From positions 2,235,924 to 2,299,923 of the forward strand of contig NZ_CP024081.1 in assembly GCF_003033885.1 (NCBI RefSeq): a DNA stretch of 64,000 nucleotides, read 5' to 3'. This stretch comes from Pseudomonas rhizophila (GTDB lineage Bacteria > Pseudomonadota > Gammaproteobacteria > Pseudomonadales > Pseudomonadaceae). The notes below the pieces were generated by a model. That model ran no database searches. It was not told the DNA's origin and saw only the letters and a list, made by a program, of their open reading frames with translations. Below are positions 1-64,000 of the stretch, piece after piece. The position numbers were made by a program, and so were the translations under genes. Each line of letters starts with the position of its first letter. Positions within the stretch are counted from its first letter, which is position 1.

Positions 1-681
1 ACGGTAATCGAACAGGTCACCGTTGCTGGCTGGGTATTGCAACAGCGCGCCGAAGAAACTGCCGACATCGGTCAGTTCGCGTTCGTCGCCCACGACCACG
101 TCGATGCCCAAGGGCTCGGCACGGGTGCGCAGCACATCAAGGGTTTGCGGGTGGCAATGGCGGGAAGCGAAGAAGGCATTGCTGCCCTTGTTCTTGCTCA
201 GGCGCTTGCAGAAGGTCATGGCCTCCGCGGCGGCGGTGGCTTCGTCCAGCAAGGATGCGTTGGCGATCGGCAGGCCGGTCAGGTCGCTGATCAAGGTCTG
301 GAAGTTCAGCAGTGCCTCGAGACGGCCCTGGGAAATTTCCGGCTGGTAAGGGGTGTAGGCGGTGTACCAGGCCGGGTTTTCCAGCAGGTTGCGCAGGATC
401 GGCGCTGGCGTGTGGCAGTTGTAGTAGCCCTGGCCGATGTAGGTCTTGAACAGTTGGTTCTTGCCAGCGATGGCCTTGATCGAGGCCAGTGCATCGGCTT
501 CGCTCTGGCCGTCGCCCATGTCCAGCACGCTGGTGCCCTTGATGCTTTCCGGAATGACGCTGGCGCTCAACGCTTCCAGGGAGTCGTAGCCCAGGCGCTC
601 GAGCATGGCTTGCTCGTCGCTGGCTCGCGGGCCGATGTGGCGGGCGATGAATTCGTTGGCGGTGCCGAGATTAACGGTCAT
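1..681 (-). CDS. gcvP: Glycine dehydrogenase (P-protein), N-terminal 227 residues
   Basis: This is the pyridoxal-phosphate P-protein of the glycine cleavage system, which decarboxylates glycine and passes the aminomethyl group to the lipoyl arm of GcvH. Only the N-terminal part is present, and the gene runs off the left edge. The visible protein starts [11 protein letters not shown] and keeps family hallmarks such as [11 protein letters not shown] (about residues 103-113) and the [12 protein letters not shown] stretch. The lysine that binds the cofactor lies in the missing C-terminal half. It sits 10 bases downstream of gcvH on the same strand, so the two are co-transcribed, apparently from the sigma54 promoter at 1155-1170. 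In P. aeruginosa the matching operon also contains glyA, sdaA and gcvT; these would lie off the left edge if conserved. The identification is secure. Confidence 0.95.
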
Positions 682-691
682 GTTGCGCTCC

Positions 692-1075
692 TCAGGCTTC
701 GGCGTTGGCTTTGATCAGGCGGTCATAGGCGTCCTGATTCAGCAGTTGGTCAACTTGGGTGGCGTCGGCGGGCTTGAATCGGAAAAACCAGCCTTCGCCC
801 AGCGGATCTTCGTTGACCAGTTCCGGATTGCTTTCCAGGGCCGGGTTCACTTCCAGCACTTCTCCGTCCAGCGGCATGTACACACCGCTGGCGGCTTTCA
901 CCGATTCCACGGTAGAGGCTTCGTCACCCTTGGCGTAGCTTTGCAGTTCCGGTAACTGAACATAGACCACATCGCCCAAGGCGTTCTGGGCAAACGCGGT
1001 AATACCGACGGTAACGCTGCCGTCGGCTTCAGTGCGCAGCCATTCGTGATCTTCAGTGAAACGCAACTCGCTCAT
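692..1075 (-). CDS. gcvH: Glycine cleavage system H protein (lipoyl carrier)
   Basis: GcvH is the small cytoplasmic lipoyl protein that shuttles the aminomethyl group between GcvP, GcvT and the L-protein. At 127 residues it has the normal family length. It begins with the typical [14 protein letters not shown], and the lipoylated lysine is Lys60 in the ESVKAASG motif. It is the first gene of a gcvH-gcvP operon. The 430-base region upstream holds a sigma54 promoter and GcsR-like operators. The regulator gene gcsR lies just beyond on the same strand. This layout corresponds to the gcvH2-gcvP2 locus of P. aeruginosa, where glycine induces the operon through GcsR. Start codon ATG is preceded by GGAGTTTCC. 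Confidence 0.97.
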
Positions 1076-1154
1076 GGAAACTCCTGGGGCCAGATTCGTC
1101 TGGTGGACGCGAAGAAAGGCGCGGGGCTTGGCCCGGCCGAATGGTTATATCCTT

Positions 1155-1170
1155 AGCAAGAATGCGGCCA
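1155..1170 (-). promoter_or_regulatory. Sigma54 (-24/-12) promoter of gcvHP
   Basis: Read on the minus strand this is TGGCCGCATTCTTGCT. It has the invariant GG and GC of a sigma54 promoter separated by exactly 10 bases, and matches TGGCACGN4TTGCW at all but two or three positions. The -12 element lies about 80 bases upstream of the gcvH start. An activator of the sigma54 type (GcsR) is encoded immediately upstream, which supports the call. Confidence 0.85.
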
Positions 1171-1234
1171 ATGATAATAAATACTTATATATCAATGGCT
1201 TACTTGGTTCTGTCGAGCGCAGGTTGTATTGAGC

Positions 1235-1252
1235 TGTAGCGAAATCGCTACA
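1235..1252. promoter_or_regulatory. Candidate GcsR operator, promoter-proximal
   Basis: TGTAGCG-AAAT-CGCTACA is a perfect inverted repeat, and the symmetry extends three more bases on each side. It resembles the 18-base TGTAACG-N4-CGTTCCG element that I recall being described for GcsR of P. aeruginosa. It lies about 65 bases upstream of the sigma54 promoter, which is typical for an enhancer-binding site. Binding by GcsR is inference. Confidence 0.65.
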
Positions 1253-1315
1253 GCTATACGCCTGGAAAAAATCGTTGTGGGATCAAAGCCTTGCGCGGCG
1301 CAGCTTAGCGCCAGG

Positions 1316-1352
1316 TGTATCGATATCGTTCCGCTGTAGCGCTTTCAGTACA
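1316..1352. promoter_or_regulatory. Candidate tandem GcsR operators, promoter-distal
   Basis: Two adjacent 18-base elements are seen. TGTATCG-ATAT-CGTTCCG lies at 1316-1333 and TGTAGCG-CTTT-CAGTACA at 1335-1352, so they repeat with a 19-base period. The first differs by one base from the remembered GcsR half-site pair TGTAACG-N4-CGTTCCG. Together with the site at 1235 they give three operators upstream of the gcvH sigma54 promoter. Confidence 0.65.
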
Positions 1353-1400
1353 GGTGGAGGTCGTTTTTGAGCCAGGTTCCAGGTACGCCGCAGGTCCCAA

Positions 1401-1490
1401 TGTGGGAGCGAGCCTGCTCGCGATAGCGGTGGGTCAGCCAGCACGGATATTGACTGATACATCGCTATCGCGAGCAGGCTCGCTCCCACA
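1401..1490. repeat. REP doublet (GTGGGAGCGAGC family)
   Basis: Two copies of a REP palindrome beginning TGTGGGAGCGAGCCTGCTCG face each other across a short spacer, so the whole unit forms a long hairpin. It lies between gcsR and gcvH, just after the gcsR stop codon. Confidence 0.85.
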
Positions 1491-1506
1491 GAGGGCAGCA
1501 GCGTGC

Positions 1507-3015
1507 TTACGGCTTGCCGGAAATCCCGTATTTACGCAACCGATGGGCAATCGCTGTATGGGAGGTTTGCAGGCGGCTGGCGAGCTGGCGGGTCGAGGGG
1601 TAGTTGACGTAGAGGCTTTCGAGCAGATGTTTTTCGAAGGCTTCCACCGCTTGCTCAAGGCTTTCGACTTCCACGTCACCCTGGCGCGCCACAGACGTGC
1701 CGGCAATGTCCAGGTCGCCAATGTCCACCAGGCTGCTTTCACAGATGGCCGCGGCGCGGAAGATCACGTTCTGCAATTGCCGCACATTGCCCGGCCAGCG
1801 GTTGCCCAGCAGCGCCGGGTAGGTGCCGGGGGCCAAGCGGCAGACCGGGCGCTGGATTTGCGCACAGGCCTGCTGCATGAAGTAGCGCGCCAGCAGCAAG
1901 ATGTCCTGGCCGCGTTCACGTAGCGGCGGCACTTCGACGTTGAGCACGTTCAGGCGATAGAACAGGTCTTCGCGGAACGAACCTTCGCTGACCATTTTTT
2001 CCAGGTTGCGGTGGGTCGCGCTGAGGATTCGCACGTTGACCTTGATTTCCCGGTCGCCGCCGACCCGACGGAAGCTGCCATCGTTCAAGAACCGCAGCAG
2101 CTTGGCTTGCAGGTAGGGCGACATCTCGCCGATTTCATCGAGAAATACCGTGCCCTGGTTCGCCAGTTCCATCAGCCCCGGCTTGCCACCCCGTTGCGCG
2201 CCGGTGAAGGCGCCGGGGGCGTAGCCGAACAGTTCACTTTCGGCCAGATTCTCCGGCAGCGCCGCACAGTTCAGGGCCAGGAACGGCGCGCCGTGGCGGG
2301 CACTGATGGCATGGCAGGCCCGGGCCACCAGCTCTTTGCCCGTGCCGGTTTCGCCCTGGATCAGCAACGGTGCATCCAACGCCGCTACCCGCTGGGCCCG
2401 GGCCTTGAGGGTGCGGATCGCCGGGGATTCGCCCAGCAACGCGTCAAACCCTTCGGCGTGGTCGTGGTGCAGCGCCGATAGGCGTTCGCCGATGCGGTTT
2501 GGCTGATAGAGGGTCAGCAACGCACCGGCGTTTGTAATGGGCGTGGCGTCCAGCAGTAAGGTCTGGCCGTTGAGGGTGATTTCCCGAAGCGGCAGGCGGA
2601 AACCATTCTCCAGCAGAGCGACCAACAGGGCTTCGTCACCGAACAGCTCGGCAACGCTTTCCCCGGCCGGTTCACGCCCGTACAGGGCGATCAACGCCGG
2701 GTTGGCCAGCAATACGTGGCCGGCGCTGTCGAGGGCCAGTACCGGGTCGGTCATGGCCGCGAGCAGGGCGTCGAGCTGCAAATGCCGACGCTGGCCGGGC
2801 AGGATGTCCACCACGGTGACCGCCTGCACGCCCCGCACGCTGAACAGCGCCTCGCGTAATTCGTCCAGCACCTGCGGGCTGAGGGTCGGGGCATCGATGT
2901 AGACGTTGGGCGGCACCATCTCCACCGCATCCAGATTGAGATTGCGCCCACCGAGCAGCGCCAGGACTTCCTGGGTAATGCCGACGCGGTCGATGAAACT
3001 GACGTGGATACGCAT
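1507..3015 (-). CDS. gcsR: GcsR-like sigma54-dependent activator (ACT-PAS-AAA+-HTH)
   Basis: This 502-residue TyrR-type enhancer-binding protein is predicted to sense glycine and switch on the glycine cleavage operon. It has an N-terminal ACT domain (about 1-75), a PAS domain (about 80-140) and a sigma54 AAA+ domain (about 193-420). It ends in a Fis/TyrR-type helix-turn-helix. Walker A is GETGTGKE at 221-228, GAFTGA is intact at 268-273 and Walker B ends in FLDEIGE at 291-297. An intact GAFTGA loop means it should be able to drive sigma54 promoters, unlike enteric TyrR. It lies upstream of gcvH on the same strand with operator-like repeats in between, as in P. aeruginosa. PhhR, the phenylalanine regulator, is a close relative; the position beside gcvHP favours GcsR. 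Confidence 0.9.
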   Translation of the reverse strand: MRIHVSFIDRVGITQEVLALLGGRNLNLDAVEMVPPNVYIDAPTLSPQVLDELREALFSVRGVQAVTVVDILPGQRRHLQLDALLAAMTDPVLALDSAGHVLLANPALIALYGREPAGESVAELFGDEALLVALLENGFRLPLREITLNGQTLLLDATPITNAGALLTLYQPNRIGERLSALHHDHAEGFDALLGESPAIRTLKARAQRVAALDAPLLIQGETGTGKELVARACHAISARHGAPFLALNCAALPENLAESELFGYAPGAFTGAQRGGKPGLMELANQGTVFLDEIGEMSPYLQAKLLRFLNDGSFRRVGGDREIKVNVRILSATHRNLEKMVSEGSFREDLFYRLNVLNVEVPPLRERGQDILLLARYFMQQACAQIQRPVCRLAPGTYPALLGNRWPGNVRQLQNVIFRAAAICESSLVDIGDLDIAGTSVARQGDVEVESLEQAVEAFEKHLLESLYVNYPSTRQLASRLQTSHTAIAHRLRKYGISGKP

Positions 3016-3118
3016 GGGGCGGTTCTGGGTTCTGGAATACGGAGGGTGGCAAGTATGCCTTGGGGCGGGCTATTGGTGAAATCCTGGTGCAGGGTCAAGG
3101 ATATACACCGATCTCTAT

Positions 3119-3208
3119 TGTGGGAGCGAGCCTGCTCGCGATAGCGCAGGGTCAGTCCACATCTCCATTGGCTGTTGCACCGCTATCGCGAGCAGGCTCG
3201 CTCCCACA
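3119..3208. repeat. REP doublet (GTGGGAGCGAGC family)
   Basis: An inverted pair of REP units, TGTGGGAGCGAGCCTGCTCG and its complement, separated by about 35 bases. It sits between the gcsR start and the end of the LysR gene. Confidence 0.85.
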
Positions 3209-3235
3209 GGAGGTTGGCGGTGGGGCGGCTATCGT

Positions 3236-4141
3236 TTACAACCCAATATCCCACTCCGGCCTCTCGGGAAACTTGAGCACCAAAAAATCCAGCAGGCTGC
3301 GCAGCGCCGACGGCATGTGTTTGCGTGAGGCATACACCGCGTACATGTTCATCCGGCGGGGTTCGGCGTGGGGCAACAGGCGGATCAGTTCGCCGTTCTT
3401 GATGTGCGTGCCGGCCTGGTAGCTGGGCAGCATCGCCACGCCCGCACCGGCTATCGTGGCCTGCAGCAATGTGCTGGCCTCGTTGGCGCTGATGTTGCCC
3501 TGCACCGGCACCGAGACCTGCTCGCCGTCCTGCTCGAAATGCCACAGGCTCTTGCCGACGTAGGAGTGGGTCAGGCAGTTGTGCCGGCTCAAATCCTCGA
3601 CCCGTTGGGGCGTTGGGTGTTCACGCAGGTAGCCGGGCGAGGCGCAGATCACCGAGCGACAGACTGTGAGGCGCCGGGCGATCAGGTTCGGGTCCAGGTC
3701 GTTGCTCATGCGGATCGCCAGGTCGATGCGCTCGTCCACCAGGTTCACGGTGCGGTCGAGCATTTGCAGGTCGACGCTGACCCCTGGGTAGCGCACGACG
3801 AACTCGGTCATGGCTGCCGCCAATTGGGCTTGGCCGAACGAGGTGCTGGCGCTGATGCGCAGCATACCCCGTGGCGCATCGTCCGACGTACTGACGGCGG
3901 CCTGCATGTCGCCGGACAGATCCAGCATCTGCCGACAGCGCGGCAGGATCTCCAAACCCGCGGCCGTCAGGCTCAATTTGCGAGTGGTGCGGTGCATCAG
4001 TCGGGCACCAACCCAGTCTTCCAGTTCCGCCAGATACCGTGACACCACCGGTCGTGACAGGTCCAGATGTTCGGCTGCTGCCGACTGACTGCCCAGTTCC
4101 ACCACGGCGACGAACACTTGCATTGCTTGTAGACGATCCAT
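3236..4141 (-). CDS. LysR-family transcriptional regulator
   Basis: This 301-residue protein has the LysR layout: an N-terminal winged helix (MDRLQAMQVFVAVVELGSQ, DNA-binding helix around residues 20-40), a linker helix, and a C-terminal substrate-binding domain (about 90-295). The subgroup with the MHRTTRKLSLT motif typically controls a neighbouring divergent gene. Here the divergent neighbour is the secreted metallo-beta-lactamase-fold gene at 4254, with 112 bases between the two starts, so that gene is the probable target. The effector is unknown. No specific orthologue is recognised. Confidence 0.88.
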   Translation of the reverse strand: MDRLQAMQVFVAVVELGSQSAAAEHLDLSRPVVSRYLAELEDWVGARLMHRTTRKLSLTAAGLEILPRCRQMLDLSGDMQAAVSTSDDAPRGMLRISASTSFGQAQLAAAMTEFVVRYPGVSVDLQMLDRTVNLVDERIDLAIRMSNDLDPNLIARRLTVCRSVICASPGYLREHPTPQRVEDLSRHNCLTHSYVGKSLWHFEQDGEQVSVPVQGNISANEASTLLQATIAGAGVAMLPSYQAGTHIKNGELIRLLPHAEPRRMNMYAVYASRKHMPSALRSLLDFLVLKFPERPEWDIGL

Positions 4142-4253
4142 GATTTGCCCGATTTCAGAAACAAACTATGTCCAAGCATCGCATTTTTTGAAACGAGTCA
4201 GGTCCCTAAGCTGCGCTCATTCCCAATCGGGCTTATGCACAACGGAGCACAAC

Positions 4254-5132
4254 ATGACCGGATCCACCTTATTCAAGCGTCTGCTGCTGACCAGCGCTTC
4301 GATGATTTTTGCGGCCAACACCTGGGCAGCCGACCTTGCCCTGGAGGTCTACAACCCTGGCGCGACGGCCGTTTTCCCGGTGACCTCGGTATTGGTCAGT
4401 GGGGAAAAAGAAGTGGTGTTGGTGGACGCCCAGTTCGGCAAGTCCCAGGCCGAACAGGTGGTGCAGAAAATCCGCGCCAGCGGCAAGCAATTGACCACGA
4501 TCTACATCAGCCACGGCGATCCCGACTACTATTTTGGTCTGGAGACCCTGACCGCCGCGTTCCCGGATGCCAAGGTGCTGGCCTCTGCGCCGACCGTCGA
4601 ACACATCAAGCACACCATGGACGGCAAGTTGAAATATTGGGGGCCGATCCTCAAGGGCGATGCGCCGAGCAAAGCGATCGTACCCCAGGTACTCAAGGGA
4701 GACAGCCTGACCCTGGAGGGCAAGCGCTTGCAGATCATCGGTCTTGATGGCCCGCAACCGGACCGCAGCTTCGTGTGGATCCCGTCGATCAAGGCGGTGG
4801 TCGGCGGCGTCGTGGTGGCCGAGAACATTCACGTCTGGATGGCCGACACGCAGACGCCGCAGTCCCACAAGGATTGGCTGGCGACGCTGGAGGGCATTGA
4901 AAAACTGCAACCGAACACTGTGATTCCCGGCCATTACCTGGGTGATAGTGCCCGGTCCCTGGCTCCGGTGAAATTTACCGCCGAGTACATCAAGGCCTTC
5001 GACGAAGAAACCGCCAAAGCCAAGGACTCCGCCGCCCTGATCGCCGCCATGAAGCAGCGCTACCCCGATCTGGGGGAAGACAGCTCCCTGGAGCTCAGTG
5101 CCAAGGTGGCCAAGGGTGAGATGAAGTGGTGA
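4254..5132 (+). CDS. Exported metallo-beta-lactamase-fold protein with altered metal motif
   Basis: The start at 4254 is chosen because GGAG lies six bases upstream and the protein then opens with a clean signal peptide (MTGSTLFKRLLLTSASMIFA, cleavage after NTWAA). The mature part has the metallo-beta-lactamase fold. The usual HxHxDH zinc motif reads SHGDPDYYFG, so two ligand positions are Asp and Tyr. The later PGHYLGD motif keeps its His. Length is 292 residues. The gene is divergent from the LysR regulator and is followed by an NAD(P)-binding protein gene. The substrate cannot be told from sequence; relatives include lactonases and related hydrolases. It could bind a single metal or a different one. 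Confidence 0.75.
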   Translation: MTGSTLFKRLLLTSASMIFAANTWAADLALEVYNPGATAVFPVTSVLVSGEKEVVLVDAQFGKSQAEQVVQKIRASGKQLTTIYISHGDPDYYFGLETLTAAFPDAKVLASAPTVEHIKHTMDGKLKYWGPILKGDAPSKAIVPQVLKGDSLTLEGKRLQIIGLDGPQPDRSFVWIPSIKAVVGGVVVAENIHVWMADTQTPQSHKDWLATLEGIEKLQPNTVIPGHYLGDSARSLAPVKFTAEYIKAFDEETAKAKDSAALIAAMKQRYPDLGEDSSLELSAKVAKGEMKW

Positions 5133-5158
5133 ATACCGATCTTTGATCAGAGCACCGT

Positions 5159-5290
5159 TGTGGCGAGGGGATTTATCCCCGCTGGGTTGCGCAGCAACCC
5201 CAAAACAGGCGAAGCGCTCCGTCTGATAAACCTCAATGTCAGCTATAGGGCTGCTACGCAGCCCAGCGGGGATAAATCCCCTCGCCACAA
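5159..5290. repeat. REP doublet (GTGGCGAGGGGAT family)
   Basis: The left arm reads TTGTGGCGAGGGGATTTATC and the right arm is its complement. Both arms continue into a CCCCGCTGGG / GCAGCAACCC core. This is a second REP family, distinct in sequence from the GTGGGAGCGAGC units. It lies between the MBL-fold gene and the SDR-like gene. Confidence 0.85.
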
Positions 5291-5329
5291 GAGCCTGTAT
5301 TTCAACATCGCTAACCAATGGAGAACATC

Positions 5330-5944
5330 ATGAGCAAAATCGCAATCATCGGCGCCACCGGTCGGGCCGGCAGCCAGTTGTTGGAAGAAGCCCTGCGTCG
5401 TGGCCACAGCGTGACGGCCATTGCCCGTAACACGGCCAAGATCGGTAAGAGGGCCGGTGTGGTCAGCCAGCAGTTGGATGTATTGGACAGCGAGGCCTTA
5501 ATCGCAGCGGTAGCCGGTCATGATGTGGTGATCTGCGCCGCCCATTTCGCCACCGTGCCGGCCGACAAGGTCATCGCCCCAATCAAGGCTGCCGGGGTCA
5601 AGCGCTTGCTGGTGGTGGGCGGGGCCGGTTCGTTGCTGCTGCCGGACAATAGCCGTGTGATCGACAGCGAAGGCTTCCCTGAGGAATACCTCGCCGAAGC
5701 CAGCGCCGGAGCATTATTCCTGGACGTGCTGCTCAAGGAACAGGACCTGGACTGGACCTTCCTCTCGCCCTCGGCGGAGTTCGTCGAGACCGAGCGCACC
5801 GGTCAGTTCCGTATCGGCAAGGATCACCTGCTGTTCGACGCCGCCGGGCGCAGTTGGATCAGCTTTGCCGATTACGCCATTGCAATGATCGATGAAGTGG
5901 AGACGCCGCAGTTTTCGCGGCAGCGCTTTACCGTCGGTTATTGA
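5330..5944 (+). CDS. NAD(P)-binding NmrA/SDR-like protein
   Basis: A 204-residue Rossmann-fold protein. The dinucleotide motif GATGRAGSQLLEEAL is at residues 8-22, followed by a short atypical SDR body similar to NAD(P)H-binding YwnB/NmrA-like proteins. The internal ATG at 5330 is preferred over 5318 because GGAG lies seven bases before it and the earlier codons overlap that site. A divergent LysR gene, the MBL-fold gene and this gene form a small group, though a REP doublet separates this gene from the MBL gene. Such proteins act as reductases, epimerases or redox sensors; the actual role here is not known. Confidence 0.8.
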   Translation: MSKIAIIGATGRAGSQLLEEALRRGHSVTAIARNTAKIGKRAGVVSQQLDVLDSEALIAAVAGHDVVICAAHFATVPADKVIAPIKAAGVKRLLVVGGAGSLLLPDNSRVIDSEGFPEEYLAEASAGALFLDVLLKEQDLDWTFLSPSAEFVETERTGQFRIGKDHLLFDAAGRSWISFADYAIAMIDEVETPQFSRQRFTVGY

Positions 5945-5975
5945 ACCACTGGTTTGGACAGGCGCTCCTGCGGGG

Positions 5976-6314
5976 TCAGCTGTGGAGTCTCATCCACACG
6001 CTGACCAGCACCGTCGCCGCCATCAGCCAAGCCACCGCCGCCACGGCCAGAGAAGCCTCCAGACGCATCCGGTCGACCATCACATACAGCGTCGCCAGGT
6101 AGACGAAGTAGGGGATGATCGACCACATGCCAAACACGATGGTGGTTTTCAGATCGTCCACCGAGCGGCCCTTGCCAACAATGTAGTGGGCGATCAGGGC
6201 GAAGGTGGGAAACAGTGGCACCAGCCCGGCGATGTAATAGTTCTTGGTCTTGGCGAGCATCGCCAGGATGACCACCACGGCGGCACCGAGCGCTGCTTTG
6301 AAAATCAGGTCCAC
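5976..6314 (-). CDS. glpM: GlpM family inner-membrane protein
   Basis: A 112-residue integral membrane protein with four predicted hydrophobic segments. It carries the strongly conserved GlpM stretch KTKNYYIAGLVPLFPTFALI (about residues 22-41). GlpM was named in P. aeruginosa for its place after glpD and an effect on alginate production; its biochemical role is unknown. The start is the GTG at 6314 (VDLIFKAALG), which gives the family length; upstream codons belong to the overlapping aauR region. It follows aauR by 17 bases on the same strand, so it may be co-transcribed with aauSR. It is well separated from glpD, which lies at 13422. Confidence 0.85.
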   Translation of the reverse strand: MDLIFKAALGAAVVVILAMLAKTKNYYIAGLVPLFPTFALIAHYIVGKGRSVDDLKTTIVFGMWSIIPYFVYLATLYVMVDRMRLEASLAVAAVAWLMAATVLVSVWMRLHS

Positions 6315-6331
6315 AGGTTTACTGCCCCAGG

Positions 6332-7660
6332 TTAATGGCTCAGGCCATATTTTTTGACTTTGTCGAACAGCGTGGTCTTGGCCATGCCCAGTTCGAGACT
6401 GGCCTGGGTCAGATTGCCACCGCTGCGTTGCAGAGCGTCCACCAGCAGGTTGCGTTCGAAGGCTTCCACCGCTTCGGCGAAGGCCAGGCCCTGGCTGGCG
6501 CCGCTGGCCCCCGACTTCTTGAAGGCCGGCAGGCCGAGTGCATAGCGCTCGGCGACGTTGCGCAGTTCCCGCACGTTGCCCGGCCAGTCGTGGCTCATCA
6601 GGTTGGAAAGCGTCTGGTTGTCCAGCTCCGGCACCGTGCGGTCGAAGCGCAGGGACGACTGCTGCAGAAAATGCTCGAACAGTTGCAGAATGTCTTCGCG
6701 GCGCTCGCGCAGGGGCGGCAGTTCCAGGGTCACCACGTTGAGGCGGTAATACAAGTCGCTGCGAAACTGCCCGGCCCGGCCCAGTTCGTCCAGGTCGGAC
6801 TTGGTGGCGGCGATGACCCGGCAATCCACGGCCACACTCTGGTTCGAACCCAGCCGCTCGAGGGTGCGTTCCTGCAACACCCGCAGCAACTTGATCTGCA
6901 AGGGCAGGGGCATGCTTTCCACTTCATCGAGAAACAGCGTGCCGCCGTCGGCGTGCTCGATCTTGCCGATCCGTCGTTTACCGGCGCCGGTAAAGGCGTT
7001 GGCTTCGTGGCCGAAAATCTCGCTTTCGAACAGGTTCTCCGGCAGGCCGCCGCAGTTGAGCGCGACGAATTGTTTGCTGTGACGTCGGCTGAAATCGTGC
7101 AGGCAGCGCGCGACCAGTTCCTTGCCGGTGCCGGTTTCACCCTCGATCAGCACGTTGGCCGAGGTGTCGGCTACGTTGGCGATCAGTTCTCGCAGGTGCT
7201 GCATGGCCGGTGAACGGCCGATGATCCGGCCTTCCAGGGAGTCGCGTTCGGCCAGTTGCCGGCGCAGCGATGAAACCTCCCGGGCCAGGCTGCGTTGCTC
7301 CAGGGCGCGGCGGGCGACGTCCACCAGGCGTTCGGGGGAGAAGGGTTTCTCCATGAAGTCATAGGCGCCTTTTTGCATGGCGCCGACGGCCATGGAGATG
7401 TCGCCGTGGCCGGTGATCAGCACCACCGGCAGGCTGCGGTCCCGGGCCTTGAGGCGGGTCAGCAGCTCCAGGCCATCGATGCCCGGCAGGCGAATGTCGC
7501 TGATGACGATGCCGGCAAAGTCATCGCCGACCCGCTCCAGGGCCTCTTCGGCGCTGCCCACGCCGATGCAGGGAATGTCTTCCAGGGACAGGGCCTGCTG
7601 GCAACCCAGCAGGACATGGGGGTCGTCTTCGACGATCAGTACGCTCAGGTCGTTATTCAT
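6332..7660 (-). CDS. aauR: AauR-like sigma54 response regulator (DctD family)
   Basis: This 442-residue protein has a receiver domain (about 1-120, phospho-acceptor Asp55 in ISDIRLPG), a sigma54 AAA+ domain (about 145-375, Walker A GETGTGKE) and a Fis-type helix-turn-helix at the C-terminus. It overlaps the histidine kinase gene by four bases (ATGA), so the two are translated together. Placement next to aatPMQJ indicates AauR, which in P. putida activates acidic amino acid uptake together with AauS. An oddity is that the sigma54-contact loop reads NAFTGA instead of GAFTGA. The predicted targets are the two TTCGG-N4-CCGAA-type sites upstream of aatJ. Confidence 0.88.
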   Translation of the reverse strand: MNNDLSVLIVEDDPHVLLGCQQALSLEDIPCIGVGSAEEALERVGDDFAGIVISDIRLPGIDGLELLTRLKARDRSLPVVLITGHGDISMAVGAMQKGAYDFMEKPFSPERLVDVARRALEQRSLAREVSSLRRQLAERDSLEGRIIGRSPAMQHLRELIANVADTSANVLIEGETGTGKELVARCLHDFSRRHSKQFVALNCGGLPENLFESEIFGHEANAFTGAGKRRIGKIEHADGGTLFLDEVESMPLPLQIKLLRVLQERTLERLGSNQSVAVDCRVIAATKSDLDELGRAGQFRSDLYYRLNVVTLELPPLRERREDILQLFEHFLQQSSLRFDRTVPELDNQTLSNLMSHDWPGNVRELRNVAERYALGLPAFKKSGASGASQGLAFAEAVEAFERNLLVDALQRSGGNLTQASLELGMAKTTLFDKVKKYGLSH

Positions 7661-9561
7661 GGCTGCTCGGCAGGTAAAGGGCTTACCAACGGTAAACTGA
7701 GGGCAAACGTGGTTCCACCTTCGGCCGGGTGTTCGACCTCCAGATGCCCGCCCGCGGCGGCGGCCAGGCTCGCCGAAAGAGTCAGGCCCAGGCCCAGGCC
7801 CTGTTCGCCGGGTTTGGTGGTGAAGAAGGGTTCGAACAAATGCTTGCGCGCCTCGGGATCGATGCCATGGCCGTTGTCCCGCACCCGCAGGCGATATTTG
7901 CCATCCGAGGCAGTGCCTTCAAGCCACAGCCGCGGCTCGGGTTGGCTCTGCATGGCGTCCAGGGCGTTGCCGATCAGGTTCACCAGGATTTGTTCAAGAC
8001 GCGTCTGGTCGATCTGTACCTGCACGTCATCGTAACCGGCATGCACCTGGATCTTCAGGCTTTCGAGGCGGCCGCCCAGCAGTTGCAGCGCGGCTTCGAC
8101 CGCCTTGCCGAGGCTGGCCCGGCCCTGATCGTCCCCGCGCCGGGCGAAGGAGCGCAGGCTGGCGGTGATCCGGCCCATGCGGTCGATCAGGTCGTTGATG
8201 GTCTTGAGGTTGGCGCTGGCGATATCCAACTGGCCCCGCTCAAGAAAGCGTACGGTGTTGCCGGACAGGGTACGCAGCGCGGCCAGCGGCTGGTTGAGTT
8301 CATGGGCGATGCTGGTGGACATCTGGCCAATGGCGGCGAGTTTGCCAGCCTGCACCAGTTCGTCCTGGGCCCGGCGCAACGTCTCTTCGGCCTGCCGCCG
8401 TTCGCGGATCTGGCCCTTGAGCCGTTCATTGCTGGCCCGCAGGTCGGTGGTGCGTTCGGTAATCCGACGTTCGAGCTGGTTGTTGGCTTCCTGCAAGGCC
8501 TCCCGGGCAGCGAGGCGAGTGGCGATGACCTTGCGCCGCTCGTTCCAGGCGATCAGCAGGAAAGCCACCAGGGCGAAGGCCACGGCCACCAGGATGCCCT
8601 GGTTGATTGCCTGGCGACGCAGGTCTTCAAGTGGCGTCAGCAGGGTGAAATTCCAGGGTGTGTCGCTCAGGGGACGGGTCTGTGACAGATAGCTGATGGG
8701 CCGCTCGTCGGACACCAGTTCGGCGTTGGCCGGGAAGGTCAGTTTTTCCATGCCTTCGGCCAGGCGTTCCCGAGCCAGGGGAACCAGCTCGTTCAGTGGG
8801 AACCAGTAATACTGCAGGCTGCGGGCCAGGCGCTCTTTGGTTTCGTCGCTCAGCGGTCGCACGGACTTGAGCCGCCGCGCCGGATCGCTGGACAAAATGA
8901 TGATGCCATTCTCGTCGCTGACGAAGGCTTCCAGGCGCGCGCGCTGCCAGCGCTCTTCCATGGCTTCCAGGCGCACTTTGACCACCGCCACGCCGATGAT
9001 CTTGCCCTGCTGTTCCAGACCATGGGCCAGGTAATAACCAGGCTCGCCGCTGGTGCTACCGATGCCATAGAAGCGCCCGGGCTGACCGCGTACGGCGTTC
9101 TGGAAATAGGCGCGAAAGGACAGGTCTTCACCCAGGTAACTGTCGACGTCGCGCCAGTTGCTGGTCGCCATGACCCGGCCTGTGGTGTCCATCACATAAA
9201 TGGCCCGACTGCGGCTGCGCCGGTTCAGGCCTTCGAGGTATTCGTTGACGGTCTTGCGATGCTCGGGCGTGGGGTCGTCGAGCAGTTGCGATACGCTGGA
9301 TTCAAGCTCCAGCAGGCTGGGCAGGTAGGTGTATTTGCTGATCTCGCTCTCGACCGCACGGGCGTGCAGCTCCAACTGGCGCTCGCCGTTCTCGCCCAGG
9401 CTGCGAATGCCGTAGTGCTCACTGATCCAGAAGCCGAGGTAACCCAGGCCGATCATCAGGGCAATGATCAGCGGCGGCAGGAACAGATGGCGAATCAGAC
9501 GAGGCTTCACGGCGAGTGATGGCGGCGCGGCGCGATAGAGAGTGGGGTCGCATTTCATCAC
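7657..9561 (-). CDS. aauS: AauS-like sensor histidine kinase (DctB family)
   Basis: A 634-residue membrane kinase. Membrane segments are at about 26-47 and 320-340 and enclose a periplasmic double-Cache sensor domain, as in DctB. A coiled linker (about 345-405) follows. The HisKA box has phospho-acceptor His420 in IAHELNQPLAAL, and the ATPase domain has the N, G1 (NGHGID) and G2 (GLGLGL) boxes. It is expected to sense external glutamate or aspartate and to phosphorylate AauR, encoded just downstream with a four-base overlap. The kinase start MMKCDP has two adjacent ATG codons, and either could be used. Confidence 0.88.
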   Translation of the reverse strand: MMKCDPTLYRAAPPSLAVKPRLIRHLFLPPLIIALMIGLGYLGFWISEHYGIRSLGENGERQLELHARAVESEISKYTYLPSLLELESSVSQLLDDPTPEHRKTVNEYLEGLNRRSRSRAIYVMDTTGRVMATSNWRDVDSYLGEDLSFRAYFQNAVRGQPGRFYGIGSTSGEPGYYLAHGLEQQGKIIGVAVVKVRLEAMEERWQRARLEAFVSDENGIIILSSDPARRLKSVRPLSDETKERLARSLQYYWFPLNELVPLARERLAEGMEKLTFPANAELVSDERPISYLSQTRPLSDTPWNFTLLTPLEDLRRQAINQGILVAVAFALVAFLLIAWNERRKVIATRLAAREALQEANNQLERRITERTTDLRASNERLKGQIRERRQAEETLRRAQDELVQAGKLAAIGQMSTSIAHELNQPLAALRTLSGNTVRFLERGQLDIASANLKTINDLIDRMGRITASLRSFARRGDDQGRASLGKAVEAALQLLGGRLESLKIQVHAGYDDVQVQIDQTRLEQILVNLIGNALDAMQSQPEPRLWLEGTASDGKYRLRVRDNGHGIDPEARKHLFEPFFTTKPGEQGLGLGLTLSASLAAAAGGHLEVEHPAEGGTTFALSLPLVSPLPAEQP

Positions 9562-9612
9562 AGAAGCCTTGGGTCAACCACAACACAAATCGACAAACCA
9601 ACACTGCTCCCT

Positions 9613-9701
9613 TGTGGGAGCGAGCTTGCTCGCGATGACTGCTGATCAGTCGACAATAAGGTGACTGGCAGTCCGCTATCGCGAGCAAGCTCGCTCCCAC
9701 A
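9613..9701. repeat. REP doublet (GTGGGAGCGAGC family, TTGCTC variant)
   Basis: Inverted pair with arms TGTGGGAGCGAGCTTGCTCG. It occupies the 157-base gap between aatP and aauS. In P. aeruginosa this position holds two other genes (ansB and ggt). Confidence 0.85.
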
Positions 9702-9718
9702 GTGGGGAGCGGTGTTGT

Positions 9719-10453
9719 TTAGTGCTGCAGGATTTTCTCAAGGAAATGCTGCGCACGTTCGGAGCGGGCGCTGATGTCGCCGAAGAACTCTTCCTTCTCG
9801 CAGTCTTCGATGATCTGGCCCTGGTCCATGAAGATCACCCGGTTCGCCACTTTGCGGGCGAAGCCCATTTCGTGGGTCACGCACATCATGGTCATGCCTT
9901 CGTGGGCCAGTTGCACCATCACGTCGAGCACTTCGTTGACCATTTCCGGGTCAAGGGCCGAGGTCGGTTCGTCGAACAGCATCACGATCGGGTCCATCGC
10001 CAGGGCACGGGCAATCGCCACGCGCTGCTGTTGACCGCCGGAGAGCTGGCCCGGGTGCTTGTGGGCATGGGCCGACAGACCGACCCGCTCAAGCAGTTGC
10101 AGGCCTTTCTGGGTGGCTTCTTCCTTGCTGCGGCCCAGCACCTTGATCTGGGCGATGGTCAGGTTTTCGGTGATGGTCAGGTGCGGGAACAGCTCGAAGT
10201 GCTGGAACACCATGCCAACGCGCGAGCGCAGTTTCGGCAGGTTGGTCTTCGGGTCGGCGATGGACGTACCGTCGACCACGATGTCGCCTTTCTGGAACGG
10301 CTCCAGGGCGTTCACGCATTTGATCAGCGTGGACTTGCCCGAACCCGAGGGGCCGCACACCACCACAACTTCACCCTTGCTGACCTCGGTGCTGCAATTG
10401 GTCAGTACCTGGAAGTCCCCATACCACTTGTTGATGTTCTTGATAGAGATCAT
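9719..10453 (-). CDS. aatP: Acidic amino acid ABC transporter, ATPase subunit
   Basis: This 244-residue protein is a polar amino acid ABC ATPase of the GlnQ/GltL type. Walker A is GPSGSGKST (about 34-42), the signature is LSGGQQQR, and Walker B runs into the [11 protein letters not shown] motif. It powers uptake of glutamate and aspartate together with the AatQ and AatM permeases and the periplasmic binder AatJ. It overlaps aatM by four bases (ATGA). Its size and motifs are normal. Assignment to AatP, rather than another amino acid ATPase, rests on the cluster and the AauRS neighbours. Confidence 0.93.
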
Positions 10454-11121
10454 ACGGCGAACCTTTTTTGCAGACGCTTGACCAGCAGCGAGGCGGCAAA
10501 GCTGATTGTGAAGTACACGAGACCTGCGATGATCAGGAACTCATGGGAGCGGCCGATGATGTCGCCATTGGCCCGCGAAGCATTGAGGAAATCCACCAGA
10601 CCGACGGTGTAGACCAGCGAGGTGTCCTGAAACAGGATGATGCTTTGTTGCAACAACAGCGGGGTCATCTTGCGAAACGCCTGGGGCAGGATGATCAGGC
10701 GCATGGTCTGGCCATAATTCATGCCCAGCGCCTGGGCGGCGCCCATCTGACCCTTGGGGATCGACTGCACGCCGGCCCGCACGATTTCGCAGAAGTAGGC
10801 CGCCTCGAACATCATGAACGCCACGACGCAGGAGCCAAACGCACCGATAGGGGTGTCTTCGCCGGTGATCCAGCGCAGAACGAACGGCACCGCCAGGTAG
10901 AACCAGGTGATGACCAGCAGCAGCGGGATCGAGCGGAAATAGTTGACGTAGGCGCCGGCAATGCTGGAGATCAGCTTGTTGTGGGACAGGCGCATCAGCG
11001 CCAGGATAGTCCCCAGGATGATCCCGCCAACGACGCCCAGGGCCATCAGCTTGAGCGTCATCACCATGCCGTTCCACAAACCGGGAATGGCCGGGATGAT
11101 GCCAGTGAAGTCGAGTTCCAT
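10450..11121 (-). CDS. aatM: Acidic amino acid ABC transporter, permease
   Basis: A 223-residue integral membrane permease of the HisM/GltK family with about five hydrophobic segments. The EAA loop of the family ([20 protein letters not shown]) lies at about residues 104-123. It pairs with AatQ to form the membrane channel. It overlaps aatP by four bases on one side and shares one base with aatQ on the other (its start codon abuts the aatQ stop), so translation is coupled. Which of the two permeases is called M or Q follows P. putida gene order. Confidence 0.92.
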
Positions 11122-11867
11122 TATTTACCCCCCACGGAAATCAGGCCGGGCACCGCGACTTTCTTCTCGACCATGCGCATGAGCAGCATCAGGCTCATGT
11201 TCAGGGTGAAGTAGATCAGTGTCGCCAGGGTGAAGGCTTCGAACAGGTTGGCGGAGAACTCGGCGGTCTGTTTGGTCTGTGCAAGCAATTCCATCAGGCC
11301 GATCAGCGAGGCCACGGAGGAGTTCTTGAAGACGTTCAAGAATTCCGAGGTAAGCGGCGGAATGATGATCCGGTAGGCCTGGGGCAGCAGGACGTTCCAG
11401 TAGATTTGCGGCAGCTTGAAGCCCATGGCCCGTGCGGCGGATTCCTGGCCGCGCGGCAGCGCCTGAATACCAGTACGAACTTGTTCGCAGACCCGCGCGG
11501 CGGTAAACAGGCCCAGGCACACGACGACGCTCAGATAGGCCGAGGTCGTGGGGTTCAGGTCCTGCTTGTACCACTCCTGCAGGTCCGCAGGCAGCAAGTC
11601 GGGCACCAGGAAGTACCAGATGAACAGCTGAACCAGCAGCGGTACGTTACGAAAGAGCTCCACGTAGCCGGTGGCGATACCCGACACCAGCCGGTTCGGC
11701 ACGGTGCGCATCACGCCCAGAACCGAACCCAGCAGTAGGGCGATGATCCAGGCCGCGACGGCGATGGCGATGGTCCAGCCCAGGCCGGCCACGTACCAGT
11801 CGAGATAAATCTCGCTGCCGATGCCGGTGGACTTGAAGAACACGCCCCAGTCCCAGTTGTAATTCAT
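11121..11867 (-). CDS. aatQ: Acidic amino acid ABC transporter, permease
   Basis: A 248-residue permease of the GltJ family. It is slightly longer than AatM because of an N-terminal extension before the first membrane segment (NYNWDWGVFFKSTG). The conserved loop with RTGIQALPRGQESAARAMG is at about residues 131-149. It is separated from aatJ by 193 bases that contain a strong stem-loop (12013-12044). This fits the usual pattern in which the binding protein is made in excess over the permeases. Confidence 0.92.
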   Translation of the reverse strand: MNYNWDWGVFFKSTGIGSEIYLDWYVAGLGWTIAIAVAAWIIALLLGSVLGVMRTVPNRLVSGIATGYVELFRNVPLLVQLFIWYFLVPDLLPADLQEWYKQDLNPTTSAYLSVVVCLGLFTAARVCEQVRTGIQALPRGQESAARAMGFKLPQIYWNVLLPQAYRIIIPPLTSEFLNVFKNSSVASLIGLMELLAQTKQTAEFSANLFEAFTLATLIYFTLNMSLMLLMRMVEKKVAVPGLISVGGK

Positions 11868-12012
11868 TAGGGTCTCCCCTCAGATCGATCGATATGCAAA
11901 TACCCGCCTGGGGAAGCTCCATTCCCACCTGACCCTTGAAGGGCAGGCACACACGATCGGCTCGACAGCCACCGGTTCGAGTGTTTCCAGATATGCCAGC
12001 AGGGAGTGACCA

Positions 12013-12044
12013 TCCCCTGAAAGCGCAAAAGCACTTCCAGGGGA
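12013..12044 (-). other. Intercistronic stem-loop between aatJ and aatQ
   Basis: Minus-strand TCCCCTG pairs with CAGGGGA around an inner AAGTGC/GCGCTT arm and a TTTT loop. No run of T follows, so it is more likely an mRNA-stabilising or processing element after the binding-protein gene than a strong terminator. The rest of the 193-base gap shows no ORF. Confidence 0.6.
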
Positions 12045-12060
12045 CAAGGTTAGTCAGGAA

Positions 12061-12975
12061 TCAGGATTTCTTTTCGTCGGCCGCTTTGTCGGTCGGTTCG
12101 GCGATCAGTTTCTTGAGCTCTTCGCTCATCGGGAAGTTCAGGTTCAGGCCTTTTGGCGGAATTGGCTGCATGAACCATTTTTCGTAGATCTTGTTGATTT
12201 CACCAGAAGCGTAGGTGGCCTTGATGGCGTCATCGACGGCTTTTTTGAACGGCTCGTCGCCCTTGCGCATCATGCAACCGTAGATTTCGAAGGACTGCGG
12301 GGTACCGGTCACGGCCCAGTCGCCTGGTTTCTTGGCCTTGGCCATTTCACCGGCCAGCAAGGCGTCGTCCATCATGAAGGCAACGGCACGGCCGCCTTCG
12401 AGCATGTTGAACGATTCGCCGTGGTCCTTGGCCGAGATCACGTTCATGCCCATTTGCTTATCGGCGTTCATGGACTTGAGGATGCGCTCGGACGTGGTGC
12501 CGGCGGTGGTCACGACGTTCTTGCCCTTGAGGTCGTCGAAGTCCTTGTACTTGGAGTCCTTCTTGGACAGCAGCTTGGTGCCGATCTCGAAGATGCCAAC
12601 GGAGAAATCAACCTGCTGTTGACGCTCGACGTTGTTGGTGGTGGAGCCGCATTCCAGGTCGACGGTGCCGTTTTGCACCAGTGGGATACGGGTTTGCGAG
12701 GTCACCAGGTTGTACTTGACCTGCAGGTTCGGCACGTCCAGTTCTTTTTTCAGGGCTTCGACGACTTTCAGCTGAATGTCGTGGGAATAGCCGACCGGTT
12801 TGCCGGAGGCGTCCGCGATATAGGAAAACGGAATGGAAGCGTCGCGATGCCCGAGCGTGATGACGCCGGACTCTTTGATCTTTTTCAGCGTACCGGTCAG
12901 TTCGGCAGCGAAAACCGGGGTGCTGATCAGAGCGGCAGCAATGGCTGCGCCCAGGAGATGGGGAACGATGCGCAT
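12061..12975 (-). CDS. aatJ: Acidic amino acid ABC transporter, periplasmic binding protein
   Basis: A 304-residue GltI-type solute-binding protein. The start at 12975 is chosen because GAGGAA lies eight bases upstream and the protein then begins with a proper signal peptide (MRIVPHLLGAAIAAALIS, cleavage after VFAA). The longer reading frame adds residues before the signal peptide. The mature protein carries the family opening LTGTLKKIKESGVITLGHRD and the FSYI segment. It captures glutamate and aspartate in the periplasm. It is the first gene of aatJQMP, driven by the sigma54 promoter at 13093-13108. Confidence 0.94.
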   Translation of the reverse strand: MRIVPHLLGAAIAAALISTPVFAAELTGTLKKIKESGVITLGHRDASIPFSYIADASGKPVGYSHDIQLKVVEALKKELDVPNLQVKYNLVTSQTRIPLVQNGTVDLECGSTTNNVERQQQVDFSVGIFEIGTKLLSKKDSKYKDFDDLKGKNVVTTAGTTSERILKSMNADKQMGMNVISAKDHGESFNMLEGGRAVAFMMDDALLAGEMAKAKKPGDWAVTGTPQSFEIYGCMMRKGDEPFKKAVDDAIKATYASGEINKIYEKWFMQPIPPKGLNLNFPMSEELKKLIAEPTDKAADEKKS

Positions 12976-13092
12976 CGATATTTCCTCGACATTGTTTTTC
13001 TTATTCAGCCGGTTCGTCGGCCCTGAGTGCTTCGAAGTACCTGGCAGCTCCTGTTGTGTTGGCATGCAGGCATTCGTCTCGAAGGAGTGTAG

Positions 13093-13108
13093 AGCATGAG
13101 TCGTGCCA
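13093..13108 (-). promoter_or_regulatory. Sigma54 promoter of aatJQMP
   Basis: On the minus strand this reads TGGCACGACTCATGCT. The -24 element is a perfect TGGCACG. The GG and GC are separated by exactly 10 bases, and the -12 element differs from TTGCT by one base. It lies about 118 bases upstream of the aatJ start codon. Confidence 0.88.
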
Positions 13109-13184
13109 GACCAGTTGACTCAAATTAACTGTTTGTTTTTAAACGTAATTAATCTTTTTTCTGATTTTTTCCACAGGCTGTTTA

Positions 13185-13229
13185 TCCGGTTGGCCGAATT
13201 GACTGGTGAGTCTTGTTCGGAAAACCGAA
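13185..13229. promoter_or_regulatory. Two AauR upstream activator sites
   Basis: TTCGG-AAAA-CCGAA at 13216-13229 is a perfect inverted repeat. TCCGG-TTGG-CCGAA at 13185-13198 matches it with one change. The two sites are 31 bases apart, about three helical turns, so they face the same side of DNA. This is the inverted repeat I recall for AauR in P. putida (TTCGG-N4-CCGAA). They lie about 80-120 bases upstream of the sigma54 promoter, as expected for enhancer sites. The remainder of the 446-base gap between aatJ and glpD holds a REP doublet and the glpD terminator. Confidence 0.75.
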
Positions 13230-13252
13230 TGCATTCCGGCCTCTCCATGTCT

Positions 13253-13342
13253 TGTGAGAGCGAGCCTGCTCGCGATAGCGGTCTGCCTGGCGAGACTTAT
13301 GTTGAAGTTGATGGCCTCATCGCGAGCAGGCTCGCTCCCACA
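13253..13342. repeat. REP doublet (GTGGGAGCGAGC family)
   Basis: Left arm TGTGAGAGCGAGCCTGCTCG (one change from the family) and right arm CGCGAGCAGGCTCGCTCCCA enclose a short spacer. It lies between the aatJ regulatory region and the glpD terminator. Confidence 0.8.
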
Positions 13343-13368
13343 GAGGGCGGCGGTGTATGCCAGATAGC

Positions 13369-13402
13369 AAAAAGCCCCTGAATCGCCAGATTCAGGGGCT
13401 TT
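13369..13402 (-). terminator. Terminator of glpD
   Basis: AAAGCCCCTGAATC and its complement form a 14-base stem with a 4-base loop. On the minus strand it is followed by TTTTTGCT, 20 bases after the glpD stop codon. Confidence 0.88.
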
Positions 13403-13421
13403 CGTATAAGCGGTTAACCGA

Positions 13422-14960
13422 TCAGGCCGCTTCGATCTTGCGACGGTTGTGCTCCACCTTGTCCAGGTATTGCTGCAGCTTCTGCTGTTCGGCCGCGGTG
13501 GTGAACAAGCCAAGTTTGCTGCGGCGCCACAGGATATCGTGGGCATCGATGGCCCATTCATCGCTGCACAGGTAGTCGACTTCCCGGGTGTAGAGGCCCG
13601 CGCCGATGTATTCGCCCATGTCACCGAGGTTGTGCACGCCTTCAAGCATGCGCCAGGTGCGGCTGCCATAGGTGGTGGCCCAGCGACGGGCAAGCTCGGT
13701 CGGCACCCAGTCGAATTTGTCACGAATCGCCGAGCACAGCGCTTGCGGGGTGGTCATGTTTTCGCCGCCGGGGAGGGTAGCCACGGCAGTCCAGCTGGGG
13801 CGCATCTGGGTAAAATACGGGGCCAACTGCGCCATGGCCGACTCGGCCAGTTTGCGGTAGGTGGTCAGCTTGCCGCCGAACACCGACAGCAGCGGGGCTT
13901 CGTCCGCACTGCCCGACAGCGCCAGGGTGTAGTCCCGGGTGACGGCCGATGGGTTGTCGGATTCATCGTTGCACAACGGCCGAACACCGGAATAGCTGTG
14001 CAGGATATCGTCGCGGCTGATCTGCTTCTTGAAGTGCGCGTTGACCACTTTGAGCAAATAATCGGTTTCGCCCTCGGTGATCGCCACTTTGGCCGGGTCG
14101 CCGGTGTATTCGCGGTCGGTCGTGCCGATCAAGGTGAACTGGTTCAGATACGGAATGGTGAAGACGATGCGCTGGTCTTCGTTCTGAAGAATGTGCGCGT
14201 GCTCGCCTTCGTAGAGTTTCGGCACGATCAGGTGGCTGCCCTGGATCAGACGAATGCCGTAAGGCGACTCCAGCTTCAGGTCGTCGCGAATGAACTTGGC
14301 AACCCAAGGACCGGCCGCGTTGACCAGCGCCTTGGCGCGGATCGAAAACAGGCTGCCGTCGGCGCGTTCCAGATGCAAATGCCACAAGCCTTTACTGCGA
14401 CGGGCGTTCACGCAACGTGTGCGAGTGTGGACATGGGCGCCTTTTTCCCGGGCGGCCATGGCGTTGAGCACCACCAGGCGCGCATCGTCGACCCAGCAGT
14501 CGGAGTATTCAAAGCCTTTGGTAATCTCGCTTTTCAGCGCGCTGTCGGCGCCGAATCTCAGGCTTTTGGAACCGGCAAGTTGTTCGCGCTTGCCCAGGTG
14601 ATCGTAGAGGAACAGGCCGGCGCGAATCATCCAGGCGGGGCGCAAGTGCGGACGGTGGGGCAAGACGAAGCGCATCTGCTTGACGATGTGCGGAGCCTTG
14701 GTCAACAGCACTTCGCGCTCGGCCAGCGCTTCGCGCACCAGACGGAATTCGTAATGTTCGAGGTAGCGCAGGCCGCCATGGATCAGCTTGCTGCTGGCCG
14801 AGGAGGTGTGGCTGGCCAGGTCATCCTTTTCGCAAAGGAACACCGAGAGGCCGCGACCCGCTGCGTCTGCGGCAATCCCTACGCCGTTGATCCCGCCGCC
14901 AATGACGGCGACGTCGTAAACCTCAGCGAGAGGGGGCGTAGGCAAGGTAGAAGTGGGCAT
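13422..14960 (-). CDS. glpD: Glycerol-3-phosphate dehydrogenase (aerobic, FAD)
   Basis: GlpD oxidises glycerol 3-phosphate to dihydroxyacetone phosphate at the inner membrane and feeds electrons to quinone. With the start at 14960 (MPTSTLPTPPLAE; GAGG about ten bases upstream) it is 512 residues, the usual Pseudomonas length. The longer frame adds 18 residues without support. The FAD-binding motif is IGGGINGVGIAADAAGRG at about residues 20-37, and the ASSKLIHGGLRYLE motif is typical of the family. It follows glpR on the same strand but is separated by a 329-base gap with a REP doublet and its own promoter region, so it is probably a separate unit under GlpR control. Confidence 0.96.
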   Translation of the reverse strand: MPTSTLPTPPLAEVYDVAVIGGGINGVGIAADAAGRGLSVFLCEKDDLASHTSSASSKLIHGGLRYLEHYEFRLVREALAEREVLLTKAPHIVKQMRFVLPHRPHLRPAWMIRAGLFLYDHLGKREQLAGSKSLRFGADSALKSEITKGFEYSDCWVDDARLVVLNAMAAREKGAHVHTRTRCVNARRSKGLWHLHLERADGSLFSIRAKALVNAAGPWVAKFIRDDLKLESPYGIRLIQGSHLIVPKLYEGEHAHILQNEDQRIVFTIPYLNQFTLIGTTDREYTGDPAKVAITEGETDYLLKVVNAHFKKQISRDDILHSYSGVRPLCNDESDNPSAVTRDYTLALSGSADEAPLLSVFGGKLTTYRKLAESAMAQLAPYFTQMRPSWTAVATLPGGENMTTPQALCSAIRDKFDWVPTELARRWATTYGSRTWRMLEGVHNLGDMGEYIGAGLYTREVDYLCSDEWAIDAHDILWRRSKLGLFTTAAEQQKLQQYLDKVEHNRRKIEAA

Positions 14961-14998
14961 CGGCTGGCCTCGGGCTTTTTTTCGAAATATTTGAATTC

Positions 14999-15012
14999 GA
15001 ACATTAATGTTC
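14999..15012. promoter_or_regulatory. Candidate GlpR operator upstream of glpD
   Basis: GAACATTAATGTTC is a perfect 14-base palindrome about 38 bases upstream of the glpD start, flanked by TTCGAA-rich sequence. GlpR-family repressors bind A/T-rich palindromes with TTCG half-sites, and glpD is a known target in Pseudomonas, so this is a reasonable operator candidate. The exact Pseudomonas consensus cannot be checked here. Confidence 0.4.
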
Positions 15013-15140
15013 ATTTGCGAAAATACTAGCCCATAAACTCGGCAACAGCCAGCAGACTTCGATTGAAAATACTGATCAAAGGAAGCTGAAAGGAAAATTT
15101 TCGAACATGAAGCGGGTCGCTGATATGGTCGGAGATGCTT

Positions 15141-15273
15141 TTGTGGCGAGGGGATTTATCCCCGCTGGGCTCACAGCAGCCCTAAAGCCAGGCGACTCGG
15201 TATATGAGGCAAATTGAGTTGACTGTATTGGGGCTGCTGCGCAGCCCAAGCGGGGATAAATCCCCTCGCCACA
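15141..15273. repeat. REP doublet (GTGGCGAGGGGAT family)
   Basis: TTGTGGCGAGGGGATTTATC and its complement bound the element, with CCCCGCTGGG and GCAGCCC cores inside. It fills much of the 329-base gap between glpD and glpR; besides this element and the operator candidate at 14999, I see no gene in the gap. Confidence 0.85.
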
Positions 15274-15289
15274 GGGTTTCGGAGGGAGC

Positions 15290-16045
15290 TCAGACCACTT
15301 CCAACCGAATCTTGTGCTGGCTCAGCAATTGCGCCAGGGCCGGCACGGGTTGCTGATCGGTCACCAGGCAATCGATCAGGCTGATCGGTCCCAGCCTGAC
15401 CATGGCGTTGCGCCCGAATTTGCTGGAGTCCGCCGCCAGCAGCACCTGCCGGGCGTTGGCGATGATCGCCTGGGAGACCCGCACTTCCTGGTAGTCAAAA
15501 TCCAGCAGGCTGCCGTCTTCATCGATCCCGCTGATGCCCACCAGGGCGAAGTCGACCTTGAACTGGTTGATGAAGTCGACGCTGGCCTGGCCTACCACGC
15601 CTCCGTCGCGTCTGACATTTCCCCCCGCGATCAGGACTTCGAAGTCGTCCTTGGCGCTGAGGATCGAAGCTACGTGCAGATTGTTGGTGATGACCTTCAG
15701 GTGGTTGTGATTGAGCAGCGCCCGGGCGATGGATTCGGTGGTGGTGCCGATGTTGATGAACAGCGAGGCATGGTCAGGGATCTGGGCGGCAATGGCTTCG
15801 GCGATGCGTTGCTTCTCGTCGCGCATCTGATCGGCGCGCATGGCGTAGGCGGTGTTTTCAACGCTCGAATCATAGGCCGCGCCGCCGTGGTAGCGACGCA
15901 GCAGGTTCAGTTCCGCCAATTGATTGATGTCGCGGCGGATGGTCTGCGGGGTGACAACGAATAGCTGCGCCATTTCCTCGATGCTGACGTAGCCGCGTTC
16001 GCGGACCAGTTCGAGGATTTGCTGCTGACGGGGAGGCAGATTCAT
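15290..16045 (-). CDS. glpR: Glycerol-3-phosphate regulon repressor
   Basis: A 251-residue DeoR-family repressor. The N-terminal helix-turn-helix is at about residues 6-57, with [15 protein letters not shown] and the [13 protein letters not shown] recognition helix. It is followed by the DeoR sugar-phosphate sensor domain, with the GTTTESIA loop at about residues 101-108 and a later [16 protein letters not shown] segment. It represses glp genes until glycerol 3-phosphate binds. The position between glpK and glpD is the normal Pseudomonas arrangement. The start ATG at 16045 gives the family length. Confidence 0.95.
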
Positions 16046-16141
16046 GGGGCTTCCTTTGGGCTGCCATACAAAATTTGCCCATGATGCCGCAGGAATCCCC
16101 TCCCGACCAGTTTCACGACCCTCGTCGTACCCAGCTTCGGC

Positions 16142-17722
<1,581 letters not shown>

Positions 17723-18574
17723 TCAGGATGTTCTGGGTTTGCCGTCAATGGCCGGTTTTGCATCCTTTGTAACAGCCACGGCGCTGGGCAGATGGCGGGC
17801 AATCAACCCGCGATAGGCCGCAGCGCCCAGGCATGCACCCACGATCGGTGCAAAAATCGGAACCAGGAAGTACGGGATGTCGCGTCCACCCGTGAGGGAA
17901 ATTTCACCCCACCCGGTGAAGAAAGTCATCAGTTTAGGGCCGAAGTCTCGCGCCGGATTCATCGCGAAGCCCGTCAGCGGCCCCATCGAGCTGCCAATCA
18001 CCGCGATCAGCAGGCCGATCAGCAGTGGCGCCAGCGGGCCGCGGGGCAGGCCATTGTTGTCATCGGTCAGGGACATGATCACGCCCATCAGAATGGCGGT
18101 GATGATCACCTCCACCAGAAAGGCCTGGCCAGTGGACAGCGCCGGGTGTGGGTAAGTGGAAAACACCGAGGCCAGTTCAAGGCTGGCTTCTGAGCCACGA
18201 ATCATTTGCCGGGACTGTTCGAAATCGAAGAATAGATTGCTGTACAGCGTGTAGACCAGCAGCGCGCCACAAAAGGCGCCGGCCACCTGGCAAATAATAT
18301 AGAAGGGTAACTTACGCTTTTCAAAGTCGGTGAAAATACACAGCGCGATGCTGACGGCGGGGTTCAGGTGTGCGCCGGAAACGCCGGCGCTGAGGTAGAT
18401 CGCCATGCTGACACCGACACCCCAGATGATACTGATTTCCCACAGACCGAAACTCGCACCCGCGACCTTGAGCGCTGCAACGCAGCCAGTGCCGAAGAAA
18501 ATCAGCAGGGCAGTCCCCAGGAATTCGGCCAGGCATTGGCTGGAAAGGGGTGGCTGTTGTAAAGCAATTGTCAT
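17723..18574 (-). CDS. glpF: Glycerol uptake facilitator (aquaglyceroporin)
   Basis: A 283-residue MIP-family channel with six membrane spans and two half-helices. The two NPA boxes are GAHLNPAVS (about residues 68-76) and GFAMNPARDFGPK (about 207-219). The Asp after the second NPAR is the glycerol-channel signature rather than that of a strict water channel. It is the first gene of glpFKR. The 320-base upstream gap to ybaK carries divergent promoters. It contains TTTCGAA-rich sequence near 18700 that could be a GlpR site but is not clear enough to call. Confidence 0.96.
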   Translation of the reverse strand: MTIALQQPPLSSQCLAEFLGTALLIFFGTGCVAALKVAGASFGLWEISIIWGVGVSMAIYLSAGVSGAHLNPAVSIALCIFTDFEKRKLPFYIICQVAGAFCGALLVYTLYSNLFFDFEQSRQMIRGSEASLELASVFSTYPHPALSTGQAFLVEVIITAILMGVIMSLTDDNNGLPRGPLAPLLIGLLIAVIGSSMGPLTGFAMNPARDFGPKLMTFFTGWGEISLTGGRDIPYFLVPIFAPIVGACLGAAAYRGLIARHLPSAVAVTKDAKPAIDGKPRTS

Positions 18575-18894
18575 TCAAACCTCGGTTTTTGTTGTTGTCT
18601 GGCGCGTCCGGTAAAGCCCGATCGCGCGTTCAGCGCCGAGGTAGGATCCTCATCCTGAACTCGGGGTGTTGGTTGAGACCAGCATTTCTGTTTTCAGTTT
18701 CGAAAAAATATAGACAAGAAACGCTGGTGTCAAAGGTCGAAAGTGAACCATTGGTCACATTTAAACTATTCGTGGTGTGAATGACTGTTTCGCTCACGCT
18801 AAGTCACTGGGGTTGGCAGCCCAGTTCCAGCGCCTTTTGGCCGACGATGACTTAGAATCCGGCCACGCTTATTCGAATTTTCTCAGGAGCGATC

Positions 18895-19365
18895 ATGACC
18901 CCGGCATTGGATCTGCTTAAAAAGGTGCGCGCCGAGCATCGCATTCACAGTTATGAACACGATCCCAAGGCAGCCTCCTATGGTCTGGAAGCGGCAGAAA
19001 AGCTTGGACTGGATCCGGCGCAGGTCTTCAAGACGTTGTTGGCGGCCAGCGAAAAAAACGAGTTGTTGGTGGCGGTGGTGCCCGTGGTCGGCAGCCTGGA
19101 TTTGAAAGCCCTGGCCCATGCCGCCGGCGTAAAGAAAGTCGAGATGGCCGACCCCGCGGCCGCCCAGCGTTCGACCGGTTATCTGCTCGGTGGTATCAGT
19201 CCATTGGGGCAGAAAAAACGTCTTCGCACTTTTATCGACAGTTCTGCCCAGCCGTTCGCCAGCATCTTTGTCAGTGCCGGAAGGCGCGGGCTGGAGGTAG
19301 AGCTGGCGCCTGCGGTACTGGCCGAGCATACCGGGGCGGCGTTTGCGGATATCGGGCGTGCTTGA
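18895..19365 (+). CDS. ybaK: Cys-tRNA(Pro)/Cys-tRNA(Cys) deacylase YbaK
   Basis: A 156-residue YbaK/EbsC-family editing protein that removes cysteine from mischarged tRNA(Pro). The family features are an N-terminal helix ([14 protein letters not shown]), the QVFKTLLAA segment with its conserved Lys at about position 46, and the [17 protein letters not shown] loop at about residues 100-116. The start is preceded by CAGGAGCGATC. It stands alone, divergent from glpF, and is followed by the PhzF gene 171 bases downstream. Confidence 0.93.
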
Positions 19366-19536
19366 AACCGGCGCAGGGCGTGAGCAAGTACCGTTGTCAT
19401 AATGGTGTCGGGCTTAGGCTGGGTGGCTGCCGGGGGCCTTCGTCCTGGGCTGTAGGGTGAAAATTCGTCGGATCTGTCACTGGAAAAGCAGTAGCTGGGC
19501 ACTCATGCTCATGCATCAATAACAAGGAGAAGTGCC

Positions 19537-20346
19537 ATGCAGCTTGCGTTTCATCAAGTCGATGCGTTCAGTGATCGGCCGTTTGGCGGCAATCCGGCGA
19601 TGGTCTATCGGCTCGACGCCTGGCTGGCCGATGACTTGATGCAAAGGATCGCCGCCGAACATAACCTGGCTGAAACGGCCTTTCTGGTGCGTGAAGGCCA
19701 GCATTGGCATATCCGCTGGTTCACGCCCACCACTGAGGTACCGTTGTGCGGGCATGCCACCTTGGCCAGCGCCCATGTGCTGTTCGAGGTCTATCACGAA
19801 ACCGTCGAGCGACTGGACTTCATCTGTCGATCCGGGGCGTTGAGCGTCACTCGCGAAGGTGATCGGCTATGGCTGGATTTTCCAGCCATCGTCCCCAGCG
19901 AGTTGGGTGCATCCCTGGTGGTCCAGGCTGCCCTGGGCGTGGAAGCGGTGGACGTGTTGAGCTCCAACGAACTGTTCGTCGTGCTGGAGTCGGAGCAGGC
20001 GGTGCTCGATTGCAAGCCGGACATGGCGGCCCTGGCGAAGCTGCCGTGGCCGGGCGCAATCGTGACTGCGCCGGGAAGCCGGCATGATTTTGTCTCGCGC
20101 TATTTCGCCCCGGCGATTGGCATCAATGAAGATCCGGTCACGGGCTCGACCCATTGCAGCCTGATTCCCTACTGGTCCAGGCGCTTGGGCAAGCTGGGGC
20201 TGACGGCTTATCAGTGCTCGGCCAGGGGCGGCGAACTGTTCTGCCGACTTGAGGGAGAGCGGGTGAAGATTGGCGGGAATGCGACGTTGGTGGCCAGTGG
20301 GACGTTGATGTTGGGGGGAGCCGGTAACCTCATCTCAAATCTCTGA
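19537..20346 (+). CDS. PhzF family protein (isomerase/epimerase fold)
   Basis: A 269-residue PhzF-like protein with the diaminopimelate-epimerase fold in two halves. The N-terminal half has FGGNPAMV (about 16-23) and the catalytic Glu46 in NLAETAF. The C-terminal half has the NEDPVTGSTHCSL motif (about 196-208). True PhzF acts in phenazine synthesis, but most members stand alone and have unknown substrates. There are no phenazine genes here, so phenazine production should not be inferred. AAGGAG precedes the ATG. A REP doublet follows. Confidence 0.9.
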   Translation: MQLAFHQVDAFSDRPFGGNPAMVYRLDAWLADDLMQRIAAEHNLAETAFLVREGQHWHIRWFTPTTEVPLCGHATLASAHVLFEVYHETVERLDFICRSGALSVTREGDRLWLDFPAIVPSELGASLVVQAALGVEAVDVLSSNELFVVLESEQAVLDCKPDMAALAKLPWPGAIVTAPGSRHDFVSRYFAPAIGINEDPVTGSTHCSLIPYWSRRLGKLGLTAYQCSARGGELFCRLEGERVKIGGNATLVASGTLMLGGAGNLISNL

Positions 20347-20354
20347 GGTCAAAA

Positions 20355-20444
20355 TGTGGGAGCGAGCCTGCTCGCGATAGCGTTGGTTCAGCTTGCATCG
20401 ATGCTGAATATGCCTACGCCATCGCGAGCAGGCTCGCTCCCACA
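20355..20444. repeat. REP doublet (GTGGGAGCGAGC family)
   Basis: Arms TGTGGGAGCGAGCCTGCTCG and its complement lie between the convergent PhzF and ABC ATPase genes. Here the element may act as a bidirectional transcript end. Confidence 0.85.
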
Positions 20445-20451
20445 ATTGCTT

Positions 20452-21561
20452 CTAGCTGGCAGTACTGTAGCGCCGCACGCCGCTTTCCACGGGGGGTATA
20501 TGGGCCGCCGTGCTCCCTGACGCCTGGAACAGCACCAAGTGTTCAGCCGCTACGCGGATGCCGACGTTGTCCCCCACCAGATGGTCGGCATGGCTCGGGA
20601 AAATGGATTCCAGCTGCGCTCCGGTCGGCAATTGCAGGCGATACAGGGTTGAAGCCCCCAGGAACGTCTTGCCGACAATCCTGCCTGTGAGCGGACTGTC
20701 CGGTGCGTAGACGATATCGTCCGGGCGCAGCAGCACATCCACCGCACCACCGATGGGCCAGGTGTAGGCCCGATTGCCGCGCAGGATACCCAGCTCGGTC
20801 TGCACCGATTCCGGGCTGTCGAGCTGGCCGCGAATGAAGTAGCCCTGGCCAATGAAGCTGGCGACAAATGGCGTCAGCGGTTCATGGTACAGATTGTAGG
20901 GCGTATCCCACTGTTCCAGCCGACCCTCCTTGAATACCCCGACATGGTCGCTCACCGCGAAGGCTTCTTCCTGATCGTGGGTTACCAGAATCGCGCTGGT
21001 GCCGCGGACCTTGAGAATGTCCCGCACTTCATGGCTGAGCTTGCGTCTGAGCTCACCATCGAGATTGGAGAACGGTTCGTCGAGCAGCAGCAATTGCGGT
21101 TCCGGCGCCAGGGCGCGAGCCAGGGCCACACGTTGTTGCTGACCCCCGGACAGTTCATGGGGAAAGCGCTTGCCCAGGCTCTTCAGGTTGACCAGCTCCA
21201 GCAGTTCCTCGACCACGCGGTCCTTGTCCGGATGCTTGCGAATGCCAAACGCAATGTTCTCTGCCACGCTCAGGTGAGGGAACAGCGCATAGTCCTGAAA
21301 TACCATGCCGATGCGGCGTTTTTCCGGGGCGAGGGTGAAACCGGCGCGGGAGATGGTTTCCCCCGCCAGCTGGATCTCACCTTCCTGTACCGGTTCGAAA
21401 CCGGCGATGGCTCGCAGCGTCGTGGTCTTGCCACACCCGGACGAGCCGAGCAGGCAACCGATATCCCCGGCATTGAGGTGCAGGTTGAGGTTCTGGACGA
21501 CGCGCTGGTTTTGATAACCGCAAGTCAGGTTCTGCAGGTTCAGTAGCAGGGTATGGCTCAT
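20452..21561 (-). CDS. Orphan ABC transporter ATPase (FbpC/AfuC-like)
   Basis: A 369-residue ABC ATPase of the iron(III)/polyamine type. Walker A is GSSGCGKTT (about 36-44), the signature [14 protein letters not shown] is central, and Walker B runs into [14 protein letters not shown]-terminal TOBE-type domain (about 280-360) is present. The start at 21561 overlaps the argF stop codon (ATGA, 21558-21561), which supports translational coupling; the longer reading frame would start inside argF. No permease or binding-protein gene is near, so the transporter partners must lie elsewhere. The substrate is unknown. In P. aeruginosa an ABC ATPase also follows argF, so the pairing appears conserved. 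Confidence 0.85.
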
Positions 21562-22478
21562 GCGTGGTGGTACGCCGGCTCGACCAGAAACTCGAGCAAG
21601 GCCTTTTGTGCGTGAAGGCGATTTTCTGCCTGATCCCATGCCACGGAGCGTGGATCGTCCAGCAGGTCGACGCTGATCTCCTCGCCGCGATGGGCCGGCA
21701 GGCAGTGCATGAACAGCACGTCAGCGTCCGCCAGGTCGAGCAGGGCGCGGTTGACCTGAAGTGGCGCGAACAGTTTCAGACGCTTGGCGGTTTCTTCTTC
21801 CTGGCCCATGGAGGTCCAGACATCAGTGCTCACCAGATGCGCGCCGGCCACGGCCTGTTTCGGATCACGGACGATGGTCACCCGGCTCCCGGCCTTGGCC
21901 ACCAGTTCGGCACTGGGGTCGTAGCCTTCCGGGCAGGCGATGCGCAGTTGGAAGTCGAACTGGATCGCGGCTTCTATATAGCTGTTGCACATGTTGTTGC
22001 CATCGCCGACCCAGGCCACGGTCTTGCCCTGGATCGAGCCGCGGTGTTCGAGGAACGTCTGCATGTCGGCCAGCAACTGGCAGGGGTGCAAGTCATCGGA
22101 CAGACCATTGATCACCGGTACGCGCGAGTGCGCCGCAAACTCAGTCAGCGTGCTGTGGGCGAAGGTACGGATCATCACCGCATCAAGCATGCTCGACATG
22201 ACGATGGCGCAGTCGCCGATCGGTTCGCCACGGCCCAGCTGGGTGTCGCGGGGCGACAGGAAGATTGCCTGGCCGCCGAGCTGGATCATGCCGGCTTCGA
22301 AAGAAATACGGGTGCGGGTCGATGACTTCTCGAAGATCATCCCCAGCACACGGTTTTTCAGGGGCTCGAACAGTACGCCGCGATTACGCAGGTCCTTGAG
22401 CTCCACGCCTCGACGGATCACGCCGAGCAACTCGTCGGGCGTGAAATCCATCAGGGAGAGAAAGTGCCTTGCGCTCAT
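21558..22478 (-). CDS. argF: Ornithine carbamoyltransferase (anabolic)
   Basis: ArgF condenses ornithine and carbamoyl phosphate to citrulline in arginine synthesis. The 306-residue protein shows the carbamoyl-phosphate motif SSTRTRIS (about residues 52-59), [11 protein letters not shown] (about 131-141) and the [12 protein letters not shown] active-site loop (about 258-269). Length matches the anabolic enzyme rather than the longer catabolic ArcB. argG, the next step of the pathway, is in the same window at 31013. An ArgR-type half-site lies upstream at 22604-22619. Confidence 0.96.
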
Positions 22479-22603
22479 GATTGACTACCTTTTGTCACTG
22501 ATCGCAGATGCTCAAAGCCTTGTTTCATGAAAAAACGGGCGAGACCTGCGGCAAAAGCCGCACGGGGCGACGAAATAGGGGAAGGCGCGATCTTATAAGG
22601 AAA

Positions 22604-22619
22604 TGTCGCGTCTTACCAA
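22604..22619 (+). promoter_or_regulatory. Candidate ArgR site upstream of argF
   Basis: TGTCGC, eight bases, then AA fits the TGTCGC-N8-AA half-site known for P. aeruginosa ArgR. It lies 126 bases upstream of the argF start in a 367-base intergenic gap. I see nothing else of note in that gap. Known ArgR operators often have two half-sites, and a second is not evident. Confidence 0.4.
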
Positions 22620-22845
22620 TAGGGCTACAGTTTTAGGGGATTTCAGCGAGGTCATAGCAGGTTGGCGAAGACATGTATGAAGCCGGTTTCCTGACAGCAG
22701 CCACCCATTTGTACACCGGCCTTGCGCAGCTTGGCAATCAAACCGGGGCGTTATTGAATGATTTGGCCGGCCTGTTCCTGGGCGTGAATATTTCCTAATG
22801 CCAGGGCCTGGGTTATAAATGAACCTCAGACGCAGGAGCCCCGAA

Positions 22846-23133
22846 ATGGATTCGAAAGAGCAACAACTGATGGAACTACTGGGGCTGACAGCGCGCTCCC
22901 TGACTCACCTGACCGCCTCGGTGACGTCCATGTCATTCGAGTTGCTGCGCAGCGATGACGAGGTGACCAAGGCTGCAGGTCGACGCATGATCGATCGCAT
23001 GGCCACCATCAGCAGCGGGCTCGACGAGCATTGGCGATTGATCGGAGAGTTGACGGGCGTGCCCATTGCTCACGAGCAAGTGGAAACCATCGAGGAAATC
23101 CAGTTGCTGGCGCCGCCTTCCGAGCAGCCTTGA
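22846..23133 (+). CDS. Small helical protein of unknown function
   Basis: A 95-residue protein starting at 22846, where CAGGAGC lies eight bases before the ATG. It opens MDSKEQQLMELLGLTARSLT and appears all-helical and soluble, with no Cys, no signal peptide and an acidic tail (EEIQLLAPPSEQP). I do not recognise a domain. It sits 131 bases upstream of the molybdopterin oxidoreductase gene on the same strand and could share its transcript. It may be a Pseudomonas-specific conserved hypothetical. Confidence 0.7.
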   Translation: MDSKEQQLMELLGLTARSLTHLTASVTSMSFELLRSDDEVTKAAGRRMIDRMATISSGLDEHWRLIGELTGVPIAHEQVETIEEIQLLAPPSEQP

Positions 23134-23264
23134 GCTCACTGCATCGGCGGGCCTGATGCACGGCAATTCACAGGACGAACGTCGCTGGCGCAGGGGGGGA
23201 TCACGCGCCATAGTTTTGTTCCCGCGGCCGAAAACGCCCGTTACGAATAAAATAGAGGCTGGCC

Positions 23265-25373
23265 ATGACCAAGACTCTCCACCACCGTGCGTGCCATCTG
23301 TGCGAAGCCATCTGTGGCTTGACCCTTGAAACCACCGAGACCGAAGGCCAGGGCCTGGCGATCACCTCGATCAAGGGCGATCCACTGGACAGCTTCAGTC
23401 GCGGCCACATCTGCCCCAAGGCGGTAGCGCTGCAGGATATTCAGAACGATCCGGATCGCCTGCGCCAGCCCATGCGGCGGGTCGGTAGCGAGTGGCAGCC
23501 TATTGCCTGGGACGATGCCTTCGCGCTGGTGGCCGAACGTCTGGCGGGCATCCAGGAACGCCACGGTCAGAACGCGGTAGCGGTCTACCAGGGCAATCCC
23601 AGCGTGCATAACTATGGGCTGATGACCCACAGCAACTATTTTTTGGGCCTGCTGAAGACGCGCAGCCGGTTTTCGGCGACTTCGGTGGACCAACTGCCTC
23701 ACCACCTGACCAGCCACCTGATGTACGGTCACGGTCTGTTGTTGCCAATACCGGACATCGATCACACCGACTTCATGTTGATCCTGGGCGGCAACCCGCT
23801 GGCCTCCAATGGCAGCATCATGACCGTGCCGGACGTGGAAAAACGCCTCAAGGCGATCCAGGCCCGTGGCGGTAAAGTGGTGGTGGTCGATCCGCGTCGC
23901 AGCGAAACGGCGGCTATTGCCGACCAGCATGTGTTCGTGCGCCCGGGTGGCGATGCCGCTTTGCTGTCTGGTGTGCTCAATACCCTGTTCAGCGAGGGCT
24001 TGACCCGTGACAGTCACCTGCCGGTGGATGGCCTGGAAGACGTGCGCCAGGCCGTCGCGACCTTCACGGCTGAAGCGATGAGCCCGCTCTGTGCTGTGCC
24101 AGCTACGCAGATTCGGCAGTTGGCCCGGGACTTCGCTGCCGCGCCTTCAGCGGTCTGTTATGGGCGGATGGGCGTCTCGACCCAGGCGTTCGGCACGCTG
24201 TGCCACTGGCTGATTCAGCTGATCAACCTGGTGACCGGCAATCTTGACCGGGTCGGTGGGGCCCTGTGTACCGAGCCTGCGGTGGACCTGGTTGCGACCA
24301 CCTCGGGAGGGCATTTCAATCGCTGGCAAAGCCGGGTGTCCGGGCGTCCCGAGTACGCGGGCGAGTTGCCGGTTTCGGCTCTGGCCGAGGAAATGCTCAC
24401 CGAGGGCGAAGGCCAGATTCGTGCGCTGGTCACCGTGGCGGGCAACCCGGTGCTGTCCACTCCCAACGGACGGCAACTGGAGCAGGCGCTGGACGGGTTG
24501 GAGTTCATGGTCAGCGTCGATCTGTACATCAACGAAACCACGCGCTACGCCGACCTGATCCTGCCATCCACCTCGGCCCTGGAAAACGACCATTACGACA
24601 CCACGTTCAACCTGTTCGCGGTGCGCAACGTGACCCGTTTCAACCGAGCGATCCTGCCCAAGCCCGAAGGGGCGCTGCACGACTGGGAAATTTTCGTCGG
24701 TCTGGCCAAGGCTTTCGCTGCCAGAACCGGCAAGGAACTCAAACCGACCATGCCGCCGGCGCAAATGATCGATTTCGGCCTTCGTGCCGGCGCCTATGGC
24801 GACGCCTCGCCGCATAAGCTGTCCCTGGCGACCTTGTTCGACCATCCCCATGGCATCGACCTGGGCGCCCTCAAGCCCAACCTGGCGCCACGCTTGAAAA
24901 CCGAAAACCAGCGAGTGCAGGCTGCACCGGCGGTCATTCTTGCCGACCTCACGCGCTTTGCCGGGTTGCAGGCACCACAGGCGGATGAGTTGCTGATGAT
25001 TGGCCGACGTCATGTGCGCAGCAATAACTCCTGGATGCACAATTTCCACCGCCTGGTGAAGGGCAAGCCGCGTCATCAATTGCTGATGCACCCGGAGGAT
25101 CTGAGCAGTCGCGGGTTGAGCGACGGGCAGCGGGTGAAAGTCAGTTCGCGGGTGGGTATGCTTGAAGTCGAGGTGCAGGGTAGCCTGGACATGATGAAAG
25201 GCGTGGTCAGCCTGCCCCACGGTTGGGGCCATGCCCGGCCGGGCGTGCAGATGACCATTGCCAGCGCCCAGCCCGGTTCGAGCGCCAATGACCTGACCGA
25301 TGACTGTCAGCTGGATGAGTTGTCTGGCAATGCAGCGCTCAATGGGGTTCCGGTGAAGGTGGTGGCTGCGTGA
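23265..25373 (+). CDS. Molybdopterin oxidoreductase (formate dehydrogenase-like)
   Basis: A 702-residue member of the DMSO reductase superfamily. An N-terminal [4Fe-4S] site is formed by Cys10, Cys13, Cys17 and Cys50 (HRACHLCEAICGL...GHICPK). The molybdopterin-binding domain follows (about 55-560, with the LGGNPLAS and YADLILPSTSALEND motifs), then a C-terminal dinucleotide-binding domain (about 590-700). There is no Tat signal, so it is cytoplasmic. Formate dehydrogenases have Cys or selenocysteine as the metal ligand; the corresponding region here (about 138-160, SATSVDQLPHHL) has no Cys. Its substrate is therefore uncertain. No partner subunit or cofactor gene is adjacent. Confidence 0.88.
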   Translation: MTKTLHHRACHLCEAICGLTLETTETEGQGLAITSIKGDPLDSFSRGHICPKAVALQDIQNDPDRLRQPMRRVGSEWQPIAWDDAFALVAERLAGIQERHGQNAVAVYQGNPSVHNYGLMTHSNYFLGLLKTRSRFSATSVDQLPHHLTSHLMYGHGLLLPIPDIDHTDFMLILGGNPLASNGSIMTVPDVEKRLKAIQARGGKVVVVDPRRSETAAIADQHVFVRPGGDAALLSGVLNTLFSEGLTRDSHLPVDGLEDVRQAVATFTAEAMSPLCAVPATQIRQLARDFAAAPSAVCYGRMGVSTQAFGTLCHWLIQLINLVTGNLDRVGGALCTEPAVDLVATTSGGHFNRWQSRVSGRPEYAGELPVSALAEEMLTEGEGQIRALVTVAGNPVLSTPNGRQLEQALDGLEFMVSVDLYINETTRYADLILPSTSALENDHYDTTFNLFAVRNVTRFNRAILPKPEGALHDWEIFVGLAKAFAARTGKELKPTMPPAQMIDFGLRAGAYGDASPHKLSLATLFDHPHGIDLGALKPNLAPRLKTENQRVQAAPAVILADLTRFAGLQAPQADELLMIGRRHVRSNNSWMHNFHRLVKGKPRHQLLMHPEDLSSRGLSDGQRVKVSSRVGMLEVEVQGSLDMMKGVVSLPHGWGHARPGVQMTIASAQPGSSANDLTDDCQLDELSGNAALNGVPVKVVAA

Positions 25374-25472
25374 ATTTGTCTCTCGGGGAGACCGAGCAGC
25401 GTGCTCGGCTTTCCGTTACAATGCGCCACCGTGTCGACAACTGAAGTCGCAAAGTTTAAGCCGAGGTGCTCC

Positions 25473-25814
25473 GTGGATATCATCGAAACGATTAAAGACC
25501 AGATTGCCAACAACACCATCCTGCTTTACATGAAAGGCTCGCCGAATGCGCCACAGTGCGGCTTCTCGGCCAAGGCTGCTCAGGCTGTGATGGCGTGTGG
25601 CGAGAAGTTTGCCTACGTGGACATCCTGCAGAACCCGGAAATCCGCGCCAACCTGCCCAAGTACGCCAACTGGCCAACTTTCCCGCAACTGTGGGTGGCC
25701 GGTGAGCTGATCGGCGGTAGCGATATCATGACCGAGATGGCGGCCGACGGCTCTTTGCAGGCCACGATCAAGGCTGCTGCCGAAAAAGCGGCTGCGAACA
25801 AGACAGAAGCCTGA
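25473..25814 (+). CDS. grxD: Monothiol glutaredoxin Grx4
   Basis: A 113-residue monothiol glutaredoxin with the CGFS active site at Cys29. The GSPNAPQCGF stretch and the WPTFPQLWV segment are typical. Such proteins bind and hand over [2Fe-2S] clusters with glutathione. The start is the GTG at 25473 (VDIIETIKDQ), where GAGG lies six bases upstream; the longer frame begins at 25401 and lacks support. It neighbours bacterioferritin and bfd, which fits a role in iron handling. The stop is followed by a REP doublet and a terminator shared with bfr. Confidence 0.95.
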   Translation: MDIIETIKDQIANNTILLYMKGSPNAPQCGFSAKAAQAVMACGEKFAYVDILQNPEIRANLPKYANWPTFPQLWVAGELIGGSDIMTEMAADGSLQATIKAAAEKAAANKTEA

Positions 25815-25829
25815 TTCACGGACAAACAA

Positions 25830-25917
25830 TGTGGGAGCGAGCCTGCTCGCGATGAGGGCGTGTCAGTCAACGTGTTGTGACTGATAGACCGCTATCGCGA
25901 GCAGGCTCGCTCCCACA
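25830..25917. repeat. REP doublet (GTGGGAGCGAGC family)
   Basis: Arms TGTGGGAGCGAGCCTGCTCG and its complement lie between the convergent grxD and bfr genes, followed by a separate hairpin terminator. Confidence 0.85.
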
Positions 25918-25952
25918 AAGGTTTTGCGCTGTGGCCTGGAAATCCAGGCAAT

Positions 25953-25989
25953 AAAAAGCCCCGCCTCTGGAAAGAGGGCGGGGCTTTTT
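25953..25989. terminator. Bidirectional terminator between grxD and bfr
   Basis: AAAAAGCCCCGCCTC pairs with GAGGGCGGGGCTTTTT. T-runs occur on both strands, so it can end both convergent transcripts. Confidence 0.9.
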
Positions 25990-26010
25990 ATTGGCTTGCT
26001 TTTGGGGAAG

Positions 26011-26484
26011 TTACTCTTCGCCCATCTGCGATTGCAGGTAGTTCTCAAGACCCACTTTGTCGATCAGGCCCAGTTGGGTTTCCAGCCAGTCGATGTGTTC
26101 TTCCTCGGACTCGAGGATGTCTTCAAGCAGTTCGCGGCTGCCGAAGTCGCCAACGCTCTCGCAATGGGCGATGGCGACTTTCAGGTCGGCGTGGCCGGCA
26201 CGCTCGATCGTCAGATCGCACTTGAGCATTTCCTGAGTGTGTTCGCCGATGTGCAGCTTGCCCAGGTCCTGGACGTTCGGTAGACCTTCGAGGAACAGGA
26301 TGCGCTTGATCAGCTTGTCCGCGTGTTTCATCTCGTCGATGGACTCGTGGTACTCGTGCTTGCCCAGCTTGTTCAGGCCCCAATCCTCATACATGCGCGC
26401 ATGCAGGAAGTATTGGTTGATCGCGACCAGCTCATTGGCGAGGATCTTGTTGAGATGCTGGATGACTGTAACGTCGCCTTTCAT
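26011..26484 (-). CDS. bfr: Bacterioferritin
   Basis: A 157-residue heme-containing ferritin of the BfrB type that oxidises and stores iron in a 24-subunit shell. The full ferroxidase set is visible: Glu18, Glu51, His54, Glu94, Glu127 and His130. Heme ligand Met52 is also present. The start at 26484 ([15 protein letters not shown]) is the standard one; the longer frame adds 18 residues with no family match. The bfd gene encoding its ferredoxin partner lies 199 bases upstream on the same strand. Confidence 0.96.
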
Positions 26485-26641
26485 GGTGAGGGCCTGCCCT
26501 GTAATAGCTGTGTATAGGGCTGAGTTTGAGCCGCACACTGACGAGTGTCAAACCTAAGTTATTGAATAATAAATGAAAATTAATCGGAATAAGAATGTTT
26601 GTGTTCCGCGTCTAGAGGCTAAGCGCTTGATTTAAAGGCAT

Positions 26642-26670
26642 AAAAAAACCGGACATTGAGCCCGGTTCTT
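26642..26670 (-). terminator. Terminator of bfd
   Basis: Minus-strand AACCGGGCTC...GTCCGGTT hairpin followed by TTTTTTT, just after the bfd stop codon. It would limit read-through into bfr, so the two iron genes can be regulated apart. Confidence 0.8.
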
Positions 26671-26683
26671 CAAGAAGCTGGAT

Positions 26684-26902
26684 TTAAGCGGCAGTAAATT
26701 CTACCGGATAGGGAATCGAGGCCTGGGCCGTTTGCATTTTGGCAAGGGTTTCGCGAACCACTTCCTTGGCCAGGCACGCACATTTGCCGCATTGGCTGGC
26801 TACGCCGGTGGCCTGGCGGACTTCGCGGTAGCTGCAGCAGCCTTCATAGATCGCTTCGCGGATTTGTCCGTCGGTGACGCCAGTGCAGAGGCAAACATAC
26901 AT
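26684..26902 (-). CDS. bfd: Bacterioferritin-associated ferredoxin
   Basis: A 72-residue [2Fe-2S] protein that reduces the bacterioferritin core and releases iron. Cluster ligands are Cys4, Cys6, Cys38 and Cys41 in YVCLCTGVT and SQCGKCA. The start at 26902 gives the standard MYVCLCTG beginning; the upstream in-frame codons are rejected. A Fur-like box lies 48 bases upstream, which matches its expected induction under iron starvation, while bfr behind the terminator would be expressed independently. Confidence 0.95.
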   Translation of the reverse strand: MYVCLCTGVTDGQIREAIYEGCCSYREVRQATGVASQCGKCACLAKEVVRETLAKMQTAQASIPYPVEFTAA

Positions 26903-26949
26903 AAGTAAGAACCGTCGCTGGTTGTGACTCAATTGAGACGGATCTTAAT

Positions 26950-26968
26950 GTTAACGAGAATGATTGTC
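26950..26968. promoter_or_regulatory. Fur box upstream of bfd
   Basis: GTTAACGAGAATGATTGTC matches the 19-base Fur consensus GATAATGATAATCATTATC at 14 positions. It sits about 48-66 bases upstream of the bfd start. The rest of the 303-base gap to the peroxiredoxin gene shows no gene. Confidence 0.7.
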
Positions 26969-27205
26969 AAAGTGGTTTCTGAAACCCTTGGGCCAGAGCT
27001 GACGAACGGTTTTTTATCCAGGGCCAATGAGGGGGCATGCCAAGGGAAAGGATTTTTGGACTCGCCGAAAAACCGTTGAAGACAGTCCAAATTCGCGGTG
27101 TATGATGATCGGCCCTTGCAAGCGGGTTCGTGTCACAGGGCTGTCGCCTGAGGGTGGCAGGCTGGCCCGGACCTTGTTTTCACGTTATTCACCAGGAGAT
27201 ATCCA

Positions 27206-27808
27206 ATGAGCGTACTCGTAGGCAAACAAGCCCCTGACTTCACCGTCCCGGCCGTGCTCGGCAACGGCGAAATCGTCGACAGCTTCACCCTGTCCTCGGC
27301 CATCAAAGGCAAATACGGCCTGGTGTTCTTCTACCCGCTGGACTTCACCTTCGTCTGCCCATCCGAGCTGATCGCGCTGGATCACCGCATGGACGACTTC
27401 AAGGCCCGCAACGTTGAAGTGGTTGCCGTTTCGATCGACTCGCACTTCACCCACAACGCCTGGCGCAACACCCCGATCAACAATGGCGGCATCGGCCAGG
27501 TGAAATACACCATGGCTGCCGACATGAAGCACGAAATCGCCAAGGCCTATGACGTTGAGTCCGAAGGCGGCGTGGCCTTCCGTGGCGCGTTCCTGATCGA
27601 CGACAAGGGCGTTGTCCGTTCGCAGATCATCAACGACCTGCCACTGGGCCGTAACATGGAAGAGCTGATCCGTCTGGTCGACGCGCTGCAATTCCACGAA
27701 GAGCACGGCGAAGTGTGCCCAGCCAACTGGAAAAAAGGCGACAAGGGCATGACCGCATCCCCTGAAGGCGTTGCCGCCTACCTGGGCGAGCACAGCGACA
27801 AGCTGTAA
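27206..27808 (+). CDS. tsaA: Typical 2-Cys peroxiredoxin (AhpC/TSA family)
   Basis: A 200-residue thiol peroxidase that reduces hydrogen peroxide and alkyl hydroperoxides. The peroxidatic Cys51 is in FTFVCPSE and the resolving Cys171 is in GEVCPANW, which marks the typical 2-Cys class. ATG at 27206 follows CAGGAG. It lies next to the iron genes grxD, bfr and bfd, and such Prx enzymes often accompany iron storage. No AhpF is adjacent; a different reductase must supply electrons. The gene symbol follows the P. aeruginosa locus and other names are in use. Confidence 0.93.
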   Translation: MSVLVGKQAPDFTVPAVLGNGEIVDSFTLSSAIKGKYGLVFFYPLDFTFVCPSELIALDHRMDDFKARNVEVVAVSIDSHFTHNAWRNTPINNGGIGQVKYTMAADMKHEIAKAYDVESEGGVAFRGAFLIDDKGVVRSQIINDLPLGRNMEELIRLVDALQFHEEHGEVCPANWKKGDKGMTASPEGVAAYLGEHSDKL

Positions 27809-27828
27809 GCGCAACAGGCACAAAAAAA

Positions 27829-27855
27829 ACCGGCCCTCGATGGGCCGGTTTTTTA
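27829..27855 (+). terminator. Terminator of the peroxiredoxin gene
   Basis: ACCGGCCC-TCGA-TGGGCCGGT hairpin followed by TTTTTT, about 20 bases after the stop codon. Confidence 0.9.
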
Positions 27856-27899
27856 TGGGGAAGGATTTATCCCAATTGTTGAAAAACACCAGAAACAGC

Positions 27900-27988
27900 T
27901 GTGAGAGCAAAGCTTGCTCGCGATACAGGCGCCTCGGTATCTCTGGGACACCGTGTCGTTTTCATCGCGGGCAAGCCTTGCTCCCACC
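27900..27988. repeat. Degenerate REP doublet (GTGGGAGCGAGC family)
   Basis: The left arm TGTGAGAGCAAAGCTTGCTC and the right arm GCAAGCCTTGCTCCCACC are both diverged from the family but keep the paired layout. It separates the peroxiredoxin gene from rnt. Confidence 0.7.
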
Positions 27989-28010
27989 GTCCTGATGCTT
28001 ACTCAGCACA

Positions 28011-28688
28011 TCAGTCGTCGAAATCCTGCCAGCCACCCATTTCTTTCCAGCGATTGACGATGCCGCAGAACAGCTCGGCCGTCTTCTCGGTGTCGTAGCG
28101 GGCCGAGTGGGCTTCACGGCCATCAAAGTCGATATCGGCTGCCTGGCAGGCCTTGGCCAACACGGTCTGGCCGTATGCCAGGCCGGCAAGCGTCGCGGTG
28201 TCGAAGCTGGAAAACGGATGGAACGGGTTGCGCTTCATGTCCAGGCGCGCCACCGCCGCATTGAGAAAGCCCAGGTCGAAGCTGCTGTTGTGGCCGACCA
28301 GGATCGCCCGTTTGCAGCCGTTGGCCTTCAAAGCCTTGCGCACGCCTCGGAAAATGTCCGTCAGGGCCGTCTCTTCACTCACCGCCATGCGCAATGGGTG
28401 ATCAAGCTTGATCCCGGTGAACTCCAGGGCTGCCGCCTCGATGTTGGCGCCTTCGAACGGTTCGACGCGGAAGAAATAGGTGTGATCAGGGAACACAAAA
28501 CCTTTTTCGTCCATGCCAATGGTGGTCGCAGCGATTTCCAGCAGCGCATCGGTGGCGGAGTTGAAACCGCCGGTTTCTACGTCGACCACGACCGGCAGGT
28601 AGCCCCGGAAGCGGGCTGCCATGGGGTGACGGGCAGCGCCCGAACCACCGTTGCCGTCCAGCTCGTCGTCGAAATGATCTTCACTCAC
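28011..28688 (-). CDS. rnt: Ribonuclease T
   Basis: RNase T trims the 3' ends of tRNA and other stable RNAs. This 225-residue protein has the DEDD exonuclease fold: [20 protein letters not shown] (Asp36, Glu38 region) and [17 protein letters not shown] are seen, and [14 protein letters not shown] carries the last Asp. It overlaps pyrC by four bases (ATGA at 28685-28688), so the pair is translationally coupled. The same pair occurs in P. aeruginosa. The N-terminal acidic stretch ([14 protein letters not shown]) is normal for Pseudomonas. Confidence 0.95.
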
Positions 28689-29731
28689 ACACTTTCCTCC
28701 AGCAGGCGCCAGCGCAGTTTTTCACCGGCGCGCAGCGGGATAACAGTCAGCTCGCCAAAAGGCAGGCTGGCGGGGGCGGTCCACTCGTCGCGAACCAGGG
28801 TAATACGATCGGTGTTCACCGGCAGGCCATAGAAGCGCGGGCCGTGGAGGCTGGCGAAGCCTTCGAGTTTGTCCAGCGCATTGCGCTGCTCGAACGCCTC
28901 GGCATACATCTCGATGGCGGCATAGGCGGTGTAGCAGCCAGCGCAACCGCAGGCCGCTTCCTTGGCGTGCCGGGCATGGGGCGCCGAGTCCGTGCCGAGG
29001 AAGAACTTGGCGCTGCCGCTGGTGGCAGCGTCGAGCAAGGCTTCTTGATGGGTGTTGCGCTTGAGGATCGGCAGGCAATAGAAGTGCGGACGGATCCCGC
29101 CCACCAGCATATGGTTGCGGTTGTACAGCAGGTGATGCGCGGTAATGGTCGCGCCAACGTTCGCCGGGGCTTCGTTGACGAACTGCACGGCATCACCGGT
29201 GGTGATGTGTTCGAACACCACCTTGAGCGTCGGGAAGCGTTCCACGACGCGACGCATGTGCTCATCGATGAAGATTTTTTCGCGGTCGAACACGTCGACG
29301 TCGCCACGAGTGATTTCACCGTGGATCAGCAACGGCATCCCGACTTCGGCCATGGCCTCCAGCGCCGGGAATATCTTGTCGATGCTGGTGACGCCGGAGT
29401 CCGAGTTGGTGGTGGCGCCGGCGGGGTACAGCTTGGCGGCATGGACGAAGCCGCTGGCCTTGGCCTCGCGTATTTCTTCGGGCTGCGTACGGTCGGTGAG
29501 GTAAAGCACCATCAGCGGTTCGAAACGGCTGCCGGCCGGGCGTGCGGCCAGGATTCGCTGGCGATAGCCGTCGGCCTCGATGGCGTTGCGCACTGGCGGA
29601 ACCAGGTTCGGCATGATGATTGCGCGCCCGAAGGTGCGCGCGACATCGGCGACGGTATGGGTCAACACAGCACCATCGCGAAGATGAATATGCCAGTCGT
29701 CGGGACGCAGCAGGGTCAGGCGGTCGGACAT
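28685..29731 (-). CDS. pyrC: Dihydroorotase
   Basis: PyrC makes dihydroorotate in pyrimidine synthesis. The 348-residue class II enzyme shows the zinc-binding WHIHLRDGA motif (about 13-21), the carbamylated Lys in [18 protein letters not shown] (about residue 100), and the [14 protein letters not shown] segment with its catalytic Asp (about 248-261). The ATG at 29731 opens [14 protein letters not shown], typical of the class. It overlaps rnt by four bases and diverges from motY. Confidence 0.96.
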
Positions 29732-29922
29732 TGGGGGGCTTCCAGGCGGGTCAAACTCTGGGGAATGCTACCGGAAAAGACCGATTCAGGCACCCGCTAT
29801 CAAGTTCTGGCGCAAGTTACCGATAGCTCCTACAGGTGTGCCACGAATCCGTAAGGCGCCCCGGACAGGCGTCATACTCTCAACGTGTGTCGATCTTTGT
29901 ATAAAAGCCATTGGAGCCGCCC

Positions 29923-30885
29923 GTGCGCCAGCGTTATTTAGCCTTGCTCAGTGTGTTTGCCAGCCTTCCCGCCATGGCGCTCACTTTCCAGACCCGTCTG
30001 GAGAGCATTGAGTGGACGGTCGAAGGCGACAAGTTCGAGTGCCGGCTGAGTCAGCCGGTCACCGATTTCGGCAGCGGCGAATTCGTGCGCCGGGCCGGCG
30101 AGCAGGCGATCTTCCGGCTCAAGTCCCATAACCCGATGCTCGGTGGTGGTTCGGCCATCCTGCTGGCGGCCGCCGCGCCTTGGCAGCCGGGACGGGGCGA
30201 CATCAACCTGGGCTCGGTCAGGCTCGGCAGCGGCGATGTGCTCTTCAACAGCTCTCAGGTCCAGGCGGGCCGCTTGATCAGCGGGCTGATGGAAGGGCGC
30301 AGCCCAGTGGTACGGCGTAACACGGGGGACGGGCGGGTTTCGGAAGTCCGGCTGCTGCCCGTGCGCTTCAACAAGGCCTTCAGTGATTACCAGGGCTGCG
30401 TGGCAAAACTGTTGCCGAAGAATTTCGAGCAGGTGAAGCAATCCCAGATCGGCTTTCCCGGCGAAGGCGTTGAGCTCGATGCCCGGGCCAAGGCTCAGTT
30501 GCAGGTGATGATCGACTTCATCAAAGCCGACCCGACCGTCAACCATGTCGAACTCGACGGTCACTCCGACAATAGCGGCAATCGATTGACCAATCGTGAG
30601 CTGTCTCGTCGCCGTGCCCTGGCGGTCCAGGACTTCTTCAAGGCCAACGGCTTTCAAGAGTCGCAGATCACCGTGCGGTTCCACGGCGAACGTTACCCCC
30701 TGGTGCCCAACACCAGTGCCGCCAATCGCGCCAAGAACCGCCGTGTGGCCGTGCGCCTGGAGCGTGTGGCGGTGCCTGAAGCGCCGGCACCGCAGGCTAC
30801 ACCCGCCGCGCCCCCTGCCAAGGCTCCGACGCCGACCGCGACACCGGCCCAGCCCACTGCAGCCACCGCCGCGCGGACATCCTGA
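29923..30885 (+). CDS. motY: Flagellar T-ring protein MotY (OmpA-like)
   Basis: A 320-residue exported protein. GTG at 29923 is taken as start because GGAG lies six bases upstream and a signal peptide follows (RQRYLALLSVFASLPAMA). The N-terminal domain (about 20-150) is the MotY-specific part, and the C-terminal OmpA-like peptidoglycan-binding domain (about 165-285) contains LDGHSDNSGN and NRELSRRRA. It ends in a Pro/Ala/Thr-rich tail. MotY helps anchor and engage the flagellar stator in Pseudomonas. It is divergent from pyrC and upstream of argG, as in P. aeruginosa. Confidence 0.88.
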   Translation: MRQRYLALLSVFASLPAMALTFQTRLESIEWTVEGDKFECRLSQPVTDFGSGEFVRRAGEQAIFRLKSHNPMLGGGSAILLAAAAPWQPGRGDINLGSVRLGSGDVLFNSSQVQAGRLISGLMEGRSPVVRRNTGDGRVSEVRLLPVRFNKAFSDYQGCVAKLLPKNFEQVKQSQIGFPGEGVELDARAKAQLQVMIDFIKADPTVNHVELDGHSDNSGNRLTNRELSRRRALAVQDFFKANGFQESQITVRFHGERYPLVPNTSAANRAKNRRVAVRLERVAVPEAPAPQATPAAPPAKAPTPTATPAQPTAATAARTS

Positions 30886-31012
30886 CCCGTGAGGATCGTC
30901 GCGCGCTCGACATAATCTGTCGCTTCGTCGTCATAAGCTGTCGCGCCCCTGTAAATTATCCGCGCTGGACGTTAAACTTCCCGGCTTTCCGTACAACCCG
31001 TGGAGTGATGGC

Positions 31013-32230
31013 ATGGCGGACGTAAACAAGGTCGTTCTGGCGTATTCCGGCGGCCTGGACACTTCGGTGATCCTCAAGTGGCTGCAGGACACTTATAACT
31101 GTGAAGTGGTGACCTTCACCGCTGACCTGGGGCAGGGCGAAGAAGTCGAGCCTGCACGCGCCAAGGCTCAGGCCATGGGCGTCAAAGAGATCTACATCGA
31201 TGACCTGCGCGAAGAGTTCGTCCGTGACTTCGTGTTCCCGATGTTCCGCGCCAACACTGTTTACGAAGGCGAGTACCTGCTGGGTACCTCCATCGCCCGT
31301 CCGTTGATCGCCAAGCGCCTGATCGAAATCGCCAACGAAACCGGTGCCGACGCCATTTCCCACGGTGCCACCGGCAAGGGCAACGATCAGGTGCGTTTCG
31401 AACTCGGTGCCTATGCCCTCAAGCCCGGCGTGAAAGTCATCGCGCCGTGGCGCGAGTGGGACTTGCTGTCCCGTGAAAAGCTGATGGACTACGCCGAGAA
31501 GCACGCCATCCCGATCGAACGCCACGGTAAGAAGAAATCCCCGTACTCGATGGATGCCAACCTGCTGCACATCTCCTATGAAGGCGGCGTGCTGGAAGAC
31601 ACCTGGACCGAGCACGAAGAAGACATGTGGCGCTGGACCGTCTCCCCGGAGAAGGCTCCTGACACCCCGCAATACCTGGAGCTGACCTATCGCAACGGCG
31701 ATATCGTCGCGCTGGACGGCGTGGAAATGAGCCCGGCCACCGTGCTGGCGACCCTGAACCGTATCGGTGGCGAACACGGCATCGGTCGTCTGGACATCGT
31801 CGAGAACCGTTATGTCGGCATGAAGTCCCGCGGCTGCTACGAGACCCCGGGCGGCACCATCATGCTGCGTGCTCACCGCGCGATCGAGTCGATCACCCTG
31901 GACCGCGAAGTGGCTCACCTCAAAGACGAGTTGATGCCCAAGTACGCCAGCCTGATCTACACCGGTTACTGGTGGAGTCCGGAGCGCCTGATGCTGCAAC
32001 AGATGATCGATGCCTCCCAGGTCAACGTGAATGGCGTCGTGCGCCTGAAACTGTACAAGGGCAATGTCATCGTCACTGGGCGCAAGTCTGACGACTCCCT
32101 GTTCGATGCCAACATCGCGACTTTCGAAGAGGACGGCGGCGCTTACAACCAGGCCGACGCTGCTGGCTTCATCAAGCTCAACGCCCTGCGCATGCGCATC
32201 GCGGCGAACAAGGGTCGCAAGCTGTTCTGA
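31013..32230 (+). CDS. argG: Argininosuccinate synthase
   Basis: ArgG joins citrulline and aspartate with ATP to form argininosuccinate. The 405-residue protein has the [18 protein letters not shown]-binding motif (about residues 10-24), [13 protein letters not shown] (about 119-131) and the conserved [11 protein letters not shown] segment. The start at 31013 follows GTGGAGTG. It acts after ArgF, whose gene is in the same window but a separate unit. A hairpin terminator follows the stop. Confidence 0.97.
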
Positions 32231-32732
32231 TCCTGGCTCCATGAAAACGGCCTGCCATGTGCAGGCCGTTTTTTTTGGGGGACCCTTTCCCCTGTGCTGC
32301 TCGTTCGTTGTGGCGCTGTTTTGCGCGTTTGGATCGATCGGCCTCGGCCAGGCCTTCCGGTGCCCGGGGGATAACCAAAATGAACAGTCGTCGCTGTTTT
32401 TTCTGTGGATGAACAGTGATCAGCCATCCTTTGCCCTTGGGCGCCCGGCGGGAAAACCGTGCGCGCCGACAGCTCGAATCATCCATGATTTTCATGAAGT
32501 GTTTGCTCTTGCGAAAATCCGAGGGCGAATATAACGAGCGATAGTTAAAGTTCAGGGTGATAAAAAAAAGAAATAATAGATAGAACGGAAAGCTGATCAG
32601 AAACCAAAGATAGTATTCACGGTCCTGATCGTCGAGGAAAGGCAGGGAGATGGCTGCCGAAGTCTCGGACAAAGTTGCGAATATAGCGATTAGCGTCATG
32701 GGGTTGGTGATGATTTTCGAAGGTTTGTTCAT
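32178..32732 (-). CDS. Doubtful ORF with two hydrophobic segments
   Basis: This 184-residue reading frame has a plausible first part. Residues 1-85 open with an [20 protein letters not shown] stretch and contain two hydrophobic segments around a [13 protein letters not shown] motif and [15 protein letters not shown]. That resembles small Pseudomonas membrane proteins of unknown function. The second part (about 90-184) is Arg- and Lys-rich, reads through the argG terminator and overlaps the argG 3' end, which is unlikely to be genuine. The real gene may therefore be a truncated copy with a broken 3' end. There is no strong ribosome site upstream. The surrounding DNA is richer in A/T than its neighbours. 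Confidence 0.35.
32245..32277 (+). terminator. Terminator of argG
   Basis: AAAACGGCCTGC and GCAGGCCGTTTT form a stem with a short loop, followed by a run of eight T's, 15 bases after the argG stop. Confidence 0.9.
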
Positions 32733-33201
32733 GGTGGATGCTCATAACATATTCAGGCTCGGTGATTGCATTAGGAAGGTGTGAGTAATTGATGAGTTCG
32801 CGGTTAAGGCATTGATCGTGGTGTTTCCTCATGAATAGGATTGAATAAATTTCGCTTATTCCTTATGTGAATTCAATTTTATTTAAATAAAACCTTTGTG
32901 GTTGTGTTGGTAAATAATTCAGTTACTTTTTATGAGGCGAGTGTTTTTTTGCTATTGGGGGACGGGGTGGATGCAGAAAAAAGCGCTTGTTTAGAGGGGC
33001 GCGGATCCCCTGATGCATCCATTTGCCTCTGTAAACAAATTTATGGCGCATTATTTCCAAGGGGATTTGTAGGATTTTTCTGTATCGCTTGTAGGTTGCG
33101 TCTCTCGGTGCGAGCGGTCAGGGGGGGCGGCATGCCAAGGTAGAATTGACTAGGCTATTGTGCGTGCTCTAAAAATTCGAACAGCGAAGTTGGATTTGCC
33201 C
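32733..33201. other. AT-rich intergenic region
   Basis: About 470 bases upstream of the response regulator with no convincing gene. Long A/T runs (for example near 32865-32895) contrast with the GC-rich flanks. It may hold the regulator promoter, but I see no clear sigma70 or sigma54 site. A short frame at 32898-33143 exists but has no recognisable features. Confidence 0.5.
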
Positions 33202-33828
33202 ATGAATAAAGTGCTGATCGTGGATGATCATCCCGTCATTCGTCTTGCTGTACGTTTGCTAATGGAGCGTCATGGATATGAAGTTATTGCCGAAACCGAT
33301 AATGGCGTCGATGCGTTGCAACTTTCCCGTGAACTTATGCCTGATATCGTTATTCTGGATATCGGCATTCCGAAACTGGATGGACTGGAGGTCATCGCAC
33401 GCCTGACCGCCAACCCTTCACCTTTGAAAGTTCTGGTGCTGACTTCCCAGGCACCTGGGCATTTTTCGATGCGCTGCATGCAGACGGGGGCAGCCGGTTA
33501 TGTGTGCAAGCAGCAGGACCTCACCGAGTTACTCAGTGCAATCAAGGCGGTGCTGTCGGGGTACAGTTATTTCCCCAATCAGGCGCTGCATACGGTGCGT
33601 TCGAGTCTGGGTAACGCAAGCGAGTCCGATATGGTCGATCGACTGTCCGGGCGAGAGATGATGGTCTTGCAGCAACTGGCTCGCGGAAAGACCAACAAGG
33701 AAATTGCCGATGGGATGTTCTTGAGCAACAAGACCGTCAGTACATACAAGACACGCTTGTTGTTGAAGCTCAATGCCCGCTCGCTGGTTGATCTGATCGA
33801 ACTGGCGCAGCGTAACGGGTTAGTGTGA
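33202..33828 (+). CDS. RocA/BvgA-type orphan response regulator
   Basis: A 208-residue NarL/LuxR-type regulator. The receiver domain (about 1-120) has the phospho-acceptor Asp53 (VILDIGIPKLDG) and Lys near 103. A LuxR-type helix-turn-helix (about 145-205) contains LSGREMMVLQQLARGKTNKEIA. The N-terminal MNKVLIVDDHPVIRLAVR is very like RocA1 and BvgA. The start at 33202 is favoured by homology; upstream codons give only a weak ribosome site. No sensor kinase lies beside it, so its partner, if any, is elsewhere. It precedes the PA3496-like gene (convergent), with a shared hairpin between them. Confidence 0.88.
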   Translation: MNKVLIVDDHPVIRLAVRLLMERHGYEVIAETDNGVDALQLSRELMPDIVILDIGIPKLDGLEVIARLTANPSPLKVLVLTSQAPGHFSMRCMQTGAAGYVCKQQDLTELLSAIKAVLSGYSYFPNQALHTVRSSLGNASESDMVDRLSGREMMVLQQLARGKTNKEIADGMFLSNKTVSTYKTRLLLKLNARSLVDLIELAQRNGLV

Positions 33829-33852
33829 GTTTTTCCGGCCGCGCGTACTCAG

Positions 33853-33880
33853 TAAAAAGCCTCCATTCGGGAGGCTTTTA
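33853..33880. terminator. Bidirectional terminator
   Basis: AAAAGCCTCC-ATTC-GGAGGCTTTT hairpin with T-runs on both strands, between the convergent regulator and the PA3496-like gene. Confidence 0.85.
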
Positions 33881-33884
33881 CGTG

Positions 33885-34067
33885 TCAGAGGTCAAAGTCG
33901 TAATCGGCCAGTTGTTTCTGCAAGCGGCGCTCTTCCAGCAGATTATCAATCGTGCGACGTTTGCTCAGATTGGTTTTCGCTGTTTCGACGACCACAGGTT
34001 CCACATCGTCGGCCTCAACGGCGATGAAATCGTCTTCTACATCCAGTTGTTCTTTGTCAGCACTCAT
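33885..34067 (-). CDS. PA3496-family small acidic protein
   Basis: A 60-residue acidic protein, MSADKEQLDVEDDFIAVEAD to YDFDL, with a basic central block (AKTNLSKRRTIDNLLEERRL). It matches what I recall of the PA3496 family, annotated as putative envelope integrity protein, although no membrane segment is seen. The start at 34067 follows TGGAGTCGATCCC; the longer frame is rejected. It lies upstream of nth on the opposite side of a 107-base gap, as PA3496 lies next to nth in P. aeruginosa. Its function is not known. Confidence 0.75.
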   Translation of the reverse strand: MSADKEQLDVEDDFIAVEADDVEPVVVETAKTNLSKRRTIDNLLEERRLQKQLADYDFDL

Positions 34068-34174
34068 GGGATCGACTCCAGGCTTAAACTGCCATTGGCG
34101 CTCCTTATATCGATAAACCACGGGCGGGTAAAAAAGATTTTTTCAATCGACAAATCAATAAAAGCAATAGCGCC

Positions 34175-34813
34175 TCAATCGTCGGAGGTCTTGTGCTTGT
34201 ATTCGCATAAGTCCTCGATCCGGCAGCTGCCACAGCGGGGCTTGCGCGCCAGGCAGACGTAACGTCCGTGAAGGATGAGCCAGTGATGGGAATCGAGTAG
34301 AAATTCCTTGGGTACGAATTTCATCAGCTTTTTCTCCACCTCCACCACGTTTTTGCCCGGCGCCAGCCCGGTGCGGTTGCTGACGCGGAAAATGTGAGTG
34401 TCGACGGCCATGGTCAGTTGGCGAAATGCGGTGTTGAGCACCACATTGGCGGTTTTGCGACCGACCCCTGGAAGCGCTTCCAGCGCTTCGCGAGTCTGTG
34501 GGACTTCGCCGTTGTGGCGCTCGATCAGCAGGCGGCATGTCTCGATCACGTTTTTTGCCTTGCTGTTGAACAGGCCGATGGTCTTGATGTACTCGGACAG
34601 CCCTTCGACGCCCAGCGCGTGAATCGCCTGCGGCGTGTTGGCCACCGGGAACAGCTTGGCCGTGGCCTTGTTGACGCCGACGTCGGTGGATTGGGCCGAC
34701 AGAATTACCGCGATCAACAGTTCGAACGGCGAGCTGTAGGCCAGTTCGGTCTTCGGTTCCGGGTTGTCTTCGTGCAAGCGACGGAATATTTCCAGGCGTT
34801 TTGCGGCGTTCAT
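34175..34813 (-). CDS. nth: Endonuclease III (Nth)
   Basis: A 212-residue DNA glycosylase/AP lyase that removes oxidised pyrimidines. The helix-hairpin-helix motif with the catalytic Lys is LPGVGRKTANVVLN (about 114-127), followed by the catalytic Asp in VDTHIFRVSNRTG. The [4Fe-4S] site at the C-terminus has the exact C-x6-C-x2-C-x5-C spacing (CLARKPRCGSCRIEDLC). It overlaps the upstream rnfE gene by four bases (ATGA), so it is the last gene of the rnf operon. rnf-nth linkage is widespread in proteobacteria. Confidence 0.96.
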   Translation of the reverse strand: MNAAKRLEIFRRLHEDNPEPKTELAYSSPFELLIAVILSAQSTDVGVNKATAKLFPVANTPQAIHALGVEGLSEYIKTIGLFNSKAKNVIETCRLLIERHNGEVPQTREALEALPGVGRKTANVVLNTAFRQLTMAVDTHIFRVSNRTGLAPGKNVVEVEKKLMKFVPKEFLLDSHHWLILHGRYVCLARKPRCGSCRIEDLCEYKHKTSDD

Positions 34814-35343
34814 GGGCGCGGCGTTTCCTCGATCGTTGAAGGGGGGCTGGCGCCCGTCCAGGCCTGGTGCGCTGCCAGCAACAGACCGAGCAGAATAAAC
34901 CCGCCAGGGGCGAGCAAGGCCAGTGATATTGCGTTGCCAATCAGCTCGCGCAGGGCGCCCAAGCCGATCATCAGCAGGCCGAACACGCCTGCCAGCCTGA
35001 GATGTTCGGGCAGGCGTGAGCCGACGAAGATGTCGTCATGCTCCAGCGCCACGCAGCTCAAAGCGATCCAGCCAATGTAAAGGCTCAGCGGCTGATACAT
35101 TTCCAGCATCCAGGCCTGCGCCATCAGGCCTGCGCAAGCCGTCAGGGTGGCGGCCAGCACAATGGAGGCGAGCAGTCGCTGAGGCGCTGTCAGGTGGGAC
35201 CGTACCAGCCCCATGGCCAAGCCATGGCCGGCACTGATCAGTACCCAGGCCAGCCATAAGCCCAGCGCGTTTGCCAGCGAATCGCTGGCGCCGACCAAGG
35301 GCACGAGCAGCAGGCCGCGGGTCAGGAGCAATGGCTTATTCAT
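34810..35343 (-). CDS. rnfE: Electron transport complex subunit RnfE/RsxE
   Basis: A 177-residue integral membrane protein with about six hydrophobic segments, somewhat shorter than the roughly 200-230 residues of most RnfE proteins; the N-terminus seems trimmed. Motifs such as LANALGLWLAWVLI and the CVALEHDD segment fit the RnfE family. The ATG at 35343 overlaps the rnfG end by eight bases. In a complete Rnf complex it forms half of the membrane channel with RnfA. Confidence in the family is good; the short N-terminus is unusual but consistent with the rest of this reduced cluster. Confidence 0.82.
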   Translation of the reverse strand: MNKPLLLTRGLLLVPLVGASDSLANALGLWLAWVLISAGHGLAMGLVRSHLTAPQRLLASIVLAATLTACAGLMAQAWMLEMYQPLSLYIGWIALSCVALEHDDIFVGSRLPEHLRLAGVFGLLMIGLGALRELIGNAISLALLAPGGFILLGLLLAAHQAWTGASPPSTIEETPRP

Positions 35344-35947
35344 CAATGATCACTCCGGTCAGTTGAGCCTGATGCTCGTCGAAGTAACGCAGTGCATCGT
35401 GAACAGCCTGCAGGACCGATCGGGAGGTGACGGTCGCGCCAGCCAGTTGATCGAACTGCCCCTGATCCTTTTTCAACGCCCAGCCGCTGTCGGTGGGCGC
35501 CTGGAGCGACTTACCGTTGAAGGATTGCAGCCAGGGATTTGGCCAGTCAGCGATGGCCGCACCCAGGCCGGGCGTTTCCGACTGGCGCAGGGTTTTCACG
35601 CCCAGCAACCGCCCTTGCGGGTCGATAGCGACCAGCAATTGGATGCTGCCTTCATAGCCCAGTACCTGACTGCGTAACAACACTGCGTTGGGCAGGCCGG
35701 CACGAGTCGCCAGGTATCCGCCCAGCAGCGTGCTATGGGCCAAGGTCACGGGGGCCGTTACGACAGGTTGTGCCAATGGCTGATTGTCGTATCGGTCGGT
35801 CGGCAGCACGTCGAGCAAGGTTCGGTTCGCAAGGTCTTGTTGCTGACCCTTGATGCGCCCTGCGGTGCTGAGCTGAGTCAGGTAAGTGGCCCCAATGCCG
35901 AGACCGATCAGCAAAGCCAGGATGGCAACGCCACGGTAGTTTTTCAT
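35336..35947 (-). CDS. rnfG: Electron transport complex subunit RnfG/RsxG
   Basis: A 203-residue subunit with a single N-terminal membrane helix ([21 protein letters not shown]) and a periplasmic FMN-binding domain. The flavinylation site is in AGATVTS (about residues 173-179); Thr would carry covalent FMN. The start at 35947 overlaps the rnfD stop by four bases (ATGA); the longer frame, in another register, is rejected. It passes electrons between RnfD and the periplasmic side. Its motif is preserved even though rnfC is missing from the cluster. Confidence 0.87.
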   Translation of the reverse strand: MKNYRGVAILALLIGLGIGATYLTQLSTAGRIKGQQQDLANRTLLDVLPTDRYDNQPLAQPVVTAPVTLAHSTLLGGYLATRAGLPNAVLLRSQVLGYEGSIQLLVAIDPQGRLLGVKTLRQSETPGLGAAIADWPNPWLQSFNGKSLQAPTDSGWALKKDQGQFDQLAGATVTSRSVLQAVHDALRYFDEHQAQLTGVIIDE

Positions 35948-36930
35948 AGGGGCTGCGACCTGTGTCGCGCCTCGGCGAAGCGCTCCAGTGCGGGCACGCC
36001 GAGGTTCATCAGCAGCACCGCAAACGCCACGCCGTCCGGGTAACCACCCCAAGTCCGGATCAAGTAAGTCAGCAGTCCCACGCCTGCGCCAAACAGCAGG
36101 CGAGCGAGGGGCGCTTTGGCGCCCGAGACCGGTTCGGTCACGATAAAAAACGCACCGAGCAGGGTCGCACCCGTGAGCAGATGAAACAACGGCGAGCCAT
36201 TGGAGTCGGAGCCCGATCCGTTCCAGCACAACAAGCTGATGATGAACAGGCCGGCGAGCATGCCCACCGGCGCGTGCCAGCTGAACACCCGTTGGTGCAG
36301 CAGGAACAGTCCTCCGGCCAGAAACGCCAGGTTGACCCACTCGACGCCGCGCCCACCCCAGCGTCCGAACGCCGGGTTGGCGGCGAACAGCTCATCGATG
36401 GTCAGGCTTTTGTTGATTCGCAGGCTGTCCAAAGCCGTTGCTGCTGCCCATCCATCAGGCCCAGGGTGAACCGCGAACACCTGTTGCAGGCCGTCGGACA
36501 GGCTCATGCCGTGAAGTGCCGGCCATTGATTGAGTTGCTGGGGAAACGCGATCAGCACCAGGGCGTAGCCGAGCATCGCCGGGTTGAACGGGTTATTGCC
36601 GACGCCGCCCCACAGGTGCTTGCCGAACAGCAAGGCGCAAGCTGTGGCTGTGACGGTCAGCCACCAGGGGCAATACGCTGGCAAGGCCAGCGCCAACAGC
36701 GTGGCGCTTACCAGCGCGCTGCCATCGTTGAGTGCCGGTTTGAGCGGCCGGCGCCGTAAGCGCAGCGCCAGTGCTTCGACGGCCAGTGCGCTAAGGCCCG
36801 CCAGCAACAGGTTGAACACCACGCCCCAGCCATAAAACCACGTCAACGCCAGAATGCCGGGCAGTGTCGCCAGTAGCACCCGCAGCATCGCCTGCCGCAG
36901 CCGTTCGTCCATGGGCTCAGGGAGCGACAT
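35944..36930 (-). CDS. rnfD: Electron transport complex subunit RnfD/RsxD
   Basis: A 328-residue membrane protein with about nine hydrophobic segments. The [15 protein letters not shown] motif (Thr that carries FMN) is at about residues 247-261, and the [16 protein letters not shown] segment near the C-terminus is typical. Three close ATG codons are possible; 36930 has the best ribosome site (AGGTGG). It overlaps the rnfB stop (36917) by 14 bases. That overlap leaves no room for rnfC, which usually sits between rnfB and rnfD. Confidence 0.87.
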
Positions 36931-37924
36931 GAGCATCCACCTGGCGTTCGGCGTCTTTCACCGCTTGCTCCAGGGGCTCTATTTGTTCATCCGACGCCCC
37001 TGCGGCCCTGGCCTTGCTGAGTTCGGCGCGACGCATGGCCAATTGGATCTTGGCCCGTTTCAGCTCGGCACTTTGAGTGGGGGCGGGGGTTGAAACAGTG
37101 GGCTGGACCGTCCCTTCCAATTGCGTCAAGGTTTGTTGCGCCGCTTCGAACTGGCGCTGTAGCACGATCAATTGCGACTGTTGTTCGAAGGTCGGCGGGT
37201 GGCCGAATGCTTTCAAGGATTTGTTCAACTGCGCCCGGCTCATGGCCAGGTCGACCTTGGCTTTTTTCAAGGCCGCATCGGCGTTGGCGGCTTTTTGCGC
37301 CCGTACCCGCTCCAGTGCCGCTTGCACGGGGTCGACGGACTGGGTTTGGGGCTGTGAGGCGCGCTGTGTACGGGCCAGACGCTCGGCGAGACGCTGCTCC
37401 TCTTCGCGGCGCAGACGTGCGTTGCGCTGTTCGAAGCGCCGCCGGGCATGGTCGCGCTTGGCGGTGCGCGCTTGCTGCTCTTCGACGCTGAAGGCCAAGC
37501 CACCGACCACCGGCACCACGGTTGCCGTGGGCAATGGGTGCATTTCGATGCAGTCGACCGGGCAGGGCGCCACGCATAGATCGCAGCCTGTGCATTCGTC
37601 GACCAGGACGGTGTGCATCAACTTCGCCGCACCGACAATCGCGTCTACCGGGCAGGCCTGGATGCACTTGGTGCAGCCGATGCATTCGGCTTCGCGAATA
37701 AAGGCGATCTGCGCCGGGGCTGAACCACGGCTGGTATCGAGCTCAAGCACAGGCACTTTCATCAGCTCGGCCAAGGCGGCGATGGTTTCACGGCCACCGG
37801 GCGGACACTTGTTGATCGGTTCGCCCTGGGCGATGCCTTCGGCGTAGGGCTTGCACCCGGGGTGGCCGCACTTGCCGCATTGGGTCTGCGGCAGCAGGGC
37901 GTCGATACGTTGAATCAGACTCAT
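36917..37924 (-). CDS. rnfB: RnfB/RsxB ferredoxin-like subunit with extra repeated tail
   Basis: A 335-residue iron-sulfur protein. Residues 1-45 hold a 4Fe-4S site (Cys16, 19, 24, 40) and residues 81-121 hold two further CxxCxxC...CP clusters (Cys81/84/87/91 and Cys111/114/117/121). The usual N-terminal membrane helix of RnfB is absent; the protein starts directly at [16 protein letters not shown]. From residue about 140 on is a long charged, probably helical tail (a [17 protein letters not shown] stretch). It carries two related repeats, each with an AKxxLAMxRAxLxK core followed by a spacer and an acidic helix. Such tails are familiar from RnfC, so the gene may have taken over part of RnfC. 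It is overlapped by rnfA (four bases) and by rnfD. Confidence 0.85.
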
Positions 37925-38493
37925 GCTTTGACCAGCCCGCGCAATCCAAGAAATGCCACCGCCATGAGCCCTGCGCCGATCAACTGGATCGGCAGACCAC
38001 GAAAGGGTCTGGGGATATCGTTATCGAAGGTGCGCTGACGCAAATCATCGAACAGGCTCAACACCAGCCAGAAACCCAGGCCGGCGCCCAGGCTCGCGGC
38101 GACGGTGAGGCCCAGGCCGTGGTCATTCCGGCTGTTGATCAGCGTGATGCCCAGTATGCCGGCATTGCCCAGCAGCAGTGGCCACAAACCATCGAACGGC
38201 AGCGTCGGCAGCCAGCGCCCCAGCCAGTGCAGCAACGGTGCAATCAGCAACACACTCAAGGACAGCCATGCCAACAGGCGCAGCGAGGTCAGATTGGCCG
38301 GAACCAGCAGCCAGCGATCGATCAGATAACCCAAGGTGCCGACCATCAGCATCAGGCATGTCGTCGCCAGGCCCAGGGCGTGGACTTGCCTTCTTCCATT
38401 GGCCGCCAGCAGCGGATTGACGCCCAGCGGCCAATGCAACACAAGGTTGTTGATCAGGGCGGCGCTGAACAGTGTAAGAACGATTTCGGTCAT
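37921..38493 (-). CDS. rnfA: Electron transport complex subunit RnfA/RsxA
   Basis: A 190-residue membrane protein with six hydrophobic segments. The [18 protein letters not shown] (about residues 12-29) and [22 protein letters not shown] (about 106-127) segments match the RnfA/RnfE family. The Cys found in many RnfA proteins near the first segment is not obvious. It is the first gene of the rnf operon (rnfA-B-D-G-E-nth) and is separated from metG by 129 bases that include the metG terminator. Confidence 0.85.
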
Positions 38494-38568
38494 GGGCGTG
38501 CTGGAACGAGAACCTGTCGTTAGAGGTTAGGCATTATCCGGCACACCGTCAGGGTGGGCCAGATATGA

Positions 38569-38602
38569 AAATCCCACAGTCGCCTGCCGGCGACTGTGGG
38601 AT
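38569..38602 (-). terminator. Terminator of metG
   Basis: ATCCCACAGTCGCC and its complement form a 14-base stem; on the minus strand it ends GGGATTTTC. It lies about 20 bases after the metG stop, upstream of rnfA. Confidence 0.82.
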
Positions 38603-38622
38603 CGGTACCGCGCGTGGTCGCG

Positions 38623-40668
38623 TTATTTGATCCGCTGACCCGGCTTGGCGCCGCTATCGGGGCTCAGCAGGTAGATTTCTTCACCGCCGGGACCTGCCGC
38701 CATCACCATGCCTTCGGAGATGCCGAAACGCATTTTGCGCGGCTTGAGGTTGGCGATCATCATCGTCAGCCGGCCTTCGAGCTTGGCCGGGTCTGGATAG
38801 GCGCTCTTGATGCCGGAGAACACGTTGCGCTGCTCATCACCGATGTCCAGCGTCAGGCGCAGTAGCTTGTCGGCGCCTTCCACGGCTTCAGCCTTGACGA
38901 TCAGGGCTACGCGCAGGTCGATGGCGGCAAAGGCGTCGAAATCGATCTCCGGCGACAACGGGTCCTTGGTCAGCTCGCCATTGCCGGCCGGGGCACCGGT
39001 GTCGGTCTGGCTGGCGGCCAGGTCTTCTTTCGAGGCGTCGGTCATGGCTTGCACCTTGGTGGCGTCGATGCGAGTCATCAGCGGCTTGAACTCGTTCAGT
39101 TGATGGTTGCTCAGCAGCGTCTGGTGATCGTCCCAGGTCAGCGGTGCGACGTTCAGGAAAGCTTCGGCATCGGCGGCCAGCAACGGCAGCACCGGCTTGA
39201 GGAAGATCACCAGTTGGCGGAACAGATTGATACCCAGGGCGCAGATCGCCTGGACTTCGTCCTGCTTGCCTTCCTGTTTGTTCAGTGACCACGGCGCCTT
39301 GTCGGCGATCCAGGCATTGGCGCGGTCGGCCAGGGCCATGATCTCGCGCATCGCCCGGGCAAAGTCACGGGCCTCGTAGGCTTCGGCGATGCTCGGGGCC
39401 GCCGCCAGAAAGGCCTCGGTCAGCTCCGGCGCGGCGTTACCGGCCACCAGTACACCGGCGTTGCCTTTGTGGATGAAGCCGGCGCAACGGCTGGCGATGT
39501 TGACTACCTTGCCCACCAGGTCGGAGTTGACCTTCTGCACGAAGTCTTCAAGGTTCAGGTCCAGGTCGTCCACGCCACGGCCGAGCTTGGCCGCGTAGTA
39601 GTAGCGCAGGTATTCCGGCGACAGATGGTCCAGGTAGGTCCGGGCCTTGATGAAGGTGCCGCGGGACTTGGACATTTTCTGTCCGTTGACGGTCAGGTAG
39701 CCGTGGACGTTGATACCGGTCGGTTTACGGAAACCGGCGCCTTCGAGCATGGCGGGCCAGAACAGCGCGTGGAAGTTCACGATGTCCTTGCCGATGAAGT
39801 GATACACCTCGGCCGTGGAGTCCTTGCCCCAGAACGCGTCGAAGTCCAGCTCCGGCGTGCGGTCGCAAAGGTTCTTGAAGCTCGCCATGTAGCCGATGGG
39901 CGCGTCCAGCCATACGTAGAAATACTTGCCGGGCTCGCCGGGGATTTCGAAGCCGAAGTACGGCGCATCGCGGGAAATGTCCCACTCTTGCAGGCCGGAG
40001 TCGAGCCATTCGGCGAGCTTATTGGCCACCGCGTCGTGCAACGTGCCGCTGCGGGTCCAGGTTTGCAGCATCTCTTGGAAGTCCGGCAGCTTGAAGAAGA
40101 AGTGCTGGGAGTCCTTGAGCACTGGCGTCGCCCCGGAAATCGCCGATTTCGGGTCCTTCAGGTCGGTCGGTGCGTAGGTGGCGCCGCATTTTTCGCAGTT
40201 ATCGCCGTACTGGTCCTCGGTGCCACATTTCGGGCAAGTGCCTTTGATAAAGCGGTCGGCCAGGAACATTTTCTTTTCCGGGTCGAAATACTGGGTGATC
40301 GAACGGGTCGCGATGTGCCCGGCGTCACGCAGCTTCAGGTAGATCTGGCTCGACAGCTCACGGTTTTCTTCGGCGTGAGTGGAGTGGAAGTTGTCGAAGT
40401 CCACCAGGAAATCGGCAAAGTCGGCGCTGTGTTCGGCCTGGACGTTGGCGATCAGTTGCTCCGGGGTGATGCCTTCCTTTTCCGCGCGCAGCATGATGGC
40501 CGAACCGTGGGCGTCGTCGGCGCAGACATAGATGCACTGGTTGCCGCGATGTTTCTGGAAGCGCGTCCACATATCGGTCTGGATGTATTCCAGCATATGG
40601 CCGAGGTGAATCGAACCATTGGCATAGGGCAGGGCGCTGGTGACGAGGATCTTGCGTGGCTCGGACAT
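38623..40668 (-). CDS. metG: Methionyl-tRNA synthetase
   Basis: MetG charges tRNA(Met). The 681-residue class I enzyme has the HIGH-type motif HLGH at residues 21-24 and a zinc site from CPKCG and CEKCG (Cys145, 148, 158, 161). The QKMSKSRGT loop is at about 332-340, and a C-terminal OB-fold tRNA-binding domain runs from about 575 to 681 ([15 protein letters not shown]). It is divergent from mrp, as in P. aeruginosa. The 307-base gap to mrp holds a REP doublet. Confidence 0.97.
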
Positions 40669-40781
40669 GGGGCTCGGCTACTTGATGAAACGGAGGTCGG
40701 CCACTATAAAGCGCTGGGAAATATATTTCACCCCACTGGCCTGTTTCCGGATGCATTGCTGGGGGCGGTATGGACACAACC

Positions 40782-40904
40782 TGTGGCGAGGGGATTTGTC
40801 CCCGCTGGACTGCGCAGCAGTCCAAAATAGAGCACTCTGACACACTGTAGCAGCAGGTTTTAGGGCCGCTGCGCGCCCCAACGGGGATAAATCCCCTCGC
40901 CACA
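40782..40904. repeat. REP doublet (GTGGCGAGGGGAT family)
   Basis: Left arm TGTGGCGAGGGGATTTGTCC and right arm CGGGGATAAATCCCCTCGCC bound the element. It lies between metG and mrp; no gene is seen in the 307-base gap. Confidence 0.82.
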
Positions 40905-40975
40905 AAGGTGTTCGCGCGACAGCGTGGGGCGTAGGATAGCGGCCTGTTTTTCAAGTCTTGCTATCGGAGTTGCCC

Positions 40976-42070
40976 ATGAGCGCCGTCAATCGCGCAGCGG
41001 TGGAAGCCGTTCTTCGCCAGTACACCGACCCTTACCTGAATCAGGACCCGGTCAGCGCCGGATGCGTGCGCACCATCGACATCCAGGGCGATCGCGTCAG
41101 CGTCCAGCTGGAAATCGGCTACGCCGCCGATCTGTTCAAGAGCGGGTGGGCGCAAATGCTGCAAATGGCGATCGAGTCCATGGACGGTGTAGCCAGCGCC
41201 AAAGTCGACGTCACCAGCGTGATCGCTGCTCACAAGGCCCAGGCGCAGGTGCCGGGGCTGGCGAACGTCAAGAACGTGATCGCTGTGGCCTCGGGCAAGG
41301 GCGGCGTGGGTAAGTCCACCACCGCCGCCAACCTGGCCCTGGCCCTGGCCCGTGAAGGCGCGAAGGTCGGGATTCTCGACGCGGACATATACGGCCCGAG
41401 TCAGGGCATCATGTTCGGCGTTGCCGAGGGCACCCGGCCGCAGGTCAAGGACCAGAAATGGTTCGTTCCGATCCAGTCCCATGGCGTGGAAGTCATGTCC
41501 ATGGCCTTCCTGACCGATGACAACACGCCGATGGTCTGGCGCGGGCCGATGGTTTCCGGCGCCTTGCTGCAACTGGTGACGCAGACCGCCTGGGGCGATC
41601 TGGATTACCTGGTGATCGACATGCCGCCAGGCACCGGGGATATCCAACTGACCCTGGCGCAGAAAGTCCCGGTGGCCGGTGCGGTGATCGTCACCACGCC
41701 GCAGGATCTGGCCCTGCTGGACGCCCGCAAGGGTGTGGAGATGTTCCGCAAAGTGAACATCCCGGTACTGGGTGTGGTGGAAAACATGGCCGTGCACATC
41801 TGCTCGAACTGCGGACATGCCGAGCATCTGTTCGGTGAAGGCGGCGGAGAAAAACTGGCGAGCCAGTACGGCGTCGAACTGCTGGCCTCGCTGCCGCTGT
41901 CGATGCTGATTCGCGAGCAGGCTGACGGCGGCAAACCCACGGTCATTGCCGAGCCGGACAGCCAGATCGCCATGGTCTATCAGGAACTGGCTCGCCACGT
42001 CGGCGCGCGGATCGTGCTGCAAGAGGCTGCGTCACCGGCGATGCCGAACATCACCATGAGCGACGATTGA
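40976..42070 (+). CDS. mrp: Iron-sulfur cluster carrier Mrp/ApbC
   Basis: A 364-residue P-loop ATPase that carries Fe-S clusters. An N-terminal DUF59/MIP18-type domain (about 1-80) is followed by the Mrp ATPase. Walker A is GKGGVGKSTTA at about residues 107-117, and the Cys pair CSNCGH is at about 277-282. The start at 40976 (MSAVNRAAVEAVL) has CGGAG upstream; the 40958 start adds six residues without support. It is divergent from metG, as is common. In Pseudomonas it is also called apbC. Confidence 0.95.
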   Translation: MSAVNRAAVEAVLRQYTDPYLNQDPVSAGCVRTIDIQGDRVSVQLEIGYAADLFKSGWAQMLQMAIESMDGVASAKVDVTSVIAAHKAQAQVPGLANVKNVIAVASGKGGVGKSTTAANLALALAREGAKVGILDADIYGPSQGIMFGVAEGTRPQVKDQKWFVPIQSHGVEVMSMAFLTDDNTPMVWRGPMVSGALLQLVTQTAWGDLDYLVIDMPPGTGDIQLTLAQKVPVAGAVIVTTPQDLALLDARKGVEMFRKVNIPVLGVVENMAVHICSNCGHAEHLFGEGGGEKLASQYGVELLASLPLSMLIREQADGGKPTVIAEPDSQIAMVYQELARHVGARIVLQEAASPAMPNITMSDD

Positions 42071-42091
42071 ATAAGCCGTAACACAATCCAT

Positions 42092-42180
42092 TGTGGGAGC
42101 GAGCCTGCTCGCGATAGCGGTGTATCAGTCACATCAAAGTTGACTGACCCGGCGCCATCGCGAGCAGGCTCGCTCCCACA
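42092..42180. repeat. REP doublet (GTGGGAGCGAGC family)
   Basis: Arms TGTGGGAGCGAGCCTGCTCG and its complement lie between the convergent mrp and SDR genes. Confidence 0.85.
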
Positions 42181-42198
42181 GTGGTTGTGTGTCGGTTT

Positions 42199-42963
42199 TT
42201 AGATCCGCAACCCGCCATCCATCTCCAGGATCCGACCGGTGTAATAGTCGTTCTCGAAGATGTACGCCGCCGAATGGGCGATCTCCTCGGGTTTGCCCAT
42301 GCGCTTGAGCGGGATGCCAGAGGTCATTTTTTCCAGGGCTTCGGGTTTCATGCCCAGGGTCATTTCGGTTTCGATGAAGCCCGGCGCGATGCCGGCGACA
42401 CGGATGCCGTAGCGTGCCAGTTCCTTGGCCCAGGTCACGGTGGCGGCCGCCACGCCGGCCTTGGCCGCCGAATAGTTGGTCTGGCCGACGTTGCCGGCGC
42501 GCGAGATCGACGAAATGTTGATGATCGCGCCGCTGTTCTTCAGCTCGACCATTTTCGCTGCCACTTCGCGGGTACACAGGAAGACACCCGTGAGGTTGAC
42601 GTCAATCACCGCCTGCCACTGGGCCAGGCTCATTTTGCTCATTTCGCCGTCCTTGACCTTGAGCAGCAAGCCGTCGCGCAGGATCCCGGCGTTGTTGATC
42701 AAGCCGTGAATCGCGCCGAAGTCTTCGGCGACCCGGGCGACCATGTCGCTCACTTGCTCCTCATTGGCGACGTTGCACAGATAAGCCCGGGCCTCGACAC
42801 CCTTGGCCGCGCAGGCGGCAACCGCCTGGTCGAGTTTTTCCTGATTGAGGTCCACCAGGGCGAGCTTGGCGCCTTTGCCGGCGAAATACTCGGCCATGGA
42901 GCGGCCCAGACCCTGGCAACCGCCGGTGATAATGATTACTTTGTCGGTGAGTTGCATTGGCAT
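42199..42963 (-). CDS. SDR-family oxidoreductase (FabG-like)
   Basis: A 254-residue short-chain dehydrogenase. It shows the [14 protein letters not shown] dinucleotide motif (about 14-27), the NNAG motif (about 92-95), the catalytic Ser-Tyr-Lys in [20 protein letters not shown] (about 150-170) and the C-terminal DGGLRI. It most resembles 3-oxoacyl-ACP reductases, but single-copy FabG-like SDRs have varied substrates and none can be named. Two ATG codons are close; the second (42957, MQLTDKV) has better spacing to GGAC. It is divergent from the HugZ-like gene, as in P. aeruginosa. Confidence 0.88.
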
Positions 42964-43120
42964 GTCCAGATTGCAGAGCGGTTGGAGGATGTCCTTTTAC
43001 TGGCCTCTCGATCTGCGACGGCGTAGCCCGGTTGCACACGAGAACTGCCTAAAGGCGCGCTGGTACTTTGCTCCAGTCGCCTGACCGTTTCCAGACGGAT
43101 TTGATCAAAGGAGTCATAAA

Positions 43121-43852
43121 TTGAGCGTTGAAGCTGCCAAGCATGCACGAGAATTGCTGCTCAAGGAATACCGTGGAGTGCTCTCCACCCATTCCAAATC
43201 CATGCCCGGTTTCCCGTTCGGCTCCGTGGTGCCATATTGCCTGGACGACCAAGGCCGTCCACTGATCCTGATCAGCCGTATCGCCCAACACACCCACAAC
43301 CTGCAAAAAGACCCCAAGTGTTCAATGCTCGTAGGTGAGCGGGGGGCCGAGGATGTGCAGGCCGTAGGGCGCCTGACTTATCTGGCCGAGGCGCGCAAGC
43401 TGGAAGACAACCTCGCCATCGACGCCGCCGCTGAGCGTTACTACCGTTATTTCCCGGAGTCGCAGAACTACCACAAGGCCCATGACTTCGATTTCTGGGT
43501 GCTCAACCCGGTGCGTCATCGTTACATCGGTGGCTTTGGGGCCATTCACTGGATCGACCAGATCACCCTGGCCAACCCCTTCGCCGGCAAGGCCGAAGCC
43601 AGCATGATCGACCACATGAATGCCGACCATGCCAAGGCCATCGCGCATTACGTCGAGCTGGCCGGTCTGCCCGCCACCGAACCTGCGCAACTGGCCGGTA
43701 TCGACAGCGAAGGCATGCACTTGCGGATCGGTCAGGCCCTTTACTGGCTGGCGTTTCCAGCGCCTTGCAATACGCCGACACAAGTGCGCGAAGCCTTGGT
43801 TTATCTGGCTCACGCCGAGCAATGGCCAAAAAATGCTGAGGCTGACGCTTGA
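43121..43852 (+). CDS. HugZ-like heme/flavin-binding protein (split barrel, DUF2470)
   Basis: A 243-residue member of the pyridoxamine-phosphate-oxidase-like split-barrel family, with an N-terminal barrel (about 5-150) and a C-terminal DUF2470 domain (about 165-240) that contains MIDHMNADHAKA. Similar proteins (HugZ, HutZ) take part in heme degradation in some bacteria. The start codon is TTG at 43121, supported by AAGGAG seven bases upstream; the protein then starts MSVEAAKHARELL. No heme uptake genes are adjacent, so heme breakdown is only a possibility. Confidence 0.82.
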   Translation: MSVEAAKHARELLLKEYRGVLSTHSKSMPGFPFGSVVPYCLDDQGRPLILISRIAQHTHNLQKDPKCSMLVGERGAEDVQAVGRLTYLAEARKLEDNLAIDAAAERYYRYFPESQNYHKAHDFDFWVLNPVRHRYIGGFGAIHWIDQITLANPFAGKAEASMIDHMNADHAKAIAHYVELAGLPATEPAQLAGIDSEGMHLRIGQALYWLAFPAPCNTPTQVREALVYLAHAEQWPKNAEADA

Positions 43853-43918
43853 ATTCACGAAAGGGCGACGTCATTTAGGGTTTGATAGCAAGGCATTCTT
43901 GCGTTGAGGAACCTTTTG

Positions 43919-44395
43919 ATGCGCCCTTTTTTGTTGCTCTTTCTGCTGTTCCCGGTGTTGGAGCTGTTCGTATTCGTCAAGGTCAGCGGGGCGATCGGGT
44001 TTTTCCCGGCGCTGCTGCTGGTCATTCTCGGCTCGATGCTCGGCGTGTTCGTGCTGCGCATCGCCGGCCTCGCCACGGCTCTGCGTGCCCGTGAAAGCCT
44101 GAACCGTGGCGAGCTGCCTGCCCAGACCATGCTCGAAGGCCTGATGCTGGCCTTGGGTGGCGGTTTGTTGATCCTGCCTGGCTTCATCAGCGATGTGCTG
44201 GGCCTGGTCATGCTGCTGCCGTTCACCCGTCGGTTGCTGGCCAATAAAATGCGCCAGCGTGCCGAAGAACAGGCGATTCGCCAGCGAGCCTTCGCCGACG
44301 ACCTTCAGCCCCGTGGCGGGCCGCCTCCACGAGAACCTGTGGGCCGCGAACCGGATGTGATCGAAGGCGAGTTCGAGCACCGCGATACCAAGTAA
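43919..44395 (+). CDS. fxsA: FxsA family membrane protein
   Basis: A 158-residue membrane protein. It has two to three hydrophobic segments (about 2-20, 26-47 and 74-100), with FLLFPVLELFVFVKV at the N-terminus, and a charged Arg-rich C-terminal tail. FxsA in E. coli affects exclusion of phage T7 by F plasmid; its normal role is unknown. GAGGAA lies seven bases upstream of the ATG at 43919. It is next to groESL, which is also the usual place in enterics and Pseudomonas. Confidence 0.9.
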   Translation: MRPFLLLFLLFPVLELFVFVKVSGAIGFFPALLLVILGSMLGVFVLRIAGLATALRARESLNRGELPAQTMLEGLMLALGGGLLILPGFISDVLGLVMLLPFTRRLLANKMRQRAEEQAIRQRAFADDLQPRGGPPPREPVGREPDVIEGEFEHRDTK

Positions 44396-44403
44396 AACCA
44401 GCG

Positions 44404-44433
44404 ACACGGCACCTTCGGGTGCCGTGTTCGTTT
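44404..44433 (+). terminator. Terminator-like hairpin after fxsA
   Basis: ACACGGCACC-TTCG-GGTGCCGTGT is a ten-base stem with a stable UUCG loop, followed by a short TCGTTTT. The T-run is weak, so termination may be partial. Confidence 0.65.
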
Positions 44434-44468
44434 TCGGCTTCGTGAAGTAAAAAATTTTCTACCCGACC

Positions 44469-44497
44469 CTTGAAATCGGCTTGTACGCCCTTATGTA
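44469..44497 (+). promoter_or_regulatory. Sigma32 heat-shock promoter of groESL
   Basis: CTTGAAA (44469-44475), 12 bases, then CCCTTATGTA (44488-44497) fits the sigma32 pattern CTTGAAA-N11-16-CCCCATNT closely. It is about 145 bases upstream of groES. No CIRCE element is seen. Confidence 0.8.
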
Positions 44498-44639
44498 TGG
44501 GTCACCGCAAGGTTTCCGGTGGCGACACTGGACAGACTTCCGCGGTTCGCTTGACGAACCGCATCCGGCTCCGCCGGCTTTTGTTAAACCCGCCGGGACT
44601 ACACCGGCCGATGAAAACCAAAATTAGGAGAGATCGACA

Positions 44640-44933
44640 ATGAAGCTTCGTCCTCTGCATGACCGCGTCGTCATCCGTCGCAGCGAAGAAGAGAAGAAAA
44701 CCGCTGGCGGTATCGTCCTGCCAGGTTCGGCTGCTGAAAAAGCCAACCACGGTGAAGTTCTCGCTGTAGGCCCAGGCAAGGCTCTGGAAAACGGTGAAGT
44801 ACGTGCGCTGGCCGTGAAAGTGGGTGACAAGGTTGTGTTCGGCCCTTACTCCGGCAGCAACACAGTGAAAGTCGACGGCGAAGACCTGCTGGTGATGAGC
44901 GAGAACGAAATCCTCGCTGTCCTGGAAGACTGA
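44640..44933 (+). CDS. groES: Co-chaperonin GroES
   Basis: A 97-residue GroES ring protein that caps GroEL. The mobile-loop region [16 protein letters not shown] is at about residues 18-33. AGGAGAGATCGACA precedes the ATG. It is the first gene of groESL, with groEL starting 50 bases downstream. Expression is expected from the sigma32 promoter at 44469-44497. Confidence 0.98.
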
Positions 44934-44971
44934 TTCCCCCGCTCATTTTCCCGTTACTACAAAGTATTTAA

Positions 44972-46627
<1,656 letters not shown>

Positions 46628-46648
46628 GCCAGCCTTACCCCTTTACTG

Positions 46649-46684
46649 AAAAACCCCGTCTGCGAAAGCAGGCGGGGTTTTTTA
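46649..46684 (+). terminator. Terminator of groESL
   Basis: AAACCCCGTCTGC-GAAA-GCAGGCGGGGTTT hairpin followed by TTT, about 20 bases after the groEL stop. Confidence 0.92.
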
Positions 46685-46726
46685 ATGCCTCGGGTTTACC
46701 CCGCTCATTGAATTTGCACCAATCCC

Positions 46727-46814
46727 TGTGGGAGCGAGCCTGCTCGCGATAGCGGTGTAACAGTCACCCTCAATGTTGCTGATCCGACGCTATCGCGAGC
46801 AGGCTCGCTCCCAC
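46727..46814. repeat. REP doublet (GTGGGAGCGAGC family)
   Basis: Arms TGTGGGAGCGAGCCTGCTCG and its complement lie between groEL and the convergent PAP2 gene. Confidence 0.85.
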
Positions 46815-46828
46815 ATTCAGATTGGTGT

Positions 46829-47569
46829 TCAAGCATTGACGGGTTGGGTTGTCGCCGGTCTCTTCACTGTAGAGACCGGCCGGTACAGCACGTAGTAATA
46901 ACACCCCAGGCAAATCAGCCAACAGAACACCGCTGTCCACGCATTGTGGGAAAAGAAATGCGCCCCTTGCATCATGCGGCTCACGGAGAACAGCGTTCCC
47001 AGGGAGGCAGCGAATATGAAGGCCAGGCGGGCCAGGCGAGGGCGGCGGTCGCGCAGTACGAAGAACAACGCGAACAGCGTAAACCCGGTGGCAGCGTGAC
47101 CACCGGGCCAGCATCGGCCGGGTTTGTCAGTTGCCGGGCGTGGGCTCAGCAGTTCGCTGTAGGTTTGCTTGCCTCCGAACTCCTTCAGGCTCCAGGGGCA
47201 TTGCACTGCCGTTACGGCTTTCATCGGCGTGACGAATGAAGTAGCCAGCGCCAGGGAGAGCACCAGGCAGCCCAGTTCGCGTTTGAACGGTTTGAGTCGG
47301 GTGAGGAAGAACGTGCAGATGAACCCGAGAATCGACAGCACAGAAAACGCGATGACCACCTGTTTGGCCCGGTCATGCAGAATGTCTTCCAGAAAAAAAC
47401 TGTGCCGACCGATGAACCCGTCGACTGGGTCGTAGAACAGCCTGGCCAGATCCATGTCCAGCGTGGTCAGTTCCAGCAGCACCAGGATCACCGCGATTGC
47501 AGCGGGCAGGCCCAGGGCGACCCGGAAATTCAACGGCCTGGAGACGGGACGGGTGGTGGTGGAAACCAT
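46829..47569 (-). CDS. PAP2-family membrane phosphatase
   Basis: A 246-residue membrane protein with about six hydrophobic segments and the PAP2 lipid-phosphatase fold. The GRCWPGGHAATGF motif (the PSGH-type box with its His, about residues 164-176) and SRMMQGAHFFSHNAW (His of the third box, about 206-220) are visible. The start at 47569 gives MVSTTTRPVSRPLNF after AAAGG; the longer frame is rejected. It lies upstream of colRS in the opposite direction, so its promoter region is shared with colR. A role in lipid A or undecaprenyl phosphate turnover is possible but unproven. Confidence 0.85.
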   Translation of the reverse strand: MVSTTTRPVSRPLNFRVALGLPAAIAVILVLLELTTLDMDLARLFYDPVDGFIGRHSFFLEDILHDRAKQVVIAFSVLSILGFICTFFLTRLKPFKRELGCLVLSLALATSFVTPMKAVTAVQCPWSLKEFGGKQTYSELLSPRPATDKPGRCWPGGHAATGFTLFALFFVLRDRRPRLARLAFIFAASLGTLFSVSRMMQGAHFFSHNAWTAVFCWLICLGCYYYVLYRPVSTVKRPATTQPVNA

Positions 47570-47694
47570 GGCAGTACCTTTGGTGGAGTGTTCTTGAGCA
47601 GCGCGTTGCGCGCAGTCTGGCCCGGGCAGCGTGGGCGAGGCGTGAATGCCGGGTGAAAAACTCGTCAATGTCCGGGCAATCCACGCGCGACCCT

Positions 47695-47720
47695 TGCGGG
47701 AGCGGGCTTGCTCGCTACGA
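47695..47720 (+). repeat. Single REP unit (GCGGGAGCGGGC variant)
   Basis: CTTGCGGGAGCGGGCTTGCT is a variant REP arm without a nearby inverted partner. It lies in the PAP2-colR intergenic region, where singletons are less common than doublets in this window. Confidence 0.6.
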
Positions 47721-47807
47721 CCGCCGATACAACCCTAGCCGTGATTCACACTTGGCCTTAAGCTGCGCGGGCCACGATGACCGTCCACGTGCGCAGAGGA
47801 GATGCCC

Positions 47808-48491
47808 ATGCGAATTCTGTTGGTTGAAGACAACCGTGACATCCTGGCCAATCTGGCCGATTACCTGGGGCTCAAAGGCTATACCGTCGATTGTGCCCAG
47901 GATGGTTTGTCGGGGTTACACCTGGCCGCGACCGAGCACTATGACCTGATCGTGCTCGACATCATGCTGCCGGGCATCGACGGCTACACCTTGTGCAAGC
48001 GCCTGCGCGAGGACGCCCGACGTGATACACCGGTGATCATGCTCACCGCCCGGGATCAACTGGACGATCGCCTGCAAGGGTTCAAGTCCGGCGCCGATGA
48101 TTATCTGGTCAAACCTTTTGCCTTGTCGGAGCTGGCGGCGCGGATCGAAGCGGTCATGCGTCGGGCCCAGGGCGGCGGGCGGCGCGCTTTGCAGGTCGGT
48201 GACCTGAGTTACGACCTCGATACCCTGGAAGTCACCCGCGAAGGCAAACTGCTGAAGCTCAACCCTGTAGGCCTGAAGCTGCTGGCGGTCTTGATGCAGA
48301 AAAGCCCCCACGTGCTGCGCCGGGAAATCCTCGAAGAAGCCTTGTGGGGCGATGATTGCCCGGACAGCGACAGTCTGCGCAGCCATGTTCACCAATTACG
48401 TCAGGTGATCGACAAACCGTTCGACAAACCGCTGTTGCACACCGTGCATGGCGTGGGTTATCGCCTGGCCGAGGGCCGAGATGGAGTTTAA
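47808..48491 (+). CDS. colR: Response regulator ColR (OmpR family)
   Basis: A 227-residue OmpR-type regulator. The receiver domain (about 1-118) has phospho-acceptor Asp51 in LIVLDIMLPG and Lys near 101, and the winged-helix DNA-binding domain (about 127-222) includes the RSHVHQLRQVID segment. The second ATG (47808) is taken as start because AGAGGAG lies six bases upstream of it and would abut the first ATG. It overlaps colS by 11 bases. Placement near groESL and before a methyltransferase and InaA-like gene matches the P. aeruginosa colRS locus. Confidence 0.92.
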   Translation: MRILLVEDNRDILANLADYLGLKGYTVDCAQDGLSGLHLAATEHYDLIVLDIMLPGIDGYTLCKRLREDARRDTPVIMLTARDQLDDRLQGFKSGADDYLVKPFALSELAARIEAVMRRAQGGGRRALQVGDLSYDLDTLEVTREGKLLKLNPVGLKLLAVLMQKSPHVLRREILEEALWGDDCPDSDSLRSHVHQLRQVIDKPFDKPLLHTVHGVGYRLAEGRDGV

Positions 48492-49758
48492 GCAGAGCCT
48501 TGCCCAACGGATCATCATCGCCTTTGCGCTGATGAGCGCGTTGGTCGCCGGTGCATTCGCCATGGGCATCGTGGCGACGGTTCACTTGGTGGAAGAAAGG
48601 CTGATTTCCGCCGGGCTTGGGGGGGACCTGCAACGCCTGCTGCTGATGGACAGCGTTTCGGACTGGAGTCATCGTCCGGAACCCGACCAGTTGTTCTATT
48701 TCAGTGGCGGCCCGGGTGACTTCGATTTGCCCAAGGATCTGCGTCACCTGGATCGCGGTTTCCACGAGGTCTTTCGCGCGCAATTGTCGTATCACGCCAT
48801 GGTCGAGATTGTTGACGGTCGACACTACGTGCTACTGCAGGACCAGAGCGATTTCGAAGAGCGCGAACGGGTGCTGTTCGCCGTGGTGCTGGTGGGCTTC
48901 GTGCTCAGCCTGGCGCTGGCGGTGTTCCTGGGTTGGGTCCTGGCTCGCCGGGTGATGGCGCCGGTCGTGCGTCTGGCCCGGCAAGTGCGCCATCGCGACC
49001 AGCTCCTCGGGCTGGCCCCGCCGCTGGCCCCTGACTATGCCGCCGATGAAGTGGGTGAGCTGGCCGTGGCGTTCGACGCTACGCTGGGGCGACTGCGCCA
49101 GGCCCTGACGCGTGAGCGGTTGTTCACCAGCGACGTAAGCCATGAGTTACGCACGCCGTTGATGGTCCTGGCCAGCTCCTGTGAGCTGTTGCTGGAGAAC
49201 CCGGCCCTGGATCAGCGCGGTCGCAAACAGGTCGAGCGGATCAGTCGGGCCAGTGAAGAAATGCGCGAGCTGGTGCAAACCTTCCTGATGCTCGCCAGGA
49301 CCCAGCGCGAAGACAGCGGCATGTCGCCCCGGTTGACGCTAGGGCAGGTGGCCGAGGACCTCGTTGGGCTGTGGCGTGCGCCGATCGAAGCCAAGGGCCT
49401 GACCCTGATCTTCGAGCCGGGGCAAACCGCCGACATCCCGTATAACGCCACGTTCCTGACCGCCGTCATGGGTAACTTGCTGCGCAACGCCTTGCACTAC
49501 ACCGATCAGGGCTTCATTCGCCTCACGCTGTCCGCGACCGGCTTCGTGGTCGAGGACAGTGGCGTGGGCATTCCCGAAGAAAAACGCGAGGCGATGTTCG
49601 AACCGTTCGTGCGAGGTAACGAAAAGCGCGGCGAAGGGCTTGGGTTGGGGCTTTCATTGGTCCAGCGGATTTGCGAGAACCAGGGCTGGACCGTGAGCCT
49701 CAGCACCATGGAGCCCAATGGCTGTCATTTTGAGGTTGAATTGCATCCTCGTAGCTGA
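48481..49758 (+). CDS. colS: Sensor histidine kinase ColS
   Basis: A 425-residue membrane kinase. Membrane segments at about 10-32 and 133-153 enclose a periplasmic domain of about 100 residues. This domain ends with Glu126-x-x-Glu129 (DFEERE), the metal-sensing ExxE motif reported for ColS of P. putida, which responds to iron and zinc excess. A HAMP linker follows (about 155-210), then the HisKA box with His221 in DVSHELRTPL and the ATPase domain with GVGIPEEK and GEGLGLGLS. It overlaps colR by 11 bases. The exact match of ExxE numbering supports the identity. Confidence 0.93.
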   Translation: MEFKQSLAQRIIIAFALMSALVAGAFAMGIVATVHLVEERLISAGLGGDLQRLLLMDSVSDWSHRPEPDQLFYFSGGPGDFDLPKDLRHLDRGFHEVFRAQLSYHAMVEIVDGRHYVLLQDQSDFEERERVLFAVVLVGFVLSLALAVFLGWVLARRVMAPVVRLARQVRHRDQLLGLAPPLAPDYAADEVGELAVAFDATLGRLRQALTRERLFTSDVSHELRTPLMVLASSCELLLENPALDQRGRKQVERISRASEEMRELVQTFLMLARTQREDSGMSPRLTLGQVAEDLVGLWRAPIEAKGLTLIFEPGQTADIPYNATFLTAVMGNLLRNALHYTDQGFIRLTLSATGFVVEDSGVGIPEEKREAMFEPFVRGNEKRGEGLGLGLSLVQRICENQGWTVSLSTMEPNGCHFEVELHPRS

Positions 49759-49899
49759 GCGCTCTGCTCAAGATTGCCTGTTGGAAATATCCTGAAAACC
49801 CTCGAGTGCCTGCATGATGAAGTTTTCACAAAGGGATGACTTGGCGTGCACATGTCCATCCCTAACGTGGGAGCCATTACCTCATGGAGGCTCTCGCCA

Positions 49900-50568
49900 A
49901 TGTCCAACCCTATCAAGCTCGACTTTTCCGAAAAATATGACGAACAGCACGCTCATCAATACCTGAATAAACATCAGGCTGGCCTGAGTCGGCGTCTTTC
50001 CCACCGCCGTGATGAACAACTGGCACGCATGGCGTTGGCGTTGGCAGGTGATCCTGGCCTGGTGCTGGACTTGCCGTGTGGTGCCGGGCGTTTATGGTCT
50101 GTTCTGGCCGAAAAACCGAACCGGGTGATCATCGGTGCGGACAATTCCGAAGCCATGCTCAAGACTGCGTTGAACGCTCAACCCGCCGATGTCGTAAAAC
50201 GGGTACAACCCTTGCACGCTTCTGCGTTCGACATTGCCTTGCCTGATAACGCCGTCGACAGCATTTTTTGCATGCGCCTGCTCCACCACATCGGTGAACC
50301 TGCGCATCGACTGGCGATTCTGCGGGAATTCGAACGTGTCACTCGTGATAGCGTGATCGTTTCATTGTGGGTCGATGGAAATTTCAAGGCCTGGAGACGT
50401 AAGCGTCTGGAGCACACGCGTGGGCAGAAAGGCTACCAGAATCGATTTGTGTTACCGGCCGCTACAGTCGAGGGTGAATTTCGACAGGCTGGTTTCCGCA
50501 TTCAGGAACGACTGGACTTCCTGCCGCTCTATGCCATGTGGCGAGTTTATGTATTACGCAAGAGGTAA
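49900..50568 (+). CDS. Class I SAM-dependent methyltransferase
   Basis: A 222-residue methyltransferase. Motif I is LVLDLPCGAGRLW (about residues 53-65), followed by the GADNSEAML motif and the VDSIFCMRLLHHIG segment (about 121-134). The start at 49900 has GGAGG ten bases upstream; the longer frame is rejected. It starts a three-gene unit (methyltransferase, InaA-like kinase, small exported protein) with gaps of only 2-4 bases. It lies right after colRS; a lipid or LPS-related substrate is conceivable but not shown. Confidence 0.85.
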   Translation: MSNPIKLDFSEKYDEQHAHQYLNKHQAGLSRRLSHRRDEQLARMALALAGDPGLVLDLPCGAGRLWSVLAEKPNRVIIGADNSEAMLKTALNAQPADVVKRVQPLHASAFDIALPDNAVDSIFCMRLLHHIGEPAHRLAILREFERVTRDSVIVSLWVDGNFKAWRRKRLEHTRGQKGYQNRFVLPAATVEGEFRQAGFRIQERLDFLPLYAMWRVYVLRKR

Positions 50569-50572
50569 CAGC

Positions 50573-51277
50573 ATGGTTGTGGCAGTAGAGACAACAGCGG
50601 TCCCCCGCTGCGGCTTCGAACACTTCTGGAATCAGCAGGGTGAATGGGTGGAACAACCCAATGTGCGTCGTGGTGGTGAAAGCGGAGTGCAGCGGATCAA
50701 CAACGGCGGCGATCTGCTCTATGCCAAGCGTCAGACAGGGCATATTTACCGTAGCTTGTTGCATCCGTTCGGCCGCCCAACCGTGTTACGTGAGCAAGAT
50801 GCCCTGCTGGCATTGAGCCGACTCGACGTCAGCGTTCCAAAAGTCATCTTCTGTGGCGCACAGCGGGACCCGATTCACAAGTGGCGTGCGCTGCTGGTGA
50901 CTCATGCGCTGGACGGTTTCGTGGAGTTGGATCACTGGTATGCCACAGGCGGGCGCGAGCGTCATGGCGAAGCGGGACATGACCGAATTCTCCAGGCATT
51001 GGCAGAGAACCTGGCTCGCATGCATAAGGGGCGTTGGCAGCATGGCTGCCTCTATACCAAGCATGTATTTGTGCGCGTGACTGGAGAGGGTGAGTCCGCT
51101 CGAGCCGAAGTGGCCCTGCTGGATTTGGAAAAGTCCCGTCAACGCCTGACTTCCCGGACCGCAGCGTCCCATGACATGAAGCAACTGCGACGCCATTCGT
51201 CGTTCAGCGATTCAGAATGGGAAAAACTCGTCTACTTTTACAAAGCGGCGTTTGGCAGCGCTATCAAAGGTTTATAG
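50573..51277 (+). CDS. inaA: InaA/WaaP-like LPS kinase-fold protein
   Basis: A 234-residue protein of the Kdo/WaaP kinase fold. Expected features are a nucleotide-binding Lys in YAKRQTG (about residue 45), the HGCLYTKHVFVRV catalytic-loop region (about 154-166) and ALLDLEKSR with the metal-binding Asp (about 180-188). In the catalytic loop the usual Asp after His-Gly is replaced by Cys, so activity is not certain. The start at 50573 has GAGG eight bases upstream and lies four bases after the methyltransferase stop. It is named InaA for its weak-acid induction in other bacteria. Its position after colRS fits an envelope function. Confidence 0.82.
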   Translation: MVVAVETTAVPRCGFEHFWNQQGEWVEQPNVRRGGESGVQRINNGGDLLYAKRQTGHIYRSLLHPFGRPTVLREQDALLALSRLDVSVPKVIFCGAQRDPIHKWRALLVTHALDGFVELDHWYATGGRERHGEAGHDRILQALAENLARMHKGRWQHGCLYTKHVFVRVTGEGESARAEVALLDLEKSRQRLTSRTAASHDMKQLRRHSSFSDSEWEKLVYFYKAAFGSAIKGL

Positions 51278-51279
51278 CG

Positions 51280-51507
51280 ATGAAATTAGAAATTGCTAGA
51301 GGTTTGTTTCTCGTAGGAGCCCTGGCAGTTACCTCTATGGCGGTGGCGGTATGGGAGCAGCCCCGTTCGCAGATCCTCAGTGCTTCCCACCCGGACGCGC
51401 ACTGCCCTTTGCCACGTGTGGCCAAGGCCAGCGAGGCGATCCGGCCGGATGACGATCTGTTGCTGTTCATGTTCAGTCTTTCCCAAGGCATGAGGCCCCA
51501 GAGTTGA
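51280..51507 (+). CDS. Small exported protein of unknown function
   Basis: A 75-residue protein with a hydrophobic N-terminus (MKLEIARGLFLVGALAVTSM) that could be a signal peptide or anchor and a hydrophilic rest containing one Cys. It starts two bases after the InaA-like stop, so it belongs to the same operon. I recognise no domain. A PA4377-like small protein follows inaA in P. aeruginosa, as far as I recall. A hairpin terminator follows. Confidence 0.75.
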   Translation: MKLEIARGLFLVGALAVTSMAVAVWEQPRSQILSASHPDAHCPLPRVAKASEAIRPDDDLLLFMFSLSQGMRPQS

Positions 51508-51521
51508 TGGACAGGAAGCCA

Positions 51522-51555
51522 AAATAAAGGCCTCGCGTATGCGAGGCCTTTATTT
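51522..51555. terminator. Bidirectional terminator before the RND gene
   Basis: AAATAAAGGCCTCGC-GTAT-GCGAGGCCTTTATTT hairpin followed by TTT. It lies between two convergent units and can serve both. Confidence 0.9.
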
Positions 51556-51602
51556 TTTGGATCGCAGCCTTCGACAGCACCTACAGGGCCAGTGGTCGCA
51601 CG

Positions 51603-54600
51603 TTAGGGTTTGTCCGGCTTGGCCAGCAACGTATACACGCAGGGCAATACGAACAGTGTGAACAGCGTGCCAATCGACATCCCGGTGGCGATCACCAAGC
51701 CGATGTCGAAGCGGCTCACCGCCCCGGCCCCGGTAGCGAGGATCAATGGCACCATGCCAAATACCGTCGCCGCGGTGGTCATCAGTACGGGACGCAAGCG
51801 AATCGATGCGGCTTGCTCCACGGCCTCCCGTGGGGTTAGCCCCTGTTCCCTGCGCAGCTGGTTGGTGAACTCAACGATCAGGATCCCGTGCTTGCTGATC
51901 AGGCCGATCAGCGTCACCAGTCCTACCTGGGTGTAAATGTTCATGCTCGACCAGCCGAGGAACAGCGGAATCAAGGCGCCGCAAATCGACAGCGGTACCG
52001 TCACCAGAATCACCAGCGGGTCCCGGAAGCTTTCGAACTGGGCGGCCAACACCAGGAAGATGATCGCCAGCGCCAGGGCAAAGGTGACCCACAGCGCGCT
52101 ACCTTCCTGGACGAACTGTCGCGAAGCCCCTGCGTAGTCGAAAGCGAACCCTACCGGAGCCTCTTCTTGGGCAATCTGGCGGACCGTCTCGATGGCCTCG
52201 CCCATACTCACGATGGGAAAACCCGAGATCGTCACCGCGTTGAGTTGCTGGAACTGATTCAACTGCCGTGGTCGCGCCCGATCGCTGACTTTGATCAGCG
52301 TCGACAGCGGCAGCAATTCACCCTGGGTATTTTTTACGTAGTAGTTGTTCAACCAGTCCGGATTGTCCCGGAACGGCCGTTCGACCTGGGCGATGACCTT
52401 GTAGCTGCGCCCTTCGATGGTAAAACGGTTGATCTCGGCTTCACCCAACAGGGTGGCGAGTGTGCCGCCCAGGTCTTGCATCGAGACGCCCATCTGGGCG
52501 GCCTTGGCACGATCGATGTCCACGACGACTTCGGGTTTGTCGAAAGCCAGGTCAACGTCCATGAACGCGAACTTGCCGGATTCCAGTGCGCGCTTTTTGA
52601 CCCGCTCGGCAATCTGCAACAGCGTTGCGTAGTCCTTGGGCGAGTTGATGACGAACGCAAATGGCAAGCCTTCGCCGGTGCCAGGCAGGGAGGGCAGGTT
52701 GAAACCGAATATTTGCAGGCCGGGGATGTTCTCCAGCTTGGCCTGGACTTCAGGCAGGATTTCCATCTGGGTGCGGCTGCGTTCGTTCCAGGGTTTGAGC
52801 AGGAAGCCGCCGATGCCCGATTGCACGCCGTTGTATCCGTTGATCTGGAACGAGGAGTAGTACTCCGGGAACTCCTTGAAGATGGTGATGAAATGATCGG
52901 TGTAGGTGTTCAGGTAGTCGAGGTTGGTCGGCTGCGGGGCATTAGCCATCATGAAGATGATGCCCTGGTCTTCATCGGGGGCCAGCTCGGACTTGGTGAA
53001 CATGATCAGCACCGGAATCAGCAGCAGCACGATCACCGCGAACACCAGCACCACAGGCCGGGTATTGAGCATGCCGTGAAGCATGCGCTGGTAGCGGTTT
53101 TTAAGACGTTCGAAAACCACGTCCAGTCTATGCGCCAGTCCCGAGGGGTTCTCTTCGTGACGCAACAGCAAGGCGCACATCATGGGCGAGAGGGTCAGTG
53201 CGACGATCCCGGAAATGACCACCGCGCCGGCGAGCGTCAGCGCGAACTCCTTGAACAGCGCCCCCGTGAGCCCCTCCAACAGACCGATCGGCGCGTACAC
53301 CGCCGCCAGCGTGATGGTCATCGAGATCACCGGCATAGCGATCTCCCGGGCACCTTCAATTGCAGCGTCGAATGGGCTTTTGCCTTCCTCGATGTGCCGG
53401 TGGATGTTTTCCACCACCACGATCGCGTCGTCCACCACCAGACCAATTGCCAGCACCATGGCGAGCAGGGTCAGCAGATTCATCGAGTAGCCCATCAACT
53501 GCATGAAGAACATCACGCCAATCATCGACAGTGGGATGGTCACCACCGGGATGGCCACCGAACGCAGGGCGCCCAAGAACAGGAACACCACGACGATGAC
53601 AATCAGCACCGCCTCGAAGAGGGTTTTGACCACCTCGTCGATGGAAGCCTGGATGAACAGGGTGGCGTCGTAGGCGATCTCGGCCTTGAGGTTGGCCGGC
53701 AGTTGGGCCTCCAGATCCGGCATGATCCTGCGCACTTCCTTGATCACGTCCAGCGGGTTCGCGCCGGGGGTGGCCTTGATGCCGATGTACACCGAGGGCG
53801 TGCCACCGAAGGAACTGATGGTGTCGTAGTTCTCGGCGCCCATCTCCACCCGGGCCACATCGCGCAACAGCACGCGGCTGTCGCCATCGGTCTTGAGCGG
53901 AATCGCCGCGAAGGCCTCGGCGGACTTGAGTTCGGTGTTGGCGTTGATACTGGTGACTACGTATTCGCCTTTCACCTCACCAGCGGCCGAGAGGAAGTTG
54001 TACTGGCGCACGGCATCGGTCACGTCGGCGGCGGTGAGGCCGAAACCGGCAAGCTTGACTGGATCCAGCCACAGGCGCATGGCGAAGACCTGGTTGCCGA
54101 GGATCTCCGCTTCGGCCATGCCCGGCAATGTCGCCAGCTTGGGCTGGACCACCCGTGACAGGTAGTCGGTGATCTGCGGGTTGTTCAGTTCCTTACTGAA
54201 AAAACTGATGTACATCAGTGCCGAGGCATCGGCGGCCTCGCGGCTGAGCACCGGGTCTTCAGCATCTTGGGGTAGCTGGTTTTTGACTTCGTTGGCCTTG
54301 GCCAGCAGCTCGGTAAAAAGTCGGTCGCTGTTGGAGCCGATGCGGGCGTAGACCGATATCACCGAGAAATTCTGACGGCTGACCGAGGTCATGTAGTCGA
54401 TGCCCTCGGCGCTGGCCAGACTCTGTTGCATCGGCTGGGTGATATAGCCCTGGATGGTCTCGGCGTTGGCCCCGGGGTAGGCGGTGGTCACCGTGATCAG
54501 GGCGTTCTCCATCTGCGGGTACTGGCGCAGGGGCAGCTTGCTCCAGGCCTGGAAACCCAGTAGCACGATCAACAGGCTGACCACGGTGGCGAGCACCGGA

Positions 54601-54629
54601 CGGCGGATGAACGGATCAGTAAAAGCCAT
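51603..54629 (-). CDS. mexW: RND efflux inner-membrane pump (MexW-like)
   Basis: A 1008-residue RND transporter with the two-fold layout of six membrane segments plus a large periplasmic loop in each half. Segments such as VVVENIHRHIEEGKSPFDAA, SMNIYTQVGLVTLIGLISKH and the conserved GIVVDDAI-like GLVVDDAIVVVENIHRH region mark the HAE-1 efflux family; the charged Asp pair is at DD in that segment. It lies 13 bases downstream of the membrane-fusion gene on the same strand. The location relative to inaA and the MFP gene resembles mexVW of P. aeruginosa. Its outer-membrane partner is not here and is likely OprM. Confidence 0.86.
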   Translation of the reverse strand: MAFTDPFIRRPVLATVVSLLIVLLGFQAWSKLPLRQYPQMENALITVTTAYPGANAETIQGYITQPMQQSLASAEGIDYMTSVSRQNFSVISVYARIGSNSDRLFTELLAKANEVKNQLPQDAEDPVLSREAADASALMYISFFSKELNNPQITDYLSRVVQPKLATLPGMAEAEILGNQVFAMRLWLDPVKLAGFGLTAADVTDAVRQYNFLSAAGEVKGEYVVTSINANTELKSAEAFAAIPLKTDGDSRVLLRDVARVEMGAENYDTISSFGGTPSVYIGIKATPGANPLDVIKEVRRIMPDLEAQLPANLKAEIAYDATLFIQASIDEVVKTLFEAVLIVIVVVFLFLGALRSVAIPVVTIPLSMIGVMFFMQLMGYSMNLLTLLAMVLAIGLVVDDAIVVVENIHRHIEEGKSPFDAAIEGAREIAMPVISMTITLAAVYAPIGLLEGLTGALFKEFALTLAGAVVISGIVALTLSPMMCALLLRHEENPSGLAHRLDVVFERLKNRYQRMLHGMLNTRPVVLVFAVIVLLLIPVLIMFTKSELAPDEDQGIIFMMANAPQPTNLDYLNTYTDHFITIFKEFPEYYSSFQINGYNGVQSGIGGFLLKPWNERSRTQMEILPEVQAKLENIPGLQIFGFNLPSLPGTGEGLPFAFVINSPKDYATLLQIAERVKKRALESGKFAFMDVDLAFDKPEVVVDIDRAKAAQMGVSMQDLGGTLATLLGEAEINRFTIEGRSYKVIAQVERPFRDNPDWLNNYYVKNTQGELLPLSTLIKVSDRARPRQLNQFQQLNAVTISGFPIVSMGEAIETVRQIAQEEAPVGFAFDYAGASRQFVQEGSALWVTFALALAIIFLVLAAQFESFRDPLVILVTVPLSICGALIPLFLGWSSMNIYTQVGLVTLIGLISKHGILIVEFTNQLRREQGLTPREAVEQAASIRLRPVLMTTAATVFGMVPLILATGAGAVSRFDIGLVIATGMSIGTLFTLFVLPCVYTLLAKPDKP

Positions 54630-54642
54630 GAGGGTTCCTTGA

Positions 54643-55791
54643 TCAGTCCGCAGGGGGCGGGCTGTTCTGTTCGGTCAGGGTCTTGTCGTCGCTGATGGCG
54701 ATGGGCGTGCCGTTATCCAGTTTGATCTGGCCGGCGATCACGACCTGTTCGCCGCTCTGCACGCCTTTGGAAACCAGCACGAGCCCGTCGCGTCGCTCAC
54801 CGGTTTCGACGAATCGCCGTTCGGCGATGAGGATCGGCTGGCCCTTGTCATCTTTCTCGACGGTGCCGTCGTCGGCTTTCTTCTGCGTCACGACGTACAT
54901 GGAGTTGCCGTAGAGGGTGTAGGTCACGGCGCTTTCCGGCACGACGATGGCGTTGGCCTTGTCCGGCAAGATCACCTGCAGGCTGGCGAACATGCCGGGC
55001 AACAGCCTGCCGTCGGGGTTGCCCAGGGTAGCGCGTACCAGCACGTTGCGAGTGCTGTCTTCGATCTTGGGGTTGATCGCGCTGATGGCGCCGACGAAGG
55101 TCTGGCCGGGATAGGCCGAGACACTGACGTTGACTGCCTGGCCGACCGCGAGCTTGGGTACCGCTTGCTCGGGGAGGTAGAAATCCACATAAAGGCTGCT
55201 CAGGTCCTGCAGGGTGGCGATCACCGTGCCGCTGGCCAGATAGTCGCCGACATCCACCTGGCGAATGCCGATGGTGCCGCTGAACGGCGCAACGATGTGT
55301 TTCTTGGCCAGCGAAGCCTTGAGCTGGTTGACTGTGGCCTGGTTCTTTTTCAACTGCGCCGCGAGCCGGTCGAATTCGCCCTTGGAGATCGCCTGGCTGC
55401 CCACCAGTTGCCGACCCCGGCCAAAATCCAGTTGCGACAGGTTAAGGTCGGCCACGGCGGTTTCCAGCAGCGCGCTTTCGACGTCACTGTCCAGTTGCAC
55501 CAGTGGCTGGCCGGCCTTGACCTTTTGCCCCGACTGGAACTGCACCTTCTGCACCGTCCCGGCAATTTCCAGGCTCAGGTCTACGCCTTGCAGTGCGGTG
55601 AGGCTGCCGACGGTGGGCAGGCGGGTTTGCCAAGGCTGCTCGACAGCCGTGGCCACGGCGACGCTGACCGGCGGTTTGGGGGCAGAAAACATCTGGATCT
55701 GCTGGTAAACGGAGAAACCCTTGTAGCCGGCCAGTAGCAATACCACCAGCAGGACAACACCCAACATGATCAGCATGCGGCGTCGCAGCAT
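54643..55791 (-). CDS. mexV: RND efflux membrane-fusion protein (MexV-like)
   Basis: A 382-residue periplasmic adaptor anchored by an N-terminal membrane helix (MLIMLGVVLLVVLLLAGYKG); no lipobox Cys is seen, unlike MexA. The biotinyl/lipoyl-like hybrid motif surrounds VQFQSGQKVKAGQPLVQLDS, and the HIVAPFSGTIGIRQVDVGDY strand is typical. The ATG at 55791 follows AAGGAA at good spacing. It is the first gene of the pair with mexW. Family assignment is secure; the name mexV rests on locus order. Confidence 0.86.
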   Translation of the reverse strand: MLRRRMLIMLGVVLLVVLLLAGYKGFSVYQQIQMFSAPKPPVSVAVATAVEQPWQTRLPTVGSLTALQGVDLSLEIAGTVQKVQFQSGQKVKAGQPLVQLDSDVESALLETAVADLNLSQLDFGRGRQLVGSQAISKGEFDRLAAQLKKNQATVNQLKASLAKKHIVAPFSGTIGIRQVDVGDYLASGTVIATLQDLSSLYVDFYLPEQAVPKLAVGQAVNVSVSAYPGQTFVGAISAINPKIEDSTRNVLVRATLGNPDGRLLPGMFASLQVILPDKANAIVVPESAVTYTLYGNSMYVVTQKKADDGTVEKDDKGQPILIAERRFVETGERRDGLVLVSKGVQSGEQVVIAGQIKLDNGTPIAISDDKTLTEQNSPPPAD

Positions 55792-55924
55792 GTTCCACTT
55801 CCTTGGAAATAAGCCGAGAGAAAATACAGACAGGCGGGCACATTACTCCGAGTACGCGACCGATTCAAAACGATGTTCATCGGTAATGTGTAAGGATTTT
55901 TCCTGAAGGCCCGCCGCCCGCTTG

Positions 55925-57022
55925 TCAGATCAAATGCAAATGGTTGTCCCAGAGCCCTGCGGGCAGATCCAGTGGTTTTGCAACCAGTTGTGCCTGCCGG
56001 CAATCGTAAAAGCGGCAACGGCCCTGACCCGATGTCACGACGAAACCGTCGGCCACCGCACCCACACCGGCGCAGTCTGGCAGAGGCGCATCCAGGCGTA
56101 CTTCGCCGCTGTCCAGGTCCCAGATAAAAAAGCGGTTGCCACGGGGCGCTGTCAGGGCCACCAGGCGCAGGTCGCTGTGTACGGCAACGCTGGCGGTGTA
56201 ATGACCCATGGCCTGCAATTGATGCTCGGCCACCGGGAATGCCTGGAACGGCTGGCCCGGACGCTTGATTGCCAACAGCTCGGAGGATTCGTGGGCATCG
56301 CCCATGAATTGCTGGCCGCAAACGATGGTGCCGTCGCTGGCGATGCCCATGTGGCGCACGCTGTTCATCGATTGGGCGAGGGTTTCCTTGCTCAGCAGTG
56401 TGCCATCGCGCTGCATCAGCACCAGGCTCGGCTCCATGGCATTGAGGTTCATCTCGACGCGGCTTTCGGCCTCGGTGCGGATGCCGCCGTTGGCGACCAC
56501 CAGCGTTTCGCCGTCGGGCATCCACGACACTTGATGAGGGCCGATGCCGTGAGTCGACAGTTCGCCGCTGTGCACCAACCGTTCGCCTTCAAAACGGTAC
56601 ACGCCTAGCAGGCCGCGGCCTGGATCGGTCGTGTCGTTCTCGGTGGCGTACAGCCATTCGCCGCTTTTATGAATCACCGCGTGCCCATAGAAATGCCGGT
56701 TCGGCAACGAGGTGAGGGTCTGCAGCAGCGAACCGTCGCGCAGGTCGATCAGGTAGCTTTCGGTGCCTGGGCGACGAGCGACGAACAGCGCAATCGGTTT
56801 TGTCGGATGGTCAATGATGTCGTGGCAGCGCTGCTTGACCTGGGTGGCGAACACCCGGCTGCCGTCCAGTCGATAGCCCACGGCGTAGTGCTTGCCGTCG
56901 CTATCGTCCCGTGCCGAAAGCAGGAGCGGATGCTTGTCCTGTTGCTTGAACAGCGTCCAGCCGCCCAGGGTAACGGCGCCGAGCAGCAGGCTGCCCAGTG
57001 CCAGAGCCTGACGTCGAAACAT
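55925..57022 (-). CDS. DUF1513 beta-propeller-like protein
   Basis: A 365-residue protein with an N-terminal membrane anchor or signal (RQALALGSLLLGAVTLGGWT) and a repeated beta-strand body of about 340 residues in the DUF1513 pattern, with blocks such as HFYGHAVIHKSGEWLYATEN and GIGPHQVSWMPDGETLVVANGG. These proteins are predicted seven-bladed propellers in the periplasm. It starts two bases after the imelysin stop codon and is the last gene of the operon. Its function is unknown; the operon is usually seen beside iron or copper handling genes. Note that it carries no catalytic signature I can name. Confidence 0.85.
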   Translation of the reverse strand: MFRRQALALGSLLLGAVTLGGWTLFKQQDKHPLLLSARDDSDGKHYAVGYRLDGSRVFATQVKQRCHDIIDHPTKPIALFVARRPGTESYLIDLRDGSLLQTLTSLPNRHFYGHAVIHKSGEWLYATENDTTDPGRGLLGVYRFEGERLVHSGELSTHGIGPHQVSWMPDGETLVVANGGIRTEAESRVEMNLNAMEPSLVLMQRDGTLLSKETLAQSMNSVRHMGIASDGTIVCGQQFMGDAHESSELLAIKRPGQPFQAFPVAEHQLQAMGHYTASVAVHSDLRLVALTAPRGNRFFIWDLDSGEVRLDAPLPDCAGVGAVADGFVVTSGQGRCRFYDCRQAQLVAKPLDLPAGLWDNHLHLI

Positions 57023-57024
57023 GA

Positions 57025-58089
57025 TCAGTCACCGTCGTTGGCATTGAAGCCCAATTGAATGCCCAGCGCCTTGGCCAATTCGCCTTCGTGCAGGCGATGG
57101 ACAACGTTGAGGCTGTCGTACAGTTCGTTGAGTTGCTGGCGTCCGGCGTCGTCAGCGAGCATTTCGACCAGCGAGCGCTGGCTGTCGGCGAACAGTTTCA
57201 ACGAGGTGTCGTAGGCCGCGTCGATCTTGTCGGCCAAGGGTTTCTGCTCGCTTGGCAACAGGCTGCGCAGGCCCTTGTTGTCCACGCCGACCCAGACGGT
57301 CCTGGCCGCGCTCAGACTGGCTTGCAGGCCTTGCAGCGACGACTGGCTGCGCCAGGCATCGGCCTGGAACGGTTGTGGTACGCCCTTGCTCTGGCGGCCC
57401 ATCGGCGTGCCAAGTTTCTTCTTCAAGGTGTCCAGGGCAGTGACCTGGACCCGCAGCAAATCGGCGATCGCTTCGTGGGAATCAGCGTAGCGCTCGTTCG
57501 GAAACTTGCTCATCTGGGCGAGCATGCCGTCGTTGGTATTCCAGCGCGACAGGATATCTTCGGCCAATTGCTTCTGACGTTCGCCAATGGCGATCAGCAG
57601 CGGGCAGTACTTGGCTTTTTGCGCGCTGTCGGCCATGTCGATCCTGGCGTCGAACAGCAGGTACTCATAGGCGGAGAGGCCTTGGACCACAACGCTGGAC
57701 TTGGCCAGACCGGCAACGTCGATCTGCGGCTGGTTATTGACCAGTTGCTCGACCTGACGGCCCACCAGGTTTTTCTTGTCCGGCCAGAACTGCACCTGCC
57801 AGGCGCGATTGCCCTCGGCCAACGGGCCGATCAGCAGTGGTTGCAACTCGGCCCAGGCTTTTTGTGCCTTGAGAAAGTCGGCGCGGGCGGTCTCCAGGTT
57901 TTCCTTGCCCTGGCAGAAGGCCAGGGCGCTGGTTGCCAGTTGCCGGTCAGCCTCGACCCAGCGGCTGTAGGTGGGCAGGATCACTTGCTTGGCGATGGCC
58001 GCTGAGGTGACCGCTTGCGGATCCTGGGGCGAGCATGCGCCGAGGACGATGGCGGCGAGGCTGGTAAACAACAGCTTGGGACGGAACAT
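57025..58089 (-). CDS. Imelysin-family lipoprotein
   Basis: A 354-residue lipoprotein; the lipobox is LGAC at Cys19 after MFRPKLLFTSLAAIV. The rest is the helical imelysin (peptidase M75) fold. The family metal-binding GxHxxE motif is altered here: the corresponding segment reads GLSAYEYLLFD, so His is replaced by Ser while Glu remains. The start at 58089 gives the lipobox in the right place; the longer upstream frame runs into the di-heme gene and is rejected. It sits between the di-heme oxidase-like gene and the DUF1513 gene, all on one strand. EfeO and IcmP are relatives. Confidence 0.87.
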   Translation of the reverse strand: MFRPKLLFTSLAAIVLGACSPQDPQAVTSAAIAKQVILPTYSRWVEADRQLATSALAFCQGKENLETARADFLKAQKAWAELQPLLIGPLAEGNRAWQVQFWPDKKNLVGRQVEQLVNNQPQIDVAGLAKSSVVVQGLSAYEYLLFDARIDMADSAQKAKYCPLLIAIGERQKQLAEDILSRWNTNDGMLAQMSKFPNERYADSHEAIADLLRVQVTALDTLKKKLGTPMGRQSKGVPQPFQADAWRSQSSLQGLQASLSAARTVWVGVDNKGLRSLLPSEQKPLADKIDAAYDTSLKLFADSQRSLVEMLADDAGRQQLNELYDSLNVVHRLHEGELAKALGIQLGFNANDGD

Positions 58090-58118
58090 GTCGGGCTCCC
58101 GTTTTTCGGAGAATGCGA

Positions 58119-59546
58119 TTAAAGGGAATTCAGGAACGCCAGCAACGCAGCGCGTTGCTCGGCATTGAACGCTAGAACTTGTCGCTGCGCCGCTTGCGCT
58201 TCGCCGCCATGCCATAGCACGGCTTCGAGCAGGTTGCGCGCGCGACCGTCGTGCAAGAACTGGGTGTGACCACCGACGGCTTCGGTCAGACCGATGCCCC
58301 ACAGCGGTGGGGTCCGCCAGTCGCGGCCGCTGGCCTTGAATTCGCTGCGGTTGTCGGCCAGGCCTTCGCCCATGTCGTGCAACAGCAGATCGGTGTAGGG
58401 GCGAATGACCTGATTCGCCAGTTCCGGTTCGGCAGCGTTGGCGGACGTGGTGTACTTCGGGGTGTGGCACGACTGGCAGCCGGCCTGGAAAAACAGATTC
58501 TTGCCGGCCAGCACCTGAGGCGAGTTCACATCGCGACGGGCCGGTACGGCGAGGTTGCGGCTGTAGAACAGCACCAGGCGCAGAATGTTGTCGCTGACTT
58601 CCGGCTCGCCATCGGCGCCGTTGCCGTTCGGGGCGCGCTTGCAGTCGACCTGGGCCTGGGTGCAATCGTCGAAGGGGCGCAGGCTTGTCGTCAGGCCCAT
58701 GTCACCGGAGAAGGCGTGGACGTTCTGCTGATTGAGGTTCGGCTGGCCGGCCTTCCAGCCGAAACGCCCCAATACGGTCTTGTGCTGGACATCGTCCCAG
58801 ACCTGGTTCGGCCGGCCGACGATACCGTTGTTCTCCCGTGCCTGGGCTTGGGCATTGGCCAGGATAGCTTCATCGGGAATGGCTTCGAGCAGCCCCAGGC
58901 CGATCATCGGCGGTGCGACGCGGGCCGAAAAGCGTGTGTCGGGGTGCATCGGGCCATAGCCCAGTTGGGTGATCTGCAGTTGCGGCTTGCGCAGTTCTAC
59001 GACGGTGCCGTCGTCGAAGCGCACCGGGACTGGCGTGTAATCGACCCGCACCTTGCCTTCGGGGACAACGCCGGGCACGGACATGTCCTGCAATTGCCCG
59101 CCATAGGTCGGCTCCGGCACCACCCCCAGTTGTTCAATGACCTTGGCGTAGGCCGGGGCATCGGGAATCGACAGGCGCACCAGCATCGACACCGCGCTGG
59201 CCGCGTCCGGTGCCGGCGGATGGCCGCGACCGTCCTTGACGTGACAGTTCTGGCAGGCGTTGGTATTGAACAATGGCCCCAGACCGTCCCGTGCGGTGGT
59301 GGTCGAGGGCGCGATCACCCAGGGGCTGCGGAAAAAACTGTTGCCCACGGCGAAGTCCACGCGTCGCGAAGGTGGCAGGTTGGCCGAGGGCAGGGAAAAG
59401 GCGTTCTGATCACTCTTGCGTACCGTCGCAGCGCCACCGGACCGGGCTTCGCCGGGTTCGGCCTGGGTAAAACGCGGGGCGTCATCGCAGGCACTCAGGC
59501 CCAGGGCCATGAACAGAGCGCATAAGCGAAGAGGCAACGACGGCAT
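58119..59546 (-). CDS. Di-heme oxidoreductase-like lipoprotein (DiHOR family)
   Basis: A 475-residue protein with a lipobox LSAC at Cys20 and two c-type heme motifs, NACQNCHVKDGRG (about residue 100) and AGCQSCHTPKY (about 360). The C-terminal part (about 330-475) resembles the MauG/cytochrome c peroxidase-like thiol-oxidoreductase family, with DLLLHDMGEGLADN and TPPLWGIGLTEAVGGHTQFLHDGR. It is the first gene of the di-heme, imelysin and DUF1513 operon. AGGAAG precedes ATG at 59546. Electron donor and substrate are unknown. Confidence 0.88.
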   Translation of the reverse strand: MPSLPLRLCALFMALGLSACDDAPRFTQAEPGEARSGGAATVRKSDQNAFSLPSANLPPSRRVDFAVGNSFFRSPWVIAPSTTTARDGLGPLFNTNACQNCHVKDGRGHPPAPDAASAVSMLVRLSIPDAPAYAKVIEQLGVVPEPTYGGQLQDMSVPGVVPEGKVRVDYTPVPVRFDDGTVVELRKPQLQITQLGYGPMHPDTRFSARVAPPMIGLGLLEAIPDEAILANAQAQARENNGIVGRPNQVWDDVQHKTVLGRFGWKAGQPNLNQQNVHAFSGDMGLTTSLRPFDDCTQAQVDCKRAPNGNGADGEPEVSDNILRLVLFYSRNLAVPARRDVNSPQVLAGKNLFFQAGCQSCHTPKYTTSANAAEPELANQVIRPYTDLLLHDMGEGLADNRSEFKASGRDWRTPPLWGIGLTEAVGGHTQFLHDGRARNLLEAVLWHGGEAQAAQRQVLAFNAEQRAALLAFLNSL

Positions 59547-59820
59547 CGGACTTCCTGGAAGAGGAGTGAAACGAGGGCGCAAAGTCTAACAGGGCGGGGC
59601 GGTTTGAATAAGAGGGATTATCGTTTGGTTTTTGAGCATCACTTTATCCAGATTACCTGGCTGCTTTTCTAAGGCTTGGCTCCAGCGTCCAGTCGTTTTC
59701 TCCCGCCGTTCGTCGGCAATCTGCTCTGACCTGTCAATCCTGACAGTAGCCGATCTTCCTTGGCTGGAGTTTGATGGCCCAACGCCGAAAAGCCACGCTA
59801 CCCTCACTCGCCAGGAAAAC

Positions 59821-61428
59821 ATGATGGATACCGAATCGTCTGTCTTGAACCATCCGTTCGAACTATTCCCTGTTTACATCCCGGGATGGAAGACGCCGGT
59901 GCTTCCGGAAGGCCTTGCGCACGGCGGCATCCCACAAAGCATTTATGACGGTCGGCCCGAGGGATTGCAATGCGTGATCTATGCATGGACCGAGCTCAAG
60001 AGCGGCTCCTGGACAATGGCGGTCCTTGATCGAGTTGACTTGTATGTCAATGGCGAGCTCTCGGGGGCAGGCTTTACCGTCCAGCCGGGAGAGGAAAGTA
60101 AGGAGTACTTTCTCCTGGACCTTCCCCAGGGAAAACTGAGAGAAGGGGTCAACAGGCTGCATTACACAATAACCCGTCTCAGCGAAAATCCCGGTATTTC
60201 CAATGATTTGAATGTGCTGTACCACTTGCGGGCCCCCGGTGAGCCGGCACCTCAGGGCCTGGATCTGGTGATCCCGCCGGATGTGCTCGGTGATGGGGTC
60301 AGCGCCGAGCGGGCGGCGCAGGGTGTGGCGTTTGGTTTTACCTATTCCTATCCGCGAGATTACGACAGCATCAGATTTTTAGTGGGCAATGTGACCGTTC
60401 CTGTTGACGGATTTGATGCCGCCAGACCGGTGACGCATACCCTGTTTACCGACACATTCAGACAGGCAGGGGACAACCCCAATACAGCGCTCCAGTTCAC
60501 GGTGACTGACCAGTTGGGCAACTCCAACCGGTCGTTGATCAAGTACTTGGATATCCATTTGGACCGCGTGCTGATTGCTCCTACTCTTATCCATGTAAAA
60601 AATTCCGCCGGTGAGGAGGTTCCCGACAAAGGCGAAACAACCAGCACCACCTTGGTGCTGTCGGGTGAGGCAAGCCATGGCAAGGAGATCGAGGTCTACG
60701 ATGGCAGCGGTGCTGGTGCCGTCCCCAAGGGCACAGCAACTGCCGATGCGACAACCGGCCTATGGACCAAAGAAATTACCGTCGACGTCGGCGCTCGCCG
60801 CCTGTATGCAAAGTCGCTCTACCACCCTACGAACGTCTATTCGAACGTACGTATCCTGACTGTGATACCTGAACCCCTAAGCATCGATACCAGCGACGCG
60901 ATTCTCGACCAGTTAATGTTTAGAGCCGATAAGTTTCCTGAACGTCCACCAGTAGGGGCGTTCGTAGAGCGGATACCGTCGGGAGGTGTGCCTCCCTATA
61001 TCTATACTTCCAGCGACCCAGAGGTGGCAGAGCTTTTTTCATCATCGCAACCACGGGTTGTATCGAAGCACTCAGGGACCGCTACGATAACCGTCCGAGA
61101 TCAAATGGGTGCAAGCGTGTCTTACCAAGTCATTACTTCCAAGGTTTGGCTGCTGTTTGACTTAGGTAAAGACAATGAGTGGCAGACGTATTGGAATTGC
61201 TGGGGGGCTGCGTGGAACGCCGGGGGGACGATCCCTGACCTGGTGACTTGGGGAGCGCTTCGAACCATCCATGACGGCGACCCAGGTTTGGGGGACTTGC
61301 GTGCATGGTCTGCGGACCAGGGTCCCGGTGAAAGGACTGTGTATACAATCAACCCCACAACAGGAGTCCGAGAGCTACTGTCCCAGGATAGCGACTATGC
61401 AAGGGGATGGATGATCAAAGAGGTATGA
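59821..61428 (+). CDS. Multidomain Ig-like (BIG-type) protein of unknown function
   Basis: A 535-residue protein starting at 59821 (or 59824; AGGAAA upstream fits both). It has no signal peptide that I can see. A first part (about 1-250) has two beta-rich domains with phrases such as SIYDGRPEGLQCVIYAW and VDLYVNGELSGAGFTVQPG. A second part (about 255-345) is a Big-type Ig domain with the LSGEASHGKEIEVYDGSG motif. A third (about 360-430) resembles a Big_2-like domain (VPPYIYTSSDPEVAEL, HSGTATITVRDQMGA). The last 100 residues have a Trp-rich block (WQTYWNCWGAAWNAGG). Base composition is less GC-biased than nearby genes. Such proteins are often accessory and strain-variable in Pseudomonas. Confidence 0.7.
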   Translation: MMDTESSVLNHPFELFPVYIPGWKTPVLPEGLAHGGIPQSIYDGRPEGLQCVIYAWTELKSGSWTMAVLDRVDLYVNGELSGAGFTVQPGEESKEYFLLDLPQGKLREGVNRLHYTITRLSENPGISNDLNVLYHLRAPGEPAPQGLDLVIPPDVLGDGVSAERAAQGVAFGFTYSYPRDYDSIRFLVGNVTVPVDGFDAARPVTHTLFTDTFRQAGDNPNTALQFTVTDQLGNSNRSLIKYLDIHLDRVLIAPTLIHVKNSAGEEVPDKGETTSTTLVLSGEASHGKEIEVYDGSGAGAVPKGTATADATTGLWTKEITVDVGARRLYAKSLYHPTNVYSNVRILTVIPEPLSIDTSDAILDQLMFRADKFPERPPVGAFVERIPSGGVPPYIYTSSDPEVAELFSSSQPRVVSKHSGTATITVRDQMGASVSYQVITSKVWLLFDLGKDNEWQTYWNCWGAAWNAGGTIPDLVTWGALRTIHDGDPGLGDLRAWSADQGPGERTVYTINPTTGVRELLSQDSDYARGWMIKEV

Positions 61429-61488
61429 CCTTCCCTTGGCATGGATGCGACGAGACTGGCGACGCTGTTCATTTCAGGTCTGGGGCCT

Positions 61489-61619
61489 GTGGCAAGGGAG
61501 CTTGCTCCCGCTGGGCTGCGTAGCAGCCCTAATAAAGCAGTGAGCTCAATCCTCCTGGCCGAGTTGGCTGGTTTTGGGGGCCGCTTCGCAGCCCAACGGG
61601 GATAAATCCCCTCGCCACA
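61489..61619. repeat. Hybrid REP doublet (GTGGC family)
   Basis: The left arm TGTGGCAAGGGAGCTTGCTC differs from the right arm GGGGATAAATCCCCTCGCCA, so two subfamily versions seem to be paired. It lies between the Ig-like gene and the kinase gene. Confidence 0.7.
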
Positions 61620-61695
61620 GAGCCAAGTTCACTGCGCGACAGCGCAGCGTCGAAGACGCGGCGGGCACTCTCTTGCCACAAGTTAATGTTTGATT

Positions 61696-63036
61696 TTAGG
61701 GTTGCACCACGGCCCCCGGTACCAATGGCAGTTCCAGCGTCGCGATAAATCCGCCATCGGAATGGTTGGCCAGCACCAGCGCGCCGCCATGACGCTCGGC
61801 GGCGCGGCGGGCGATGGCCAGGCCCAGGCCATGACCTGCAGTGGTCTGGCCGGGGGCGCGGTAGAACGGTTCGCCCAACTGGCCCAGGTGTTCGGCCTCC
61901 ACCCCCGGTCCGTGATCGCGCACGCTGACCATGATCCGCTCTCCTTGGCGCAGCGCGCGGACTTCGATCGGTTGACCGACCGGATTGAAGCGCTGGGCGT
62001 TGCGCAGCAGGTTATCCAGGGCCCGTTCAATCATGGTCGGCCAACCTTTGAGGGTCAGGTTCGGTTCAACGTCCAATTGCACGCTTTGTTCTGGAGAGGC
62101 CAGCTGTGTGTCTTTTTGCAGGGTAACCAGCAGATCGTTGAGGTCCACCTCTTCAGCGCTGGCGTTGTCGGCATCGACCCGGGCCAACACCAGGATTTCG
62201 CTGATCAGCGCTTCCAGACGATCACATTCGCGGGTCAGGCGCGGCCAGAGTTTTTCACGCTCCTCGGGGCTGGCTCGTTCAGCCAATGCCAGGGCAATGC
62301 GCAGCCGGGCCAGGGGCGAGCGCAGTTCGTGGGATACATCCCGCAGTAATTGGCGCTGGCTGGCGATCAGGCTTTGCAGGCGCGCGCCCATGCGATTGAA
62401 ATCGGTGGCCAGCACACCAAATTCATCCCGGCGATTGGCCAGTTTGGCGAGGCTGTTTTGCTGGTAGGTGGTCTGCCCCAAATCATGCACTGCACCGCGC
62501 AGGCGGCTCAACGGACGGGTAATGGACAGGGTCACCAACAGGCTGAACAACGTCAGCACCACCAACGCGATCCCCAGCGCACTCAGAGGCCAGAGCAGGC
62601 TGCCGCGGTGCCAGGCATCCAGTTCGGGGTGGGGTATGCGGTAGATGAACAGGTAAGTGTCGCCGGTTTTGGCGCTGGTGAACTCGTCGGTCAAGCGCCG
62701 CCAGGGCAGGCGTCGGTCGTTGTTGTTCTGTCGCGCCTCGAAGGCCTGCGCCCGACGCGGGAAAGTGCCGCGTACCACCGGGTCACCGCTCTCGTTAAGC
62801 ACCTGGACGTTGATGTGATACTGATGCTTGCGCTGTTGCAGGATCTGTTCGGCGGCGTCTTCGCCCTGGCTTTCGAAGGTTTGCGTCCACTCTTCGGCCA
62901 GGGTGTTGAGGCCCGGATGGCGGCTGAGGATCCAGGCGTCCTGGTTCAGCATGTGGCCCAGCAGAATCGAAAGCCCTGCAACCAGGGCGATGGCCAGCCA
63001 GAAACTGGCCAGGATGCGCCAAAACAGTGAACGCAC
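61696..63036 (-). CDS. Sensor histidine kinase (CpxA/RstB-like)
   Basis: A 446-residue membrane kinase from the GTG at 63036 (VRSLFWRILASFW), which has GAGGAT upstream. Membrane segments at about 8-30 and 150-172 enclose a periplasmic domain of about 120 residues. HAMP, then the HisKA box with His236 in RDVSHELRSPLARLRI, and an ATPase domain with GPGVEAEHLGQLGEPFYR and GHGLGLAIARR follow. It is separated from the Spy-like gene by 66 bases holding a terminator-like hairpin. The partner response regulator lies upstream (63803-64000, partial). The layout resembles cpxRA with a CpxP/Spy-like gene in between. Confidence 0.88.
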   Translation of the reverse strand: MRSLFWRILASFWLAIALVAGLSILLGHMLNQDAWILSRHPGLNTLAEEWTQTFESQGEDAAEQILQQRKHQYHINVQVLNESGDPVVRGTFPRRAQAFEARQNNNDRRLPWRRLTDEFTSAKTGDTYLFIYRIPHPELDAWHRGSLLWPLSALGIALVVLTLFSLLVTLSITRPLSRLRGAVHDLGQTTYQQNSLAKLANRRDEFGVLATDFNRMGARLQSLIASQRQLLRDVSHELRSPLARLRIALALAERASPEEREKLWPRLTRECDRLEALISEILVLARVDADNASAEEVDLNDLLVTLQKDTQLASPEQSVQLDVEPNLTLKGWPTMIERALDNLLRNAQRFNPVGQPIEVRALRQGERIMVSVRDHGPGVEAEHLGQLGEPFYRAPGQTTAGHGLGLAIARRAAERHGGALVLANHSDGGFIATLELPLVPGAVVQP

Positions 63037-63047
63037 GATCAATCCTC

Positions 63048-63086
63048 GAAAACAAAGAAAGCCCAACGGCGATTGGCCGTTGGGCT
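63048..63086 (-). terminator. Terminator-like hairpin inside the kinase operon
   Basis: AGCCCAACGGC-CAATC-GCCGTTGGGCT pairs over 11 bases and is followed on the minus strand by TTTCTTTGTTTTC. It lies between the Spy-like stop codon and the kinase start. It should reduce kinase transcription relative to the Spy-like gene. Confidence 0.78.
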
Positions 63087-63102
63087 GGGGTGCTTCAGCG
63101 CA

Positions 63103-63549
63103 TTATTGCGCCTTTTGCGGTTGTTGCGCTTTCCAGGCCTTGAACTCGGCCCACTCGGCCCGACGCTCGGCCTGTTTCTTCTGAATGGCGTCAAACTCTT
63201 TTTGCTGCTCTGGCTTCAACAACCCACGGATCTGAGCGTCGACTTTTTCGTGCCGGGCGGCCATTTCATCTTTCATGGCTTTCTGATCGGCTGGCGACAG
63301 TTTGGCCAGGTACTTTTCTACCAGTTCGCGGCGCTCGTGGCGCTGTTCGCCCATGATCTTGCGGATCTGCTGGCGTTGTTCGCGGCTCAGGTCCAATTGG
63401 CTGTACGGACCTTTGTCGTGCATCTGGCCGCCATGACGCGGGCCATCCATCGGGCCCATTGGTCCCATCGGGCCGGCGCCTTCAGGCATGGCCATCGCGA
63501 CGGTAGGCAGGGCAGCAGCGAACATCAGAGCGATGAGGGTCTTGCGCAT
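63103..63549 (-). CDS. Spy/CpxP-like periplasmic LTXXQ protein
   Basis: A 148-residue periplasmic protein with a signal peptide (MRKTLIALMFAAALPTVAMA) and a Gly-Met-Pro-rich stretch (about 25-38). The helical body has the LTXXQ-like motifs LSREQRQQIRKI (about 54-65) and LKPEQQKEFDAI. Spy and CpxP are chaperone-like stress proteins controlled by envelope two-component systems. The start ATG is preceded by AGGAGATACACC. It lies between the response regulator gene and the kinase gene, so the three probably form one unit. Confidence 0.88.
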   Translation of the reverse strand: MRKTLIALMFAAALPTVAMAMPEGAGPMGPMGPMDGPRHGGQMHDKGPYSQLDLSREQRQQIRKIMGEQRHERRELVEKYLAKLSPADQKAMKDEMAARHEKVDAQIRGLLKPEQQKEFDAIQKKQAERRAEWAEFKAWKAQQPQKAQ

Positions 63550-63696
63550 GGTGTATCTCCTTGTCTCGTTCCCGGTCAGTTCCGGATGAGTTCAGGTTAC
63601 GCAGATCAAGGTCAGCGGCGGTCAGGGGTGGGTAAAGCTTGGGTAAAGACGTTTTGGCGCAGGCCTGACAAATCTGCAGGACCGAGCACAAAGCCC

Positions 63697-63785
63697 TGTG
63701 GGAGCAAGGCTTGCCCGCCATGAAGATAACGCGGTCTCTAAAGGAACCGAGGCGCCTGCATCGCGAGCGATGCTTTGCGCCCACA
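63697..63785. repeat. Degenerate REP doublet (GTGGGAGC family)
   Basis: Left arm TGTGGGAGCAAGGCTTGCCC and right arm GATGCTTTGCGCCCACAG are diverged but paired. It lies between the response regulator and the Spy-like gene. Confidence 0.7.
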
Positions 63786-63802
63786 GCCCAGCGGCGCAGC
63801 GC

Positions 63803-64000
63803 TTAAAGGCTGTAGTAATAACCCCGGCTACGCAGAGCCACGATGCGTGGGCGACCGTCGGCGTGCGGGCCGATTTTCTTGCGCAGGTTGCTTACGTGCA
63901 TATCGAGGCTACGGTCGTACAGGGTCAGCTTGCGTCCCAGGGCGATCTGCGCCAGTTCCTGCTTGTCCAGTGGCTCGCCCGGCTGCTTGAGCAGCGCTTC
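63803..64000 (-). CDS. OmpR-family response regulator, C-terminal 65 residues
   Basis: The window ends inside this gene, and only the winged-helix DNA-binding C-terminus is seen. The frame from 64000 reads LTLYDRSLDMHVSNLRKKIG and ends LRSRGYYYSL before TAA at 63803. This is the typical OmpR/CpxR effector domain. It is upstream of and on the same strand as the Spy-like and kinase genes, so it is almost certainly the partner regulator. The N-terminal receiver lies off the right edge. Confidence 0.9.
   Translation of the reverse strand, partial: EALLKQPGEPLDKQELAQIALGRKLTLYDRSLDMHVSNLRKKIGPHADGRPRIVALRSRGYYYSL

What the first reader, a model, noticed from the sequence alone, without database searches (positions are those of the whole stretch)
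34810..38493. rnf cluster without rnfC, and RnfB with an RnfC-like repeated tail and no membrane anchor
Five rnf genes (A, B, D, G, E) are packed with short overlaps, and rnfB and rnfD overlap by 14 bases, so rnfC, normally between them, is absent. RnfB lacks the usual N-terminal helix and has about 195 extra residues with two related helical repeats, similar in style to RnfC tails. RnfE also looks shortened. FMN-binding motifs in RnfD and RnfG are kept. Seen directly: gene order, overlaps, missing helix, repeats. Known: RnfC supplies the NADH/FMN site in standard Rnf. Inference: a reduced Rnf-like complex that takes electrons from another donor, with RnfB having absorbed part of RnfC.
Basis: partly seen in the sequence, partly recalled or inferred. 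Interest (0 to 1): 0.72.

Follow-up and report, generated by a model that had tools for sequence, protein, structure and literature searches.

The report
Rnf complex stripped of RnfC
In many Pseudomonas bacteria a membrane electron pump called Rnf has lost its NADH-handling part and the iron-sulfur wire through the membrane, while its flavin-carrying parts live on and its iron-sulfur subunit has picked up the tail of the lost part, which suggests a pump reworked into something else or being slowly lost.

Summary
The rnfA-B-D-G-E cluster lies between metG and nth; the complete 5.95 Mb genome shows no RnfC, second Rnf or NQR. RnfB lacks its membrane helix and ends in a tail derived from the RnfC tail: a profile of 23 RnfC tails finds the window's at E=4e-28, matches all 63 C-less RnfBs tested, and 0 of 1,260 shuffles. 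It is no local oddity: of 199 genomes in the genus 25 have RnfC, 96 B and D without C, 52 B without D, 16 D without B, 10 neither. RseC is lost almost exactly with RnfC (24 of 25 against 1 of 174). So an ordinary NADH:ferredoxin pump is unlikely. Most likely: a remodelled flavoprotein core (the RnfD-RnfG half-route to the periplasm) plus a detached RnfB; slow decay is the chief rival. A new variant of a known kind; I found no paper describing it.

The parts
37921..38493 (-). rnfA (190 aa). The two [2Fe-2S] cysteine positions are N26 and A111 here; one other cysteine (C46) elsewhere in the protein
   Evidence: Pfam PF02508 64 bits; alignment to 24 complete clusters; residue numbers counted by eye
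37526..37924 (-). rnfB core, residues about 1-133: all 12 Fe-S cysteines kept, no N-terminal membrane helix
   Evidence: TIGR01944 217 bits; cysteine pattern in 63 of 63 C-less RnfBs; hydropathy
36935..37480 (-). rnfB tail, residues about 149-330, homologous to parts of the C-terminal tail of RnfC (two helical repeats)
   Evidence: RnfC-tail profile, E=4.1e-28; two matched stretches, profile positions 15-82 and 197-324 of 397; helical hairpins
35944..36936 (-). rnfD (330 aa from the first start). Flavin-attachment Thr167 and the NPFNPAM motif kept; the C-terminal YYTxPR motif is lost
   Evidence: TIGR01946 362 bits
35336..35947 (-). rnfG (203 aa). Flavin-attachment Thr172 in AGAT kept
   Evidence: TIGR01947 152 bits; start and overlap read from the sequence
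34810..35343 (-). rnfE (177 aa, shortened). First [2Fe-2S] cysteine lost (V14), second kept (C97)
   Evidence: PF02508 50 bits; fold matches NqrD/RnfE
34175..34813 (-). nth (endonuclease III), last gene of the packed run and conserved border
   Evidence: Pfam HhH-GPD 81.5 bits; present in all 34 loci printed
38623..40668 (-). metG, conserved border; a hairpin followed by T residues lies between metG and rnfA (about 38565-38600), so rnfA may have its own promoter (no sigma-70-like match was found)
   Evidence: Pfam; sequence read by eye; neither the hairpin nor a promoter is listed by the scan

Best explanation
The cluster descends from a complete RnfABCDGE set. Shown: (1) RnfC is gone except for its C-terminal tail, which now follows the ferredoxin domain of RnfB, as it follows RnfC's own two-[4Fe-4S] domain in complete clusters; RnfB has no membrane helix. 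(2) RnfA lacks both, and RnfE one, of the cysteines of the [2Fe-2S] cluster that carries electrons through the membrane. (3) RnfD and RnfG keep their covalent-FMN sites and are the best-kept membrane parts. Inferred: A-D-G-E is a flavoprotein complex that runs only the RnfD-RnfG half of the old route, moving electrons from a cytoplasmic- or quinone-side donor through RnfD's flavins to the FMN of RnfG in the periplasm and on to an unknown periplasmic acceptor, without redox pumping through RnfA-E. The RnfB-tail chimera is a soluble ferredoxin that can feed RnfD where both are present, perhaps from the place of RnfC, but has a job of its own, since each module survives without the other in other species.
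For: No RnfC over cut-off, NQR or second Rnf in the genome. RnfC-tail profile: 63 of 63 RnfB tails, 0 of 1,260 shuffles at E<=1, one other ORF, itself a tail fragment (L119); early-branching tails run to the end of RnfC. Cysteines: RnfA 0 of 52 at both positions, RnfE first 0 of 41, against 24 of 24 in complete clusters; flavin Thr in RnfD 50 of 51 (one Ser) and RnfG 50 of 52 (two Ser). Of columns invariant (95% or more) in 23 complete clusters, C-less proteins keep in RnfD 119 of 226, RnfG 40 of 106, RnfA 22 of 175, RnfE 12 of 152. dN/dS at most 0.42 for every gene measured in 26 pairs that I picked, clusters without B included. All 140 genomes with RnfD/NqrB over cut-off have ApbE, 10 of 59 others do. 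Precedent for a one-way RnfD/RnfG-type route: NQR/RNF-like systems (passages of PMC8238504 and PMC11334425).
Against: RnfB occurs without RnfD in 52 of 199 genomes and A-D-G without RnfB in 14 of 14 fetched loci, so an RnfB-to-RnfD transfer is not obligatory. RnfD lacks the C-terminal YYTxPR motif in all 51 C-less sequences, which may mean that nothing docks where RnfC did. RnfA and RnfE evolve faster than in complete clusters. RnfE keeps its second cluster cysteine in 38 of 41, and 20 of 31 C-less RnfAs have one or two cysteines elsewhere, so some other cluster is not excluded. At the first RnfA position 16 of the 52 rows have an alignment gap rather than another residue. ApbE has two other likely clients in this genome (two NosR-like FMN_bind proteins), so its presence is weak support. 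No donor, acceptor, expression or activity is shown by any search.
Confidence: 0.5

Rival explanations
1. Slow decay: once RnfC was lost the membrane part had no use and is being lost piece by piece; only RnfB, as a soluble ferredoxin, still matters. The A-D-G-E genes are relics.
For: Species tree of 97 loci: RnfB-only needs 10 changes, at least 6 forced by starred branches. RnfA and RnfE dN/dS 0.13-0.42 against 0.00-0.15 in complete clusters. RnfE not recognised in 11 of 52 C-less loci. One genome (L119) has a short rnfB frame, its tail in another frame and a truncated rnfD frame. 10 of 199 genomes have neither B nor RnfD.
Against: Reading frames, flavin threonines and RnfD sequence are kept over large distances, with dN/dS of RnfD 0.09-0.21 and RnfG 0.10-0.38. 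14 of 14 fetched loci without RnfB still keep A, D and G, which is the wrong order of loss if RnfB were the only useful part. The 51 C-less RnfDs lie on one side of a branch with support 99, which suggests that the form is old, not fresh debris.
Confidence: 0.3
2. It still works as an Rnf: RnfB passes electrons to RnfA-E through the remaining cysteine and some other ligand, and RnfD passes them to quinone as NqrB does, giving a ferredoxin:quinone oxidoreductase with ion transport.
For: RnfB keeps all 12 cysteines, RnfE keeps its second cysteine in 38 of 41, the RnfE model matches NqrD, and without RnfC the RnfD flavin could lie open to the membrane, as in NQR (inference).
Against: At least three of the four ligands of the cluster are gone in the C-less clusters where both RnfA and RnfE were seen, RnfB has no anchor, RseC is missing here, and A, D and G survive without RnfB.
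Confidence: 0.12
3. A sequencing, assembly or annotation artefact, or rnfC moved elsewhere in the genome.
For: None found.
Against: Single complete contig, no RnfC_N hit over cut-off anywhere; 74 of 79 named related loci from other assemblies show no C in the fetched stretch of up to about 5 kb on each side; the short overlaps between neighbouring genes in the window leave no room.
Confidence: 0.01

Closest known systems
RNF / RSX complex (RnfABCDGE), as in Azotobacter vinelandii, Clostridium tetanomorphum, E. coli Rsx
   Same: Homologous A, B, D, G, E genes in the same order, at the locus (metG-nth) where Halopseudomonas and other relatives carry complete rnfABCDGE; flavin-attachment sites in D and G kept; RnfB Fe-S cysteines kept
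   Different: No RnfC, no [2Fe-2S] ligands in RnfA, one of two in RnfE, RnfB without membrane helix and with the RnfC tail, no RseC in the genome
NQR/RNF-like two-subunit systems (PMC8238504, PMC11334425; passages seen)
   Same: An NqrB/RnfD-type membrane flavoprotein with an RnfG-type extracytosolic flavin protein, thought to move electrons one way out of the cytosol
   Different: Theirs has a C-terminal NAD-binding domain (PF00175) on the RnfD-like protein and no flavinylation Thr there; here Pfam finds no NAD domain, the Thr is kept, and RnfA and RnfE are still present
Na+-NQR
   Same: Shares the RnfD/NqrB, RnfG/NqrC and RnfA-E/NqrE-D folds; NqrB reduces quinone without an RnfC-type Fe-S output (PMC12174285)
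   Different: No extra NqrB, NqrDE or NqrA-type hit in the genome (NqrF and NqrM were not searched); NQR uses four cysteines for the [2Fe-2S] cluster
NCBIfam PRK06991 (NF005415) RsxB
   Same: The best-scoring RnfB model; it aligns from its position 6, so it has no room for the usual N-terminal helix, and the match runs into the tail (residues 2-267)
   Different: Scores 250.9 bits, under the cut-off of 281; members and gene neighbourhood of that family were not examined here

Membership tests
RNF complex | Homologues of RnfA, B, D, G, E in one gene cluster | tested here: met
RNF complex | RnfC with NAD/FMN and two [4Fe-4S] clusters | tested here: not met
   whole-genome RnfC_N search, no hit over cut-off; blastp with an RnfC core finds nothing in window 30001-46000
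RNF complex | Four RnfA/RnfE cysteines holding the intramembrane [2Fe-2S] cluster | tested here: not met
   RnfA 0 of 2, RnfE 1 of 2 in the window; RnfA the same in all 52 C-less loci compared
RNF complex | Flavinylation threonines in RnfD and RnfG | tested here: met
   ApbE present in the genome
RNF complex | RnfB anchored by an N-terminal helix | tested here: not met
   (hydropathy only)
RNF complex | Redox-coupled ion transport between ferredoxin and NAD | not testable with these tools
   needs biochemistry
NQR/RNF-like system | RnfD-like protein fused to an NAD-binding domain PF00175 | tested here: not met
   RnfD matches PF03116 only
Na+-NQR | NqrB and an NqrDE pair beside those of Rnf | tested here: not met
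   two Rnf-Nqr hits and one PF03116 hit in the genome, all in this cluster
Na+-NQR | NqrF | not tested
   no search made

The most novel reading that the evidence does not exclude
RnfADGE is a new kind of minimal membrane flavoprotein complex that takes electrons from the quinone pool or a soluble donor and delivers them through two covalent FMNs to the periplasm, with RnfA-E kept as a scaffold without metal; the RnfB/RnfC-tail chimera is an independent soluble ferredoxin; and RseC, lost almost exactly with RnfC and the cysteines, is the factor that matures the RnfA-E [2Fe-2S] cluster, as NqrM is proposed to do for NQR.
Probability: 0.27. Interest if true: 0.8.

Novelty: new variant of a known kind. 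Interest (0 to 1): 0.6.

Why it matters
Rnf is described as one six-subunit machine built around the RnfA-E [2Fe-2S] cluster and RnfC. Here is a natural deletion series at a single locus (complete, C-less, A-D-G with or without E, RnfB alone, none) in common, easily grown Pseudomonas species. It shows which parts are separable, makes the RnfD-RnfG half testable alone, warns that an RnfABCDGE-type label in such genomes should not be read as an NADH:ferredoxin pump, and gives a concrete hypothesis for what RseC does.

Tried and rejected
Rejected: rnfC elsewhere in the genome; an NQR or second Rnf in the genome; tail similarity to RnfC as an effect of composition (0 of 1,260 shuffles at E<=1, with HMMER's bias filter off); a strain-specific oddity; RnfE not being an RnfE (fold search).

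Led nowhere: promoter scan (no promoter-like site); PMC8042378 passage (a gene list that includes rnfC); PMC10797017 passage (a one-clade indel in RnfD). The ApbE co-occurrence was weakened by two NosR-like proteins with FMN_bind domains in the same genome. Fisher values ignore kinship and are not used as evidence of strength.

Literature: searches showed no title or abstract start that describes an RnfC-less Pseudomonas Rnf (open-licence PMC papers only; long lists were capped at 10 to 20 rows). Seen of papers: passages of PMC12174285 (also its outline and section 13, part 1), PMC4014512, PMC8238504, PMC11334425, PMC11729352, PMC8042378, PMC10797017. No paper was read whole.

Loose ends: that P. 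aeruginosa has a normal rnfC is recalled, not tested. In several family genomes the RnfB profile ran past one to three stop codons; not followed up. Whether complete clusters in the genus are ancestral or came back by exchange at the locus is not settled: the species tree mixes them with C-less ones, the RnfD tree does not. Both trees used the quick method with one kind of support, and the loci were picked by me, not at random.
Full report
WHAT IS THERE. The window is part of a complete 5,948,515-base genome. The closest named relative by RnfB in the capped list is Pseudomonas tehranensis (97%), then P. frederiksbergensis and others (86% and less). On the minus strand lie metG, rnfA, rnfB, rnfD, rnfG, rnfE and nth, the last six packed with short overlaps. 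Pfam names all five rnf genes. In NCBIfam rnfB passes TIGR01944 and one RsxB equivalog (212 bits, cut-off 203); rnfD and rnfG pass the TIGR subfamily models but not the Rsx equivalogs; rnfA and rnfE fail even the subfamily cut-offs (104 against 229 and 55 against 213 bits).

NO RnfC. In the whole genome RnfC_N (PF13375) gives two hits below the cut-off, at 23.6 and 22.4 bits. The first lies in a 661-aa frame that reads as an acetyl-CoA carboxylase-type biotin protein (my reading of the translation); the second was not identified. The FeS domain of RnfB occurs once, Rnf-Nqr twice and RnfD/NqrB once, all in this cluster. I take this as no NQR and no second Rnf.

RnfB CARRIES AN RnfC TAIL. I built a profile from the parts of 23 RnfC proteins (complete clusters of the same genus) that follow the second ferredoxin motif. 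It matches 63 of 63 RnfB tails from C-less loci (window E=4.1e-28, 97 bits; weakest 0.0006, L134) and 0 of 1,260 shuffles of those tails at E<=1. Among the other open frames of 90 aa or more in 101 loci it matches one, a tail fragment in the broken cluster L119. The window's tail covers two stretches of the profile (15-82 and 197-324 of 397); in early-branching species (L104, L043, L116) the RnfB tail runs to the end of RnfC, including the conserved stretch around SGKPxPxLVRTDK. The tail starts soon after the RnfB ferredoxin domain, as it does after the ferredoxin domain of RnfC. An in-frame deletion between rnfB and rnfC would give this product; that route is inferred. The same RnfB proteins show no N-terminal membrane helix but keep all 12 cysteines (63 of 63). 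The model of the tail shows a long helix and helical hairpins, the hairpins at high confidence; the Fe-S part is not reliable.

THE WIRE IS GONE. In RNF and NQR two cysteines from RnfA and two from RnfE hold a [2Fe-2S] cluster in mid-membrane, which passes electrons from RnfB to RnfG (PMC12174285, section 13 part 1). In 24 of 24 complete clusters all four are present. In C-less clusters RnfA has a cysteine at neither position (0 of 52; 16 rows have a gap at the first), RnfE lacks the first (0 of 41) and keeps the second in 38 of 41; RnfE was not recognised by BLAST in 11 of the 52 loci. Other cysteines occur in 20 of 31 C-less RnfAs, so a different cluster is not excluded. By contrast the flavinylation residue is Thr in RnfD in 50 of 51 (one Ser; the broken L119 was left out) and in RnfG in 50 of 52 (two Ser). 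RnfD is the best-kept membrane subunit, but its C-terminal YYTxPR motif, present in 23 of 24 complete clusters, is absent in 51 of 51 C-less ones. The RnfE model matches V. cholerae NqrD and several RnfE structures (Foldseek, TM about 0.6-0.7; only 3 chains at E<=0.001).

A SERIES OF FORMS AT ONE LOCUS. Of 199 genomes sampled from the genus, counted from the listings have a strong RnfC hit (above 110 bits), in one of them (G022) in a separate divergent cluster; 96 have B and D without C, 52 have B without RnfD, 16 have D without B, and 10 have neither. Note that 135 of 199 pass Pfam's own cut-off for RnfC_N: I left out the hits of 57-63 bits in frames of 480-594 aa (taken for NqrA, not checked) and those under 28 bits. 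Three genomes whose only PF03116 hit looks like NqrB were put among B-only by frame length; their fetched loci (L071, L073, L116) agree. Of 101 loci looked at (window included) 24 are complete, 38 are A-B-D-G with or without E, 14 A-D-G with or without E, and 25 RnfB alone; in all 34 loci printed both metG and nth were found beside the set. Of 79 named loci kept from a capped scan by RnfB similarity, 43 are A-B-D-G(-E), 31 RnfB only within the fetched stretch, 4 complete and 1 A-B-C-E. The first group includes P. protegens, P. chlororaphis, one P. syringae, P. otitidis and Stutzerimonas urumqiensis. Outside the genus but within the family, counted by eye from the listed rows, 41 genomes have an RnfB match reaching profile position 270 or more, and 40 of these have no RnfC_N hit over 100 bits; the exception (G205) has it on another contig.

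HISTORY AND SELECTION. On a metG+nth tree of 97 loci RnfB-only needs 10 changes, of which starred branches force at least 6. On the RnfD tree all 51 C-less rows lie on one side of a branch with support 99, which fits a single old origin; exchange between species is not excluded. In 26 near pairs that I picked dN/dS is (own script): C-less A 0.13-0.33, E 0.20-0.42, D 0.09-0.21, G 0.10-0.38, B 0.06-0.21; complete clusters A 0.00-0.11, E 0.05-0.15, D 0.04-0.14, G 0.07-0.34, B 0.02-0.19. All are well below 1, RnfA and RnfE much less constrained than in complete clusters.

PARTNERS. ApbE, the flavin transferase, is present in all 140 genomes with RnfD/NqrB over cut-off and in 10 of 59 others. This is only weak support, since this genome has two further FMN_bind proteins that read as NosR-like. 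RseC, needed for Rsx function in E. coli (PMC11729352, passages), is absent here and found in 25 of 199 genomes: 24 of the 25 with RnfC, and one C-less genome, G123. The missing one is G022, whose RnfC lies in the separate cluster. NqrM is described as apparently needed for insertion of the matching cluster in NQR (PMC12174285, passage). RseC doing the same for Rnf is my inference; RnfC and the cysteines are absent together here, so the data cannot say which of them RseC follows, and kinship makes the number of independent events small.

HOW IT MOST LIKELY WORKS. Shown: no RnfC, no complete [2Fe-2S] site, flavin sites and ApbE kept, an unanchored RnfB with the RnfC tail. Inferred: the RnfD-RnfG half of the route survives and moves electrons to the periplasm, as proposed for NQR/RNF-like systems (passages of PMC8238504 and PMC11334425), while RnfB has become a separate soluble ferredoxin. 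Against a tight RnfB-to-RnfD link stands that each occurs without the other. Slow decay is a real rival and would fit the repeated loss of A-D-G-E. The data favour neither strongly; I give 0.5 to the first and 0.3 to decay.

KNOWN OR NEW. I found no paper that describes an RnfC-less Rnf in Pseudomonas or a fusion of RnfB with the RnfC tail (searches; open-licence papers only, listings seen). One review notes that the long C-terminal helix of A. vinelandii RnfC touches RnfB and RnfH and that its function is not understood (PMC12174285, passage). The set is not a member of the RNF complex as defined: RnfC and the [2Fe-2S] site were tested and are not met. It is a derived variant of that family.

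Noticed in passing
G000 whole genome; genus sample of 199 genomes: RseC (PF04246) is absent together with RnfC: 24 of 25 genomes with RnfC have it, 1 of 174 without (G123). Suggests a role tied to the complete complex.
   Followed up: partly
L120-L133: A-D-G (E recognised in 9 of 14), lacking both RnfB and RnfC, in 14 of 14 fetched loci of the 16 genomes that have RnfD/NqrB but no RnfB; RnfD flavin Thr kept in 14 of 14, RnfG Thr in 12 and Ser in 2.
   Followed up: yes
L067 (G022): A second, divergent rnf cluster with RnfC but without the long tail (492-aa frame), in a genome whose metG-nth locus has the C-less form.
   Followed up: no
L119 (G034): Broken cluster: short rnfB frame with its tail in another frame and a truncated rnfD frame.
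   Followed up: no
L224 5025-6074 and 3420-4814: The genome's only ApbE hit lies beside a gene that reads as a soluble transhydrogenase (my reading), far from rnf.
   Followed up: no
L228, L229: Two long NosR-like proteins (my reading) with FMN_bind domains in the window's genome, likely further ApbE clients.
   Followed up: partly
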